64,000 nt of DNA from Lelliottia jeotgali (GTDB lineage: Bacteria; Pseudomonadota; Gammaproteobacteria; Enterobacterales; Enterobacteriaceae). This document shows positions 1 to 64,000 of the stretch, piece by piece. Both the position numbers and the translations under genes were made by a program. The DNA is taken from the NCBI GenBank assembly GCA_002271215.1, contig CP018628.1, positions 2,976,001 to 3,040,000 of the forward strand, read 5' to 3'. Position 1 is the first letter of the stretch, and each line of letters starts with the position of its first letter. Under the pieces are notes generated by a model. That model did not search any database. It was not told where the DNA came from and saw only the letters and a list, made by a program, of their open reading frames with translations.

Positions 1-918
1 GCGCTGGCTCGAAGACCAGGGACACAGGATGCCCGCTTTCAGCACTGTCCATAACCTGATGGCCCGTCACGGCCTGCTGCCGGGCACGACACCGGGCATT
101 CCGGCCACCGGCAGCTTTGAGCATGACGCCCCCAACCGCCTCTGGCAGATGGACTTTAAGGGCCACTTTCCCTTTGGGGGCGGGCGCTGCCATCCACTGA
201 CCCTGCTCGACGACCACTCCCGTTTTTCCCTCTGTCTGGTGCACTGCGACGATGAGCGCCGGGAGACCGTGCAGTCACAGCTGATTAACGTGTTCAGGCA
301 CTACGGGTTGCCGGAGCGGATGACGATGGATAACGGGGCACCGTGGGGCGACACCACCGGAGTCTGGACGGCACTGGAGCTGTGGCTGATGCGCCAGGGT
401 ATCCGGGTGGGCCACTCGCGGCCATATCATCCACAGACGCAGGGCAAGCTGGAGCGTTTTCACCGCAGCCTGAAGGCGGAAGTTCTGCAGGGGAAGTGGT
501 TCGCGGACAGGGGTGAGCTGCAGCGTGCCTTTGACCACTGGCGCAACGTCTATAACCTTGAACGGCCGCACACCTCGCTGGATATGGCAGTGCCCGCTTC
601 GCGGTATCAGCCATCAGCGCGGCAGTACAACAGTCACGCTGAACTCCCGGAATACGACGAGGGCGTGATGGTCAGGAAAGTGGATATCAGCGGAAAGCTG
701 AGCCTGAGAGGGGTAACGCTGAAGGCAGGAAAAGCGTTCAGGGGCGAATATGTGGGACTGAAGGAAGGGGCTGAAGATGGCTGTTATGAGGTGTGGTGGT
801 ACAGCACGAAAGTGGGGGTGATCGACCTGAAGAAAAAGTCGATCACCATGGGTAAAGGATGTTAAATAGTGTTCACCATGTCCCCGAACACCTGTCTACC
901 ATGTCCCCGGACCGTACA
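1..918 (+). mobile_element. IS481-family insertion sequence, right part
   Basis: The left edge of the window lies inside an insertion sequence. It contains a DDE transposase gene, followed by a right end in which the 12-mer ACCATGTCCCCG occurs twice (875-886 and 898-909). The element appears to end in ...CCGTACA at about 918, the ACA terminus expected if the inverted repeats begin TGT, as in many IS481-family elements. Directly outside lies half of a palindromic intergenic repeat. The left end is outside the window, so the terminal repeats and target duplication cannot be compared. Confidence 0.8.
2..865 (+). CDS. IS481-family DDE transposase (5' end outside the window)
   Basis: The reading frame is open from the first bases of the window, so the true start is upstream and at least the N-terminal helix-turn-helix part is missing. 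What remains is the catalytic rve core. Counting from the Met at base 29, the acidic triad is D42 (context QMDFKG), D101 (TMDNGAPWG) and E142 (HPQTQGKLERFHRS), with a D-to-E spacing of about 40 residues typical of this fold. The C-terminal part (from about residue 195) is the beta-rich tail seen in IS481-type transposases. It would catalyse cutting and strand transfer of its own element. The frame is undamaged within the visible part, so the copy may be active. Confidence 0.85.
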   Translation, partial: RWLEDQGHRMPAFSTVHNLMARHGLLPGTTPGIPATGSFEHDAPNRLWQMDFKGHFPFGGGRCHPLTLLDDHSRFSLCLVHCDDERRETVQSQLINVFRHYGLPERMTMDNGAPWGDTTGVWTALELWLMRQGIRVGHSRPYHPQTQGKLERFHRSLKAEVLQGKWFADRGELQRAFDHWRNVYNLERPHTSLDMAVPASRYQPSARQYNSHAELPEYDEGVMVRKVDISGKLSLRGVTLKAGKAFRGEYVGLKEGAEDGCYEVWWYSTKVGVIDLKKKSITMGKGC

Positions 919-942
919 GGGAGAGGGTTAGGGTGAGGGGGG
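919..942. repeat. Half of a palindromic intergenic repeat interrupted by the IS
   Basis: The sequence GGGAGAGGGTTAGGGTGAGG follows the IS end directly. It matches, in inverted form, one arm of the repeat at 5872-5907, where CCCTCACCCCGGCCCTCTCCC pairs with GGGAGAGGG. The other arm is presumably on the far side of the insertion sequence. Confidence 0.55.
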
Positions 943-951
943 AAACCACCA

Positions 952-3249
952 CTACAACAGCTCGAACTCGCCCTTGTTCACCCGCGCAGAATCCACGCCG
1001 ATAAAGACGTTGAACTTGCCCGCTTCCGCATCATATTTCATTTGCTGATTCCAGAACTTCAGCGCATCGACGTCAATCGGGAAGCTCACTGTTTTGGTTT
1101 CACCCGGCTTCAGGTCAACCTTCTCAAAGCCGCGCAGCTGTTTCACCGGACGGCTCATGGACGCGGTGACATCCTGAACGTACATCTGAATCACCGTTGC
1201 GCCTTCGCGTTTACCGGTGTTGGTCACGTCCACGCTGGCGGTCACTTTGCCGTCACGTTTCATCGTTGGCGTAGACATTTTCACGTCCGACACCTTGAAG
1301 GTGGTGTAGCTCAGACCATAACCGAACGGATACAGCGGGCCGTTCGCTTCGTCGAAGTAGCGCGAGGTGTATTTGTTCGGCTTATCCGCGTTATACGGAC
1401 GACCGGTGTTCAGGTGGCTGTAATAGACCGGAATCTGACCAACGGAACGCGGGAAGGACATCGGCAGTTTGCCCGACGGGTTGTAATCGCCAAACAGCAC
1501 GTCGGCGATGGCGTTACCGCCTTCAGTTCCGGCGAACCAGGTTTCCAGCAGCGCGTCTGCCTGCTGATCCTCTTTCACCAGCGCCAGTGGACGACCGTTC
1601 ATCAGCACCAGCACCAGCGGTTTACCGGTCGCTTTCAGGGCGCTAATCAGGTCACGCTGGCTCTGCGGAATGTTGATATCGGTACGGCTCGACGCTTCGT
1701 GCGCCATACCCTGCGCTTCGCCGACAACCGCCACGACCACATCAGACTGTTTCGCCGCATTGACCGCTTCGTCGATCATCTCTTGAGGAGAGCGCGGATC
1801 GACTTTCACCGCCTCTTCGTACTGGTTCAGGAAGGTAACGATATCTTTGTCGTTGGTGACGTTCGCCCCTTTGGCGTACACCACGTTGCCGTTTTCACCC
1901 AGCGCGTTTTTAATACCGGTCAGCACGGTAATGGACTGATCGGCGACACCCGCTGCGGACCAGCTGCCCATCACGTCGCGTTTGCTATCAGCCAGCGGGC
2001 CGACCACAGCGACAGTGCCAGATTTTTTCAGCGGCAGGGTTTCGAGGCGGTTTTTCAGCAGTACCAGGCTTTCGCGCGCCACTTCACGGGCATCTTTACG
2101 ATGCAGGCGGCTTTCGGCGTTGGTATCAACCGGGTCAGAATCTTTCGGCCCTAAGTGGCTATACGGATCGTTAAACAGCCCCATGTCGTATTTTACGTTC
2201 AGCACGTGACGGGTGGCGTCATCCAGCTCCGCCATCGTGACTTTGCCGGTTTTCACCAGGTCTGGCAGGTATTTGCTGTAGTACTCGTCGCTCATGCTCA
2301 TGTTGATCCCGGCTTTGAGCGCCACGCGCACCGCGTCTTCCGGATCAGAGGCGGTACCGTGTTTAATCAGCTCTTTAATCGCGCCGTGATCGGAAACGGT
2401 AATACCCTTAAAGCCCCACTGGTCGCGCAGCACATCTTTCAGCAGCCAGGAATCGGAGGTCGCCGGGGTGCCATTGAGGGAATTAAGAGCCACCATCACC
2501 GCGCCGCTGCCCGCGTCAAGCCCGGCTTTGTACGGCGGCATGTAGTCGTTGAACAGGCGCTGCGGACTCATATCGACGGTGTTGTACTCTTTCCCGCCCT
2601 CCACTGCGCCGTAGGCAGCGAAGTGTTTAACGCTGGTCATCACTGAATAGCGATCCGCCGGGCTTTTACCCTGCATCGCTTCGACCATCGTTTTACCGAG
2701 AGTGGCGGTTAAAAAGGTGTCTTCACCAAAGCCTTCAGACGCGCGGCCCCAGCGCGGATCGCGCGAGACATCGACCATCGGTGCCCAGGTCATGTTCAGG
2801 CCATCGTCGGCGGCTTCATAGGCCGAAATGCGCCCGACGGTTCTGACCGCATCGAGGTTAAAGGACGAGGCCAACCCCAGGCTGATCGGGAAGACGGTAC
2901 GCTGGCCGTGCACCACGTCGTAGGCGAAGAAGAGAGGAATTTTCAGGCGGCTGAGCTGCATCACCTGATCCTGCATTTTGCGGATATCTTCCCGGGTGAC
3001 GGTGTTGAAAATCGCCCCGACCTGGCTCTCTTTGATCATCTCACGGATCGCCTCTTTCGGGTTATCCGGGCCGACGCTTATCAAACGCAGCTGACCGATT
3101 TTTTCATCGACCGTCATTTTGGTCAGCAAGTCGGTAACGAAGGCGTCACGGGCTTCCGGGGTTAACGGGTGGTTGCCAAACAGATCTTCAGCCAGCGCGG
3201 GTTGCAGCGCCAGGCTTACTGCGACAGCTACAGAACAAAGCCATTTCAT
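952..3249 (-). CDS. bglX: Periplasmic beta-glucosidase BglX
   Basis: Glycoside hydrolase family 3 enzyme that removes terminal beta-linked glucose from oligosaccharides in the periplasm. The protein is 765 residues, the same length as the E. coli enzyme, and nearly collinear with it. Residues 1-20 form a signal peptide (MKWLCSV...QPALA), followed by the GH3 N-terminal barrel with nucleophile D287 in VSDHGA, the GH3 C-terminal sandwich and a fibronectin-III-like domain at the end. The start at 3249 was chosen because it begins the signal peptide; an upstream in-frame start at 3321 would add 24 residues that do not look like secretion signal. It is transcribed divergently from dld and its 3' end lies next to the insertion sequence. 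Confidence 0.97.
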   Translation of the reverse strand: MKWLCSVAVAVSLALQPALAEDLFGNHPLTPEARDAFVTDLLTKMTVDEKIGQLRLISVGPDNPKEAIREMIKESQVGAIFNTVTREDIRKMQDQVMQLSRLKIPLFFAYDVVHGQRTVFPISLGLASSFNLDAVRTVGRISAYEAADDGLNMTWAPMVDVSRDPRWGRASEGFGEDTFLTATLGKTMVEAMQGKSPADRYSVMTSVKHFAAYGAVEGGKEYNTVDMSPQRLFNDYMPPYKAGLDAGSGAVMVALNSLNGTPATSDSWLLKDVLRDQWGFKGITVSDHGAIKELIKHGTASDPEDAVRVALKAGINMSMSDEYYSKYLPDLVKTGKVTMAELDDATRHVLNVKYDMGLFNDPYSHLGPKDSDPVDTNAESRLHRKDAREVARESLVLLKNRLETLPLKKSGTVAVVGPLADSKRDVMGSWSAAGVADQSITVLTGIKNALGENGNVVYAKGANVTNDKDIVTFLNQYEEAVKVDPRSPQEMIDEAVNAAKQSDVVVAVVGEAQGMAHEASSRTDINIPQSQRDLISALKATGKPLVLVLMNGRPLALVKEDQQADALLETWFAGTEGGNAIADVLFGDYNPSGKLPMSFPRSVGQIPVYYSHLNTGRPYNADKPNKYTSRYFDEANGPLYPFGYGLSYTTFKVSDVKMSTPTMKRDGKVTASVDVTNTGKREGATVIQMYVQDVTASMSRPVKQLRGFEKVDLKPGETKTVSFPIDVDALKFWNQQMKYDAEAGKFNVFIGVDSARVNKGEFELL

Positions 3250-3437
3250 GTTGTTGTACTCTCTCATCATCAACCGCCGGAAAACTCGGCCAGACCGTGC
3301 GAAAAGCGCAGTGTGCCACAAACCCTTTAAACGTTGCAGGGTTATTCTCTGATTTTTCTCATGAATACTTGTTCGTTTAACAGTTAATCGCGCTATGCTT
3401 TACAGCGAGAAATTTGCCCCACCACAAGGAGTGGAAG

Positions 3438-5204
3438 ATGACGTCTGTTCGCACACAAAATAACAACACTTTCATTAACGAACTGTCTCGCCTGGTTGGT
3501 CACTCTCACCTGCTGACTGACCCGGAAAAAACCGCCCGCTATCGCAAGGGCTTCCGTTCTGGTCAGGGCGAAGCGCTGGCGGTGGTGTTCCCCGGCACGC
3601 TGCTGGAACTGTGGCGCGTCCTCAGCGCCTGCGTCGCCGCCGACAAAATTATTCTGATGCAGGCGGCGAATACCGGCCTGACGGAAGGCTCAACGCCAAA
3701 CGGCAATGATTACGACCGGGATATCGTCATTATCAGCACCCTGCGCCTCGATAAACTGCATCTGCTGGATAAAGGCGAGCAGGTGCTGGCGTATCCTGGC
3801 ACCACGCTGTATTCACTGGAAAAAGCGCTCAAGCCTTTCGGTCGTGAGCCGCATTCGGTGATTGGTTCCTCCTGTATTGGCGCGTCGGTGGTTGGCGGGA
3901 TCTGCAATAACTCCGGCGGTTCGCTGGTGCAGCGCGGCCCGGCGTATACCGAAATGTCGCTGTTTGCGCGTATTGATGAAAACGGCAAGCTCCAGCTGGT
4001 GAACCATCTGGGGATCAATCTTGGCGTCACGCCGGAGCAGATCCTCAGCAAGCTCGACGACGAGCGTGTCAACGACGCCGACGTGCAGCACGATGGCCGT
4101 CACGCCCACGATCATGATTACGTTGAACGCGTGCGTGATATCGAGGCCGATACCCCAGCACGCTATAACGCTGACCCGGATCGTCTGTTTGAATCCTCCG
4201 GCTGCGCGGGCAAACTGGCGGTGTTTGCCGTACGCCTCGACACTTTCCCGGCAGAGAAAAATCAGCAGGTCTTTTATATCGGCACCAACCAGCCGGACGT
4301 GCTGACCGAAATCCGTCGCCATATTTTAGGTGAGTTCAAAAATCTGCCGGTGGCGGGCGAGTATATGCACCGCGATATTTACGATATCGCCGAGCGTTAC
4401 GGAAAAGACACCTTCCTGATGATCGACAAGCTCGGCACCGACAAAATGCCGTTCTTCTTCACCATGAAAGGCCGCGCCGACGCGATGCTCGGTAAAGTGT
4501 CGCTGTTCAAACCGCACTTCACCGACCGCTTTATGCAGAAACTCGGCACCGCCTTCCCGGCGCATCTGCCGCCGCGCATGAAAAGCTGGCGCGATAAGTA
4601 CGAACATCACCTGCTGCTGAAGATGTCGGGCGATGGAATTGCCGAAGCGCAGACCTGGCTAGCGGATTACTTTAAAACTGCCGAAGGCGATTTCTTCGCC
4701 TGTACGCCGGAAGAAGGCAGCAAGGCGTTCTTACACCGCTTTGCCGCGGCGGGCGCAGCGATTCGCTACCAGGCGGTTCACGCCGACGAAGTGGAAGATA
4801 TTCTGGCGCTGGACATCGCCCTGCGTCGTAACGACACCGAATGGTTTGAACATCTGCCGCCGGAAATCGACAGCAAGCTGGTGCATAAACTCTATTATGG
4901 CCACTTTATGTGTCACGTTTTCCACCAGGATTACATTGTCAAAAAAGGCGTGGACGCGCATGAGCTGAAAGAACAGATGCTGGAACTGTTGCGCGCGCGC
5001 GGGGCGCAATACCCGGCGGAACACAACGTGGGGCATCTGTATGAAGCGCCTGAGACGCTTAAACATTTTTATCGCGAGAATGACCCAACCAATAGCATGA
5101 ATCCCGGCATTGGTAAGACCACAAAGCACAAATACTGGAAAGAGGCGTCAGATGCAGAGCATGGCGAGACGCAAGCTGCTGATCAAAGAGTAAAGCCCCA
5201 TTGA
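3438..5204 (+). CDS. dld: Quinone-dependent D-lactate dehydrogenase
   Basis: Membrane-associated FAD enzyme that oxidises D-lactate to pyruvate and passes electrons to the quinone pool. The FAD-binding PCMH domain occupies roughly residues 40-220 (with the SSCIGASVVGGICNNSGG segment), followed by the membrane-binding and cap domains typical of the family. The start at 3438 is supported by AAGGA at 3426-3430 and by alignment with the E. coli N-terminus. The protein is 588 residues, slightly longer than the E. coli one (about 571), because of a divergent polar C-terminal tail. It is divergent from bglX and followed by a strong hairpin terminator. Confidence 0.97.
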   Translation: MTSVRTQNNNTFINELSRLVGHSHLLTDPEKTARYRKGFRSGQGEALAVVFPGTLLELWRVLSACVAADKIILMQAANTGLTEGSTPNGNDYDRDIVIISTLRLDKLHLLDKGEQVLAYPGTTLYSLEKALKPFGREPHSVIGSSCIGASVVGGICNNSGGSLVQRGPAYTEMSLFARIDENGKLQLVNHLGINLGVTPEQILSKLDDERVNDADVQHDGRHAHDHDYVERVRDIEADTPARYNADPDRLFESSGCAGKLAVFAVRLDTFPAEKNQQVFYIGTNQPDVLTEIRRHILGEFKNLPVAGEYMHRDIYDIAERYGKDTFLMIDKLGTDKMPFFFTMKGRADAMLGKVSLFKPHFTDRFMQKLGTAFPAHLPPRMKSWRDKYEHHLLLKMSGDGIAEAQTWLADYFKTAEGDFFACTPEEGSKAFLHRFAAAGAAIRYQAVHADEVEDILALDIALRRNDTEWFEHLPPEIDSKLVHKLYYGHFMCHVFHQDYIVKKGVDAHELKEQMLELLRARGAQYPAEHNVGHLYEAPETLKHFYRENDPTNSMNPGIGKTTKHKYWKEASDAEHGETQAADQRVKPH

Positions 5205-5250
5205 AACTGTTGTTAAGCTCTTAACAATCGTACTAGAGTAGTTTCACATC

Positions 5251-5277
5251 GCCGGAGAAACCTTTCTCCGGCATTTT
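5251..5277 (+). terminator. Rho-independent terminator after dld
   Basis: The inverted repeat GCCGGAGAAA/CTTTCTCCGGC is followed by ATTTTATT. It ends dld transcription about 20 bp before the next gene, so that gene must depend on read-through or on a promoter in this short gap. Confidence 0.85.
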
Positions 5278-5298
5278 ATTCTGAGGAGCAAGCCCACC

Positions 5299-5853
5299 AT
5301 GTCGGCCGTTGATATCTTATCTGCTTGTGAAGTTGAGGTACGAGACGCCCAACCTGACGACGTTCATGCCATTGCCGCGATTTATGCCTGGCATGTGCTC
5401 AACGGGCGTGCCTCGTTCGAAGAAGTTCCCCCGACTATTGATGAAATGCGCCAGCGTATGAGCACGATTGCCGCTGACGGTTTACCCTGGCTGGTGGCGC
5501 TGTACCGCGGCGTGGTGGTCGGTTATTGCTACGCGGGCCTGTATCGTGTGCGCCCGGCTTATCGCTACACGCTGGAAGAGTCGATTTACGTTGATGCCAG
5601 CGCGACGGGGCGTGGCTTTGGCAGTGCATTAATGGACGCACTTATCGCCCGTTGCGAACAAGGTCCGTGGCGACAGATGATTGCCGTGGTCGGTGACGGG
5701 CATAACAATGCTGGCTCTCTGCGGTTGCATAAAAAACATGGATTCGAAGTGGCCGGACAGCTCAGAAGTGTGGGGTATAAGAAAGGGAACTGGCGGGATA
5801 CGCTGATTATGCAGCGTCCGCTGAATGACGGTGACTGGACGCTGCCGGAATAG
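5299..5853 (+). CDS. GNAT-family N-acetyltransferase, phosphinothricin/methionine-sulfoximine type
   Basis: A 184-residue GNAT protein. Acetyl-CoA binding is shown by IYVDASATGRGFGSALM (the R/Q-x-x-G-x-G/A loop), and the C-terminal LHKKHGFEVAGQLRSVGYKKG block is typical of the MnaT/Pat (phosphinothricin or methionine sulfoximine N-acetyltransferase) branch. Such enzymes acetylate the amino group of glutamate-like toxic amino acids; the actual substrate here is inferred from family only. GAGGAG at 5282-5287 lies about 11 bases before the ATG. I know of no such gene between dld and pbpG in E. coli K-12, so this looks like an accessory gain. It is preceded by the dld terminator and followed by a shared terminator with pbpG. 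Confidence 0.85.
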   Translation: MSAVDILSACEVEVRDAQPDDVHAIAAIYAWHVLNGRASFEEVPPTIDEMRQRMSTIAADGLPWLVALYRGVVVGYCYAGLYRVRPAYRYTLEESIYVDASATGRGFGSALMDALIARCEQGPWRQMIAVVGDGHNNAGSLRLHKKHGFEVAGQLRSVGYKKGNWRDTLIMQRPLNDGDWTLPE

Positions 5854-5871
5854 CTTTTGTGCGGTCTGGTG

Positions 5872-5907
5872 CCCTCACCCCGGCCCTCTCCCACGGGAGA
5901 GGGAGAA
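5872..5907. repeat. Palindromic intergenic repeat (CCCTCACCCCGGCCCTCTCCC type)
   Basis: CCCTCTCCC and GGGAGAGGG form a perfect arm pair around ACG, extended on the left by CTCACCCCGG. The same family provides the sequence next to the insertion element at 919-942. Such repeats are scattered between genes in enterobacterial genomes. Confidence 0.6.
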
Positions 5908-5913
5908 AACACT

Positions 5914-5939
5914 AAAAACGGCAACGAAGTTGCCGTTTT
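5914..5939. terminator. Bidirectional terminator between the acetyltransferase gene and pbpG
   Basis: AAAACGGCAAC-GAA-GTTGCCGTTTT is a perfect 11-bp stem with A and T runs on both sides, placed between convergent genes, so it can serve both. Confidence 0.85.
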
Positions 5940-5950
5940 GCTTTGACCTT

Positions 5951-5978
5951 GTAGGCACAGCGTTTGCCCGGCCTACAA
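5951..5978. repeat. REP-like palindrome
   Basis: GTAGGC...GCCCGGCCTAC is an imperfect palindrome of the REP type, lying downstream of pbpG on the minus strand. Confidence 0.5.
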
Positions 5979-6008
5979 AACCACAACCAACATAACCACA
6001 GCAGACGA

Positions 6009-6929
6009 TCAATCGTTTTGCGCGGTTTCCATCTGCGCCGCTTTTTGCTTTTTATAGCTCATCGCCGCCGCAGGAACGGGTGTGACTTTCCCGGTTTCAA
6101 TCCAGGTGCGTAAACGACTCGCATCAGCAAAGTGGGTGTATTTCCCGAATGCATCCATCACCACCAGCCCGACCGGTTTACCGTTAAAGACGGTGCGCAT
6201 CACCAGACAGTGACCTGCCGCATTGGTAAAGCCGGTTTTGGTTAACTGAATATTCCAGTTATCGCGATACACCAGATGGTTGGTATTGCGGAACGGCAGC
6301 GTGTACGCCGGATTGGAGAAGGTTGCCATCTCTTCGCGCGTGGTGCTGAGCTGGCCGATCAGCGGATACTGTTTGCTGGCCAGCAGAAGCTGCGTCAGGT
6401 CCCGTGCGGTCGAGACGTTATGAATCGACAGACCGGTCGGCTCGACAAAACGGGTGTTGGTCATGCCCAGTGATTTGGCTTTCGCATTCATCGCGCGGAT
6501 AAACGCGTTATATCCGCCCGGATAATGGTGCGCGAGGCTCGCGGCCGCACGGTTTTCCGAGGACATCAGCGCCAGCAGCAGCATATTTTTACGGCTGATT
6601 TCGCTGTTCAGACGCACGCGAGAATAGATTCCTTTCATCTCTGGCGTCTGGCTAATATCGACTTTCAGTTTCTCATCCAGCGGCAGTCGTGCATCAAGCA
6701 CCACCATCGCGGTCATTAATTTGGTAATAGACGCAATCGGACGCACCAGATCCGGATGACTGGAATAGATCACCTTATTGGTATTCAGATCGACAATCAT
6801 TGCGCTACCGGAGGCAATTTCCGGTTGAGCGGCAGTGGTGACTGCAGTTGTTTTAGCAATCGCTGGCGCGGCAACAGGCACAGCCAGGATCAGCGCAAGG
6901 CTAAGCAAAGAAATTCGGAATTTCAGCAT
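6009..6929 (-). CDS. pbpG: D-alanyl-D-alanine endopeptidase PBP7
   Basis: Low-molecular-weight penicillin-binding protein that cleaves D-Ala-mDAP cross-links in periplasmic peptidoglycan. It has 306 residues with an N-terminal signal peptide ending near AIA at 23-25. All three motifs of a serine acyl-transferase are present: SITK (nucleophile S67, K70), SEN (S124-N126) and KTG (K231-G233). It closely matches E. coli PbpG but ends a few residues earlier. It stands alone on the minus strand between convergent and unrelated genes. Confidence 0.96.
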
Positions 6930-7095
6930 GGTGAGACTTCTGATAATTATTCATGCACGTGATGACGTACGCCTCCTGTCACATCGAGCGAAACAGGCTG
7001 GCAAAGGCATCATAGCGGCCCTGTTGAGTTGTCGCCAGTGGAGAATCATGAACAGATGCTGCATTGCTGGCATTTACGCCAGCAATGCTTTTACC

Positions 7096-7683
7096 TCAGA
7101 AGAGACGGTAGCCGTAACCCCACAGAATGACCGTGAGTGCCAGCAGCGCCTCCAGCACCAGCACGCCAATGGCGAGAGTTGAACTGGAGAAGCTTAAACC
7201 TTCTTCTTTGTTAATGTTGAGGAAGGTCGGAATACCGACGTACAGCAGATAGCCGGTGTAAAACAGCGCGATGGTCCCAATCAGCGCGCACAGCCAGACC
7301 AGCGGATAGAGCGCCACGATGCCGCTCATAAACAGCGGTGTCGCCACATATCCGGCGAAGACCATGCACATCGTGAGCGACGGACGCTGCGGATAGTTAC
7401 GCGCCATCCAGTGAATAACCCGTCCCATCACCGCCACGCCTGCCAGCATCAGTCCGTAGAACACTATCGCCAGCGCCAGCCCGGTCATCCAGGAAAGCTT
7501 CACGATAGTGCCATCGCCAAAATTCCAGCCAATTTGTGTTGTGCCTATAAACGCGCAGATCACCGGTACGGCAGCCATGAGCAGGACATGGTGCGTGTAG
7601 TGATGCGCGACCGTTTCGTTCTCGCTTCTGATGACATGCATCTCACGATCGGGATGGGAAAACAGCCCCCAGACATGGTTCAT
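7096..7683 (-). CDS. yohC: Yip1-family inner membrane protein YohC
   Basis: A 195-residue polytopic membrane protein, the same length as E. coli YohC and highly similar throughout. About five hydrophobic helices follow a short polar N-terminus (MNHVWGLFSHPDREM). It belongs to the Yip1 domain family; the bacterial function is not established. The ATG at 7683 is preceded by GAGGGGG. It is divergent from yohD. Confidence 0.92.
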   Translation of the reverse strand: MNHVWGLFSHPDREMHVIRSENETVAHHYTHHVLLMAAVPVICAFIGTTQIGWNFGDGTIVKLSWMTGLALAIVFYGLMLAGVAVMGRVIHWMARNYPQRPSLTMCMVFAGYVATPLFMSGIVALYPLVWLCALIGTIALFYTGYLLYVGIPTFLNINKEEGLSFSSSTLAIGVLVLEALLALTVILWGYGYRLF

Positions 7684-7858
7684 ACAGCCCCCTCATTGTC
7701 GGCCCGTCAGGCGATACCCTAAGTATAATTCAGCTTTAGATTATTTTATGACCAGCAATAAAAATGCCGCTTACGGGCAAATCACGCTGGTTGCCGCGCC
7801 ATTGATTCACAGGGTGTATGCTTAATAGAGGTTCACAGAGGGAGACAACGCTGACCTT

Positions 7859-8425
7859 ATGGATATCAATAGTCTGATTGAACAATACGGGTATGCGGCG
7901 CTGGTGATAGGCAGCGTGGCGGAAGGTGAAACCATTACGCTTCTAGGAGGGGTGGCGGCCCATCAGGGTTTACTCCGTTTTCCGCTGGTGGTGGCCGCCG
8001 TGGCGCTCGGCGGGATGATTGGCGATCAACTGCTCTATTTGCTGGGATTACGCTTTGGCCCGACCCTGCTCAAACGTTTCTCAAAGCATCAGAAAAAAAT
8101 CAACCGCGCCCAGCGGCTGATTCAGCGTCATCCTTACCTGTTTGTTATCGGCACCCGGTTTATGTACGGCTTTCGTATTATCGGTCCGCTGCTGATTGGT
8201 GCCAGTCGTTTGCCGCCGAAAATCTTCCTGCCGCTCAACATCATCGGGGCCATTGCCTGGGCGCTGATTTTTACCACGCTTGGGTACGTCGGCGGGGAAG
8301 TGATCGGCCCGTGGTTGCACAATTTCGATAAGCATCTGAAGCACTGGATCTGGTTAATCGTGGTGGTGGTCGTGGTGGTAGCCTGGCGACTGTGGCGCAA
8401 GCATCGGGATAGTGCGCGGGAGTAA
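7859..8425 (+). CDS. yohD: DedA-family membrane protein YohD
   Basis: A 188-residue DedA/VTT-domain protein. Members are proposed to act in undecaprenyl-phosphate or phospholipid movement across the inner membrane and in envelope homeostasis. Visible family marks are AEGETITLLGG near the N-terminus, the GDQLLYLLG segment and FGTRF-like IGTRFMYGFRIIGPLLIG, plus a C-terminal membrane helix rich in valine. In K-12 the next gene is yohF; here it is absent and mdtQ follows in convergent orientation. Confidence 0.92.
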   Translation: MDINSLIEQYGYAALVIGSVAEGETITLLGGVAAHQGLLRFPLVVAAVALGGMIGDQLLYLLGLRFGPTLLKRFSKHQKKINRAQRLIQRHPYLFVIGTRFMYGFRIIGPLLIGASRLPPKIFLPLNIIGAIAWALIFTTLGYVGGEVIGPWLHNFDKHLKHWIWLIVVVVVVVAWRLWRKHRDSARE

Positions 8426-8444
8426 AAGTATCACTCCCGCACGC
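8412..8444. terminator. Hairpin between convergent yohD and mdtQ
   Basis: GCGGGAGT (8416-8423) pairs with ACTCCCGC (8433-8440). The left arm overlaps the yohD stop codon. No long T-run is seen, so it is a weak or structure-only terminator. Confidence 0.4.
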
Positions 8445-8446
8445 GT

Positions 8447-9865
8447 TTAGCTGTGGTGGTATCCGCCGCCCAGCGCGGAGGTGAGTTGCAGCGTGGCATC
8501 GACGTACTGCCCTTGCAGCGTCAGCCCGGCGATGTGCTCCTGCAGAGCAGGAATTTTCACTTCGCTGACGCGCGAACCAGCAATGATCCCGGCGTTAAAG
8601 CGAGCCTGTGCCTGGGCTACAACGCGCGCGGTATCGGCTTCAATTTTCTGCTGTTGCTGGGTCTTACTGATCAGCGTGTCCACTTCACTGGCTGTGCGAG
8701 CGACTTGATTCACCGCATCGACCACCGCTTTGTTGTAATTCGCGACGGACAGATTGCTTTGCGCCTGGGCGATATCCAGATTGGCATTCAGGCGTCCGCT
8801 GTCGAAAATCGGCAACGTCAAACCTGCCGTTACGCCCATTTGTTGCGCCGACGAGCGGAACAAATCGCTTAAGTGCAGGGCATCCTGTTGCAGGAACGCC
8901 ATCAGGTTGACGTCAGGATAAAAGGCCGCCTTCGCCGCATCCACTTCGTTCATAGAGGCTTCGATATACCAGTGCGCTTCCTGCAGATCCGGGCGGCGTG
9001 CCAGCAATTCGTAACCGAGCGTCGACGGTAGCGAAGCCTCAGCTTTCGGCAGGTCGTGCGGGGCCAGCTTCATCGACGAGGTGTTGGTCAACGCCTGCAG
9101 GCGCGCTTCGATGGCTTTCATTTTCCCGTGGACTTCAGCCATCTGCTCCTCGGTTTTGCTGGCGTTGATATCGGTGACGGCGCCTTCAACAGAAGAGTTG
9201 ATGCCCTGCTGATACAGCTCGCGATCGACGGCGATGATTGACTCTTGTTCTTGCTTAATGTGGGTGAGCACATTGCCGATGGCGGCCTGCGTTTGCCACT
9301 CCCAGTACAAACGCGCCACGCTGCTGGCGAGCAGCTGCCGGGTCTGTTCCATCTCCGCTTTCTGCGCGTTGACTTTGCCAATGCGTGCCTCGACCTGAGA
9401 GCGGTTTTTCCCCCACAGATCCAAATCCCAGCCCGCGGTCAGGCCAAAGGTACCGTTGGTGTACCACGGCCCTGTAGTGCCCGCCGCTGGATCGGTGAAG
9501 GCAAACGGACCCATCAGCCCTTCAGCTGACATTTTTTGCCGCTCGGCATCAGCAGAGAAATCAACCTGAGGACCACCCGCTGCCATTGCCATTTTGGCCT
9601 GTGCTTCTGCCAGCGCGATACGCTGATGCGCGATCTGCATATCCGGCGCATCGGCCTGCGCTTTCGCAATCAGGGAATCCAGCTCAGGGTCGTGGAAATC
9701 TTTCCACCATTCGTTTTTGGGCCACTGGGTATGGCTAAACTGAGTGCTGATTTGGGTCACTGGCGATTGCGGTTTCAGTGAAGCCGCAGTGTCGTGGCCA
9801 GGAGCACACGCCACAAGAAGTAAAGAGAGAGGTAAACTCAAAGAATAAATAATTGAACGTTTCAT
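8447..9865 (-). CDS. mdtQ: Outer membrane efflux lipoprotein MdtQ, intact
   Basis: A TolC-like outer membrane factor of RND/MFS tripartite efflux pumps. From the start at 9865 it encodes 472 residues with a lipoprotein signal (MKRSIIYSLS...LLLVAC, lipobox LVAC). Two outer-membrane-efflux repeats follow, each forming the alpha-hairpins of the periplasmic tunnel; diagnostic segments include GLTAGWDLDLWGKNRSQVEAR and GVTAGLTLPIFDSGRLNANLD. An upstream in-frame start at 9961 adds 32 residues before the lipoprotein signal and is not favoured. In E. coli K-12 mdtQ is a pseudogene, whereas this copy is full length. No pump or adaptor gene is adjacent. Confidence 0.92.
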   Translation of the reverse strand: MKRSIIYSLSLPLSLLLVACAPGHDTAASLKPQSPVTQISTQFSHTQWPKNEWWKDFHDPELDSLIAKAQADAPDMQIAHQRIALAEAQAKMAMAAGGPQVDFSADAERQKMSAEGLMGPFAFTDPAAGTTGPWYTNGTFGLTAGWDLDLWGKNRSQVEARIGKVNAQKAEMEQTRQLLASSVARLYWEWQTQAAIGNVLTHIKQEQESIIAVDRELYQQGINSSVEGAVTDINASKTEEQMAEVHGKMKAIEARLQALTNTSSMKLAPHDLPKAEASLPSTLGYELLARRPDLQEAHWYIEASMNEVDAAKAAFYPDVNLMAFLQQDALHLSDLFRSSAQQMGVTAGLTLPIFDSGRLNANLDIAQAQSNLSVANYNKAVVDAVNQVARTASEVDTLISKTQQQQKIEADTARVVAQAQARFNAGIIAGSRVSEVKIPALQEHIAGLTLQGQYVDATLQLTSALGGGYHHS

Positions 9866-10094
9866 CACGCCATTCACGCAAAATAGAAAGACGCAAATTA
9901 CGCCTGATGCTTTTCTTTTTTTTAGTAACCCGTGGCAACCCGCACTTTGAAACACACGCACATAATCAGAAAAATATTTCCCTTATGAATTAATCGATTG
10001 CATTCATTCATCGCACTGATTATTTGAGTGCGCCGTCAGGCTGCTACACTTTAAGTGATTTGATTTCTATGGCGAAGTAGAGAGGGCGAAGGGA

Positions 10095-10178
10095 ATGAAA
10101 ATACTACTGTGGGTTATTCTGATTATTTTCCTGATTGGTTTATTGGTTGTGACAGGCGTCTTTAAAATGATTTTCTGA
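10095..10178 (+). CDS. yohP: Small inner membrane protein YohP (27 aa)
   Basis: A 27-codon gene encoding MKILLWVILIIFLIGLLVVT followed by GVFKMIF, a single hydrophobic helix nearly identical to E. coli YohP. The Shine-Dalgarno GAAGGG at 10088-10093 precedes the ATG closely. YohP is a verified stress-related small protein of the inner membrane in E. coli, studied for its membrane insertion; its molecular role is unknown. It lies in the same place as in K-12, between mdtQ and dusC, and is followed by a strong terminator. Confidence 0.93.
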   Translation: MKILLWVILIIFLIGLLVVTGVFKMIF

Positions 10179-10184
10179 GGGTCA

Positions 10185-10208
10185 CCCGACAGGCTTTGGC
10201 CTGTCGGG
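10185..10208. terminator. Terminator shared by yohP and dusC
   Basis: CCCGACAGGC and GCCTGTCGGG form a perfect 10-bp stem with a 4-base loop between convergent genes. Confidence 0.75.
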
Positions 10209-10214
10209 GCAAGA

Positions 10215-11147
10215 TTATTTGGACTGAATGACCCGCGCAATCTCCGCCGACGTTTGCAGAGTGCGAATCTCCTGAAATAACGTCAGCGCTTCGGCGTATT
10301 CTTTGCGTAAATAACTCAGCCACTGCTTAATACGCGCCACATGATATAGCCCGGTATCGCCCTGCTTTTCCAGACGAGAATATTTTTGCAGCAGCGTGAC
10401 CACGTCAGGCCAGGGCATACGCGGTTCATTGTACTTAATCACCCGGCTCAGATTGGGCACATTGAGCGCGCCGCGACCGATCATTACCGACTCGCAGCCC
10501 GTTTCTTTGATGCACGCCTGCGCGCTTTCGTAGTCCCAGATTTCGCCGTTGGCGATTACCGGAATAGAGAGTCGCTGGCGGATTTCGCCGATCGCCTGCC
10601 AGTTAATACGCTCGGCTTTGTAGCCGTCATCTTTGGTTCGCCCATGAACGGCCAGCTCTGTGGCTCCGGCCTGCTGTACCGCATCGGCAATTTCGAACTG
10701 GCGATCGCTACTGTCCCAGCCCAGGCGTACTTTCACCGTGACCGGTAAATGGGCTGGCACCGCCTCGCGCATTGCTTTCGCGCCACGATAAATGAGTTCA
10801 GGATCTTTGAGGAGCGTCGCCCCACCGCCGCTGCCGTTGACCATTTTCGACGGGCAGCCGCAGTTGAGATCCACACCGTATGAACCCAGTTCAACGGCGC
10901 GGGCGGCATTTTCCGCCAGCCACTCAGGGTATTGTCCCAATAGCTGAATGCGTACCAGCGTGCCGGATGAGGTGCGGCTCTGGCGATGCAGCTCCGGGCA
11001 GAGTCGGTAAAACGACTTTACTGGCAATAGCATATCGACCACCCGCAAAAACTCGGTGATGCAGAGATCGTAATCGTTAACCTCGGTCAGCAGCTCGCGC
11101 ACTAATGAGTCGAGCACGCCTTCCATCGGCGCCAGTAAAACACGCAT
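10215..11147 (-). CDS. dusC: tRNA-dihydrouridine(16) synthase DusC
   Basis: FMN-dependent enzyme that reduces U16 to dihydrouridine in tRNA D-loops. It has 310 residues: a TIM-barrel with N-terminal LLAPMEGV (FMN phosphate region), the catalytic cysteine C98 within DLNCGCPSK, and NADPH/FMN-site segments VKVRLGW, VHGRTK and IANGEIWD, then a helical tRNA-binding C-terminal domain. The last residues are shorter and different from E. coli DusC (315). Monocistronic on the minus strand. Confidence 0.96.
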
Positions 11148-11219
11148 TCTCAGTACCTGTGAAAAAAGACGCGCTATAGTAGCCGCTCTCTACAGGCGTG
11201 CAAAGGCTTTAACGCGAGT

Positions 11220-11486
11220 CTATCTCACAAACCAGTAGGCCAATATGCCCAATACGATAACAATGAGTATCGTGAAAGCCGGCCCCATTGCGAAGGCATA
11301 CCAGTTCAGGTCTTCTTCTTTTTTTATATCATTGAAACGCACCAGGGCGCTTGCGGCATCCAACGCCGTAACCTCTTCAAACTGCTGTTCATAGCCCTGC
11401 TCTTTCAGAAGCGAAGCGGCCTCCGCGTTACGTTTCTCCACTGCCGAAATCTGTGTTCCCTTTTTGAAAAAAATGAAATCTTTCAC
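11220..11486 (-). CDS. Hypothetical single-span membrane protein (88 aa)
   Basis: I do not recognise this protein. It starts with GTG at 11486, preceded by AGGAG at a six-base distance. Residues 1-60 are hydrophilic and charged (FFKKGTQISAVEKRNAEAAS, then a glutamate-rich segment), and residues about 62-87 are one hydrophobic helix ending in WFVR, suggesting an inner membrane protein with its N-terminal part in the cytoplasm. It is next to dusC but separated by about 70 bp. Codon use and the ribosome site look genuine. No equivalent exists at this place in K-12. Confidence 0.7.
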   Translation of the reverse strand: MKDFIFFKKGTQISAVEKRNAEAASLLKEQGYEQQFEEVTALDAASALVRFNDIKKEEDLNWYAFAMGPAFTILIVIVLGILAYWFVR

Positions 11487-11703
11487 CGGAATCTCCTGAC
11501 CACGATAATGCCTTTTATCATATCATCGCTTCAAAAATAGTCACCGCAACTACACTGTTTTAACTGGCTTTTACTGTGAATGCTGTGGAAATGCCTAACG
11601 TTCCAAAAAGGAATGTCTGGTATGCTCAAATTTCATGTTGTGATCCGTAGCACGTTTCTATGTTTAATTGTATGATGAATGCGTTCCATCAAGGACTTTC
11701 ACC

Positions 11704-12102
11704 ATGACCAAAACATTCAATACCCTCTGGCAGTACCTGCGTGCATTTGTGCTGATTTATGCCTGCCTTTACGCCGGGATTTTCATCGCCTCCCTGCTGC
11801 CTATCATCATACCTGGCAGTATTATCGGGATGCTGATTCTGTTTTTGCTGCTGGCGCTGCAAATCCTGCCCGCTAAATGGGTCAATCCCGGCTGCTACGT
11901 GCTGATCCGCTATATGGCGCTGCTGTTTGTGCCTATTGGTGTCGGGGTGATGCAATATTACGATCTGCTTAAAGCCCAGTACGGCCCGATTCTGGTCTCA
12001 TGTGCGGTGAGTACGCTGGTGGTGTTCCTGGTGGTGAGCTGGAGCTCGCATCTGGTGCACGGCGAACGCAAAGTCATTGGGCAAAAAGGGACTAAAGAAT
12101 GA
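11704..12102 (+). CDS. yohJ: CidA/LrgA-family membrane protein YohJ
   Basis: A 132-residue four-helix inner membrane protein, equal in length to E. coli YohJ. The LrgA/CidA family is holin-like. With YohK it forms a two-component pair resembling LrgAB, which in other bacteria is linked to pyruvate or autolysin control. The start at 11704 is the one that aligns with E. coli ([15 protein letters not shown]); a longer frame from 11668 lacks a ribosome site. Its last four bases overlap the start of yohK. Confidence 0.93.
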
Positions 12103-12794
12103 TAGCCAATATCTGGTGGTCGCTGCCGTTGACCCTGGTGGTGTTTTTCGCTGCGCGTAAACTTGCGGCCCGCTTTAAGATGGCGTTGCTCAATCCGCTG
12201 CTCATTGCCATGGTGGTCATTATTCCGTTCCTGCTGTTCACCGGTATTCCTTATGAGCGCTATTTTGCCGGTAGCAAGATTCTGAACGATTTACTCCAGC
12301 CTGCCGTTGTGGCACTGGCGTTCCCGCTGTATGAGCAATTGCATCAAATCCGCGCACGCTGGAAGTCAATCATCACCATTTGCCTGATTGGCAGCGTGGT
12401 GGCAATGGTCACTGGCACGTCAGTGGCGCTGCTGATGGGCGCATCTCCGCAAATTGCCGCCTCTATTCTGCCGAAATCCGTGACCACACCCATTGCAATG
12501 GCCGTTGGCGGCAGCATCGGCGGGATACCGGCGATCAGCGCCATGTGCGTTATTTTTGTCGGTATTTTAGGCGCGGTGTTTGGTCATACTTTGCTAAATT
12601 TAATGCGTATCCGGACCAAAGCTGCGCGCGGCCTGGCGATGGGTACCGCTTCGCACGCCCTTGGCACTGCGCGCTGTGCTGAACTGGATTATCAGGAAGG
12701 CGCGTTCAGTTCGCTGGCGCTGGTGATTTGCGGGATCATGACTTCGCTCATCGCTCCCTTCCTGTTCCCAATTATTCTGGCGATCGTTGGCTAA
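12099..12794 (+). CDS. yohK: LrgB-family membrane protein YohK
   Basis: A 231-residue polytopic membrane protein of the LrgB family. Conserved features are [20 protein letters not shown], near the middle, and the late [10 protein letters not shown] segment. It overlaps yohJ by ATGA, indicating translational coupling. The pair is probably an antiporter-like or murein-hydrolase-export-regulating complex; in E. coli YohJK has not been firmly assigned. Confidence 0.93.
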
Positions 12795-12819
12795 AATTTG
12801 CGATGTGTCGCGCAAATTT
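12794..12819 (+). terminator. Hairpin after yohK
   Basis: AAATTTGCG-8 bases-CGCAAATTT is a perfect 9-bp inverted repeat directly at the yohK stop codon and followed by CATTTTGTTTT. It probably terminates yohJK; it also lies just upstream of the cdd control region. Confidence 0.6.
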
Positions 12820-12835
12820 CATTTTGTTTTCATAA

Positions 12836-12891
12836 GTTGCATACATAATGAGAAGTGGATCACATATAAAGCCCTGATGGCTCCGTACACT
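12836..12891 (+). promoter_or_regulatory. cdd promoter with CRP site and CytR half-site
   Basis: TGAGA-AGTGGA-TCACA (12849-12864) matches the CRP consensus with one mismatch. GTTGCAT at 12836-12842 matches a CytR half-site. TACACT at 12886-12891 is a reasonable -10, placing the CRP site near -41 as in a class II promoter. CRP activation and CytR repression of cdd are established in E. coli; the sites here are read from sequence. Confidence 0.65.
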
Positions 12892-12922
12892 ACCGATCCA
12901 TTAACCTTTATGAGGCATTGCC

Positions 12923-14656
<1,734 letters not shown>

Positions 14657-14699
14657 GTCATTTTTATATTTTCTTTATAGTAGTGAGTGGCATTTTTAC

Positions 14700-14735
14700 A
14701 GCCCGTTTATATCTTAAAATAAACGGCTATTTTAT
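14700..14735 (+). terminator. Terminator after sanA
   Basis: CGTTTAT (14704-14710) pairs with ATAAACG (14719-14725), extended by AGC/GCT and followed by ATTTTATG. It separates sanA from the accessory GS-like gene. Confidence 0.6.
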
Positions 14736-14775
14736 GCTGGATTCATCGCCATCACGGCCTCACTGAAGCGCAATT

Positions 14776-16140
14776 ATGAACTCCATCATCAGTACTTTAT
14801 TTCTGAAAAATATCCGCTCATATCTTAATTTCCCGGTCGCATCTCTGCCCGGTTATTTACAGTCGGAAGTTAACGATTATTTAAGTGATTATCCACTGAC
14901 TCAACATGTGGATGTTTATCTTTATGACATCAATGGCACGATGCGCGGAAAACGTCTTTCTGTTGAGAGTCTTTTTACGCTTTCAAAAGGATGTTATTTT
15001 CCGCTTTCCGTCTATTCGATGGATCAGAAAGGCAAGGTTTCGTGTCATTCCCCAGCACAACCCCTTCATGACGAACCCGATCACCTGTGCCTGCCAGTGC
15101 CGGGCACGCTGCGCCCTTCGCCTCAGGACCCCTTGCATACCGCGCAGATCCTGCTGACGATGACCGACAACCATCAGGCTCCGTGTCAGCTGGAACCGCG
15201 CGTTATTCTCCAGAACGTGCTTTCGCGCTTTCATCAGCATGGGCTTTATCCGGTGGTCGCCCCCGAAATTGAGTTTTATCTCTCCAGCCCGCAGCCAGAG
15301 GATATCCGCGGCCAGGGATGTTTTAATATGGAGAATTCCACAGCCCGTAGCGCCGTTTTTAATGACCTTGAGCAGCTCGCGCAGGTTCAGCAAATCCCGC
15401 TGACCGGTATTGTGGCAGAGGCCGAATCTGGCCAGTTTGAACTGAATCTTAAGCACAGTTCCCGCATCTTAGAAGCCTGTGATAACGTGCTGGCCTTGCG
15501 CCGCCTGACGCGTTATGTCGCTGAAAAACAGGGTCTTAAAGCCAACTTTATGGCGAAACCCTACAGCCTACAGTCTGGCAATGGTCTGCATTTTCACTTC
15601 AGTTTGCAGGATGTACACGGAGAAAACGTGTTTGCCTCCTCCGCCGATGAGCTCAACAGCATGATGCGCCTGTGTATTGCCGGTCAGCTGGCGCTGATGC
15701 CTGCTTCGGTAGCCATCCTCGCGCCCGGTGTGAACGCGTTTCGCCGTCTGCGCAAGAACCTCGATGAGCCCCTGTTTAACTCATGGGGATATAACAACCG
15801 CTCCGCCGCCCTGCGTATTCCGTGCTCTGACGAGGGAAACCGACGCATCGAATATCGTCTTGCAGGCGCCGATGCCAACCCCTATCTGGTGGTCGCGACC
15901 ATTCTCACCGGCATGTTGTACGGACTGGAGTGCTTCGACGAGCACGACCTTGCCGACCCGCAGAACGCCGCCCCGGCCCTGCCACTGTTTCAGCAGCAGG
16001 CCATCGAACAGTTTGCCCAGTGTCAGTATCTGACCGACAGCCTGGGACATGCGTTTTCGCAGCAGTGGATCGCCTGCAAACTGTCGGAATTAGCCTGGTT
16101 CGAAAGTATCGTGACAGAGGAAGAATCCACCCTGAGTTAA
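14776..16140 (+). CDS. Glutamine-synthetase-fold ligase (PuuA/GS-like), accessory
   Basis: A 454-residue protein of the glutamine synthetase family, closer to gamma-glutamyl-polyamine-synthetase-like members than to GlnA. The N-terminal beta-grasp domain is short. The catalytic domain keeps the metal and ATP residues: APEIEFYL (E164, E166), AEAESGQFELN (E222), SGNGLHFHFS (H272/H274), GYNNRSAALRIP (R342, R347) and RRIEYRLAGADANPY (E359, R361). It is therefore likely an active ATP-dependent ligase joining glutamate, or another carboxylate, to an amine; the amine is not deducible. It is followed after 49 bp by a GT20 protein on the same strand, likely one operon. The AT-rich upstream sequence suggests acquisition. 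Not present in K-12 between sanA and mglC. Confidence 0.85.
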   Translation: MNSIISTLFLKNIRSYLNFPVASLPGYLQSEVNDYLSDYPLTQHVDVYLYDINGTMRGKRLSVESLFTLSKGCYFPLSVYSMDQKGKVSCHSPAQPLHDEPDHLCLPVPGTLRPSPQDPLHTAQILLTMTDNHQAPCQLEPRVILQNVLSRFHQHGLYPVVAPEIEFYLSSPQPEDIRGQGCFNMENSTARSAVFNDLEQLAQVQQIPLTGIVAEAESGQFELNLKHSSRILEACDNVLALRRLTRYVAEKQGLKANFMAKPYSLQSGNGLHFHFSLQDVHGENVFASSADELNSMMRLCIAGQLALMPASVAILAPGVNAFRRLRKNLDEPLFNSWGYNNRSAALRIPCSDEGNRRIEYRLAGADANPYLVVATILTGMLYGLECFDEHDLADPQNAAPALPLFQQQAIEQFAQCQYLTDSLGHAFSQQWIACKLSELAWFESIVTEEESTLS

Positions 16141-16189
16141 TTCCGTTCTGGAATATCATTTCCCCGAGGCCAGATTCGCTGGATATATT

Positions 16190-17602
16190 ATGTCTACGTT
16201 GATTATTGTTTCGAACCGTTGCATTACGCGAAAGACGACATTTACCGATCCGCTACTGGACGTTCTGGAAAAAATAGCCATTAATTATTCCGCTAAATGG
16301 TACGGATGGGACGGTGAAATAGAGACCAGCCGAAAAGGACCACAACGAAGCCGCCATGATATTAATACTTTTACCGTATATAGCAGACCGTTTTCCGCCA
16401 ACGAATACGAGAATGGATATCACGGATACATCCATAAAGTCTTGTGGCCGGTATTTCACAATCGCCCCGACCTTGCGGAATATCAAAAAGAGTATTTCAC
16501 GACCTATAAAATGAATGCGCAAAACGTCGCAGAGGATATCGCGCACGATCTCCGCGATGAAGAGATTATCTGGGTGCATGATTACCATTTGCTCCCGGTG
16601 GGCAAAATGCTGCGTGATGGAGGGCATCACAATCTGAGCGGTTTTTTCCTGCATCAACCCTTCCCGCCGGGTGACGTCCTGCGCAGCATCCCGGAGCATA
16701 ACTGGCTGGTGCACGCGTTACTGGAGTATGACGTGATTGGCTTTCAGTCGAGCGCCGACGTCAGTAATTTTCTGACCTACGTGCTGCGATACCATCGGGT
16801 CACACGTCTGGCACCTGACCTTATTCAGCTCAATGGCAAAACCATCCGCATCGGCATTTTCCCCTGCGGGATTGTGGCTGATGCTCAGAACGTGGCACCG
16901 CCCATACATCGTCAGGTTGATGACTATCCACGTCAGATAATTATCAGCAACGATGTGATCAGCGATATTAGCGGTATTCATTACCGGCTGGATGCGATGC
17001 GAACCTTTTTGAACCACCATCCGCAGTACATCCGCAATGTCAGTTTGCTACAGATATCCGATCCGTCGCGTGAATATCCTCGTTCGACCAGCAATCTCTG
17101 TACGCGTCTGGAAAGGTTTTGCGGTGAGTTAAACGGCCAGTACGGTGATTTTTCGTGGTATCCGGTGAATTACATCCACAACACCCTGTGCAGCCAGAAG
17201 TTGATTCAGGAGCTGTACGCCAAAGCCCAGGTGGCGCTGTTTACACCACTATCGGAAGGCACCAGCCTGAGCGCCAAGGCCTTTATCCTGGCGCAGGATG
17301 TCGACGATCCTGGCGTGCTGATCCTCTCGATGTTTAGCGGTGCGGCGGAACAACTGAGCGAAGCGATTATTGTTAATCCCTACGATGCCAACGAAACCAG
17401 CGATGCTCTGCACTCTGCGCTCTCGATGCCGCTGCATGAGCGCAAACGGCGTCACGGATTGATGCTGAAGAAGGTTCTGCGCTACGACAGCCTGTGGTGG
17501 GGGCGAACCTTTATTGAGGCGCTGGAGGATAAAACCCGGCCTGCGGCACCGGTGTTCATAACTTCCCATTACGGCGTTTTCACGCCGCAAAAACTCTACT
17601 AA
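16190..17602 (+). CDS. GT20 (trehalose-6-phosphate-synthase-like) protein with degenerate donor site
   Basis: A 470-residue OtsA paralogue covering the whole GT20 domain. Conserved relative to OtsA are SNR (R10), VLWPVFH, WVHDYHLLP (D131), FFLHQPFP (H155) and an arginine in DPSRE (R294). However, the VERLDYSKG block, whose Arg262 and Lys267 bind the UDP-glucose diphosphate in OtsA, is replaced by NDVISDISG at about 254-262. The GGL loop after SNR is missing, D361 becomes E356 and E369 becomes A364. The acceptor side thus looks kept while donor binding is damaged, so it may be inactive, regulatory, or use another donor. It sits 49 bp behind the GS-like gene and ends at a strong terminator. Confidence 0.8.
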   Translation: MSTLIIVSNRCITRKTTFTDPLLDVLEKIAINYSAKWYGWDGEIETSRKGPQRSRHDINTFTVYSRPFSANEYENGYHGYIHKVLWPVFHNRPDLAEYQKEYFTTYKMNAQNVAEDIAHDLRDEEIIWVHDYHLLPVGKMLRDGGHHNLSGFFLHQPFPPGDVLRSIPEHNWLVHALLEYDVIGFQSSADVSNFLTYVLRYHRVTRLAPDLIQLNGKTIRIGIFPCGIVADAQNVAPPIHRQVDDYPRQIIISNDVISDISGIHYRLDAMRTFLNHHPQYIRNVSLLQISDPSREYPRSTSNLCTRLERFCGELNGQYGDFSWYPVNYIHNTLCSQKLIQELYAKAQVALFTPLSEGTSLSAKAFILAQDVDDPGVLILSMFSGAAEQLSEAIIVNPYDANETSDALHSALSMPLHERKRRHGLMLKKVLRYDSLWWGRTFIEALEDKTRPAAPVFITSHYGVFTPQKLY

Positions 17603-17608
17603 ATAAAA

Positions 17609-17633
17609 AGGCCCGCTGAGTCAGCGGGCCTCA
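17609..17633. terminator. Terminator between the GT20 gene and mglC
   Basis: AGGCCCGCTGA-G-TCAGCGGGCCT is a near-perfect palindrome with an A-run before it and CAT after it, between convergent genes; it can act in both directions. Confidence 0.85.
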
Positions 17634-17648
17634 TAAGCGTCGTGAAGA

Positions 17649-18659
17649 TTACTTCTTACGCGCGTATTTCAGTGAATCCAGGGCGACGGCGAAGATGATG
17701 ATCGCGCCCTTGATAATGTACTGCCAGTACGGGTTCACGCCGATGTAGGTCAAACCGTAGTTGATAACGGTGAAGATGATAACACCGGTCACCACGCCGA
17801 CTACGGTACCCACACCGCCGCTGAAGGACACGCCGCCCACCACGCAGGCTGCAATCGCATCCAGTTCATACATAAAGCCGAGGTTGTTGGTCGCCGAGCC
17901 GATACGGCCTGCTTCGAGCAAACCACCGAAGGCATAGAACACGCCGGACAGGGCATAAATCATGAGCAGGTTCAGAGCCACGTTCACGCCAGATACTTTT
18001 GCCGCTTCCGGGTTACCGCCGATAGCGAAGATGTTTTTACCGAAGCGGGTTTTGTTCCACAGTACCCAGACAAAACCGACGGCGATCAGCGCGTAGAAGG
18101 TGATGTAGGAAAGGCGGAAACTGCCCAGCGCCACAAAACCTTGCGCGAACGTCGAGAAGCCACTGTCGAAGCCTGAAATCGGCGATGCGCCGACGAAGTC
18201 GTAGTACAGGGAGTTGATGCCGTAAACGATAATCATCGTGCCCAGCGTGGTGATAAACGGCGTCACGTTCAGGTAGGCGATGATAATACCGTTGATCAGA
18301 CCGATGATGGCGCCAACCACGCAGACAATCAGCACGACGACGATGATCGGCATGGTCGCCATTTCCGGGAACACCTTGTTGGCGTTCTCCATCGACTGCA
18401 AGAGCGTGGCCGCGACAACCGCTGCCAGACCGACCTGACGCCCGGCTGACAGGTCAGTACCCTGAGTCACAATCAGCCCGGCTACCCCGAGGGCGATGAT
18501 GATACGCACTGAGGACTGGGTCAGAATGTTACTCAAGTTAAGCAAACTTAAGAACGTAGGGTCCTGGAAAATAATAATGGCCAGCAACACTAAAAGAACA
18601 ACGTAAATACCGCCTTCTTTCAGATAAGTGAGAAAACTCTTTTTATTTAGCGCACTCAT
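17649..18659 (-). CDS. mglC: Galactose/methyl-galactoside ABC transporter permease
   Basis: Inner membrane permease of the high-affinity galactose importer, 336 residues with about eight to ten hydrophobic helices. It belongs to the BPD_transp_2 (ribose/galactose) family and is practically identical to E. coli MglC. It pairs with the ATPase MglA and receives galactose, glucose or methyl-galactosides from MglB. Last gene of mglBAC, beginning 15 bp after mglA. Confidence 0.98.
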   Translation of the reverse strand: MSALNKKSFLTYLKEGGIYVVLLVLLAIIIFQDPTFLSLLNLSNILTQSSVRIIIALGVAGLIVTQGTDLSAGRQVGLAAVVAATLLQSMENANKVFPEMATMPIIVVVLIVCVVGAIIGLINGIIIAYLNVTPFITTLGTMIIVYGINSLYYDFVGASPISGFDSGFSTFAQGFVALGSFRLSYITFYALIAVGFVWVLWNKTRFGKNIFAIGGNPEAAKVSGVNVALNLLMIYALSGVFYAFGGLLEAGRIGSATNNLGFMYELDAIAACVVGGVSFSGGVGTVVGVVTGVIIFTVINYGLTYIGVNPYWQYIIKGAIIIFAVALDSLKYARKK

Positions 18660-18674
18660 GAGGAGCCCCTGATC

Positions 18675-20195
18675 TTAAAGGTGCAAAGACGCAAGACGGA
18701 GAATTTCGTTTTGCGTTGTCGTTTTGGTGTCAACAATTCCGGCAACGAGACCATTGCTCATAACCAGAATACGATCTGTGATCCCTAACAATTCCGGCAT
18801 TTCGGAAGAAATAATAATGATCCCTTTATTCTTTTTCGCCAGTTCAGCAATCAGCTGATAGATTTCAAATTTTGCACCTACGTCAATACCACGAGTCGGT
18901 TCATCAAGCATTAAAATTTCTGGTTGGGTTAATAGCCAGCGACCAATAATAACCTTTTGCTGGTTACCGCCGGAAAGTGAGCCAATTTGCGTTTGATGTC
19001 CCGGCGTTTTCACACGCATTGAATCGATAACCCACTGGGTATCACTTTTCATGCGGGAAGTATCCAAAAGACCGACTTTATTTTTATAGTTCCGAATATT
19101 AGAAATTAACGAGTTAAAATTAATATCCAGATAAGCATAAATCCCCGTTGAGCGGCGCTCTTCGGTCACCAGGGCGAAACCGTGATTAATGGCTTCATTG
19201 GCGTTGTGATTATTAATTTTCTTACCATGCAGCGTAATCGTACCCGCAACTTTTTCACGGATACCAAACAGGGTTTCCACGATATCGGTACGTTTTGCAC
19301 CGACCAGGCCCGCGATGCCCAGAATTTCGCCTTTGTGCAAATCGAAAGACACATCACGAATAGACGGCTGGCGCAGGGATGTGAGGTTACGCACTTCAAG
19401 AATCACTTCACCCGGCTTGTTCTCTTTATCCGGGAAGCGCTGGTTCAGGGAACGGCCCACCATCATCGCGATGATCTTGTCCATATCCAGCCCTTCAAGG
19501 GGCTGAGTGGTGATCCACTGACCGTCACGCAGAATGGTGATTTCATCGCACAGCTGGAAGATTTCTTCCATTTTGTGCGAGATATAAACGATGCCACAGC
19601 CGCGCTCTTTCAGCTTACGGATAATGGTGAAAAGGTGATTAACCTCTTTTTCCGTCAGTGATGAGGTCGGCTCATCCATAATCACGATTTTCGCGTTATA
19701 GGAGAAGGCCTTGGCAATTTCGATCATCTGCATTTGTGAAACGGATAACGTGCCTACGCGTGCGCGCGGGTCGATATCAATATCCAGTTCATCAAAAATC
19801 GCTTTCGTATCACGATACATTTTGTCCTGATCGACAAATACGCCTTTGGTTGGATAACGACCCAACCACATATTGTCCATAACAGAACGTTGAAGCACCA
19901 GGTTTAATTCCTGGTGAACCATCGAAATACCATTCTCCAGTGCTTCCTTAGCGGAATGGAAGTCGATCTCTTTCCCCTGAAAAAGAATGCTACCAGAATC
20001 TTTTTGATAGATTCCAAAAAGGCATTTTAATAATGTCGATTTACCTGCACCGTTCTCTCCCATCAACGCATGAATAGAGTGAGGACGTACTTTTAAATTA
20101 ACATTGTCGAGAGCCTTAACGCCCGGAAAAGACTTGTTAATACCGCTCATTTCTAACAAGAATTCACCTGAGGACTGAGTATTTGTGCTGACCAT
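18675..20195 (-). CDS. mglA: Galactose/methyl-galactoside ABC transporter ATPase
   Basis: Two fused ABC domains in 506 residues energise MglC. The first has a complete Walker A (GENGAGKS, residues 46-53), signature-like LSVSQMQM and Walker B IVIMDEP. The second has the usual degenerate Walker A (GLVGAKRTD) with intact LSGGNQQK and ILMLDEP, as in all sugar-type CUT2 ATPases. The start at 20195 matches E. coli; the ORF from 20219 adds eight residues without support. Confidence 0.98.
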
Positions 20196-20232
20196 AATTA
20201 TACCTTGACGGCCTCGCATATCGCGTTATAAA

Positions 20233-20254
20233 AGGGCGCAACGAATTGCGCCCT
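20233..20254 (-). terminator. Intercistronic hairpin between mglB and mglA
   Basis: AGGGCGCAA-CGAA-TTGCGCCCT is a 9-bp stem in the 81-bp mglB-mglA gap. Without a T-run it more likely protects the mglB transcript or attenuates, giving more binding protein than ATPase. Confidence 0.6.
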
Positions 20255-20276
20255 GTGAGAACAGGCAATATCTAAC

Positions 20277-21275
20277 TTATTTACCGATAAACTCAGCCAG
20301 GTTTGACTGGTCTACGCCCACGTAAGGTACGCGAACAATTTTGTTCTCGATTTTCCAGGTAGTGCCTTCTGCCGCTGCTTTACCATCGGCCAGGTTTTTC
20401 GCCAGATCGAAGGTCGCTTTCGCCTGGTTGTTGGCATCGTTCAGAACGGTACCGGCCATTGCGCCAGATTTAACCAGTGCCAGCGCTTCTGGCAGTGCAT
20501 CCACGCCGAAGACCGGAATAGAGGATTTATTGTGTGCTTTCAGCGCTTCAACTGCACCCATTGCCATCGCATCGTTGTTGGCGATAACCACTTCGATTTT
20601 GTTAGCATTCGGGCCAGACAGCCATGCGTCCATCTTATCTTTCGCCTGAGCGGTATCCCACATTGCAGTGTCTAATGCCAGCTGCTGGGTTTTCAGACCT
20701 TTGTCGTTCAACTCTTTGATAACATATGTGGTACGCGCTTCAGCATCCGGATGGCCCGGCTCGCCTTTCAGCAGCACGAACTGAATCTGACCGTCTTTGT
20801 TCAGGTCCCAGTTTGGGTTAGCAGCCCAGTGTTTTGCGATCAGATCGCCCTGGATAATACCGGACTCTTTGGAATCAGTACCGACGTAGAAGGCTTTGTC
20901 ATAGCTGTCCAGCGCTTTGCGGGATGGCTCTTTGTTGAAGAATACGATTGGCACATTCTGGCCACGCGCTTTCTCAATCACTGTACCTGCTGCAGCCGGG
21001 TCAACCAGGTTAATGGCCAGGGCTTTCACACCTTTCGCCAGCAGAACGTCGATCTGGTCGTTCTGTTTGGACTGGTCGTTCTGGGAGTCATTCATCAGCA
21101 GCTGAACATCTGGCGCTGCTTTAGCATCTTTCTCGATAGCTTTACGCACAACAGACATGAAGTTGTCGTCGTATTTATAGATTGTCACACCAATACGGGT
21201 ATCCGCAGCGTGCGCAGCCGCACCAAAAAGCATGCTTGCCATAACAGCAGACAGAGTCAAAACCTTCTTATTCAT
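20277..21275 (-). CDS. mglB: D-galactose-binding periplasmic protein
   Basis: Periplasmic receptor for galactose and glucose uptake and, through Trg, for chemotaxis. It has 332 residues with signal peptide [10 protein letters not shown]...AAHA and mature start ADTRIGV. It is a Peripla_BP type I fold closely matching E. coli MglB, including the calcium-loop segment DLNKDGQIQ. First gene of mglBAC, controlled by the promoter region described at 21491-21558. Confidence 0.98.
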
Positions 21276-21490
21276 GGTATCTCCGGTTTTTTTTATGCAG
21301 GGTAGTTCTTGTGAATAACGGTCGGCGGGCAGATGTTAAGAAAACGTTACTGACAGCCGAAGTTCACTTATAAAATTTCTATCTTCCGTGTTCGGTAACG
21401 CTCCAGTAATGCGTTTTATTGGTTGTTTGTGGCACTTTGGCTATAGTGAAAGTGATTAATCACCGTTACATAGCGTTTCAGTCCCTAAAA

Positions 21491-21558
21491 CGCTGACATC
21501 ATAGTCAGCGGATTGTTAAGATACTGTGAATTTACTCACAGATTGAAAACGGTTACAT
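21491..21558 (-). promoter_or_regulatory. mglB promoter: -10 in a palindrome, CRP site and Gal operator
   Basis: On the minus strand, TATGAT (21498-21503) serves as -10 and lies in the loop of a perfect inverted repeat CGCTGAC/GTCAGCG (21491-21510). TGTGA-ATTTAC-TCACA (21525-21540) is a perfect CRP palindrome centred about 41 bp upstream of the expected start. TTGAAAACGGTTACAT (21543-21558) matches a GalR/GalS operator. This agrees with the E. coli arrangement of CRP activation and GalS repression. The rest of the 21276-21490 leader contains the palindrome GTGATTAATCAC (21452-21463), not assigned. Confidence 0.75.
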
Positions 21559-21570
21559 CACCCAACATAA

Positions 21571-22593
21571 TCAGTTAGTGATCGGAGCCACAATTTGCCG
21601 AACAGCAACCGAATGGCGACGCACTAAAGTCGGCATGAAACAGTGTGTTGCGCTGAGATCCTGCTGCCCTGCGGCCCCTTGTAACGCCAGTTCAGTGGCC
21701 AGGCGAGCCATTGACGCAATCGGGTAACGCACGGTGGTAAGCTGCGGGTCGGTGTAACGGGCAATCGGGATATCATCGAAACCAATCAATGACAGATGCT
21801 GCGGCACGGCAATGCCGTTGTCTTTCAGGGCGGTCAACGCACCGGCGGCCATGCTGTCATTGTAGGCAAAGACGGCGGTCAGTTGCAGGTTACGTCCGAG
21901 CAGTTCAACCATTGCGGCCTCCCCTCCCGGCATATCAGGCGATCCAGTGCCAATCCAGCTGTCAGCGGGCGAAATTCCGGCTTCTTTCAGAGCATTTTGC
22001 CACCCTTCCCGGCGCATATCGTCATCTTCAATATGATGGCTGGACGCCAGATAGCCGATGCGCTGATGGCCGTTGTTGAGCAACATACGCGTCGCCATCA
22101 TCGCCCCGCTGACATTATCCAGCGTCACGCAGCGATGGGCGTAACCCGGCACCACACGGTTGATGAGCACCATTCCGGGGATTTGGTCCATAAACCCAGC
22201 CAACTCCTCATCGCTGAGCGCTTTTGAATGGACGATCAGGGCGTTACATCGCTGGCGAATCAGCACCTCAATGGCATGACGCTCTTTTTCAGCCTCGTGA
22301 TAGCTGTTACCGATCAGCACATATTTATGGTGCTGCTGGGCGACAACGTCCACGGCTTTGACCAGCGCACCAAAAAAGGCATCTGACACGTCCATCACCA
22401 CCACGCCAATGGTGTCACTCACCTGGGTGGCGAGAGCCTGGGCGTTAGCATTCGGGCGATAGCCGAGTTGCGTCACCGCCTTCATCACAGTTTCACGAGT
22501 TTCAGGACTCACCAGCGCGCTGTTGTTCAGTACGCGGGAGACAGTGGCGACAGATACACCCGCGATGCGGGCTACGTCACGAATGGTGATCAT
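21571..22593 (-). CDS. galS: Gal isorepressor GalS
   Basis: LacI-family repressor controlling mglBAC and other gal genes, induced by galactose. It has 340 residues: an N-terminal helix-turn-helix with hinge ([20 protein letters not shown], residues 3-22) and a Peripla_BP-like effector domain. The start at 22593 has AAGGA eight bases upstream; the in-frame ATG at 22602 would sit on that ribosome site. The C-terminus is a few residues shorter than E. coli GalS. A Gal operator upstream suggests autoregulation. Confidence 0.96.
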
Positions 22594-22701
22594 ATTCACC
22601 ATCCTTATATGGATTGCAGCAACTCACAGACACCCCCTGTGTTTAGCAAGGAGGCTATTCTGGCAGTGACGAAGAGGGGACTACGTGAAGAAGGTCACAC
22701 A

Positions 22702-22750
22702 GATGAAAACGGTTACATCCGTTTTGTTAATGATTGTGATCCAGATCGTT
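22702..22750 (-). promoter_or_regulatory. galS control region: Gal operator and CRP-like site
   Basis: ATGAAAACGGTTACAT at 22702-22717 repeats the core of the mgl operator. TGTGA-TCCAGA-TCGTT at 22735-22750 is a CRP site with one good half. Both lie 109-157 bp upstream of the galS ATG, consistent with autoregulation and catabolite control. No clear -10 was identified. Confidence 0.55.
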
Positions 22751-23906
22751 ATCTGGATGTATTACTCAATGATACACCTGAAGCACGTGCGGTTAATTGA
22801 CGCCACAGCCATTCCAGCGGGCCCTGGCGGAAAAAGCGCAGCCAGATAACAGAAAACACCATGTTTATCCCCCAGACCGGAATAACAAATGCCAGCAGCT
22901 GGAGTCGGTCGAATTTCATAAACAGACCGAATCGATAGAAAAGCGTGGTGCAAATGAGCGTTTGCAGCAGGTAATTGCTCAATGCCATTCGGCCCACACA
23001 CGCCACGGCAGCCACCACCTTGAAGCGCGCCATCTGCGGCCAGAAGCCGTAAATCAACGCCGCATAGCCGATAGTCTGAAACGGTGCACTTAACTCGCGC
23101 GGGGCCTGTAGCAGGAAGGCACACCAGCGATAATCCCAGTCCAGCACCCACTGCGCGACAACCGCGGGAAGATTAATGACGACGCCAATGCACACCAGGG
23201 CAGCCCCCGTCCGGCGATAATGAGAGAGACTAAACTCCCCTTTCAGCCAACCGGTTCGCATCAGCGCCGCGCCCATCAACATCATCCCGGCCAGCTGCCA
23301 GCCATACTGTGCACCCAGCGCGATCAGGTTATCGCCGAGCATATCGGCACGATTGCTGACGGCTTCGACACCACCTTTGAGTTTCCAGAACTGTTCATAC
23401 TGAAGATTCGCGGCATCCGGTATCCACGACCGATTGGTCGCTCCGCCAGAAATCATCCCCAGCAGCAACAACACGCCGATACCGATGAGATACAGAATGA
23501 CGCCGGTATTGAACAGATTTTTCACGTCGTGCGCGTCACGAATCATTCGCCAGCAAATCAGACCCACTAATCCATAAGCCAGCAAAATATCGCCGTCCCA
23601 GAAAAACAGACCGTGGATAAACCCGAGTAAAACGAGCAGCGTCAGGCGAGACTGGATCCAACGCTTGCCGCGTTTGAGCAGCAGCTGCAGCCCTGCGCCG
23701 AAGAGGAGTGCAAAAAGAGTGAGGAATTTAACTTGTGCGAAAAGGTCGAGGATTGCCCACGTCCAGGCGTCGCTGCGGGTGATTTCGCCATACCAGGCAG
23801 GGTTGAGATACGCCGCTTTTGGCAGACCAAACGCGGCGATATTCAGCAGCAGGATACCGAGGATGGCAACGCCACGTACAAAATCCAGCGTGACATTACG
23901 CTCCAT
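22749..23906 (-). CDS. yeiB: DUF418-family inner membrane protein YeiB
   Basis: A 385-residue polytopic membrane protein, the same length as E. coli YeiB. It begins with the family motif NVTLDFVRGVAILGILLLNI and has about ten hydrophobic helices, with the DUF418 region in the C-terminal half. Function is unknown; family members are distantly like acyltransferases. It follows folE by 16 bp on the same strand, so folE-yeiB is an operon. Confidence 0.94.
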   Translation of the reverse strand: MERNVTLDFVRGVAILGILLLNIAAFGLPKAAYLNPAWYGEITRSDAWTWAILDLFAQVKFLTLFALLFGAGLQLLLKRGKRWIQSRLTLLVLLGFIHGLFFWDGDILLAYGLVGLICWRMIRDAHDVKNLFNTGVILYLIGIGVLLLLGMISGGATNRSWIPDAANLQYEQFWKLKGGVEAVSNRADMLGDNLIALGAQYGWQLAGMMLMGAALMRTGWLKGEFSLSHYRRTGAALVCIGVVINLPAVVAQWVLDWDYRWCAFLLQAPRELSAPFQTIGYAALIYGFWPQMARFKVVAAVACVGRMALSNYLLQTLICTTLFYRFGLFMKFDRLQLLAFVIPVWGINMVFSVIWLRFFRQGPLEWLWRQLTARASGVSLSNTSR

Positions 23907-23922
23907 TTATCCTGCCCTGTAA

Positions 23923-24591
23923 TTAGTTGTGGTGACGCACGGCGCGCAGAAACTCCTGGCGAGTATTCTGGCTGGATTTAAACAGACCACCCAGCGACGT
24001 AGTCGTGGTCGCGCTGGTTGCATCACGAACGCCACGCGCTTTCACGCAATAATGGACGGCATCAATGGATACAGCCACATTGTTGGTGCCGAGCAGCGTT
24101 TGCAGCGCCGTCAGGATCTGCTGTGTCAGACGTTCCTGAACCTGCGGACGCTGGGCGAAGAACTGCACAATGCGGTTGATCTTCGACAGACCAATCACCG
24201 TATCTTTCGGGATATAGGCCACGGTGGCTTTACCGTCGATGGTCACAAAATGATGTTCGCAGGTGCTGGTCAGCGTGATATCGCGCACGGTCACCATTTC
24301 ATCAACCTTCATCTTGTTTTCGATGACGGTGATTTTTGGGAAGTTGGCGTAATCCAGGCCGGAGAAAATCTCATCGACATACATTTTTGCAATGCGATTC
24401 GGCGTTTCCATCAGGCTGTCATCGCTCAGATCGAGATTCAGCAACTGCATGATCTCGGTCATGTGCCCGGAAATAAGACGTTTGCGTGTTTCTTTGTCCA
24501 GTTCATTAACGGGCGGACGCAGCGGGGTTTCAAGACCACGCGCGACTAACGCTTCATGAACGAGAGCGGCTTCTTTACTGAGTGATGGCAT
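23923..24591 (-). CDS. folE: GTP cyclohydrolase I
   Basis: Converts GTP to 7,8-dihydroneopterin triphosphate, the first step of folate synthesis, in the cytoplasm. It has 222 residues as in E. coli. The zinc ligands are seen in STCEHHF and VHYCVKARG, and the GTP site in GLSKINRIV. The start at 24591 has GGAGAC just upstream; an ORF extension to 24672 is not supported. Leads the folE-yeiB unit. Confidence 0.97.
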
Positions 24592-24694
24592 TATTGTCTC
24601 CTGCAGGTGTGGCTGCCTTTTGCCCTCTTTGAAGCAAAAGTGTGCGCTCATTGTGCGTGAGGCGGCGCACATAATCCAGTATTCACGGCGATTA

Positions 24695-25843
24695 TTATTG
24701 CAATTGTTGCTGCCTTTCGGCTTGTCGATCCCAGACCAATGCCCCCCCGACGATCAGCGCGACACCCGCAAGGCCCAGCGCGGGTTCAAGCTGATGGGTG
24801 AGCCAGGTCGATATCGCCGACGTGACCGGGCCAACCAACTGGCCCAGCGCATACCCGGTGGTCAGTAACCCGGCCATGTAACGGGTGTGATTCGGCGCAA
24901 GTTCGCGCCCACACAGAAGGGACAACTGAACGGCGCACAGGAATCCACCACCGACCAAGAGCGCCCCTGTAACCAGCCCACTGATTCCCGGCATCAGCCA
25001 GGCGGCAAAGACGCCCACCCCTTGTAACCACAGCACTATCGACAGGCGGCGGTTCGACGTTGAAACATGGCGCAGGGCAATGCTTAACGCAATGCCAGCC
25101 ACGGCAGCTGCACCAAACACTGGCCAGACAAACTGCGCAAACAGGCTACCGGGGAAGCGCACCGCCGCCATCTGCGATAAAAAAGTGGCGGGCAGAATGT
25201 AGCCAAACCCTGCCAGACTGTAGCTCCAGACCAGGCGACGTAAATCAGGGGTCAAGACCAGCGGTTCCGGCGTGGTGCCAGGGCGATGCAACTGCCCACC
25301 ACGCGGGAGATAACGCGCCACCAGCACAATTAATATCAGCGCCAGCACGCCGTAAATCTGCCACGCCGCTCCGGCTGAAAGCGAACGCGCCTGAATGTAA
25401 ACCGCCAGCAGGCCGCTGAGCGCAATCCCCGCCCCCGGCCCGGCAAAGACTGCCGCGCTGAGTCCCGGCTTGCCGTAGTGCGCCAGCCGTTCGTTGGTCC
25501 ACGCGGCAATCAGTACCATCGACCAGCCGCTCATGCAGCCGATCACGAATCGAATCAGGCCGTGAATAACAGCGTTATCCGCCACGGCTGACAGCAGCGT
25601 CAGTGCCACTGCGCCAAAAATCCCGAGGTACAGACGCCCTTCGACAAACCGGTGCGCACGCATGGCATCCCACGCGCCGACCAGATAGCCCAGATAGTTC
25701 ATGGCGGCCACCAGCCCGGCGCTGGTTAGCGTCAGTTGTCCAGCCGCAATCATCAGTGGAACCTGCGGCGTAAAGGCAAAACGCCCTATCCCCATCGCTA
25801 CCACTAACACCACAAATCCGCTGAGCGCGATACGCAGCGCCAT
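24695..25843 (-). CDS. YbfB/YjiJ-family MFS transporter
   Basis: A 382-residue protein with about twelve membrane helices of the YbfB/YjiJ major-facilitator group ([15 protein letters not shown] near the N-terminus and [18 protein letters not shown] are characteristic). Substrate unknown. It ends in a polar [12 protein letters not shown] tail. In K-12 folE and yeiG are neighbours; here this gene lies between them, so it is an insertion or was lost in K-12. It is divergent from yeiG with a 137-bp gap that could hold shared control sites. Confidence 0.85.
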
Positions 25844-25980
25844 GATTGCCTCAATTGTTAAAATTTAGTTAATTCATGATGCAACATCTGACGTTTGAGC
25901 GGAAGTGAAAGTTACTCACAGGTGAATGAATAATCTGTATTATGGATTGAGTGAATATCAATACCTATCAGGAGCCTTGC

Positions 25981-26817
25981 ATGGAACTGCTCGAAGAGCA
26001 CCGTTGTTTTGAAGGTCGGCAGCAGCGCTGGCGGCACGACTCCACCACGCTAAATTGCGCCATGACGTTTAGCATTTTCCTCCCGCCGACGGCAGAAAAT
26101 GTTAAACCGCCGGTGTTGTACTGGCTTTCCGGTCTCACCTGTAACGATGAAAACTTCACCACTAAAGCAGGGGCACAGCGCGTGGCCGCCGAATTAGGCA
26201 TTGCGCTGGTGATGCCCGACACCAGCCCGCGCGGGGATGATGTCGCCGACGACGCCGGATACGATCTGGGTAAAGGTGCTGGTTTCTATCTTAACGCCAC
26301 CCAACAGCCGTGGGCGAACCACTACCGGATGTACGATTACCTCCGCGACGAATTGCCTGCTCTGATCAAGGCACAGTTTGAGGTGAGCGATCGCGCGGCT
26401 ATCAGCGGACATTCGATGGGCGGCCACGGAGCGCTGATTATGGCGCTGAAAAATCCTGGCACGTTCACCAGCGTATCGGCGTTTGCGCCTATCGTTAACC
26501 CGACGCAGGTGCCGTGGGGACAGAAAGCGTTCTCGAATTATCTGGGTAATGATGAAACAACGTGGCAGGAATGGGACAGCTGCGCACTGATGCAGGCAAG
26601 TCATGCGGAACACGCGATCCCGACCCTTATCGATCAGGGCGATGCGGATCAGTTCCTTGCAAATCAGCTGCAGCCCGCCGTTCTGGCAGAAGTAGCGCGA
26701 CAGAAAAGCTGGCCGTTGACCCTGCGCATTCAGCCGGGACACGATCACAGCTATTACTTTATTGCGTCGTTTATTGAGGATCATCTCCGCTTCCATGCGG
26801 AGCATTTGTTCGGATAA
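25981..26817 (+). CDS. yeiG: S-formylglutathione hydrolase YeiG
   Basis: Esterase-D-type alpha/beta hydrolase that hydrolyses S-formylglutathione to formate and glutathione, the second step of formaldehyde detoxification. It has 278 residues as in E. coli. Catalytic S145 lies in GHSMGGHG, the aspartate at 221-223 in DQGDADQF, and H256 in PGHDHSYYF. The start at 25981 has AGGAG upstream; an in-frame extension from 25951 would add ten residues. No frmAB genes are nearby. Confidence 0.96.
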
Positions 26818-26825
26818 GTGCGTGG

Positions 26826-26907
26826 TTTTGCCGGGTGGCGGCTTCGCCTTACCCGGCCTACGTTCAGGTTTTGTAGGCAGGGCAAACGAAGTGCCGCCCG
26901 GCAAAAC
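26826..26907. repeat. Pair of inverted REP elements (BIME)
   Basis: GCCGGGTGGCGGCTTCGCC...CCGGCCTAC (26830-26861) and, inverted, GTAGGCAGGGC...GCCGCCCGGC (26873-26903) fill the gap between convergent yeiG and cirA, with flanking GTTTTGCCGGG and CCCGGCAAAAC. Confidence 0.8.
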
Positions 26908-26921
26908 AGACAGCTCAGCTA

Positions 26922-28892
26922 TCAGAACCGGTAATCCACCGCCATAAAGTAACGACGACCATCTTCCGTGTAGCTGTAGTCGTCGCGGCTCAGATCTTTA
27001 TCCAGCAGGTTTTGCACGCCAGCACGCAGTTTCACATTTTTGGTGGCCTGCCACGCTGCACCGGTATTCCAGACCACATATCCGCCAGGCGTCGCCGCAC
27101 CGTCGGTGAGAGCGCGTTTTTCACCAGAATAGTTACCCTGCATGTAGAACGACCAGTCCTGCGTCGCCTGCCAGTCAACGGTTCCGTTCGCGGTATGGAA
27201 CGGCAGCTCGGAGAGCGGTTTGTTGCCGCCGTTGCTGATATCACGTCCGTCGTTATAGGTGTAATTCAGCGTCACTTTCCAGTCTTCCGCCAGCGGGAAT
27301 TTCAGCTCAGTTTCCACGCCGCGAATACGCGCTTTATTGACGTTGTAGTAGCGGAAAATCGGCTCGCCGTCGGCATTCAGCCCAACGTAGTTCGGGTAGC
27401 TCTGCGCCTGGTTCACGTTCGCGGTGCGGCTGATGCTGATTCGGTCATCCACATCGTTCTGGAAGGTGGTAATACTGGCCTGCACGCCCTCTAACCAGCC
27501 CTCTTCCCCGGCATAGTAAAGACCCAGTTCGAAGCTTTCGCTGGTTTCGGGTTTCAGATCCGGGCTACCGACAATTTCACAGGCACCACGGCACGAGCCG
27601 GTGGTCCAGTCCGGGCTTAACTGAAGCAGGGATGGCGCTTTGAATGCCGTCGCCCAGCCGCCTTTCACCGTCACGGTGTCGGTGGCGCTATACACCAGAT
27701 ACGCACGCGGGCTCCAGTGGTCGCCGTAGGTTTCGTGATCGTCCATACGCACGCCGGTGGTCAGCGCCAGCGGCTCAAAGATGCGCCATTCGTTTTCGAT
27801 AAACAGGGCGTACTGGCTGGCGGACGTGTTGCTGCTGGAGCCGCCGGTCAGGTTGATCGGATCTTTTAGCTTATCGTGACGCCATTCCCCGCCGAAGGTC
27901 AGCAACTGGTTGATTTCAGCCAGCGGCAGGACATATTTCCCGTCGATGCTGTTGCTTTCCGAGGTGATTGGGCTGCTGTTGCCTGGATTTTTGTTATCCA
28001 CTTTCTCGCCGTAGAATTTCAGCTCGCTATTGCCGACATCCCAGCGCCCGTTATGGCTCAGGGAGTAGTTCTGGCGCTCGAGGCGGTTCTGGTCGAGGGA
28101 GTCTGAATCGCGGTCCTGACGGTCGAAACCGTAGCCTGCGGTGAAATCGTGGTTTTGATTCGGCGTCCAGGCGAACTCGACGTTGGCGTCGCGGCTGGTG
28201 AATCCTTCGATGCGCGGTGTTTCGCCCGTCGCAGAGGTCGAGGATTCCTGCTGATCGTCTTTTTCACGTTTAGAGAGGCTGCCATAGGCTTTCAGCCCCA
28301 GCACGCCATCCACCAGCGGACCGCTGGTAAAGAACTGACCGTTGTAGGTATCACCGCGATCGCGATGTTCCTGAATAGTGGTGTCTGCCGTCAGGGTGCC
28401 GGTCCATTTCTGGCCGATTTTTTTGGTGATGATGTTCACCACGCCACCCAGCGCATCGGAGCCATACAGGGAGGACATCGGGCCGCGCACCACTTCGATG
28501 CGCTCGATAGCATCGACGGGGACCCAGTTGAGATCGAAATCGTTATGGCGGAAGACGGCGTTGCGGGAGTTGACGCGCTTACCGTCCACCAGAATCAGGG
28601 TGTAGCTGCTGTCCAGCCCACGGATGCTGACCCCTTTACGGTTATCCCCTTCATTGGTGAGCTGCACGCCTGGCACGTCCTGTAACACATCTTTCAGATT
28701 CTGAACGGGTTTACGCTGCAGATCTTCCTGAGTAATGACGCTGATACTGGCTGGCGCATCTTTGAGGTTTTGTTCGGTGGCAGACGCCGTGACAACCAGC
28801 GTATCGCCAGATTCAGCCGCGATAACCGGTAACGCCAGGGACATTGCAGACGCACAAAGTCCTCCCCGTACGAAGGGATTTAACCTAAACAT
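26922..28892 (-). CDS. cirA: Catecholate siderophore/colicin I receptor CirA
   Basis: TonB-dependent outer membrane receptor for linear catechols such as dihydroxybenzoylserine and for colicin Ia/Ib. It has 656 residues with signal peptide [10 protein letters not shown]...PVIA, TonB box DTLVVTA, plug domain to about residue 150 and a 22-strand barrel ending in the terminal aromatic YRF. The start at 28892 has GGAG upstream; the frame also opens at 28916. Barrel loops differ from E. coli in the usual variable positions. Putative Fur sites lie upstream. Confidence 0.96.
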
Positions 28893-29054
28893 TCCATATC
28901 TCCATGAGGTAAACACAACAATATCAAATAATTATTGCTCACAGTGCATTGCATACCGCCGGCTTCTTTGGCTGGTCGGCTGTGTGTTTATTTGCAGGTG
29001 TGGCAGTAACGTCATCGTCTAACCCACAACGCGACGCTGACTCCTTCATCCTTT

Positions 29055-29105
29055 TGATAACGGCGATAACGATAAAACAAACGATAATTATTATCAATTC
29101 AATTG
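29055..29105 (-). promoter_or_regulatory. Fur-like boxes upstream of cirA
   Basis: GATAATTATTATCAATTCAA (from 29083) resembles the 19-bp Fur consensus, and GATAACGGCGATAACGATAA (from 29056) carries three GATAAC-like hexamer units. They are 160-210 bp upstream of the cirA ATG in a 293-bp gap that otherwise holds the lysP terminator. Iron control of cirA is established in E. coli. Confidence 0.6.
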
Positions 29106-29140
29106 TTAACAATTATGTCTTTTATGCATACTGTGGAGAT

Positions 29141-29171
29141 AAAAAAGCCCGCTCGAATGAGCGGGCTAAAA
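29141..29171 (-). terminator. Terminator after lysP
   Basis: AGCCCGCTC-GAAT-GAGCGGGCT (29146-29167), with six T residues on the minus strand after the stem. Confidence 0.88.
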
Positions 29172-29185
29172 GAGAGGAAGTGCGA

Positions 29186-30655
29186 TTATTGTTTGAATCG
29201 TCCTGGGAATTCCATTTCGCTGTAGCGAACGAAGCGGGTTCCTCTCGTCAGTTTGTAACCAAACCAGATAATCAGGAACAGTGGAATACCAATGTAGGTC
29301 GCCATTACGCCGCCCCAGTCGATGGTGTCAGACAGGAAGGCTTCGTAGTTTTGGCCGAGCGTGATGATCAGGCACAGAATGAAGGCGAAGATCGGTCCCA
29401 GCGGGAAGAACCCGGAGCGATACGGCAGGTCATTAATATCATGTCCCTGCATCACGTAGCCGCGACGGAAACGATAGTGACTGATAGCAATACCGAGCCA
29501 GGCGATGAAACCGGTCATACCGGAGGTGTTCAGCAGCCACAGATAAACCGTCTGGTTGCCAAACATCGACGTCAGGAAGCACAGACCCGCCACTACCGTG
29601 GTCGCATACAGCGCATTGCGCGGTACGCCGCCACGAGACAGTTTAGAGAAAATACGTGGCGCTTTACCGTCGCAGGCCAGGGTGTAAAGCATACGCGTTG
29701 ACGCGTACATCCCGGAGTTACCCGCCGACAGCACCGCCGTCAGGATTACCGCATTCATCACCGCCGCCGCAGAGAGCAGACCCGCATGCTGGAATACCAG
29801 CGTGAACGGGCTGACGCTGATGTCTTTCACATCGTTACGCAGCAGGCTTGGATCGGTGTAAGGAATAATCAGGCTGATAATCAGGATCGCGAACACATAG
29901 AACAGCAGAATACGCCAGAACACCTGACGCACCGCGCGCGGGATGTTCTTCTCAGGATCTTCAGATTCACCCGCTGCGATACCGATAAGCTCAGTGCCCT
30001 GGAAGGAGAAGCCGACAATCATCGCCACGCCGATCATCGCCGCAAAACCGCCGGCAAATGGCGCTTCGCCTATCTGCCAGTTGCTCCAGCCCGCAGGCTG
30101 CGCCCCTTTGAAGATGCCGACAATCATTGCTACGCCGACGATGATAAAGATGATCACGGTCGCGACTTTAATCAGTGAGAACCAGTACTCCGCTTCGCCA
30201 AAACCGCGCACGGAGATGTAGTTCAGCAGGAAAATCACCGCCAGGAAGATGGCGCTCCAGATCCAGCCTGGCGTGTCCGGGAACCACCAGTTCATCACCA
30301 GCTGTGCGGCCACGAGGTCAACGGCGATGGTCACCGCCCAGTTGTACCAGTAGTTCCAGCCCAGCGCGAAGCCGAAGCCTTCTTCAACGTATTTTTGGCC
30401 GTAAGTAGAGAAGGAGCCAGAGACCGGCATGTAAGCGGCCAGTTCGCCCAGACTGGTCATCAGGAAGTACACCATCAGGCCAATCAGCATGTAAGAAAAC
30501 AGCGCGCCACCGGGGCCTGCCGCTGAAATGGTTGCACCAGAGGCAACAAAAAGACCTGTACCGATTGATCCACCAATAGCGATCATCGTCAGGTGACGCG
30601 CCTTGAGTTCGCGGCGTAGCGCGGGCGCTTCTGTGGTTTTAGTTTCGGAAACCAT
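29186..30655 (-). CDS. lysP: Lysine-specific permease LysP
   Basis: Amino-acid/proton symporter of the APC family with 12 membrane helices, 489 residues as in E. coli, taking up L-lysine and also sensing it for CadC. The N-terminal family motif is RHLTMIAIGGSIGTGLFVASG. The start at 30655 (MVSETKTTEAP) aligns with E. coli; the upstream ATG at 30676 would add seven residues. It has its own terminator. In E. coli it is repressed by ArgP-lysine; I did not identify the ArgP site. Confidence 0.97.
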   Translation of the reverse strand: MVSETKTTEAPALRRELKARHLTMIAIGGSIGTGLFVASGATISAAGPGGALFSYMLIGLMVYFLMTSLGELAAYMPVSGSFSTYGQKYVEEGFGFALGWNYWYNWAVTIAVDLVAAQLVMNWWFPDTPGWIWSAIFLAVIFLLNYISVRGFGEAEYWFSLIKVATVIIFIIVGVAMIVGIFKGAQPAGWSNWQIGEAPFAGGFAAMIGVAMIVGFSFQGTELIGIAAGESEDPEKNIPRAVRQVFWRILLFYVFAILIISLIIPYTDPSLLRNDVKDISVSPFTLVFQHAGLLSAAAVMNAVILTAVLSAGNSGMYASTRMLYTLACDGKAPRIFSKLSRGGVPRNALYATTVVAGLCFLTSMFGNQTVYLWLLNTSGMTGFIAWLGIAISHYRFRRGYVMQGHDINDLPYRSGFFPLGPIFAFILCLIITLGQNYEAFLSDTIDWGGVMATYIGIPLFLIIWFGYKLTRGTRFVRYSEMEFPGRFKQ

Positions 30656-30785
30656 ATGAAAATGCTGTCCATTCAAAAAATGAGGCGAGATTGTAGCAGA
30701 CGATCCGCGAACCTTCCGGCAGAAATGCTCTGTTATAAGAGAGCTTCATGACTGCCCAGGAATTATAAGTAAAGCAGAGCCTGGT

Positions 30786-31652
30786 CTACATTTCGCAATA
30801 GCGCAAAAAGCGCTGCAACGAGTTCGACAGGTGTTTCTGGCGATGGTGAATGCACCATAGCGTGCGCACCAGCTTTGGCAGCGGGACCGGGATTTCAATC
30901 AGCGACCCGCTCTCAAGCTGCTCGGCAATCACCCGGCGGGATAAACAGCTGATCCCCAGACCGTGACGCACGGCGTGCTTGATGGCTTCGGAATTGCCCA
31001 GTTCCATACCGAGCTGGAACTGCGGCAGATGGGAAAGCAGCAAATAGTCGACGATTTCGCGTGTACCGGAACCGTGCTCGCGCAAAATCCACGGCGCCTG
31101 CGCCAGGCGCTCCAGCGTCACTTCGCCCTGTAGCAGAGACGATGCGGGAGAGGCAAACACCACCAGCTCATCTTCCAGCCAGGGTTCGGCAATGATATCC
31201 ACGTTATGACATGGCCCCTCGATCAGCCCAATGTCGACGCGGAAATCGATGATCGCGTTGATCACATCCTGGCTGTTACCGACGCTCATCTCCAGCGGCA
31301 GCGTCGGGAAATCGCGGCGATAGCGGGCTATCACTTCCGGCAGAATATAGTTGCCAATCGTACTGCTGGCATACACGCGGATAGCACCGTTGTCTTCGCG
31401 GAAAAGTTGTTCAATTTCGATGGCCTGCTCGAGCAACGCCAGCGCGCGCGGATACAGCAGACGCCCGTGTTCGTTCACTACCAGCCGCTTCCCTACTCTG
31501 TCGAAAAGCTGCACCCCAAGCTGCCCTTCCAGATCGGTCAGCGCCGCGCTGACCGCTGACTGGGACAACGCAAGGCGCTGCGAAGCCTGAGTGGTTGACC
31601 CGCTTTTCAGGACTTCGGCAAAGACTTCGAGTTGACGCAATGTAATGTGCAT
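30786..31652 (-). CDS. yeiE: LysR-type regulator YeiE
   Basis: A 288-residue LysR-family regulator with winged helix-turn-helix at residues 3-62 ([20 protein letters not shown]) and a periplasmic-binding-like effector domain. In Salmonella and Cronobacter it has been linked to sulfite sensing and virulence or motility genes. It is divergent from yeiH with a 122-bp AT-rich gap where LysR regulators usually bind. Confidence 0.93.
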
Positions 31653-31774
31653 AGTGGCCTTCCGCGCGGGTAAGCGCGTTGCTTACCACTTATAAAGATT
31701 AATTATAAATATATAATCAATTTTATTTTTAAGCCAGAGCGCCGTAACCTTTTAACCATTGAAAGGAGAAGGCT

Positions 31775-32821
31775 ATGACTGAACTCACTGTGCATCATCA
31801 TCGTACGCTGTGGCATTACGTTCCGGGGCTTGCGCTGAGCGCACTCATCACCGGCGCGGCATTATGGGGCGGCAGCATTCCAGCCATCGCCGGGGCAGGT
31901 TTCAGCGCATTAACCCTGGCGATCCTGCTGGGGATGGTCGTCGGGAATACGGTTTACCCTAAAATCTGGAGCTCATGCGACGGCGGCGTCTTGTTCGCGA
32001 AACAGCATCTGCTGCGCCTGGGGATTATATTGTATGGTTTTCGCCTGACCTTCGCGCAAATTGCGGATGTCGGCGTGAGCGGCATCGCCATCGACGTGCT
32101 GACGCTGACCAGTACCTTCTTGCTGGCCTGCGTTATCGGGCAAAAAGTGTTTGGTCTCGACAAACAAACCAGCTGGTTGATTGGCGCAGGTAGCAGTATT
32201 TGCGGTGCAGCGGCAGTTCTGGCGACGGAACCGGTGGTCAAAGCGGAATCCAGTAAAGTGACCGTTGCGGTAGCCACCGTGGTTATTTTCGGTACGCTGG
32301 CAATTTTCCTGTATCCAGCCATTTACCCGCTGCTGGCGCACTGGTTCACCCCGGAAGCGTACGGCATCTACATTGGTTCGACCGTGCATGAAGTGGCACA
32401 AGTGGTCGCAGCGGGCCATGCCATCAGCCCGGACGCTGAAAATGCAGCAGTGATTGCTAAAATGCTGCGCGTCATGATGCTGGCCCCGTTCCTGCTGATT
32501 CTGGCGGCACGCGTTAAACAGCTGACTCCAGCGGGCAAAGGCGAGAAAAGTAAAATCACCATTCCGTGGTTTGCGATTCTGTTTATCGTGGTGGCGATTT
32601 TTAACTCCTTCCATCTGCTGCCAAAAGCAGTGGTTGATATGCTGGTCACGCTGGATACGGTTTTACTGGCGATGGCGATGGCGGCACTGGGCGTGACCAC
32701 TCACGTGAGTGCACTGAAAAAAGCCGGCGCAAAACCGCTGCTGATGGCGCTGATGCTCTTCGCCTGGCTGATTGTTGGCGGGGGCGCGATTAACCTGGCG
32801 GTTCATAGCCTGATGGCATAA
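31775..32821 (+). CDS. yeiH: UPF0324 membrane protein YeiH (putative sulfate exporter family)
   Basis: A 348-residue polytopic membrane protein matching E. coli YeiH, with about ten helices and conserved GAGSSICGAAAVLATEPVVKAE and STVHEVAQVVAAGH. The family is annotated as putative sulfate exporter. Its divergence from yeiE, a sulfite-responsive regulator, supports a role in handling sulfite or sulfate, but this is inference. AAGGAGAAGG precedes the ATG. Confidence 0.92.
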   Translation: MTELTVHHHRTLWHYVPGLALSALITGAALWGGSIPAIAGAGFSALTLAILLGMVVGNTVYPKIWSSCDGGVLFAKQHLLRLGIILYGFRLTFAQIADVGVSGIAIDVLTLTSTFLLACVIGQKVFGLDKQTSWLIGAGSSICGAAAVLATEPVVKAESSKVTVAVATVVIFGTLAIFLYPAIYPLLAHWFTPEAYGIYIGSTVHEVAQVVAAGHAISPDAENAAVIAKMLRVMMLAPFLLILAARVKQLTPAGKGEKSKITIPWFAILFIVVAIFNSFHLLPKAVVDMLVTLDTVLLAMAMAALGVTTHVSALKKAGAKPLLMALMLFAWLIVGGGAINLAVHSLMA

Positions 32822-32837
32822 ACCACTACATCCTTCT

Positions 32838-32876
32838 CCTGTTAACCCGCTATCATAAGCGTTTCGGGTTAACAGG
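32838..32876 (+). promoter_or_regulatory. Perfect inverted repeat covering the nfo ribosome-binding site
   Basis: CCTGTTAACCCG (32838-32849) and CGGGTTAACAGG (32865-32876) form a perfect 12-bp stem with a 15-base loop in the gap between yeiH and nfo. The right arm contains the first bases of the AGGAG that precedes the nfo ATG, so in mRNA the stem would hide the ribosome site. It could instead be a protein operator. Confidence 0.6.
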
Positions 32877-32884
32877 AGTCCCTT

Positions 32885-33742
32885 ATGAAATACGTTGGAG
32901 CGCACGTGAGCGCAGCAGGTGGTCTTGCGAATGCCGCCATTCGCGCCGCCGAAATCGAGGCGACCGCTTTCGCCCTGTTCACCAAAAATCAGCGTCAGTG
33001 GCGCGCGGCACCGCTCACCGCTGAAGTGATTGATGATTTCAAAGCCGCCTGCGAAAAGTATGGTTTCGGGCCGGGTCAGATCCTTCCCCACGACAGCTAT
33101 CTCATCAACCTGGGTCATCCGGTCGAAGAAGCGCTGGAAAAATCCCGTGATGCGTTTCTTGATGAACTGCAACGCTGCGAGCAGCTTGGCCTGACGCTGC
33201 TGAACTTCCATCCAGGCAGCCATTTGATGCAAATCGACGAAGACGCCTGTCTGGCGCGCATCGCCGAGTCTATCAACATTGCGCTGGCCCAGACTCAGGG
33301 CGTGACGGCAGTCATTGAAAACACCGCCGGTCAGGGCAGCAATCTGGGATTCAAATTTGAACATCTGGCAGCGATCATCGACGGTGTGGAAGACAAATCC
33401 CGCGTTGGCGTATGTATCGATACCTGCCACGCGTTTGCTGCTGGCTATGACCTGCGTTCGCGCGAAGAGTGTGAAAAAACTTTTGCGGAGTTCGAACGTA
33501 TCGTGGGCTTTAGGTATCTGCGCGGTATGCACCTGAACGACGCCAAGAGCGCATTCGGCAGTCGCGTTGACCGCCATCACAGCCTTGGCGAAGGCAACAT
33601 CGGTCATGACGCGTTCCGCTTTATCATGCAGGACGACCGTTTTGACGGCATCCCGATGGTGCTCGAAACGGTGAACCCCGATATCTGGGCGGAAGAGATT
33701 GCCTGGCTGAAAGCCCAGCAAACGGCTGAACAAGCCGCATAA
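32885..33742 (+). CDS. nfo: Endonuclease IV
   Basis: Zinc-dependent AP endonuclease of base-excision repair that cuts 5' of abasic sites. It has 285 residues as in E. coli, an AP_endonuc_2 TIM barrel with zinc-ligand segments [35 protein letters not shown] and [12 protein letters not shown]. In E. coli nfo is SoxRS-regulated; no clear soxbox was found here, but a striking hairpin covers the ribosome site. Confidence 0.97.
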
Positions 33743-33749
33743 AAAAGGT

Positions 33750-33863
33750 TCATCGCGCTTTACCGGGGAACGCGGCTTTGATTTTCAGGAAGAAGTCATC
33801 GTTATCCCGGTATCCATAGAGCCCGTCAGCCATTTCCCCCTGCCGCATCTGGGGGAAACCATC
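33750..33863 (-). pseudogene. Short C-terminal ORF remnant, unidentified
   Basis: On the minus strand an open stretch of 37 codons ends in a stop at 33750 and reads ...MADGLYGYRDNDDFFLKIKA and then AFPGKAR. The composition looks like a protein C-terminus, but a stop codon lies directly upstream and no start region with a ribosome site is seen. It may be the tail of a lost gene, for instance from a mobile element. I do not recognise the family. The rest of 33864-34053 is AT-rich and I see nothing else coding. Confidence 0.3.
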
Positions 33864-34053
33864 TTAATTATTTAGCATGATGGAATTAAACATTTAATGC
33901 GTGTCATTATCTATAATATTACCTGATTGTTTTATTAAAATATTATCCAATTTTTAACTCTCATTTACCTCTATCACATCATCGGCATTAGCGGCTATCA
34001 TCTTTAAGACGAGGAGTAATAACTCACTCTAAGCTGAAAGAGGCATCTCATTT

Positions 34054-34452
34054 ATGTTTTTCAGTATATTAATGCTGTTGATTATCACGGTAATTATTCA
34101 CTCCCTCTGGATGCTGTGGATCATGAGGTATGTAAAATTTACCAGAACATCTGCGTTTCGAATCATCCTCAGGAACATCCTCGTTGTTTCCACGGCCCTT
34201 GTTGCCCATATCCTGGAAGCCGGTGTTTTTGCCCTCTACTATTTCCACTCCGGTGCGCTCAGCACCTGGGAAAGCAGCCTCTATTTTTCACTGGTCAGCT
34301 ATGCCACCGTCGGTTACGGGGATGTCACCCTGTCAGGAGAATGGCGTCTTATCGGAGCATCTGAAGGGCTGGTAGGAGCATTGATGGTTGGCTGGTCAGT
34401 TGCCGTTCTGGTCGTGTTTCTTCAGCGCCTGAGGTTTATGTTAGACGACTAA
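34054..34452 (+). CDS. Small ion-channel (Ion_trans_2) membrane protein
   Basis: A 132-residue protein with hydrophobic segments at about 4-24, 41-63 and 103-124 and a re-entrant pore helix before the potassium selectivity filter TVGYGD (residues 85-90). This is the two-pore-helix potassium channel module without any attached RCK or cyclic-nucleotide domain; an extra N-terminal helix precedes it. It should tetramerise in the inner membrane and conduct K+. A hairpin follows at 34700. It lies in an AT-rich patch, in place of the nucleoside and pseudouridine genes found between nfo and fruA in K-12, so it is probably acquired. Confidence 0.8.
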   Translation: MFFSILMLLIITVIIHSLWMLWIMRYVKFTRTSAFRIILRNILVVSTALVAHILEAGVFALYYFHSGALSTWESSLYFSLVSYATVGYGDVTLSGEWRLIGASEGLVGALMVGWSVAVLVVFLQRLRFMLDD

Positions 34453-34832
34453 ATAAACCGCCTCGATAATCCTCAAGACTGCATTCTTTTAGCGAGGTAG
34501 CTTAGTCTGGTCGATAGTACACGGGCAATTATACGAGAAACATCAGAGTCGATTAATATTATTATACAAAGCCTGAGGGTATGAAGAAAATTATTGAGAG
34601 CATATCTATTTCTTAATTCTTTATTGTTGTAAAAATAGATCATGGCATTCCGAAGTTTCTCTCTCCTGGAAGCGCCTCATAAAAAGCTCATGCTCACGGA
34701 AACTCTGCATTAGCGGAGTTTACCCATGATAACATTGAAAAATGTCACCAGAATTAGACATCATGGAAAATGGCAGCAATGGACAGAATCATCTGGATGT
34801 TTATCCACCGGAAATTAAGCCGGAAGCGTAAA
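34453..34832. other. AT-rich intergenic stretch without a convincing gene
   Basis: It holds a hairpin (34700-34721), a D-arm-like sequence TAGCTTAGTCTGGTCGATAG near 34499, and two overlapping short frames: 34726-34818 (30 codons, GGAG seven bases upstream) and 34742-34831 (29 codons). Neither peptide is recognisable. Base composition differs from the neighbours, so it is probably decayed foreign sequence. Confidence 0.5.
34700..34721 (+). terminator. Hairpin downstream of the channel gene
   Basis: AAACTCTGC-ATTA-GCGGAGTTT forms a 9-bp stem with one G-T pair. The T-run is only three long, so termination is uncertain. Confidence 0.4.
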
Positions 34833-34834
34833 TA

Positions 34835-34869
34835 AAAAAGCCGGGCAGCGTAAGCACCCGGCTTTTTTT
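34835..34869. terminator. Terminator after fruA
   Basis: AAAAAGCCGGG...CCCGGCTTTTTTT is a strong stem with A-run and T-run on opposite sides, so it works on the minus strand for fruBKA and also on the plus strand. Confidence 0.88.
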
Positions 34870-34900
34870 GTAGGTCGGGTAAGCGAAGCGCCACCCGACA
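34870..34900. repeat. REP element
   Basis: TAGGTCGGGTAAGCGAAGCG followed by CCACCCGACA is a typical REP palindrome just downstream of fruA, and resembles the copy at 42322-42353. Confidence 0.75.
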
Positions 34901-34906
34901 ATAGGT

Positions 34907-36598
34907 TTAGGCTACTTTAGCAACCGCTTCGACTTCCGGGCGTTTCAACACCGCGTAAGACAGACCCGCCACCAGCGTACCCGCGATAATCGCGAACAGA
35001 TAACCCAGAACCGGGGTAATCGCGCCAGGGATCAGCAGAACAAACAGACCACCGTGCGGTGCCATCAGTTTCGCGCCAATCGCCATCGAGATTGCACCTG
35101 TCACCGCGCCACCCACGATACAGCAAGGCAGAACGCGCATCGGGTCACGGGCTGCGAACGGAATCGCACCTTCGGTGATGAAGCACAGCCCCAGAACCAG
35201 AGCCGCTTTACCACCCTCTTGCTGCGCCTTATCAAACTTACGACGTGCAATGATAGTCGCCAGACCCAGCGCCAGCGGTGGCACCATACCGGCCGCCATG
35301 ATTGCCGCCATCGGGGCATAAGTCTGGGTACTCAGCAAGCCAACACCAAACGCGTACGCCGCTTTGTTGACCGGGCCACCCATGTCAGTACACATCATTC
35401 CGCCAAGGATTGCGCCCAGCAGTACCGCGTTCGCTGTACCCATAGTTTGCAGCCAGTGGGTCAGGCCTTCCAGGATACCGGCAACCGGTTTACCAATCAG
35501 GTAGATCATACCCAGGCCAACCACCAGGCTGGAAATCAGCGGGATTATTAGGATCGGTTTCAGCGCTTCCATACTCTGCGGTAATTTCAGCTTAGAGCTG
35601 ATGGCTTTCGCCACGTAACCCGCCAGGAAACCGGCAATGATACCGCCGATAAAGCCAGAACCGGTGCTCACGGCCAGCATACCGCCGATAAGACCCGGCG
35701 TCAGACCCGGACGGTCAGCGATGGAGAAGGCAATATAACCCGCCAGCACCGGCACCATAAGCGCAAACGCCGAACCGCCACCGATCTGCATCAATGCCGC
35801 CGCCAGCGTGCCTGGCTCTTTGAAGGCTTCGATACCGAACGCGAAGGACAGCGCGATACACAGACCGCCCGCCACGACCATCGGCAGCATGTAAGACACG
35901 CCGGTCAGCAGGTGACGATAGGCGCCCGCAGACTCTTTTTTGCCTTCGGTTGCTGAGGACTCAGATTTGCCCGTCGCCTGATAAGGCTTCGCTTCCGTGA
36001 GTGCTTTATCAAATTCCTGCGCCGTTTTCTTCAGCGCCAGTCCGGTAGAGGTGCGATACATTGGCTTACCGGCAAACTTCGCCAGGTCTACTTCGATATC
36101 AGCGGCCACAATAACCAGATCCGCTTCCGCCACTTCTTCAGGTGTGATCGCGTTGCCTGCACCCACGGAACCGCGGGTTTCAACCTTCACCCACCAGCCG
36201 CGTTTTTTCGCTTCGGTTTCGATGGCTTCAGCCGCCATAAAGGTGTGCGCCACGCCCGTTGGACAAGCGGTGATGGCCACGACGCGTTTCGGGCCAGTCG
36301 CAGATGCAACCGCAGCGGTAGCAACAGGTGCGGTATAAACTGCCGCATGGCCTTTTGCTTCGCTCAGGAATAATTCAGGATGTGCCACTGCGCGATTGAT
36401 ATCGCCCAGCCACACTTTTTTGTCGTTCAGCGCGCTGTCAGCAGGAACTTTATCGCCCAAAACAATCGCCAGTTCGGCATCATTTGGGTTATCGACCATT
36501 TCAACATGCGCTTTGTGTGCCGCCGCGCCCAGCAAGGTCTTCGCCATATAGGCGCGAGCTTGTCCAAGACCGGAATCAATGATCAGCAGCGTTTTCAT
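34907..36598 (-). CDS. fruA: Fructose PTS permease EIIBC (FruA)
   Basis: Fructose-specific phosphotransferase permease: imports fructose and phosphorylates it at C1. It has 563 residues as in E. coli: an N-terminal duplicated IIB' domain, a functional IIB domain with phosphorylated C112 in TACPTGVAHTF, and the membrane IIC domain with about eight to ten helices. The start at 36598 aligns with E. coli; the frame upstream to 36637 overlaps fruK and is not used. Last gene of fruBKA, 16 bp after fruK. Confidence 0.98.
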   Translation of the reverse strand: MKTLLIIDSGLGQARAYMAKTLLGAAAHKAHVEMVDNPNDAELAIVLGDKVPADSALNDKKVWLGDINRAVAHPELFLSEAKGHAAVYTAPVATAAVASATGPKRVVAITACPTGVAHTFMAAEAIETEAKKRGWWVKVETRGSVGAGNAITPEEVAEADLVIVAADIEVDLAKFAGKPMYRTSTGLALKKTAQEFDKALTEAKPYQATGKSESSATEGKKESAGAYRHLLTGVSYMLPMVVAGGLCIALSFAFGIEAFKEPGTLAAALMQIGGGSAFALMVPVLAGYIAFSIADRPGLTPGLIGGMLAVSTGSGFIGGIIAGFLAGYVAKAISSKLKLPQSMEALKPILIIPLISSLVVGLGMIYLIGKPVAGILEGLTHWLQTMGTANAVLLGAILGGMMCTDMGGPVNKAAYAFGVGLLSTQTYAPMAAIMAAGMVPPLALGLATIIARRKFDKAQQEGGKAALVLGLCFITEGAIPFAARDPMRVLPCCIVGGAVTGAISMAIGAKLMAPHGGLFVLLIPGAITPVLGYLFAIIAGTLVAGLSYAVLKRPEVEAVAKVA

Positions 36599-36614
36599 TA
36601 TGCCTCTCCTGCTG

Positions 36615-37553
36615 TTAGTTAAAAGGTTGTAAGTCAACGCGCGCCATCATCGCGGCCAACTGGGTACGTTCGGTAATTCCAACATTGCTCTGACTTACGG
36701 CCAGGGCGGCAACAGCGGTAGCAAGACGTAAGGTATGCTCACTGGATTCGCGCATCAGCAGGCCGTAGATCAGGCCGCCCACCATTGAATCCCCGGCACC
36801 TACGGTGCTGACCACTTCCACCGACGGTGGCTTGGCGATCCATTCGCCAGACGCGTTAACCCACAGCGCGCCTTCTGCACCCAGCGAAATGACCACGTGA
36901 GCGATACCCTGTTCACGCAGCGCATGGGCTGCTTCAATCACATCCTTTAATTCTGGCAGCTTACGGCCCGCCCAGATCTCCAGTTCGCGGCGATTGGGTT
37001 TGACCAGCCACGGAGAGGCTTTCAGACCCGCCACCAGCGCTTCACGGCTGCTGTCAAAAATAATGCACGGGCACTGACTACGCAGACGCAGCATCCAGTC
37101 GGTGAACGCTTCCGGGCTGACGCCTGACGGCAGACTGCCGCTGACGCAAACCATATCGAACTGACCCAACCAGCTCAGGGAATCGTTCACGAAACGCTCC
37201 CAGTCTGCGCCGGTGACTTCAAAACCTGAGAAGTTCAGATCGGTCACTTCACCGTCTTTTTCCGTCAGCTTGACGTTAATACGGGTACGGCCCTGAACCA
37301 CCTGGAAACGGTTGGCTATACCCAGCTCGCTGAACAGCTGCTGAAAACCGTCCTGGTTGTCTTTGCCGAGGAAACCGCCCACGGTCACGTCGATGCCTAA
37401 GTCTTTTAAAACTTTAGCCACGTTGATGCCTTTACCGGCAGCGTGCAGACCGGTGGTGCGAACGAGGTTCACTTCGCCGCGTTCAATTTCAGGGCAAAAG
37501 CCAACGAGATCGTAAGCCGGATTCAGCGTAATAGTTGCGACACGTCTGCTCAT
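36615..37553 (-). CDS. fruK: 1-phosphofructokinase
   Basis: PfkB-family kinase converting fructose-1-phosphate to fructose-1,6-bisphosphate. It has 312 residues; HAAGKGINVAKVL is the N-terminal PfkB signature, and STVGAGDSMVGG near residue 250 carries the catalytic aspartate and anion hole. Its start codon overlaps the fruB stop (TAATG), showing translational coupling. Confidence 0.98.
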   Translation of the reverse strand: MSRRVATITLNPAYDLVGFCPEIERGEVNLVRTTGLHAAGKGINVAKVLKDLGIDVTVGGFLGKDNQDGFQQLFSELGIANRFQVVQGRTRINVKLTEKDGEVTDLNFSGFEVTGADWERFVNDSLSWLGQFDMVCVSGSLPSGVSPEAFTDWMLRLRSQCPCIIFDSSREALVAGLKASPWLVKPNRRELEIWAGRKLPELKDVIEAAHALREQGIAHVVISLGAEGALWVNASGEWIAKPPSVEVVSTVGAGDSMVGGLIYGLLMRESSEHTLRLATAVAALAVSQSNVGITERTQLAAMMARVDLQPFN

Positions 37554-38683
37554 TATGCGCCCTCCCCCAGACCGGCCGCGATGGCATCGCCAATCGCTTT
37601 CAGCGCAAGTTCAGCATCCGCACCCTGGGCAGTGAAGCGCAGGCGGTGGCCTTTTTTCACACCCAGTGCGACGACTTTCATCAGGCTGCGGCCATTGGCC
37701 GGTTTGCCCGAACCATCCAGGTTGGTCACGGTAATCTCACTTTCGAACTGTTTAATGGTGTTGACCAGCATGGTGCCAGGACGCGCGTGCAAACCGTGTT
37801 CGTTGCGCACCACAAACTCAGCGGTCAGCAGGTCATCGGTTGGGGCATCGTCACTGGTCAGCAGTGCCAGCAACGTCGCTGCATCCGCTTTCAGCAGATG
37901 TTCAGCTTTGTTATTCAGCAACAGGTCACTCAGGCGTTTCAGCACGGCAACCGGCTGTTCATCGGCCATCGCGACGGTCACCAGCAGAGCGGCGTGTTCG
38001 CCATCGGCTTCAAATGCCGTTGCGGCACGACTCACGGCGATAGCGCTGCGCACGTTGCCTTCCGCGCTGTCGTTCAGCCAGACGCCCTGGCCCAGATTCA
38101 GCGGCTTATCGTTAATCACGCGGGCGACGAAAGCGGTATCGACAGCACCCGCTTCTTTCAGACGACCGGCGTTCAGCGCCTGTAAAGTCACCAGATCGGA
38201 AGCCACCACGTCGAGCGTCAGCGTCTCGTTGTCCAGCTTCAGCGCTTCGCTCTGTTTTTCACCCATCAGCAGAGCGCGGAGCTCATCTGCGGTGGTCGCG
38301 GATTGCAGCTGTTCAGCAACAGAGTCGTCGCTCAGCACATGCGTCAGCTGACGCAGCAAGCCCAGATGCTCATCACTACTGGCGGCGATGCCGATTGCCA
38401 CGTAAGCCACCTGCCCTTCGCCCCACAAAATGCCCTGCGGGAACTGATAAACCTGAACACCGGTTTTCAGCACCTGGTCGCGGGTATCGGTGGTGCCATG
38501 CGGGATGGCGATACCGTTGCCGAGGAAAGTGGAGGTCTGCTGCTCACGCGCCAGCATGCCGTCTACATAGCCGTCCGCCACGTTGCCCGCCTGCACGAGG
38601 GCAGCGGCAATCTTGCGAATGGCCTCTTCTTTATTACCGGCCTGTTCGCCCGGATGGATGTCTTGCACTGATAACTGGAACAT
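37553..38683 (-). CDS. fruB: Fructose PTS diphosphoryl transfer protein FPr (EIIA-HPr)
   Basis: Cytoplasmic PTS protein that carries phosphate from EI to FruA. Domains: EIIA with active H62 in IAIPHGTTD, a central linker domain (about 150-280), and a C-terminal HPr-like domain with active histidine in [14 protein letters not shown] (about residue 300). It has 376 residues as in E. coli. First gene of the fru operon, behind two Cra boxes, with GGAGAACC before the ATG. Confidence 0.98.
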
Positions 38684-38704
38684 GGTTCTCCTCTCTCGCT
38701 GAAT

Positions 38705-38783
38705 TGAATCGTTTCAGCCTTAATGAGAAAAAATGCGCTAACCTGCTCCGTCAGTTAAAACAAGATAGCGCTGAAACGTTTCA
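38705..38783 (-). promoter_or_regulatory. Two Cra (FruR) operators upstream of fruB
   Basis: TGAATCGTTTCA (38705-38716) and the perfect palindrome TGAAACGTTTCA (38772-38783) match the Cra consensus, 56 bp apart centre to centre of the gap. They flank the expected fruBKA promoter. Cra represses fruBKA until fructose-1-phosphate accumulates (established in E. coli). The remaining stretch to setB (38784-39036) shows nothing clear beyond an AT-rich promoter-like region. Confidence 0.88.
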
Positions 38784-39036
38784 AGAAGTCTTGCGCTTAA
38801 TGTTATGGCTTGCAAGGAAAGTTACATTTCACGTTTCAGAATTTAGAAGTGCAGCACATTTCTTCAACATTTGCTGATAGGACAAGGACGTTTACCGCTT
38901 CGCTTCAGCACACTTCAGCCAGATATAATTTTGAAATGCTATTTTGATTTTTCGTGGGTAATTTGACCGTACCACCTGTTTATTTTCTGACAAGCGGCGT
39001 AAACTCCGCGACTCTTCACATCACCGATATCAAACC

Positions 39037-40218
39037 ATGCACAATTCCCCCGCTGCCGCCTCACCAAAGCCATTTGATTTGACGTCATCGGCGTTTTTGA
39101 TTGTTGCCTTTCTCACCGGGATCGCCGGTGCGTTACAGACGCCAACGCTGAGCCTGTTTCTGACCAACGAAGTCCACGCCCGTCCGGCGATGGTCGGCTT
39201 TTTCTTTACCGGCAGTGCCATCATCGGCATTCTCGTCAGCCAGTTTCTGGCGGGACGATCGGATAGGAAAGGCGATCGCAAAAGCCTGATTGTCTTCTGC
39301 TGCCTGCTCGGCGTGTTTGCCTGCGTGCTGTTTGCCTGGAACCGAAACTATTTTGTTCTGCTGTTTGTCGGGGTGTTTCTGAGCAGCTTTGGCTCGACCG
39401 CCAACCCGCAGATGTTTGCCCTTGCGCGCGAACATGCGGATCACACGGGCCGCGAAGCGGTGATGTTCAGCTCCATCCTGCGCGCCCAGGTCTCGCTGGC
39501 GTGGGTGATTGGCCCGCCGCTGGCTTACGCGCTGGCGATGGGTTTTGGCTTTACGGTGATGTATTTGAGTGCAGCCGTGGCGTTTGTGGTGTGCGGGGCC
39601 ATGGTGTGGTTTTTCCTGCCGTCGATGCGCAAAGAGCCGAAACTGGCAACGGGTGCGCTGGAAGCCCCGCGCCGTAACCGTCGCGATGCCCTACTGCTGT
39701 TTGTCGTCTGCACGCTGATGTGGGGCACCAACAGCCTCTATATCATCAATATGCCGCTGTTTATTATTGATGAACTGCACCTGCCGGAAAAACTGGCGGG
39801 CATCATGATGGGCACGGCGGCGGGTCTGGAAATCCCGACGATGCTGATCGCCGGTTACTACGCGAAGCGCTTCGGAAAGCGTTTTTTGATGCGGATTGCG
39901 GTCGTCGCAGGCTTGCTGTTTTACGTCGGGATGCTGACGGTTCATACCCCGGCGCTACTGCTGGCGTTACAACTGCTGAACGCTATCTATATTGGTATCC
40001 TGGCAGGTATCGGCATGCTCTACTTCCAGGATTTAATGCCTGGCCAGGCTGGTGCAGCAACCACTCTTTATACTAATACGACCCGTGTCGGCTGGATTAT
40101 CGCGGGATCGCTGGCTGGAATTGTGGCGGAAATCTGGAGCTATCACACAGTGTTCTGGATAGCGCTGGTGATGTGCATCATTACTACTGGGTGCCTGACG
40201 CGGATTAAAGACGTTTAG
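39037..40218 (+). CDS. setB: Sugar efflux transporter SetB
   Basis: MFS exporter of the SET family, 393 residues with 12 membrane helices, nearly collinear with E. coli SetB. Family members export lactose and glucose analogues; SetB has also been linked to chromosome segregation in E. coli. The loop GRSDRKGDRKS after helix 2 is the MFS signature. Divergent from fruBKA. Confidence 0.96.
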   Translation: MHNSPAAASPKPFDLTSSAFLIVAFLTGIAGALQTPTLSLFLTNEVHARPAMVGFFFTGSAIIGILVSQFLAGRSDRKGDRKSLIVFCCLLGVFACVLFAWNRNYFVLLFVGVFLSSFGSTANPQMFALAREHADHTGREAVMFSSILRAQVSLAWVIGPPLAYALAMGFGFTVMYLSAAVAFVVCGAMVWFFLPSMRKEPKLATGALEAPRRNRRDALLLFVVCTLMWGTNSLYIINMPLFIIDELHLPEKLAGIMMGTAAGLEIPTMLIAGYYAKRFGKRFLMRIAVVAGLLFYVGMLTVHTPALLLALQLLNAIYIGILAGIGMLYFQDLMPGQAGAATTLYTNTTRVGWIIAGSLAGIVAEIWSYHTVFWIALVMCIITTGCLTRIKDV

Positions 40219-40289
40219 GAAGATATCCTCATTCCCAAAGAGGTGACACTGCGGCAAAGTGTCACCATTATCAATCGCTACCCGCTGAG

Positions 40290-40517
40290 TTATGACAGCA
40301 GAAACGTGATCGATAGCCAGACAAAATATCCACCGCAGATAACCTGAACAAGCCGAAAACCCCAGCGGAAATATCGCCATTGATAGCACTCTTTCGCATC
40401 AGCTTCAGAGATAGCTGAACTAAAGTACTTTTCTTTTTTTCGCTTTCTCAAAATACGCCATACCCACAGCATCAGAAGTATGGCGAAGGTTATTTTGCCA
40501 AGAAGCAAATTACTCAT
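40290..40517 (-). CDS. Hypothetical two-span membrane protein (75 aa)
   Basis: I do not recognise this protein. Two hydrophobic segments (about 5-21 and 53-74) flank a basic then mixed cytoplasmic loop, RILRKRKKEKYFSS. It begins with ATG at 40517 with only a weak ribosome site. It is 42 bp downstream of the DsbC-like gene on the same strand and may be its partner. Not present in K-12 between setB and yeiW. Confidence 0.6.
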   Translation of the reverse strand: MSNLLLGKITFAILLMLWVWRILRKRKKEKYFSSAISEADAKECYQWRYFRWGFRLVQVICGGYFVWLSITFLLS

Positions 40518-40559
40518 ATTAAATAACGGAGCCTCTTTCGTGCATTAGCAGAACGTTTA

Positions 40560-41099
40560 CTATTTTGATAATTCTTTCAATATAATTTCTGGTCTTACAT
40601 TTCCCATAAAGACAACTGGGGTTGGCCTTAGCACAATCATCGCGGGTGTGGCCTGGATTTCTAAACGATCAGCGAGTGCCGCCTGTTGTTCAATTAACTG
40701 TGTGCATGCTGGCGTACTGTCGTTATCAGGCAAAAAACCTTTCATCGAATTTTGCAGGCTCTTTGCCGGATCGGCAGCACACCAAACCCGGGACATGTCC
40801 TCAATGACGCTGTCACGAATGCTCTTAGGAGCAGCCGTCAGGAATGACATTGTCAAACCGACATCCGTATAGGCTTTAACGTTTTTGAGCACATCGGCGC
40901 AGTAGTAACACTGGTTTTCGACAAAGATTACGATATGATCTTTTTCATTTTCAGCCCGAAAAGTTATAGGCTTGAGCCCCGCAAGGTGCTGTTCAATATC
41001 TTGTTCATATTCTTCCGGTGTAGTGGCATATGTCCGGGTGGACACGGTCAGTGCCACTACCAAAAATAATAGCGTCGTTATTATATATCGTTGAATCAT
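40560..41099 (-). CDS. Periplasmic DsbC/DsbG-like thioredoxin-fold protein
   Basis: A 179-residue exported protein with signal peptide MIQRYIITTLL...TRTYA. The thioredoxin domain carries a CYYC active site (C64, C67), a VWCAADPAKSLQNSMKG block very like DsbC, and the cis-proline motif ATPAM. A second cysteine pair lies at VWC and PAC. The N-terminal dimerisation domain of DsbC is reduced to about 30 residues, so it is probably monomeric and an oxidant or reductant rather than a classic isomerase. AGGGA precedes the ATG at 41099. Accessory in this location; lower GC than neighbours. Confidence 0.8.
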   Translation of the reverse strand: MIQRYIITTLLFLVVALTVSTRTYATTPEEYEQDIEQHLAGLKPITFRAENEKDHIVIFVENQCYYCADVLKNVKAYTDVGLTMSFLTAAPKSIRDSVIEDMSRVWCAADPAKSLQNSMKGFLPDNDSTPACTQLIEQQAALADRLEIQATPAMIVLRPTPVVFMGNVRPEIILKELSK

Positions 41100-41242
41100 A
41101 ATATTTCCCTGCAAGAAAATTCCAACTCATTATTATACAAAAGTGCCGCACGACTATTACACGCACTAAGTAAAGGGTCAATATGGGATTTGTTTTTCCC
41201 ATAGAATAGACTTAGAAGGTTTAACCTGAATGAATGATAATT

Positions 41243-41497
41243 TCAGGGAGCCGTTTGTTGCTCCAGGTGAATAAGCCACGCCATCGCTTTGTGACGGTCC
41301 GTCGAGCACATCTCCACGGAAGGCTTAAGACTTGCGCAAACTTTTGGCCGCAGCGGCGAACCAAAGATATTGCACATATTGGCTTCAGAAAGCTGAACGC
41401 AGCGGGTGTTCGCAGGCTTGCCCTCTGGCATCCCTGGAATCGGGCTTGAGATGGACGGCGCGGTGCAGCAAGCACCACAGTCTGGACGACAATCCAT
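41243..41497 (-). CDS. yeiW: UPF0153 cysteine-rich protein YeiW
   Basis: An 84-residue cysteine-rich protein: [11 protein letters not shown] begins it, followed by [19 protein letters not shown] and [10 protein letters not shown]. It belongs to the YkgJ/UPF0153 family thought to bind zinc or an iron-sulfur cluster; function unknown. The start at 41497 has GAGAGG closely upstream. The much longer open frame to 42199 runs antisense through yeiP and is not real. Confidence 0.9.
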
Positions 41498-41662
41498 AAA
41501 CCCTCTCAATGAGTGACAGATGCCCGCAGGGTCGGGCGTGGCGCGCACAGTAACACCTTTTGCGTATTGATAGCAAAAGCCACTAATTCCTCTTGCCTGA
41601 AAGGCTGCGCGCGAGTAATTTGGCGCGATATTTTTTACCTCCCAGTAAACAGGATCATTGCA

Positions 41663-42235
41663 ATGCCAAGAGCGAACGAAATTAAGAAAGGTATGGTACT
41701 GAACTACAACAGCAAACTGCTGATTGTGAAAGATATCGATGTTCAGTCCCCTAGCGCCCGTGGCGCAGCAACGCTGTACAAAATGCGCTTTGCTGATGTG
41801 CGTACCGGCCTGAAAGTGGAAGAGCGCTTTAAAGGCGACGATATCGTAGATACCGTGACCCTGACCCGTCGTTTCGTTGATTTCTCTTACATCGACGGCA
41901 ACGAATACGTGTTCATGGATAAAGAAGACTACACACCGTACATCTTCACCAAAGATCAGATTGAAGACGAGCTGCAGTTCATTCCTGAAGGCGGTATGCC
42001 GGATATGCAGGTTCTGACCTGGGATGGCCAGCTGCTGGCGCTGGAATTGCCGCAGACGGTGGATCTGGAAATCGTAGAAACCTCGCCGGGCATCAAAGGT
42101 GCTTCTGCCAGTGCACGTAACAAACCAGCGACCCTGACCACTGGTCTGGTGGTGCAGGTTCCGGAATATCTGTCTGCTGGCGAGAAGATCCGCATCCATA
42201 TCGAAGAAAAACGTTATATGGGTCGTGCGGACTGA
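41663..42235 (+). CDS. yeiP: Elongation factor P-like protein YeiP/EfpL
   Basis: EF-P paralogue that binds between ribosomal P and E sites and relieves stalling at proline-containing motifs; recently called EfpL. It has 190 residues in three beta-barrel domains: KOW-like N-domain with loop QSPSARGAA placing R33 where EF-P has its modified lysine, then two OB domains ([20 protein letters not shown] and the [14 protein letters not shown] signature). The start at 41663 matches E. coli. Its unmodified arginine tip distinguishes it from EF-P. Confidence 0.96.
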
Positions 42236-42246
42236 TTGCGTTTTTT

Positions 42247-42353
42247 GCCGGATGGCGACTTCGCCTTATCCGGCCTACAAAAAAACCGGCTTCTGGGCCG
42301 GTTTTTTTATGCCTGTTGTGCAGGTCGGGTAAGGCGAAGCCGCCACCCGACGA
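42247..42353. repeat. REP-terminator-REP array between yeiP and uxuA
   Basis: A REP at 42247-42277 (GCCGGATGGCGACTTCGCC), a hairpin with A and T runs at 42280-42308 (AAAACCGGC...GCCGGTTTT), and an inverted REP at 42322-42353 lie between convergent yeiP and uxuA. The central hairpin is a bidirectional terminator. Confidence 0.85.
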
Positions 42354-42359
42354 TAAAAG

Positions 42360-43550
42360 CTACAACAACTCTGGATACTTGGTCATCTTCAGCGCCAGCT
42401 CCACGCCGCGCACTTCCGCCATCCCTTTCAGACGGCCAATCGCCGAATAGCCTGGGTTGGTTTTCTTACGCAGATCGTCCAGCATCTGATGCCCGTGGTC
42501 CGGACGGAACGGAATCGGACGCAAATCACCCGCTTTCTTACGGCGCTGCTCTTCACTCAGAATCGCATCAACCACTGCCACCATATTCACATCACCGTTG
42601 AGGTGCGCCGCTTCGTGGAAGGTTTTCGGGTTACCTTCGCGGCAGGTCGCACGTAAATGGGTGAAGTGAATGCGATCGCCGAAGGTTTCAATCATACGTA
42701 CCAGGTCGTTGTCCGCGCGCACGCCATAGGAGCCGGTGCACATGGTAAAACCGTTGTTGATGCTGTCGACGGTTTCTTTCAGCCATTGCATATCTTCAAT
42801 AGTGGAAACGATACGCGGCAGGCCGAGAATTGGGCGCGGTGGATCGTCCGGGTGAACCGCCAGACGTAAACCGCACGCCTCTGCTACCGGCACAATCGAA
42901 CGCAGGAAATAGGCCATGTTTTCGCGCAGCTGATTTTTGTCGATATCGCCGTATTCCGCCAGACGCGCGCGGAACTGATCCAGGGTATAACCCTCTTCCG
43001 CACCCGGCAGACCGGCGATGATATTGCGGGTGAGCTTCTCGATGTCTGCTTCGGTGGCATCGTTAAACCATTGCTGCGCCTGCTGCTGCTCTTCAGCAGA
43101 ATAATCCGCTGCTGCACCTGGACGCTTGAGGATATGTAATTCAAAAGCGGCAAAAGCAATCTGGTCAAAACGCAGCGCTTTAGAGCCGTCCGGTAACTGA
43201 TATTCCAGGTCGGTACGCGTCCAGTCCAGTATCGGCATGAAGTTGTAGCACACGGTATCAATGCCGCAGGCCGCCAGATTGCGAATGCTTTGCTGGTAGT
43301 TAGCAATCCAGGTTTCAAACTCACCGGAGTGGGTTTTGATCTCTTCGTGTACCGGGATGCTTTCAACGACTGACCAGGTCAGCCCTTTTTCTGCCAGCAC
43401 CGCCTGACGCTTTTTAATTTCGTCCACCGGCCAGACCTGACCGTTCGGAATATGGTGCAGTGCCGTGACAACACCCGTTGCGCCAGCCTGACGCACATCA
43501 TCAAGAGAAACCGGATCATTCGGCCCGTACCAACGCCAGGTTTGTTCCAT
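42360..43550 (-). CDS. uxuA: Mannonate dehydratase UxuA
   Basis: Dehydrates D-mannonate to 2-keto-3-deoxygluconate in glucuronate breakdown. It has 396 residues of the UxuA TIM-barrel family; conserved are [44 protein letters not shown] and [12 protein letters not shown] (metal-binding His/Asp). It diverges from K-12 UxuA in the helical middle. GAGGG precedes the ATG at 43550. In K-12 uxuA is elsewhere (uxuAB); here it is divergent from yeiQ with a hexuronate-type operator between them. Confidence 0.94.
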
Positions 43551-43566
43551 TGCCACACCCTCTCAA

Positions 43567-43582
43567 GTTGTTATACCAATAT
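43567..43582. promoter_or_regulatory. UxuR/ExuR-like operator in the uxuA-yeiQ gap
   Basis: GTTGTTATACCAATAT resembles the palindromic TTGGTATACCAA-type site of the GntR-family hexuronate regulators UxuR and ExuR. It is 17 bp from the uxuA ATG and could block the uxuA promoter; yeiQ lies 172 bp away on the other side. Confidence 0.55.
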
Positions 43583-43754
43583 ATTTAATGCAATGACGAC
43601 TACCATACATGTTTGGTTCTGACGGTCAATACAGCCGGCGACATTGATTGATCGATCTCACAGAATCTGGATATTTACGGCTTACCAATTCAATTTGCTG
43701 TCATATAACTTTACACTGACCTTGTTAATTAATGGTTAATCAGGTGTGTATTTC

Positions 43755-45221
43755 ATGAAGACAATTGCCTCGACCGCGCTCCCTTCTCATGTCCAGCTGC
43801 CGCAGTTCGATCGCCAGCAGCTGCGCTCCCGCATCGTTCACTTCGGTTTTGGTGCTTTTCATCGCGCGCATCAGGCGTTGTTAACAAACCGCGTGCTAAA
43901 TGCCAAAGGAGGCGACTGGGGGATCTGCGAGATTAGCCTGTTCAGCGGAGATACGTTGATGAGCCAGCTTCGCGCACAGGATCATCTCTTTACTGTGCTG
44001 GAAAAAGGGGCCGACGGTAATCAGCCAATTATCATCGGTGCAGTGAATGAATGTCTGAATGCAAAACTCGACTCGCTGGCGGCCATTATTGAGAAGTTTT
44101 GTGAGCCGCAGGTGGCGATTGTGTCACTCACCATAACCGAGAAAGGCTATTGCATCGATCCGGCGACGGGCAAACTGGATACGCAAAATGCGCGGATCGT
44201 TCACGATCTGGAAAATCCATCTGAGCCGCACTCGGCACCGGGCATTCTGGTGGAAGCCCTGCATCGGCGCCACGAGCGTGGACTGGCTCCGTTCACAGTA
44301 CTCTCCTGCGATAACATTCCTGATAATGGACATGTGGTGAAAAACGCGGTGCTGGGGATGGCGGAAAAACGCTCGCCGGAACTTGCCGCGTGGATTGCTG
44401 AACACGTCAGCTTCCCTGGCACTATGGTTGACCGTATTGTCCCCGCCGCCACGCAAGAGTCGCTGGCGGAAATAACCCGCGAACTGGGCGTGGAAGATCC
44501 CTGTGCCATCAGCTGCGAACCGTTCATCCAGTGGGTCGTCGAAGATAACTTTGTGGCCGGGCGGCCGGAATGGGAGCTGGCAGGCGTACAAATGGTGCAG
44601 GATGTGTTGCCCTGGGAGCAAATGAAGCTGCGGATGCTTAACGGCAGCCACTCGTTCCTTGCGTATCTGGGTTATCTGGCCGGTTTTGCGCATATCAGCG
44701 ACTGTATGCAGGACGACGCGTTCCGTGAGGCCGCGCGCCGCCTGATGCTGAATGAACAGGCTCCAACGCTGCGAATTACTGGCGTTGACCTGACTGCATA
44801 TGCCGACAGCCTGATCGATCGGTTTGCCAACCCGGCGCTACAGCATCGTACCTGGCAGATCGCGATGGACGGCAGCCAGAAATTGCCTCAGCGTATGCTG
44901 GAGGGCGTGCGAGTTCATTTAGCGCGAGAAAGCGCCTGGCCGCTGCTGGCACTGGGGATTGCGGGCTGGATGCGCTACGTCAGCGGTTTTGATGACAACG
45001 GCAACAGCATTGATATTCGCGATCCGCTAAGCGATAAAATTCGTGCGATTGTGGAAACCAGCAATGAAGAAGAACGCGTCAGCGCCCTGCTGGCGCTGAG
45101 CGAAGTGTTTGGCACGGATTTACCGCAGCATCCGCAGTTTGTCGAGGCGATAAATCAGGCGTATCAACGCATTGTCCAACACGGTGCGCGTCAGGCAGTG
45201 CTCGAGACTCTGGTCGTTTAA
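43755..45221 (+). CDS. yeiQ: Mannitol-dehydrogenase-family oxidoreductase YeiQ (probable fructuronate reductase)
   Basis: A 488-residue NAD-dependent long-chain polyol dehydrogenase, equal in length to E. coli YeiQ and similar to UxuB. Rossmann segment IVHFGFGAFHRAHQ at about 28-41, substrate segment CDNIPDNG, and catalytic lysine block MKLRMLNGSHSFLAYLG. The start at 43755 aligns with E. coli (AGGTG upstream); a GTG three codons earlier is also open. Divergence from uxuA and the UxuR-like operator suggest it interconverts D-fructuronate and D-mannonate here; this is inferred from context. Confidence 0.92.
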   Translation: MKTIASTALPSHVQLPQFDRQQLRSRIVHFGFGAFHRAHQALLTNRVLNAKGGDWGICEISLFSGDTLMSQLRAQDHLFTVLEKGADGNQPIIIGAVNECLNAKLDSLAAIIEKFCEPQVAIVSLTITEKGYCIDPATGKLDTQNARIVHDLENPSEPHSAPGILVEALHRRHERGLAPFTVLSCDNIPDNGHVVKNAVLGMAEKRSPELAAWIAEHVSFPGTMVDRIVPAATQESLAEITRELGVEDPCAISCEPFIQWVVEDNFVAGRPEWELAGVQMVQDVLPWEQMKLRMLNGSHSFLAYLGYLAGFAHISDCMQDDAFREAARRLMLNEQAPTLRITGVDLTAYADSLIDRFANPALQHRTWQIAMDGSQKLPQRMLEGVRVHLARESAWPLLALGIAGWMRYVSGFDDNGNSIDIRDPLSDKIRAIVETSNEEERVSALLALSEVFGTDLPQHPQFVEAINQAYQRIVQHGARQAVLETLVV

Positions 45222-45305
45222 CCCATCGTGCGTTTAAGGCGAACAGAAGCGCCTCTGTTCGCCTCACCCCTTCCCAACGCTGTTAATTTTCGCCAGGATT
45301 ATTGA

Positions 45306-45327
45306 TAATTGTTACAGCATTACAATT
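45306..45327 (+). promoter_or_regulatory. Zur-like dyad upstream of yeiR
   Basis: AATTGTTACAGCATTACAAT contains GTTACA-GC-ATTAC, close to the Zur core GTTATA-NN-ATAAC with two mismatches, inside an AATTGT/ACAATT inverted repeat. It is 16-37 bp before the yeiR start, overlapping the likely promoter. Zinc control would fit the product. Confidence 0.5.
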
Positions 45328-45342
45328 ATTCCTGGAGCGCAT

Positions 45343-46320
45343 GTGACCAAAACTAACCTCGTAACCGGTTTTCTCGGCAGCGGCAAAACCACCTCAATCC
45401 TTCATCTGCTGGCCAATAAAGATCCGGCGGAGAAATGGGCCATACTGGTGAACGAATTCGGTGAGATTGGCATTGATGGCGCGCTGATGGCTGACAGTGG
45501 CGCGATGGTCAAAGAGATCCCCGGTGGATGCATGTGCTGCGTTAACGGCCTGCCGATGCAGGTGGGGCTGAACACTCTGCTGCGCCAGGGAAAGCCGGAC
45601 CGTTTAATCATTGAACCGACCGGTTTGGGCCATCCTAAGCAAATTCTCGATCTCCTCACCGCCCCGGTGTATGAGCCGTGGATCGATCTTCGCGCCACGC
45701 TGTGTATTCTCGATCCACGCCAGCTACTGGATGAGAAAGCGGTGAAAAATGAGAACTTCCGCGATCAGTTGGCTTCAGCAGACATCATTGTGGCGAATAA
45801 AGAGGACCGTGCTTCCCAGGAAAGCCGCGACGCCTTTGATTTCTGGTGGCAGAATTTTGGCAACGATCGTCAGTTTGTGATGGCGACGCAGGGAAAAATC
45901 GATAATGCGCTGCTCGACCTGCCGCGTCGGAATATGGCCGAACTGCCTGCCAGCGCCGCACATTCCCACAGTCACGCCCCACAAAAAGGGCTGGCGGCGT
46001 TGAGCCTGCCGGAACATCAGCGCTGGCGTCGCAGCCTGAACAGCGGGCAAGGCCATCAGGCCTGTGGCTGGATTTTTGATGCCGATACCTGCTTCGACAC
46101 CATTGGTATTCTTGAGTGGGCAAGGCTCGCGCCGGTGGATCGCGTCAAAGGTGTTATGCGCACCCAGGATGGCCTGGTTCGCATTAACCGTCAGGGAGCG
46201 GACTTCTTCATTGAAACCCAAAACGTTGCGCCACCTGACAGCCGAATAGAGTTAATTAGTGCGGTTAACACCGACTGGAACGCACTTCAGGCGAGCTTGT
46301 TGAGGCTTCGTTTAAGTTGA
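45343..46320 (+). CDS. yeiR: COG0523 zinc-binding GTPase YeiR
   Basis: G3E-family metallochaperone GTPase, 325 residues. Walker A GFLGSGKTT (residues 9-17), metal site GGCMCCVNG (C63, C65, C66), IEPTGLGHP, NKEDR as guanine site and a small histidine-rich patch AAHSHSHAPQ near residue 207. E. coli YeiR binds zinc and hydrolyses GTP. The start is GTG at 45343, preceded by GGAG; an ATG two bases earlier is out of frame. A Zur-like dyad overlaps the promoter. Confidence 0.94.
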   Translation: MTKTNLVTGFLGSGKTTSILHLLANKDPAEKWAILVNEFGEIGIDGALMADSGAMVKEIPGGCMCCVNGLPMQVGLNTLLRQGKPDRLIIEPTGLGHPKQILDLLTAPVYEPWIDLRATLCILDPRQLLDEKAVKNENFRDQLASADIIVANKEDRASQESRDAFDFWWQNFGNDRQFVMATQGKIDNALLDLPRRNMAELPASAAHSHSHAPQKGLAALSLPEHQRWRRSLNSGQGHQACGWIFDADTCFDTIGILEWARLAPVDRVKGVMRTQDGLVRINRQGADFFIETQNVAPPDSRIELISAVNTDWNALQASLLRLRLS

Positions 46321-46363
46321 AGCCACTAACGTTGCCCCCGACTAAACTGCTATGCATATGACG

Positions 46364-47077
46364 ATGATTAAAAAACTTCCCCTGATATTATTGCTCAACG
46401 CCGCCGGTGTGGCGCTCTTTTTGTCCTGGTATCTGCCGGTAAATCACGGTTTCTGGTTCCCGATTGATTCCGGTATCTTCCATTTCTTCAATGAACAGCT
46501 GGTCAAGAGCCAGGTGATTCTGTGGCTTGTCGCGATCACTAACAATCGCGCCTTCGATGGCTGTTCCCTGCTGGCAATGGGCTGCCTAATGCTCTCATTC
46601 TGGCTCAAAGAAGATGCCGCGGGACGCCGCCGAATCATTATGATCGGTCTGGTGATGCTGCTCACCGCCGTGGTGATTAACCAGCTCGCGCAAGGGCTGA
46701 TGCCGGTTAAGCGCTCCAGTCCGTCGCTGTTCTTCCCAAATGTTCATCGGGTCAGTGAATTACTGCATATCTCCACCAAGGATGCGTCAAAGGACAGCTT
46801 CCCTGGGGATCATGGAATGATGTTGCTTATTTTCTCTTCATTCATGCTTCGCTATTTCGGCAAAAAAGCCTTCGTAGTTGCCCTGATTATTGTTGTGGTT
46901 TTCGCTTTCCCACGCGTAATGATTGGCGCGCATTGGCTAACGGATATTGTTATCGGTTCACTTTCTGCAGTGCTGATTGGCGCGCCGTGGTGCTTAATGA
47001 CCCCGCTCAGCGATCGTCTGATTGTGTTATTTGATCGCTATCTTCCGGGTAAAATGCAACAAAACCAAAACAAATAA
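46364..47077 (+). CDS. lpxT: Kdo2-lipid A phosphotransferase LpxT
   Basis: PAP2-family inner membrane enzyme that transfers phosphate from undecaprenyl diphosphate to the 1-phosphate of lipid A on the periplasmic side. Six membrane helices; the three phosphatase motifs are KRSSPS, SFPGDHGMM and RVMIGAHWLTD. The start at 46364 gives 237 residues as in E. coli; the ATG at 46352 would add four and cannot be excluded since neither has a clear ribosome site. Followed by a terminator. Confidence 0.95.
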   Translation: MIKKLPLILLLNAAGVALFLSWYLPVNHGFWFPIDSGIFHFFNEQLVKSQVILWLVAITNNRAFDGCSLLAMGCLMLSFWLKEDAAGRRRIIMIGLVMLLTAVVINQLAQGLMPVKRSSPSLFFPNVHRVSELLHISTKDASKDSFPGDHGMMLLIFSSFMLRYFGKKAFVVALIIVVVFAFPRVMIGAHWLTDIVIGSLSAVLIGAPWCLMTPLSDRLIVLFDRYLPGKMQQNQNK

Positions 47078-47098
47078 CCCACCTAAATTAACATCATC

Positions 47099-47130
47099 CA
47101 TCAGGGATCATTTCGATCCCTGATGCTTTT
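47099..47130 (+). terminator. Terminator after lpxT
   Basis: CATCAGGGATC and GATCCCTGATG form an 11-bp stem followed by CTTTT. Confidence 0.85.
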
Positions 47131-47492
47131 CCCGCCGCTTATGCCCTATTTTGTCATCTTCTCGTAATATCATTCACCTGACAAATGAATGCCTTGCATA
47201 AGATTTAACCTAAATTGCCGCTATTTTAGTCAATCCCGGTTAATCGCTTTGCCTATCACATTTTCTTATAAAAAAGCCCCTATTTTTGCTTTCAATGCCT
47301 AAGGGGATCGGGTAATCTCGAACTCGTTTTGCCTCACAGAGATAATTATTCTCAGGGTGAATAAGTTTGTGCGTTAGACCACAGATTTGGCCATAAAGAA
47401 TTGTCTCATTGTGCGCAGGTAATTAGTCTCGTCACGTTTGGCATTTTTATAACGGTATTTATCGTTAAGGACTTCAAGGGAAAATAATCAAA
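47131..47492. other. Intergenic stretch before mepS
   Basis: No reading frame of note. AT-rich with several promoter-like TATAAT-type words, and a weak stem AGCCCCTA/TAAGGGG around 47273-47308. It presumably contains the mepS promoter and a 5' leader; I could not fix the -35/-10 pair. Confidence 0.5.
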
Positions 47493-48062
47493 ATGGTCAA
47501 ATCTCAACCGATTTTGAGATATATCTTGCGGGGAATCCCGGCAATAGCAGTAGCGGTACTGTTATCTGCATGTAGCACGACAAACACCGCAAAGAATATG
47601 CATCCTGAGACGCGTGTTGTGGGCATGGAAGATGCCTCGTCACTGCAAGCCTCTCAGGATGAATTTGAGAATATGGTACGTAATCTGGACGTTAAGTCCC
47701 GCATTATGGACCAGTATGCTAGCTGGAAAGGCGTGCGCTATCGCCTGGGCGGCAGCACCAAAAAAGGTATCGATTGTTCCGGCTTTGTACAGCGTACATT
47801 CCGCGAGCAGTTTGGCTTGGATCTGCCACGTTCGACTTACGAACAGCAGGAAATGGGTAAATCCATCTCGCGTACGAAATTGCGTACCGGTGATTTGGTT
47901 CTGTTCCGCGCCGGTTCAACAGGCCGTCACGTCGGTATCTACATCGGCAACGACCAGTTTGTTCATGCTTCCACAAGTAGTGGTGTGACGATTTCCAGCA
48001 TGAATGAGCCTTACTGGAAGAAGCGCTATAACGAAGCGCGCCGTGTGCTGAGTCGCAGTTAA
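47493..48062 (+). CDS. mepS: Murein DD-endopeptidase MepS (Spr)
   Basis: Outer-membrane lipoprotein hydrolase of the NlpC/P60 family that cuts D-Ala-mDAP cross-links during cell elongation; in E. coli degraded by NlpI-Prc. It has 189 residues. Lipobox VLLSAC puts the lipidated cysteine at C27. Catalytic C95 in [10 protein letters not shown]146 in GRHVGIY and H158 in FVHAS. One residue longer than E. coli in the linker. Confidence 0.97.
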
Positions 48063-48112
48063 TCTGTCGTGTTGTTGGTTATCCCTTGGCTGGCAACGCG
48101 ATAAAAAATAAG

Positions 48113-48137
48113 CACTGCTTCGGCAGTGTTTTTTTTT
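48113..48137 (+). terminator. Terminator after mepS
   Basis: CACTGC-TTCG-GCAGTG with a UUCG loop followed by nine T residues, a textbook strong terminator. Confidence 0.93.
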
Positions 48138-48254
48138 GCCCGTTTAACCCCGCGCGCTCTTTTCTCATATATCACTGGTTATATTAAACCAGGCTATAGT
48201 CTTGTAAATACGTAAGATTAGTCGTCCTGCCGGAACCACGACGATCCAGGAACA

Positions 48255-49820
48255 ATGACGTTTATGCTCACTCGTTTCTTTTCCACCAGCCGCAAAGTTC
48301 TGACAGGCAGCATCCTCGCGGGCATTATTGTTGCCCTCCTCTGCGGAATGCTGCAGTTTTTTCTGAGCTACCATAAGCGGGAAGTGAAGTTCGATACCCT
48401 TATTGTTGACCTTAAAGTCTACATGGAGAGCTATTTCTCCGATCTCAAAACCTCTATTGATACCCTGCAACCCTTCACCCTGAGCAATTGCCAGGACGTG
48501 GGCGCAGAGCTAACCTCCCGTGCCGCCTTTAGCGTTAACGTTCGCGCCTTTTTACTGGTCCGGGATAATGCTGCATTTTGCTCTTCGGCCACCGGGCCGA
48601 TGGACGTGCCGATGAAGGAACTGATACCGGATCTGGATACCACTAAATCCGTGGATATGGCACTGCTGCCCGGTACACCAATGCTGCCAGACAAACCCGC
48701 GATCGTCGTCTGGTATCAAAATCCGCTGATCAAAGGCGGTGGCGTATTCACCTCAATCAATATCAATTTAACCCCCTATTTGCTCTATACCTCGCGTCAG
48801 GATGAGTTTGCCGGTATCGCGGTAATCATTGGCAAAACGGCGTTATCCACCGCGTCAGGCCGTCTGATCAACGTCAACGATTTGCATGAAAACCCTATCC
48901 GCAGCGCTACCCTGAAAGAGGTCCCACTCACCATAAACCTGTATGCCCAGGAGTGGACGCCCTACGAAATCCTGTTTGCACTGCTCTTTGGCCTGATATG
49001 CGGCATTTTGGCGGGCACGCTCACTTTTTATATCCTCACCATTCGTTTGCATCCCGGCAAAGAGATCCTGACCGCCATAAAACGTGGCCAGTTCTATGTG
49101 GTCTATCAGCCGGTGGTAGATGCGAAAGAGCTGAAGATGCAGGGCTGCGAAGTGCTGATGCGCTGGAAGCACCCGACGATGGGCGAAATCCCGCCGGATG
49201 CGTTTATCAATTTTGCCGAAGCGCAAAAGCTGATTGTCCCGCTGACGCTACATCTTTTCGATCTGATTATCCGCGATGCTCCGCAGCTACAAACCGTGCT
49301 GCCACCGGGGGCGAAGCTAGGGATTAACATCGCGCCAGGTCATCTTCATGCCGACAGCTTCAAAGACGACATGCGTAAATTCGCGGCCTCTCTGCCGCCG
49401 GATCATTTCCAGGTGGTACTGGAAGTGACTGAGCGCGATATGATAAATCAGCTCGAAGCCGCCCCGCTATTCGAATGGCTGCACCATGAAGGCTTTGAAA
49501 TTGCGATAGATGATTTCGGGACTGGCCACAGCGCGCTGATTTATCTGGAACGCTTCACGATGGATTACCTCAAAATCGATCGCGGTTTTGTGAATGCCAT
49601 CGGTACGGAAACGGTCACTTCTCCGGTTCTGGATGCCGTGCTGACGCTGGCACGACGCCTGAATATGGTGACAGTTGCTGAAGGCGTCGAAACGCCCGAG
49701 CAGGCAGCCTGGCTCCGCCAACATGGCGTGAACTACCTGCAAGGTTACTGGATTAGCCGCCCCATGCCGCTGGCACAATTCCTGAAATGGGAACCTGATT
49801 TTGTTAAAGACAGTGAATGA
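48255..49820 (+). CDS. pdeN: EAL-domain c-di-GMP phosphodiesterase PdeN (Rtn)
   Basis: Membrane-bound enzyme that hydrolyses cyclic di-GMP. It has 521 residues: first membrane helix at about 20-36, periplasmic CSS-motif sensor domain (SNCQDVG...FCSS; redox-sensitive cysteines in this family), second helix at about 235-262 and C-terminal EAL domain. Catalytic signatures are intact: CEVLMRW (the EAL glutamate), NIAPGHL, EVTERDM, IDDFGTGHS, LKIDRGFV and EGVET. No GGDEF domain. Single gene between mepS and yejA. Confidence 0.95.
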   Translation: MTFMLTRFFSTSRKVLTGSILAGIIVALLCGMLQFFLSYHKREVKFDTLIVDLKVYMESYFSDLKTSIDTLQPFTLSNCQDVGAELTSRAAFSVNVRAFLLVRDNAAFCSSATGPMDVPMKELIPDLDTTKSVDMALLPGTPMLPDKPAIVVWYQNPLIKGGGVFTSININLTPYLLYTSRQDEFAGIAVIIGKTALSTASGRLINVNDLHENPIRSATLKEVPLTINLYAQEWTPYEILFALLFGLICGILAGTLTFYILTIRLHPGKEILTAIKRGQFYVVYQPVVDAKELKMQGCEVLMRWKHPTMGEIPPDAFINFAEAQKLIVPLTLHLFDLIIRDAPQLQTVLPPGAKLGINIAPGHLHADSFKDDMRKFAASLPPDHFQVVLEVTERDMINQLEAAPLFEWLHHEGFEIAIDDFGTGHSALIYLERFTMDYLKIDRGFVNAIGTETVTSPVLDAVLTLARRLNMVTVAEGVETPEQAAWLRQHGVNYLQGYWISRPMPLAQFLKWEPDFVKDSE

Positions 49821-49907
49821 TTTCACAATGGCGGTTTCGTCACTTATTATCAGCTAACCATAAGTCTCACTGACGGTGAGCCAGAATAGAAGAGGGATAC
49901 GCTGCGA

Positions 49908-51713
49908 ATGACTATGCGCTTTGTTTTGCTGTTAATGGCGTTCATCAGCGTGACTTGCCAGGCGCAGAATATTAAAGAGAGCTATGCGTTTGCCGTGCTT
50001 GGCGAGCCAAAGTATGAGGCAAACTTTACCCACTTCGATTACGTTAACCCTGCGGCACCTAAAGGCGGGAATATCACTCTCTCTTCGCTAGGGACGTTTG
50101 ACAATTTCAACCGTTTTGCCCTACGCGGAGTCGCCGCTGAGCGTACCGATTCGCTGTATGACACGCTTTTTGTCACCTCTGATGACGAGCCAGGAAGCTA
50201 CTACCCGCTTATCGCCGATTCCGTCCGTTACGCAGATGACTTTTCCTGGGCGGAAGTGACGCTCAATCCCCGCGCACGTTTTCATGACGGTTCCCCCGTC
50301 AAAGCCAGCGATGTTGCTTTTACCTTTCATAAATTTATGACTGAAGGTGTGCCGCAGTTTCGCCTGGTGTTCAAAGGTGCCACAGTGAAAGCCATCGCCC
50401 CACTTACCGTGCGCATCGCACTGGCTGAGCCGGGCAAAGAGAACATGCTGAGTCTTTTCTCGCTCCCGGTGATGCCAGAATCGTTCTGGAAAGACCATAA
50501 GCTCAGCGACCCGATCTCCACACCACCGTTGGCTGGCGGCCCTTATCGCATCACCAGCTGGAAGATGGGGCAATACATCGTCTACTCCCGCGTGAAAGAT
50601 TATTGGGCGGCTAATTTACCGGTCAACCGTGGGCGCTGGAATTTCGATACCATCCGCTACGACTACTATCTGGACGACAACGTCGCCTTCGAAGCGTTCA
50701 AAGCCGGAGCGTACGATATGCGCCAGGAAGTCAGCGCTAAAAACTGGGCGACCCGCTACGTGGGCAAAAACTTTGCTAACCACTTCATCGTGAAAGATGA
50801 GCAAAAAAACGAATCCGCGCAGGACACCCGCTGGCTGGCGTTCAACATCCAGCGTCCGGTATTTGCCGACCGACGTGTGCGTCAGGCAATCACCCTGGCC
50901 TTTGACTTTGAATGGATGAACAAAGCGCTGTTTTACAGGGCTTACAGCCGCACCAATAGTTATTTCCAGAACACTGAGTACGCAGCGCGGGGTTATCCCG
51001 ACGCCGCCGAACTGACCCTGCTTGCACCACTCAAAGCGGAGGTTCCTCCAGAAGTCTTTACCAGCATCTTTGAGCCACCGACGTCGAAAGGCGATGGCTA
51101 CGACCGGGATAACCTGCTCAAAGCCAGCAAACTGCTGGACGACGCTGGCTGGACGCTTAAAAACCAGAAGCGGGTGAATGCGCAAACCGGGAAACCGCTC
51201 AGCTTCGAGCTGCTGCTCTCTTCAGCGGGCAATAATCAGTGGGTGCTGCCGTTCCAGCACAATCTGGAACGTTTAGGTGTCACCGTGGAGATCCGCCAGG
51301 TTGATAATGCGCAGATAACCAACCGCATGCGCAACCGTGATTACGACATGATGCCGCGCTTATGGCAGGCCCAACCGTGGCCCAACACCAATCTGCGGAT
51401 TTCGTGGGCGTCGGACTATATCAACTCCTCTTACAATGCGCCTGGCGTCAAAAGCCCGGTCATCGACAACCTGATTGATCAGATTATCGCCGCGCAGGGA
51501 GATAAAGATAAACTGGTTCCTCTGGGCCGCGCACTCGATCGCGTTTTGACCTGGAACTACTACATGCTGCCGATGTGGTTTATGGGGGAAGATCGCCTCG
51601 CTTACTGGGATAAGTTCTCGAAGCCGTCCGTTCGCCCGATCTACTCGCTGGGATTCGATAACTGGTGGTATGACGTCAATAAAGCCGCCAGACTGCCCGC
51701 TGAACGGCGTTAA
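49908..51713 (+). CDS. yejA: Peptide ABC transporter substrate-binding protein YejA
   Basis: Periplasmic SBP_bac_5 (oligopeptide-type) receptor of the YejABEF importer, which takes up microcin C and other peptides in E. coli and helps resist antimicrobial peptides in Salmonella. It has 601 residues with a signal peptide ending near CQAQ (about residue 20) and mature start NIKESYAFAVLGEPKYE. The ATG at 49908 or 49914 may start it. First gene of yejABEF, with ten bases between yejA and yejB. Confidence 0.95.
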   Translation: MTMRFVLLLMAFISVTCQAQNIKESYAFAVLGEPKYEANFTHFDYVNPAAPKGGNITLSSLGTFDNFNRFALRGVAAERTDSLYDTLFVTSDDEPGSYYPLIADSVRYADDFSWAEVTLNPRARFHDGSPVKASDVAFTFHKFMTEGVPQFRLVFKGATVKAIAPLTVRIALAEPGKENMLSLFSLPVMPESFWKDHKLSDPISTPPLAGGPYRITSWKMGQYIVYSRVKDYWAANLPVNRGRWNFDTIRYDYYLDDNVAFEAFKAGAYDMRQEVSAKNWATRYVGKNFANHFIVKDEQKNESAQDTRWLAFNIQRPVFADRRVRQAITLAFDFEWMNKALFYRAYSRTNSYFQNTEYAARGYPDAAELTLLAPLKAEVPPEVFTSIFEPPTSKGDGYDRDNLLKASKLLDDAGWTLKNQKRVNAQTGKPLSFELLLSSAGNNQWVLPFQHNLERLGVTVEIRQVDNAQITNRMRNRDYDMMPRLWQAQPWPNTNLRISWASDYINSSYNAPGVKSPVIDNLIDQIIAAQGDKDKLVPLGRALDRVLTWNYYMLPMWFMGEDRLAYWDKFSKPSVRPIYSLGFDNWWYDVNKAARLPAERR

Positions 51714-51722
51714 GGAATAAAA

Positions 51723-52817
51723 ATGGGTGCTTACCTGATTCGCCGCTTATTGCTGATTATCCCGACGCTGTGGGCGATTATTACCATTAACTTTTTCATC
51801 GTGCAGATTGCTCCCGGCGGCCCGGTCGATCAGGCTATTGCCGCCATCGAGTTTGGCCACAGCGGCAGCTTACCCGGCGGCGGTGGCGAAGGCCTACGCG
51901 CCAGCCACGCACAAACAGGCACCGGGAATATCAGTGAGAGTCACTATCGCGGCGGACGTGGGCTAGATCCCGAAGTGATCGCCGAGATCACCCATCGCTA
52001 TGGCTTCGACAAACCGATTCACGAACGTTATTTCAAAATGCTCTGGGATTACGTACGTTTCGATTTCGGTGACAGCCTGTTTCGCAGCGCCTCGGTGATC
52101 CAGCTCATTAAAGATAGCCTGCCGGTATCGATAACCCTCGGGTTGTGGGGCACGCTAATTATCTATCTGGTGTCGATTCCGCTGGGAATACGCAAAGCGG
52201 TGCATAACGGCAGCCGCTTCGACATCTGGAGCAGCACTTTCATCATCATTGGTTACGCGATCCCGGCGTTTCTGTTCGCGGTTCTGCTGATCGTCTTTTT
52301 TGCTGGCGGCAGTTATTTTGACCTCTTCCCGCTGCGCGGACTGGTGTCAGCTGACTTCAGCTCATTGCCGTGGTATCAGAAAATCACCGATTATCTGTGG
52401 CATATCACCCTGCCGGTGCTGGCGACCGTTATCGGTGGGTTTGCCGCCCTGACGATGCTGACCAAAAACGCGTTTCTGGATGAGATCCGCAAGCAGTACG
52501 TGGTGACCGCGCGGGCAAAAGGGGTGAGCGAAAAGCAAATCATGTGGAAGCATGTGTTTCGCAACGCCATGCTGCTGGTGATCGCCGGTTTTCCGGCCAC
52601 TTTCATCAGCATGTTTTTCACCGGCTCGCTGCTAATCGAGGTGATGTTCTCCCTCAATGGCCTTGGCCTGCTCGGCTACGAAGCCACCGTCTCACGCGAC
52701 TATCCCGTGATGTTTGGCACACTCTATATTTTCACCTTGATCGGCCTGCTGCTGAATATTATCAGCGACATCAGCTACACGCTGGTCGATCCCCGTATTG
52801 ATTTTGAGGGCCGCTGA
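51723..52817 (+). CDS. yejB: Peptide ABC transporter permease YejB
   Basis: Inner membrane permease, 364 residues with six helices and the BPD_transp_1 EAA loop near [24 protein letters not shown]. An extra glycine-rich periplasmic insertion ([20 protein letters not shown]) follows helix 1, as in E. coli YejB. Its stop overlaps the yejE start (TGATG). Confidence 0.95.
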
Positions 52818-53842
52818 TGCCGCATTTAAGCCCCGTCAACCAGGCCCGCTGGGCGCGTTTTCGCCATAACCGTCGCGGCTATTGGTCCCTGTGGATCTTT
52901 GCCGTGCTGTTTATCCTGAGCCTGTGTTCAGAACTTATCGCCAACGACAAACCGCTGCTGGTGCATTTTAACGATCGCTGGTACACACCGGTTATCAGTA
53001 ACTACAGCGAAAGCGATTTCGGTGGGCCGTTTGCCACACCGGCGGATTATCAGGACCCGTGGCTGCGCGATCGGCTCGACAACCACGGCTGGACGCTGTG
53101 GGCGCCGATTCGTTTTGGCGCGAACAGCATTAACTTCTCCACCTCGACGCCCTTCCCTTCTGCTCCCTCGGCGCAAAACTGGCTAGGGACCGACGCGAAC
53201 GGCGGGGATGTGCTGGCACGTATTCTCTACGGTACGCGGATCTCCATTCTGTTCGGCCTGATGCTGACGCTGTGTTCAAGCGTGATGGGCGTGGTGGCAG
53301 GCGCAGTTCAGGGCTATTACGGCGGCAAAATCGATCTGTGGGGCCAGCGTTTTATTGAAGTCTGGTCCGGAATGCCGACGCTGTTTTTGATTATTTTGCT
53401 CTCAAGCGTATTACAACCTAACTTTTGGTGGCTGCTGGGCATTACGGTTCTGTTTGGCTGGATGGCGCTGGTGGGCGTGGTACGCGCAGAGTTTTTACGC
53501 ACCCGTAACTTCGATTATATCCGCGCAGCACAGGCATTAGGCGTCAGCGATCGCAGCATTATCTTCCGCCATATGCTGCCCAACGCGGTGGTGGCGACGC
53601 TAACCTTTCTGCCGTTTATTCTGTGCAGCTCGATTACCACCCTGACTTCGCTCGATTTTCTGGGGTTCGGTTTACCGCTCGGCTCACCGTCATTAGGCGA
53701 ACTGCTGTTGCAGGGCAAAAACAATTTGCAGGCATCGTGGCTGGGTATTACGGCATTTCTTTCCGTGGCCATATTGCTGTCGCTACTGATTTTTATTGGC
53801 GAAGCGGTCCGCGATGCCTTCGATCCTAACAAGGCGGTATAA
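52817..53842 (+). CDS. yejE: Peptide ABC transporter permease YejE
   Basis: Second permease, 341 residues. A cytoplasmic N-terminus and first helix (YWSLWIFAVLFILSLCSE), a long periplasmic insert, then a BPD_transp_1 domain with EAA loop FDYIRAAQALGVSDRSIIFRHML. Coupled to yejB by start/stop overlap and to yejF by a one-base gap. Confidence 0.95.
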   Translation: MPHLSPVNQARWARFRHNRRGYWSLWIFAVLFILSLCSELIANDKPLLVHFNDRWYTPVISNYSESDFGGPFATPADYQDPWLRDRLDNHGWTLWAPIRFGANSINFSTSTPFPSAPSAQNWLGTDANGGDVLARILYGTRISILFGLMLTLCSSVMGVVAGAVQGYYGGKIDLWGQRFIEVWSGMPTLFLIILLSSVLQPNFWWLLGITVLFGWMALVGVVRAEFLRTRNFDYIRAAQALGVSDRSIIFRHMLPNAVVATLTFLPFILCSSITTLTSLDFLGFGLPLGSPSLGELLLQGKNNLQASWLGITAFLSVAILLSLLIFIGEAVRDAFDPNKAV

Positions 53843-53843
53843 G

Positions 53844-55433
53844 ATGACCCAGCCTCTTCTTAGCATTGAACATCTTTCTATCGCTTTTACCCAGCAGGGT
53901 GAGACGCGTGACGTGGTGAGTGATTTATCTCTGCAAATCCACGCCGGGGAAACGCTGGCGCTGGTCGGTGAATCCGGCTCCGGCAAAAGTGTGACGGCGC
54001 TGTCGGTGTTGCGTCTGCTCCCCTCACCGCCGGTGGTTTATCCGCAGGGCGATATCCTGTTCCACAGCCAGTCGTTGCTGCACGCAGATGAACATACCCT
54101 GCGCGGGGTGCGCGGGAATAAAATCGCGATGATCTTCCAGGAACCAATGGTGTCGCTAAACCCGCTCCACACCCTGGAAAAACAGCTGTACGAAGTGCTG
54201 TCCCTGCACCGGGGAATGCGCAAAGAAGCCGCCCGTGGCGAGATTCTTGATTGTCTGGAGCGTACCGGCATTCGCAATGCCGCCAAACGGCTGACGGACT
54301 TTCCGCATCAGCTGTCGGGCGGAGAGCGCCAGCGTGTGATGATTGCCATGGCACTGCTGACGCGCCCGGAACTGCTGATTGCCGACGAGCCGACGACTGC
54401 GCTGGATGTCACGGTGCAGGCGCAAATCCTGCAGTTGCTGCGCGAATTGCGCGATGAGCTCAACATGAGCCTGCTGTTTATCACCCACAACCTCAGCATT
54501 GTGAAGAAGCTGGCGGATAATGTGGCGGTGATGCAAAACGGCCGCTGCGTCGAACAGAACACAGCGAGCGCCCTGTTCCATGCGCCTCAACACCCTTACA
54601 CACAGCGCCTGCTCGACAGCGAGCCATCGGGCGATCCGGTCCCGCTGACGGCGGGCAGCCCACCGCTATTGAACGTCGAAAACCTTGGCGTCGCCTTCCC
54701 GGTGCGTAAAGGTATTTTCCGCCGCCAGGTGGCAGAGAATACCGTGTTGAAGAACGTCAGCTTTTCGCTGCGTCCAGGTGAAACGCTGGGGCTGGTTGGC
54801 GAGTCAGGTTCCGGGAAAAGCACCACTGGCCTGGCACTGCTGCGCCTGATTGCCTCTCGCGGCACCATTATGTTTGATGGTAAACCGCTTCACAGCTGGA
54901 ACCGCAGGCAGATGTTACCCGTGCGACCACGAATGCAGGTGGTATTTCAGGACCCGAACTCGTCGCTCAATCCCCGGCTGAACGTGCTGCAAATTATTGA
55001 GGAAGGGTTGAGCGTTCATCACCCGGAACTGAGCGCTCGCCAGCGAGAAGATGAAGTGATTCGTGTGATGCGGGAAGTTGGACTGGACCCAGAGACACGC
55101 CATCGATATCCGGCGGCCTTTTCCGGCGGTCAGCGCCAGCGAATTGCCATCTCCCGCGCGCTGATTTTGAAGCCCGAGTTGATTATTCTGGATGAACCGA
55201 CGTCGTCCCTCGACAGAACGGTGCAAGCGCAGATTCTGGCATTACTGAAGGGATTACAGGAAAAGCACCGGCTGGCCTATATCTTTATCAGCCACGACTT
55301 ACACGTAGTGCGCGCGTTGTGCCATCAGGTGATTGTGTTGCGACAGGGAGAAGTGGTCGAACAGGGTGATTGTCAGCGCGTTTTTGCCGCGCCGACGCAT
55401 GAGTATACGCGTCAGCTGCTAGCGTTGAGCTGA
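53844..55433 (+). CDS. yejF: Peptide ABC transporter ATPase YejF
   Basis: A fused ATPase of 529 residues with two complete nucleotide-binding domains, each with Walker A GESGSGKS, signature LSGGERQ or FSGGQRQ, and Walker B LLIADEP or LIILDEP, each followed by an oligopeptide C-terminal tail. It powers YejBE. The start at 53844 is one base after the yejE stop; the frame opening at 53796 lies inside yejE. Confidence 0.96.
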
Positions 55434-55436
55434 CGC

Positions 55437-55781
55437 TCAGAAAGGATACTGGCCGGAAAACGGCTCGGCGATCGCAACACCAAAGTTTTTCAAACGACAG
55501 GTCGCCGCAAATTCATCCTGGCTGTTTACAAACAGGCACGGCTCGCCTTCGCACTCCAGCACAGAGCTGACGACTTCGATATCGGTCAGCGCCTGGCTCA
55601 AACGCTCCATAACCGGCCATGCATTTTCATCATCCGGGCTGAGTAACTTCAGCGCAACCAGACTGTTTTCGCCCTCTTTTCCACTTTGCGGAATCGGTTC
55701 AACTTTCGAACCTGCAAAACCCGCCGACCAGCGATAGCTCTGGGGCAAGCGATGGACTATAGAGAGTTGTAATGTATTCAC
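55437..55781 (-). CDS. yejG: Conserved protein YejG
   Basis: A 114-residue soluble protein as in E. coli YejG; function not established, though deletion or mutation has been linked to aminoglycoside response. Start is GTG at 55781 with GGGGAAAG upstream. It is convergent with yejF, the stops being only 3 bp apart, with no terminator visible between them. Confidence 0.92.
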
Positions 55782-56085
55782 GTTCTTTCCCCGGAAGCAA
55801 AAAAGCCTTCACAATTTATTTACATTTATAGTAACACATCGTTGCTAACCTGCCGTTATTTTCCTGAGAAACCGCATACAGCCTGATGTTACAAGCTATG
55901 AAGTCTGATTTTACAGGGCATTATTTTGTGAGTTACAGGCTCGCTTTGGCGCTATATGTACCCGTTTCTGCGATCTAACTCAACCTTTTTAACTACAACG
56001 ATGTGACTTTTTACATAAATAGATTTTACATAAAAGAAACAAACAAGGGGTAAACAAACGAGAGTTTGGTTGACGAGCGTCAAAA
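55782..56085. other. AT-rich gap between yejG and bcr
   Basis: It must carry the yejG promoter on the minus strand. I see no reading frame, repeat or other strong signal in it apart from the bcr terminator at its right edge. Confidence 0.5.
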
Positions 56086-56108
56086 AAAGGGGCCGCATTG
56101 GCCCCTTT
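56086..56108 (-). terminator. Terminator after bcr
   Basis: AAAGGGGCC-GCATT-GGCCCCTTT with seven T residues on the minus strand. Confidence 0.9.
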
Positions 56109-56114
56109 TCTTCA

Positions 56115-57311
56115 TCAGCTTGCCGATTTTCGTGGCCGACTGGCGTAGAGATAGAAAAGAATCGAACTGGTGGCGCAAAACGCGATCGACCAAATCATCG
56201 GCCAGGCGGTGTTAAACGTCGCCATTGAGAGCAGCGCACCGACAATCGCGCCAATGCCGAAACGGAATGTCCCCGCCAGGGACGATGCGGTTCCCGCCAT
56301 GTGAGGAAACTCGTCGAGAATTACCGCCATGCCGTTGGATGACACCATCGACACACAGCCGACAAACGCCGCTACACCGACCACCAGCGCCCAGAAACCG
56401 ACGCCAAAGAAAGCGGTTAGCACCATCCAGATAGCCATTACAAACTGGATCCACAGCCCCGCGCGGAACATATTGATGGCCCCAACCCGACGGACAAAGC
56501 GGCTGTTAATGATGGTCATCACAAACAGGAACACGATGTTTAGCGCGAAGTAGTAGCCGAAATGCTGCGGTGAGACGTGGTTGATTTCGATGTACACGAA
56601 CGGACCGGCGCTCAGGAAGGAGAACATTCCCGCAAAGCTGAAGCCGCTCGCCAGCATGTAGCTCAGGACGCGTTTATGACGAAACAGCGACGCAAAGTTT
56701 CCGATAGTGGTGCGAATATGAAACTTCTGCCGACGTTCTACCGGTAAGGTTTCATCGATAAAGAAGAAGATCATCGCTGAGGCCAGCAGTGCGGCAATCG
56801 CCAGAATCCAGAAAATCGCGTGCCAGCTAAACCATACCAATACTGCGCCACCAATCATCGGAGCCAACAGCGGCGCGATGGTGGTCACCAGCATGACGAA
56901 AGACATCATGCGCGAGAACTCTTCCTTCGGATAGATATCGCGCATCAGGGCATTTATCACCACGCTCGCCGCCGCAGCCGCCAGACCGTGGAAGAAACGC
57001 ATGATAATCAGATGATCGATCGTCTGCGCCAGCGCACAGGCCACCGCCGCACCCGCAAACACCAGCGTTCCCCCGAGGATCACCGGCTTGCGGCCAATGC
57101 TATCCGCCATCGGGCCATACAACAATTGGCCAACGGCAAAACCGAGGATATAGGTGCTGAGCGTCATTTGCGCGCTGCCGGCCGGTACGCCAAACTGCGC
57201 GGAAATCACCGGCAGTGCAGGCAGGTACATGTCGATAGACAGCGGCATCAACATGGCCAGCAGACCAAGGATAAACACGATGCTGATTGATGAGTGTGGC
57301 CTGGTGGTCAC
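56115..57311 (-). CDS. bcr: Bicyclomycin/multidrug efflux MFS transporter Bcr
   Basis: Drug/proton antiporter of the DHA1 Bcr/CflA group, 398 residues and 12 helices, exporting bicyclomycin, sulfonamides, tetracycline-like drugs and cysteine in E. coli. The MFS loop [15 protein letters not shown] follows helix 2. It starts with GTG at 57311, with AGGAG six bases upstream. It follows rsuA by 15 bp on the same strand, forming rsuA-bcr. Confidence 0.96.
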
Positions 57312-57326
57312 AGTGTGCTCCTGAAA

Positions 57327-58034
57327 TTAGCGGGAAGTCATGCCAACGCTGGCAATTTCTTCTTCCGTCAACGGGCGGTATTCACCGGGTTCAAGCTCGG
57401 GATCAAGGGCAATCTCACCGATGCGCTCGCGGTGCAAGCCGACCACGCGGTTACCCACAGCAGCGAACATACGTTTCACCTGATGATAACGACCTTCGCT
57501 GATGGTAAGGCGTACTTCGGTCGGGGTGATCACTTCCAGCACTGCAGGTTTGGTGAGATCTTTCTCGTTGTGCAGTTGCACCCCCTGGGTAAACTGCTCG
57601 GCGGTATCGTCAGACACCGGCGATTCGAGCGTGACCAGATAGGTTTTTTCGCAGTGATGACGCGGAGAGGTAATGCGGTGCGACCACTGACCGTCATCGG
57701 TCATCAGCACCAGGCCGGTGGTGTCGATATCCAGACGCCCCGCCGCATGCAGCTTGTGCGCCACCGGTACATCGAGGAAATAGAGCACCGTCGGATGATC
57801 CGGGTCGTCCGTAGAGCACACGTACCCTACCGGCTTGTTGAGCATGAAGTAGCGCGGGCCGTTCTGCTGAGCCAACGTGTTGCCGTCGAACTCCACGTCA
57901 TGTTCTGGCAGGAGTTTGAAAGAACTGTCTTTCACAATATCGCCATCCACGGTAACGCGGCTGGCGCGAATTTCACGCCCGGCAATAGCGCGGCTTACGC
58001 CGAGTTGCTGAGCGATAAACTTATCAAGTCGCAT
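57327..58034 (-). CDS. rsuA: 16S rRNA pseudouridine(516) synthase RsuA
   Basis: Isomerises U516 of 16S rRNA. It has 235 residues: N-terminal S4 RNA-binding domain ([16 protein letters not shown]) and the RsuA/RluB catalytic domain with D102 in [12 protein letters not shown]. The C-terminal tail is four residues longer than in E. coli. Divergent from radD. Confidence 0.96.
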
Positions 58035-58184
58035 GAAATCTTATAGCCTTTATGGTGCTGGAAGTCGGACAACATGTCCGAAAAAGAAGCAGTCAAGAAC
58101 TGTCCAGTATAGCGGTCTGGTTGCGCCACTCAAGGGAAAAAGTTTCGTGGCATACTATGTGCGAGATAACAAATTAGAGAGCCC

Positions 58185-59945
58185 ATGACTTTTACACTTC
58201 GCCCCTATCAGCAGGAAGCCGTTGACGCCACCTTAGCCTGGTTTCGCAAACACACAGATCCTGCCGCCATCGTCCTGCCCACCGGGGCGGGTAAAAGCCT
58301 GGTGATAGCCGAACTGGCGCGACTGGCGCGTGGCCGCGTGCTGGTGCTGGCTCACGTCAAAGAGCTGGTGGCGCAAAACCACGCCAAATACTGCGCGCTG
58401 GGTCTGGAGGCCGATATCTTCGCTGCCGGGCTGAAGCGTAAAGAGAGCCACGGCAAAGTGGTATTCGGTAGCGTGCAGTCGGTGGCGCGAAATCTGCCGC
58501 ATTTTCGCAGCGAATTCTCGCTATTGATTGTCGATGAGTGCCATCGCATCAGCGATGACGACCAAAGCCAGTATCAGCAAATCCTCAACCACCTGAAAGA
58601 GGTGAACCCGCAGGTGCGTCTGCTTGGGCTGACCGCCACACCGTTTCGCCTTGGCAAAGGGTGGATTTATCAGTTCCACTATCACGGCATGGTGCGCGGT
58701 GACGAAAAAGCGCTGTTCCGCGACTGCATCTATGAACTGCCGCTGCGCTACATGATCAAACATGGCTACCTTACGCCGCCTGAGCGTCTTGATATGCCCG
58801 TCGTTCAGTATGATTTCAGCCGGTTGCAGGCCCAGAGTAACGGTCTGTTCAGCGAGGCGGACATGAATCAGGAGCTGAAAAAACAGCAGCGCATCACGCC
58901 GCACATCATCAGTCAGATTGAGGAGTTCGCCCAGACCCGCAAAGGGGTGATGATTTTCGCGGCTACCGTCGAACATGCCAGGGAAGTGACCGGCCTGCTC
59001 CCTGCTAACGACGCGGCGCTGATCACCGGCGAAACACCGGGACCTGAGCGCGACAAGCTCATTGACGCGTTTAAGGCGCAGCAGTTCCGCTATCTGGTCA
59101 ACGTTTCGGTACTGACCACCGGCTTTGACGCCCCACACGTCGATTTGATTGCCATTTTGCGCCCAACCGAATCCGTCAGCCTGTATCAGCAGATTGTCGG
59201 GCGTGGGCTACGGCTGGCTCCCGGCAAGACCGACTGCCTGATTCTGGATTACGCCGGGAATCCGCACGATCTCTATTCGCCCGAGGTAGGTACGCCAAAA
59301 GGCAAAAGCGGTAACGTTCCGGTGCAGGTATTTTGTCCAGGATGCGGTTTCGCCAATACTTTCTGGGGGAAAACCACCGCCGACGGCACGCTGATTGAAC
59401 ATTTTGGCCGCCGCTGTCAGGGCTGGTTTGAAGATGACGAAGGCCATCGCGAGCAGTGCGATTATCGCTTCCGCTTTAAAAATTGTCCGCAATGTAACGC
59501 TGAAAATGACATCGCAGCGCGGCGCTGTCGCGAGTGCGATACGGTGCTGGTCGACCCCGATGATATGCTTAAAGCCGCGCTGAAACTCAAAGACGCGCTG
59601 GTGCTGCGCTGCTCCGGCATGGCACTGCAAACCGGTGCCGACGAGAAAGGCGAATGGCTGAAAATCACCTACTACGATGAAGATGGCGCAGACGTCAGCG
59701 AACGTTTCCGTCTGCATACACCCGCCCAGCGCATGGCCTTTGAGCAGCTCTTTATACGCCCGCACACCCGCACGCCGGGGGTGCCTCTGCGCTGGATCAC
59801 CGCCGCTGATATCGTTCATCATCAGGCGCTGTTGCGTCAGCCTGATTTTGTTGTCGCACGTAAAAAAGGCCAGTTCTGGCAGGTGCGCGAAAAGGTGTTC
59901 GATTACGAAGGACGCTTCCGCCGGGCCAATGAATTGCGCGGTTAA
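58185..59945 (+). CDS. radD: DNA repair helicase-like protein RadD (YejH)
   Basis: SF2 ATPase that acts with RecA in recombination and repair of double-strand breaks in E. coli. It has 586 residues: helicase core with Walker A PTGAGKS, VDECHRI (DEAH-type box), GLTATPF, and C-terminal motifs [10 protein letters not shown] and [14 protein letters not shown] zinc-binding region follows, [10 protein letters not shown] and [19 protein letters not shown], then a unique C-terminal domain. ATG at 58185. Confidence 0.96.
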
Positions 59946-59952
59946 GGGACTT

Positions 59953-60068
59953 TTGATTGATGTGAAAGGCGTTTGAGTATAAAATGCCGCCCGCTTCACA
60001 TCCGTGAGGCAGAACACTCACCTGCTGCTGGGTCGCCTGTAGCAGGACTTATTTACAGAGAGAAATCA
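59953..60068 (+). promoter_or_regulatory. rplY promoter and structured leader
   Basis: TTGATT (59953-59958) and TATAAA (59978-59983) form a plausible promoter with 19-bp spacing just inside the radD-rplY gap. The leader to 60068 holds CCTGCT...AGCAGG (60021-60046). L25 has been reported to regulate its own mRNA in E. coli; this leader is the likely site, but binding cannot be read from sequence. Confidence 0.5.
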
Positions 60069-60353
60069 ATGTTTACTATCAATGCAGAAGTACGTTCTGT
60101 GCAGGGTAAGGGTGCGAGCCGCCGCCTGCGCGCAGCTAACAAGTTCCCGGCTATCATCTATGGTGGCGATGCTGCTCCAGTCGCAATCGAACTGGACCAG
60201 GACAAAGTCTGGAACCAGCAGACTAAAGAAGGGTTCTACACTGAAGTTCTGACTATCGTTTTCGATGGTAAAGAAGAAAAAGTGAAAGTTCAGGCTGTTC
60301 AGCGTCACCCGTTCAAGCCAAAACTGTCTCACGTCGACTTCGTTCGCGCTTAA
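60069..60353 (+). CDS. rplY: 50S ribosomal protein L25
   Basis: A 94-residue 5S-rRNA-binding protein of the large subunit, in the short single-domain form of gammaproteobacteria. The N-terminal [18 protein letters not shown] is the RNA-binding strand-loop. The start at 60069 has GAGAG closely upstream; the longer frame from 59973 is not used. Codon use is highly biased, as expected for a ribosomal protein. Confidence 0.98.
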
Positions 60354-60372
60354 TCGCCAACAAGTTGAGAAA

Positions 60373-60397
60373 AACCCCGCATTGCGGGGTTTTTTTA
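60373..60397. terminator. Terminator after rplY, shared with yejK
   Basis: AACCCCGC-ATT-GCGGGGTT flanked by an A-run and seven T residues. Confidence 0.92.
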
Positions 60398-60403
60398 TGG
60401 CTG

Positions 60404-61411
60404 TTATTTACCGCCAGAAGTCCGGCGTTGCAGCTGATCGCGCAGGTTCGGCGGGGTGCCTTTGATGGTCAGGGTGTCCGTTGCCGGGTCCCAGAAAATA
60501 CGCTCGCCCAGCAGCATGGCATCAAAATTCACCGTTAACCCACCGCCGCTACCAGCAAACTTGGTGAGCTGACGCAGCGTGCTGCGATCCGCAGGGAAAC
60601 TCTCTTCCAGCTCGTAGCCTTTATCCGCCGTAAATTCGTGGAAGCTAACTTCGCTGACGCCTGACAGCTCTTTCGACAGGGATTCCAGTTCAATCTCTTC
60701 CCCGGCCTGCAGCTGTTCGTTGCAGTAGCTGTAAACCTGCTGACGCACGTTTTGACGCTCAGATTTATCGAGCTGCGCTTCGGCGGTGAAATCATCCACT
60801 GCTTGCAGCAACCCTTTGTTCTGTGCTTTGGCGTTCAGACCTTCGGTGGCGCCGAGGAAATCCATAAAGAAATCGGCAACTTTGCGGCCTACGCGTCCTT
60901 TCAGGAAGGTTAGATAGCGGGTCGATTCCGGATTGGTTTCCCATTCGGTCAAATCGATACGCGCCACGATGTCGGCGTGATTGATATCCAGATAGTGGGT
61001 GGAGCTGATATCCATTTGCTCGTTAACGCGCATGCTGCTCAGATTACTGAGAACCGTTATCAACAAATACTCAACGGCCAGGTAGCGATACTGGCAGAAC
61101 AGGACAATCCCGCCGTCAGCAAAAGGATATTTTGCCAGCTCGTCACGCAGACGACCGGTCGCCGCGCGGCTAAACGCCAGGAAATCTTCGTCGCCCTTGC
61201 GTTGCAGACGCAGGCTTTCGGCCAGTTCACTCTCTTCGTTGAACATGCCGTAGGCTTTATTTTTCGCGCTGTAGACGCGATGCAGCTCCGCCATCATTTC
61301 CGTAACGGTAGGCGTAGATTCCAGTAACGAATCGCGAAGCACCAGCTCCAGGGTTTGCTCATCGCGCTTGATAAGCTGGTGCAAGGCAATCTGGTTGATA
61401 TCCAGACTCAT
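60404..61411 (-). CDS. yejK: Nucleoid-associated protein YejK (NdpA)
   Basis: A 335-residue nucleoid-associated protein, equal in length to E. coli and highly similar. Largely alpha-helical with a central [18 protein letters not shown] segment. E. coli YejK interacts with topoisomerases. Divergent from yejL over 134 bp. Confidence 0.95.
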
Positions 61412-61545
61412 GATAAACTCTCCTTTAAGACCGGGCGGTATTCAACCACCACCCACGCATGTGTGCAATAGAAGATAAAAAAGGGGAAAAAAAGCTGTTG
61501 CTACGGTAATATGTTGCCCTTTCATCAACAAACTGATTTCGATTT

Positions 61546-61773
61546 ATGCCACAACATTCCCGCTATAGTGATGAACACGTTGAACAACTCCTCAGTGAGA
61601 TGGTCAACGTACTTGAAAAACATAAAACGCCGACCGATCTTTCCCTGATGGTTTTGGGAAATATGGTCACCAACCTTATCAATACCAGCGTTGCTCCGGC
61701 TCAACGTCAGGCGATCGCAAAATCATTCGCCCAGGCTTTGCAGTCTTCAGTGAGCGACGACCAGGCGCACTAA
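61546..61773 (+). CDS. yejL: UPF0352 protein YejL
   Basis: A 75-residue helical protein of the UPF0352 family, the same length as in E. coli. Function unknown. It is 19 bp upstream of yejM and co-transcribed with it. Confidence 0.94.
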
Positions 61774-61792
61774 GGGAAACGAACGACAGTCT

Positions 61793-63553
61793 ATGGTGAC
61801 GAATCGTCAGCGCTACCGTGAAAAAGTCTCCCAGATGGTTAGCTGGGGGCACTGGTTCGCCTTGTTCAACATTCTGTTGGCCATGGTGCTCGGCAGCCGT
61901 TATCTGTTAGTGGCCGACTGGCCGACGACGTTGACCGGGCGTATTTACTCCTGGATAAGCGTTGTCGGGCACTTTAGCTTTTTGGTTTTCGCCACCTATC
62001 TGCTGATTCTGTTCCCTCTGACGTTTATTGTGATGTCGCAGCGGCTGATGCGGTTCTTATCCGCCATCCTCGCCACTGTCGGCATGACCCTGTTGCTGAT
62101 CGACAGTGAAGTTTTCACCCGTTTTCATCTCCATCTCAATCCGATCGTCTGGGAACTGGTGATCAATCCCGACCAGAACGAAACCGCACGTGACTGGCAG
62201 CTCATGTTTATCAGCGTGCCGATTATCCTGCTGATTGAGATGCTGTTTGCCACCTGGAGCTGGCAAAAACTGCGTAGCCTGACCCGACGTCGTCACTACG
62301 CGCAGCCGATTGCCGCCCTGTTTTTTGTGGCGTTTATCAGCTCACACATTATGTACATCTGGGCAGATGCGAACTTCTATCGCCCGATTACCATGCAGCG
62401 CGCCAACCTGCCGCTCTCTTATCCAATGACGGCCCGTCGTTTCCTTGAGAAACACGGTCTACTGGATGCCCAGGAATACCAGCGTCGTCTGGTAGAACAA
62501 GGCAATCCGGAAGCGGTGTCGGTTCAGTATCCGCTGAGTGAATTGCGCTATCGCGATATGGGCCAGGGCCAGAACGTTCTGCTCATTACCGTCGATGGAT
62601 TGAACTATTCTCGCTACGAGAAGCAGATGCCTGCGCTGGCACAATTCGCTGAACAAAACATCAATTTCACGCAGCATATGAGTTCGGGTAATAACACCGA
62701 TGCCGGGATTTTTGGTCTGTTCTACGGTATTTCCGCAGGCTATATGGACGGCGTACTTTCCTCGCGTACCCCTGCGGCGCTGATTACGTCTCTGAACCAA
62801 CAGGGTTATCAGCTTGGGCTGTTCTCATCTGACGGTTTCAGTAGCCCGCTCTATCGCCAGGCACTGCTGTCTGATTTCTCTCTGCCTGCGGCAAAAAATC
62901 AGTCCGACGAACAAACCGCCGGTCAGTGGGTTAACTGGCTTAACCGTTATGCGCAGGAAGATAACCGCTGGTTCTCATGGGTAGCATTCAACGGCACCAC
63001 GCTTAATGACAGCAATCAAAAAGGCTTTGTTCGCCGCTACGCCCGCGCAGCTGGCGATGTCGACACTCAGATTGCACGGGTCATTACGGCATTGCGCGAA
63101 TCCGGCAAACTGGACAATACGGTAGTCATTATTACCGCGGGCCACGGCGTACCGCTGGGTGATGAAGCGAATGACATGAACTGGACTCGCCCTAACCTGC
63201 ACGTGCCACTCGTGGTTCACTGGCCGGGCACGCCCGCGCAGCGCATCAATATGCTGACGGAACACAAAGATGTAATGACCACGCTGATGCAACGTTTGCT
63301 GCATGTCAGCACCCCGGCTAATGAATACTCACAGGGGCAAGACCTGTTTAGCGCCACACGTCGCCATAACTGGGTAACGGCAGCCAGCGGAAATACTCTG
63401 GCGGTAACAACGCCTATGCTGACTCTGGTGCTGAACAGCAACGGGAATTACCAGACATACAACCTGCAGGGTGAGAAGATACACGACCAAAAACCACAGC
63501 TTAGTCTGCTGTTGCAAGTACTAACCGATGAGAAACGGTTTATCGCTAACTGA
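61793..63553 (+). CDS. yejM: Inner membrane regulator YejM (PbgA/LapC)
   Basis: Essential inner membrane protein controlling LPS amount by relieving LapB-FtsH degradation of LpxC. It has 586 residues: five N-terminal membrane helices (to about residue 190), a basic linker (SLTRRRHYAQ) and a periplasmic sulfatase-like domain that keeps the fold (LLITVDGLNYSRY, GNNTDAG, ITAGHGVPLGDE) but is a pseudo-hydrolase in E. coli. Follows yejL; proL lies downstream. Confidence 0.97.
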   Translation: MVTNRQRYREKVSQMVSWGHWFALFNILLAMVLGSRYLLVADWPTTLTGRIYSWISVVGHFSFLVFATYLLILFPLTFIVMSQRLMRFLSAILATVGMTLLLIDSEVFTRFHLHLNPIVWELVINPDQNETARDWQLMFISVPIILLIEMLFATWSWQKLRSLTRRRHYAQPIAALFFVAFISSHIMYIWADANFYRPITMQRANLPLSYPMTARRFLEKHGLLDAQEYQRRLVEQGNPEAVSVQYPLSELRYRDMGQGQNVLLITVDGLNYSRYEKQMPALAQFAEQNINFTQHMSSGNNTDAGIFGLFYGISAGYMDGVLSSRTPAALITSLNQQGYQLGLFSSDGFSSPLYRQALLSDFSLPAAKNQSDEQTAGQWVNWLNRYAQEDNRWFSWVAFNGTTLNDSNQKGFVRRYARAAGDVDTQIARVITALRESGKLDNTVVIITAGHGVPLGDEANDMNWTRPNLHVPLVVHWPGTPAQRINMLTEHKDVMTTLMQRLLHVSTPANEYSQGQDLFSATRRHNWVTAASGNTLAVTTPMLTLVLNSNGNYQTYNLQGEKIHDQKPQLSLLLQVLTDEKRFIAN

Positions 63554-63625
63554 TTAATTTTAAATCAGTTAGCGCTGTACGGACTTGCAATCAATTAGCA
63601 AACAGGTAGTATCTTTTTCATACGT

Positions 63626-63702
63626 CGGCACGTAGCGCAGCCTGGTAGCGCATCGTCATGGGGTGGCGAGGGTCGAGAGTTCAAATCTCTCCGTGCCGAC
63701 CA
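63626..63702 (+). tRNA. proL: tRNA-Pro(GGG), proL
   Basis: A 77-nt cloverleaf with encoded CCA. Acceptor CGGCACG pairs with CGTGCCG, D-arm GCGC/GCGC, anticodon stem TCGTC/GGCGA with loop ATGGGGT (anticodon GGG), T-arm GAGAG-TTCAAAT-CTCTC. It lies after yejM as in E. coli. Its 3' 46 nt are repeated at 63839-63884. Confidence 0.96.
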
Positions 63703-63838
63703 CCATCAAGCTGCAACTATCTCTATTTCAGTGAGTTACATTAAACCTTATTTTTTTCTATATCACTGCACTCTCTAAAATTGTGACACGTGACACTCGA
63801 ATTAGTGCAACTCATTATTTTACATTGATTGAGACAAA

Positions 63839-63884
63839 CATGGGGTGGCGAGGGTCGAGAGTTCAAATCTCTCCGTGCCGACCA
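63839..63884 (+). repeat. Duplicated 3' end of tRNA-Pro (attachment-site scar)
   Basis: An exact 46-bp copy of 63657-63702, from CATGGGG to CCGACCA, 136 bp beyond the tRNA. Such duplications arise when an element integrates by site-specific recombination at a tRNA 3' end. The 136-bp interval has no integrase or gene; it contains a tandem GTGACAC GTGACAC (63783-63796). Confidence 0.85.
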
Positions 63885-63893
63885 AAACATATA

Positions 63894-63924
63894 AAAAAAC
63901 CAACCTTTTACGGTTGGTTTTTTT
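63894..63924 (+). terminator. Terminator of the proL transcript
   Basis: AACCAACC and GGTTGGTT form a stem with a run of seven T after it, beyond the duplicated tRNA fragment. It is probably the original proL terminator now displaced. From 63925 to the window end I see nothing more. Confidence 0.85.
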
Positions 63925-64000
63925 ATACCTGCATATCCACGCCTCTTGACTCTCACCCATTTTACAGTGAAAATACTGTACATAAAAACAGTTATCATGA

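Follow-up and report, generated by a model that had tools for sequence, protein, structure and literature searches.

A predicted gamma-glutamyl-amine ligase and a donor-degenerate GT20 protein encoded side by side in Lelliottia jeotgali and other Enterobacteriaceae

A stretch of 64,000 nucleotides from Lelliottia jeotgali (contig CP018628.1, positions 2,976,001 to 3,040,000; hereafter the window) contains two adjacent genes that encode a predicted ligase of the glutamine-synthetase fold and a protein of the GT20 family, which has the fold of the trehalose-6-phosphate synthase OtsA (Table 1). The donor site of the GT20 protein is degenerate across the whole clade to which it belongs, and the conclusion that this protein is no longer able to use a nucleotide sugar is strongly supported by the alignments. 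The reading that we prefer, tentatively and a little short of an even chance, is that the GT20 protein is a sugar-phosphate-binding regulator or scaffold of the gamma-glutamyl-amine ligase in potassium or osmotic stress; such a protein would probably sense or steer rather than make a product.

As stated in the preliminary description of this DNA, the pair is located between sanA and mgl (SanA, 506 bits with a cut-off of 363; MglC, 635 bits with a cut-off of 386), and the coordinates of the open reading frames agree with two genes on one strand, 49 bp apart. The spacing is 9–63 bp in all 16 full-length loci measured, which, together with the short gap in the window, suggests that the ligase and GT20 genes form one transcription unit. 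The first protein matches PF00120 at 1.1e-74 (252.1 bits, gathering threshold 24 bits), and the second one matches PF00982 at 1.8e-94 (317.6 bits, gathering threshold 32.5 bits) and is accordingly a member of the GT20 fold family. As regards a possible defence system, PADLOC identifies no match.

Table 1. Features of the ligase–GT20 locus (positions in the window)
Feature	Position	Strand	Basis
PuuA-like gamma-glutamyl-amine ligase, glutamine-synthetase fold, 454 aa (predicted)	14776..16140	+	PF00120, 252.1 bits
Gap between the ligase and GT20 genes, 49 bp	16141..16189	+	spacing compared across loci
Predicted donor-dead GT20 (OtsA-fold) protein, 470 aa	16190..17602	+	PF00982, sequence
Codons for GT20 residues 72-93 (Glu72, Gly79, Tyr80, His82, Asn91, Pro93)	16403..16468	+	clade comparison
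Codons for NDVISDISG, replacing OtsA VERLDYSKG (Arg262 to Val, Lys267 to Ser)	16949..16975	+	alignment
GC-rich hairpin located between the GT20 gene and mglC, probably a shared terminator	17610..17630	.	sequence inspection by eye

The genome encodes two PF00120 proteins, GlnA and the window ligase. The window ligase is 45.7–47.5% identical to six PuuA-type proteins and scores 165.4 bits with the gamma-glutamylputrescine synthetase equivalog NF045547, for which the cut-off is 650 bits. All NCBIfam models with a match to the ligase or the GT20 protein stay under their cut-offs. In the ligase tree, the clade of the window ligase is split from the six PuuA-type rows by a branch with 100/100 support; the tree is used only for this split because its root, placed on a GlnA outgroup with a branch of 9.5, is unreliable. 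The Serratia-type ligases sit nearest PuuA in this tree and may have a different substrate from the other members. The earlier statement that every catalytic residue of glutamine synthetase is kept holds for Glu129, Glu131, Glu220, His269, Arg321, Arg339, Glu357 and Arg359, which we take to be the catalytic core of the superfamily, and fails for Asp50/Ser53, Glu327 (Asp in the window ligase), Asn264 (Ser), Lys352 (Gly) and Tyr397 (Pro); the columns of GlnA Tyr179 and Glu212 fall in an alignment gap and lie outside this comparison. Asp50/Ser53 are the ammonium-site residues of GlnA, and Tyr397 the residue that is adenylylated, so that the window ligase belongs to the PF00120 superfamily by score and catalytic core and lacks these hallmarks of GlnA. 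PuuA-type proteins depart from GlnA at the same positions: PuuA has the same fold and catalytic core, and its ammonium-site residues are likewise replaced. The window ligase differs from PuuA by its separate branch and by its flap, where the position of Glu327 is occupied by Asp in the window ligase, by Asn or Thr in many others, and by Tyr in PuuA. Judging by these residues, the substrate is likely to be an organic amine, to which the enzyme probably joins glutamate.

The GT20 protein scores 367.6 bits with the OtsA equivalog (TIGR02400), for which the cut-off is 564.85 bits. The residues of OtsA that hold UDP-glucose include Gly22, Asp130, His154, Arg262, Asp361 and Glu369 (PMC1769515, available excerpt) and Lys267 (PMC3441724, available excerpt); the window GT20 keeps only Asp130 and His154 of this set. 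An ungapped alignment with three OtsA chains confirms the replacement of VERLDYSKG by NDVISDISG that had been noted previously, and the alignment likewise bears out the absence of the GGL loop. The reported changes of Asp361 to Glu and of Glu369 to Ala are present in the window GT20, but the second does not extend throughout the family, Glu369 being retained in 10 of 20 homologues. Arg262 and Lys267 are lost in all 20, Asp130 is retained in 20 and His154 in 19, and the sequence that stands in for the lost motif is conserved as well. A misalignment of the donor site was considered and is ruled out by the ungapped match to the three OtsA chains, the same columns in the 20 homologues and the same fold. 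In a tree of the N-terminal domain, a clade of 30 rows is split from 13 canonical rows (100/100); the clade consists of eight half-length proteins, which themselves form one clade (100/99), 17 full-length ones, and P0021, P0022, P0023, P0045 and P0075, some of which are source-named Erwinia or Pantoea. P0021, a full-length protein that retains Arg262 and has Thr in place of Lys267, branches beside the half-length clade and is a possible intermediate form. Donor-degenerate GT20 proteins of the Erwinia/Pantoea type, in which Arg262 is replaced by His and Lys267 by Ala or Ser, are represented by L090:8001-9428, L095:6001-7425, P0022, P0045 and P0075, and large plasmids of Pantoea and Duffyella encode such proteins too; the annotated neighbours include no ligase in either of the two plasmid contexts that were read.

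Glucose-6-phosphate is held in OtsA by Arg9, Trp40, Tyr76, Trp85 and Arg300 (PMC1769515, available excerpt). The window GT20 retains Arg9, Tyr76, Trp85 and Arg300 as well as both tryptophans of the WYGW segment, in which the printed Trp40 is not exactly placeable. Arg9 is found in 16 and Arg300 in 9 of 20 homologues, which weakens the case for glucose-6-phosphate as the ligand. Residues 72-93 of the window GT20 surround the retained Tyr77 and Trp86 (Tyr76 and Trp85 of OtsA); within this segment, the 17 full-length and 5 half-length members compared all share Glu72, Gly79, Tyr80, His82, Asn91 and Pro93, six positions at which the OtsA of the window genome differs. His82 and Pro93 are clean markers of the clade: none of the 13 canonical rows has either, and the 30 clade rows carry both, apart from P0023, in which position 82 is Cys. 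Gly79 or Tyr80 also occurs in several canonical rows and Glu72 in two, and Asn91 is replaced by Gln in some clade rows.

In five loci of the Serratia type (L083, L084, L054, L055 and L056, from genera g26 and g17), the gene after that of the ligase encodes a GT20 protein of 229–236 residues that consists of the N-terminal domain only, terminating at the point that corresponds to the end of this domain in OtsA. This arrangement is seen in all five g26 and g17 genomes that carry the ligase, and tblastn detects no remnant of the C domain at these loci. A predicted model of the half-length form (pLDDT 84.4, pTM 0.82, i.e., fairly confident) matches the OtsA N domain. A database search identifies 12 matches to the half-length form, 10 of them with PF00982, from sources that include Serratia proteamaculans, S. 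plymuthica, S. ficaria and S. odorifera. The half-length proteins comprise L083:9911-10639, those of L084, L054, L055 and L056, and P0241-P0250, and several of them are annotated as trehalose-6-phosphate synthase. Both the half and the full GT20 forms are under purifying selection: with a simple Nei-Gojobori script, dN/dS within genera is 0.10 (g26b/g26c), 0.12 (g26a/g26b) and 0.07 (g17a/g17b) for the half-length form, and 0.30 between genera (g26a/g17a), and for five within-genus pairs of the full-length form it ranges from 0.01 to 0.11 in the N domain and from 0.07 to 0.20 in the C domain; two full-length comparisons between genera, in which synonymous sites are saturated, are left out. Since dN/dS stays far below 1 in the N and C domains alike, a decaying pseudogene is ruled out, and the C domain, where present, retains some function because it is under purifying selection too. 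The gap between the ligase and the half GT20 is at most 72 bp in L083, L055 and L056. In L084 and L054, a gap of ~450 bp contains an open reading frame for a GNAT-like protein (136 aa in L084), which could modify the product of the ligase; no convincing similarity links the GNAT genes of the Serratia-type pair to those located next to a Pantoea GT20.

The GT20 variant (at least 48% identity; the next match is at 40%) is present in 13 of 295 genomes of the family, from 8 genera. The preliminary description had proposed to check whether the two genes co-occur and stay adjacent, and the ligase is indeed encoded directly upstream, on the same strand, in all 13. The ligase itself, at a cut-off of 438 bits that is a small step above the next matches (412 bits, labelled here as PuuA-type), is found in 22 family genomes, with a full GT20 in 13, a half GT20 in five, and no GT20 remnant in four (G239, G067, G266 and G189), so that the ligase is not always in need of a GT20 partner. 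In G239, which belongs to the same genus as the window, the ligase occupies the sanA–mgl site and is followed by a similar hairpin, with the GT20 gene absent; in the ligase tree, G239 together with P0125, P0132 (the latter named Enterobacter cloacae) and P0134 is sister to the window ligase, and GT20 was likely lost in this branch. A full-length GT20 variant is encoded in Kosakonia sacchari (L036), where the 17.4 kb of sequence covered contain no ligase. At E <= 1e-90, the variant is found in none of 368 other genomes of the class, and none of 5,426 E. coli genomes has a site that matches as much as 80% of the pair; short matches occur in 4,327 of the latter, and the 20 matches listed correspond to a 149-bp stretch of puuA. 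As part of the mechanism proposed below, the pair would be a small, laterally mobile module carried by some relatives of E. coli.

The flanks of the pair vary by genus and include BtuC in L067, OsmF and a ProV-like ATPase in L069, YncE and CstA sides in L083, and sanA/mgl in the window; in L074, UspB is encoded ~3 kb from the pair. Clusters common to several genera are those of the YncE type (g100, g26 and g17) and of CstA (g26 and g17), and the OsmF equivalog that adjoins the pair in L069 has its gene cluster in the two other g72 loci as well. The 7.5-kb contig of G236 that carries the pair also contains otsA and a broken otsB (L068:759-2774), with other OtsA and OtsB proteins encoded elsewhere in this genome. 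On plasmids, kdp genes are encoded beside the GT20 variant in all seven records, which represent three arrangements rather than seven independent events, four of the records being one island of the Klebsiella pneumoniae type. In the Raoultella and Pluralibacter plasmids, the kdp genes have the same direction as the pair and are accompanied by TrkH; in the four K. pneumoniae plasmids, they are divergent, and one of these plasmids has broken copies of the ligase, GT20 and kdp genes; in the Salmonella plasmid, kdpA, C and B are followed by insertion sequences. The ligase is annotated as whole on five of the seven plasmids, detected by tblastn only on the sixth, and broken on the seventh. KdpA is encoded on 449 of 72,556 plasmid records, some of which are chromosome-sized. 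The kdp link is observed on plasmids alone: in the 22 genomes, the contig that carries the pair or ligase has no KdpA at a distance of up to 90 kb, though in G236, G192 and G267 this contig is shorter than 9 kb. The island TrkH-KdpFABCDE-ligase-GT20 of L086 and L087 looks like a mobile cassette for potassium or osmotic stress. Between the kdp genes and the pair, the K. pneumoniae plasmids encode a 109-aa hypothetical protein (L088:7915-8244). Kdp, OsmU and OtsAB all take part in the osmotic and drying response of Salmonella (PMC13033924, available excerpt).

In the mechanism that we consider best compatible with these observations, the first gene, given its PuuA-like active site, would encode a ligase that uses ATP to couple an amine to the gamma-carboxyl group of glutamate; the GT20 protein, with its predicted loss of nucleotide-sugar use and a partly kept acceptor-side pocket, that of glucose-6-phosphate in OtsA, would bind a sugar phosphate and regulate or scaffold the ligase. 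The weakest steps are the setting in potassium or osmotic stress, which the Kdp/Trk potassium uptake and OsmF osmoprotectant uptake neighbours suggest, and the product, which might be, e.g., a less charged gamma-glutamyl amide formed from glutamate and an amine, such as a polyamine. The sensor idea, already raised in the preliminary description, is compatible with the data as a putative role. The other idea raised there, a non-canonical glycosyltransferase, here in the form of an enzyme with a new donor that acts with the ligase to make a gamma-glutamyl or amino-sugar osmolyte, appears decidedly improbable. The conserved replacement motif, the near-invariant Asp130 and His154, and purifying selection on the C domain of the full form count in favour of such an enzyme, but even VldE, a GT20 protein that forms C-N bonds, retains the nucleotide-holding Arg, Lys and Glu, of which Arg and Lys contact the ribose and phosphates (PMC3441724, available excerpt), whereas the Arg and Lys of this pseudo-glycosyltransferase (VldE/ValL) are Val and Ser in the window GT20 and are lost in all 20 homologues. 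In addition, five genomes keep only the N domain beside the ligase, yet this domain is under purifying selection and has the clade-specific residues, and 9 of the 18 genomes with a pair or half-pair have neither OtsA nor OtsB; these two observations make a glycosyltransferase role unlikely. That the protein is an ordinary second trehalose-6-phosphate synthase, as the public records have it, is hardly credible: it shares fold and family with OtsA but falls far under the equivalog cut-off, lacks Arg262, Lys267, Gly22 and the GGL loop, has Glu for Asp361 and clade-specific residues on the acceptor side and, in the half form, is devoid of the C domain.

Inactive GT20 proteins with regulatory functions are known from eukaryotes, namely the TPS3/TSL1 subunits of yeast (PMC1769515, available excerpt) and the plant class II TPS, which are described as regulatory (PMC12048469, available excerpt); like the window GT20, they lack the synthase residues. 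The window genome encodes a second, canonical GT20 elsewhere, its own OtsA, of which the variant might by analogy be a regulatory subunit, but this is very improbable, and a general role as an OtsA regulator is rejected, given that nine genomes, four with the full form (G192, G071, G267 and G084) and the five with the half-length form, have neither a second GT20 nor a trehalose-phosphatase match. The eukaryotic proteins are partners in trehalose synthesis, whereas here OtsA is not needed and the gene neighbour is the ligase. No bacterial counterpart of these regulators was seen in the open-access literature at the level of titles and abstract starts, where the related papers found all concern OtsA or validamycin enzymes, and at the same level no paper on a ligase–GT20 pairing was found. 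A clearly unlikely alternative is that the ligase stands in for PuuA in the breakdown of putrescine or other amines, with GT20 incidental. Among named proteins, those of the PuuA type are closest to it, and the window genome lacks PuuA; however, a PuuD-strength match (E <= 1e-50) is absent from 7 of the 22 ligase genomes, including that of the window, 15 of the 22 possess a second, PuuA-like match besides the clade ligase, and the flap is unlike that of PuuA. No puu genes are seen adjoining the ligase in the window; in G016, G084 and G071, the second ligase adjoins a PuuD-strength match. Finally, the two could be stress genes that travel together without contact between their products, GT20 being a stand-alone structural or osmosensing protein. 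A precedent is Arthrobacter OtsA, which is reported to sense osmotic stress in connection with trehalose-6-phosphate (PMC5685639, available excerpt), although it is an active synthase that assembles into networks, unlike the presumably donor-dead window GT20. The four genomes with the ligase alone, the Kosakonia locus and the Erwinia/Pantoea-type proteins in their two plasmid contexts are compatible with such independence; the persistence of gene order and strand, with a spacing that is mostly short, at various sites and even where half of GT20 has been lost, speaks against it, and we regard this possibility as unlikely, if the least so of the alternatives.

Extended to its full scope, the preferred reading is that of a bacterial control module of two genes. 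A glycosyltransferase fold would have become a sensor of sugar phosphates that acts on a gamma-glutamyl-amine ligase; it would have lost first the site for the nucleotide sugar and later, in Serratia and its relatives, the entire donor domain, so that half of a GT-B enzyme persists as a regulator. The module would link sugar-phosphate status to glutamate/amine chemistry under potassium or osmotic stress and spread on plasmids with Kdp; in this complete form, the reading is possible but rather doubtful. Public records, including those of Klebsiella and Salmonella plasmids, label proteins of the clade as trehalose-6-phosphate synthase, and this annotation is probably wrong for the whole clade because residues required for the synthase reaction are missing. 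If the sensor idea is true, these proteins would be bacterial counterparts of the inactive GT20 regulators known from yeast and plants, with the half-length form as a minimal domain, and would point to a metabolite that links sugar status, glutamate and potassium in osmotic stress.
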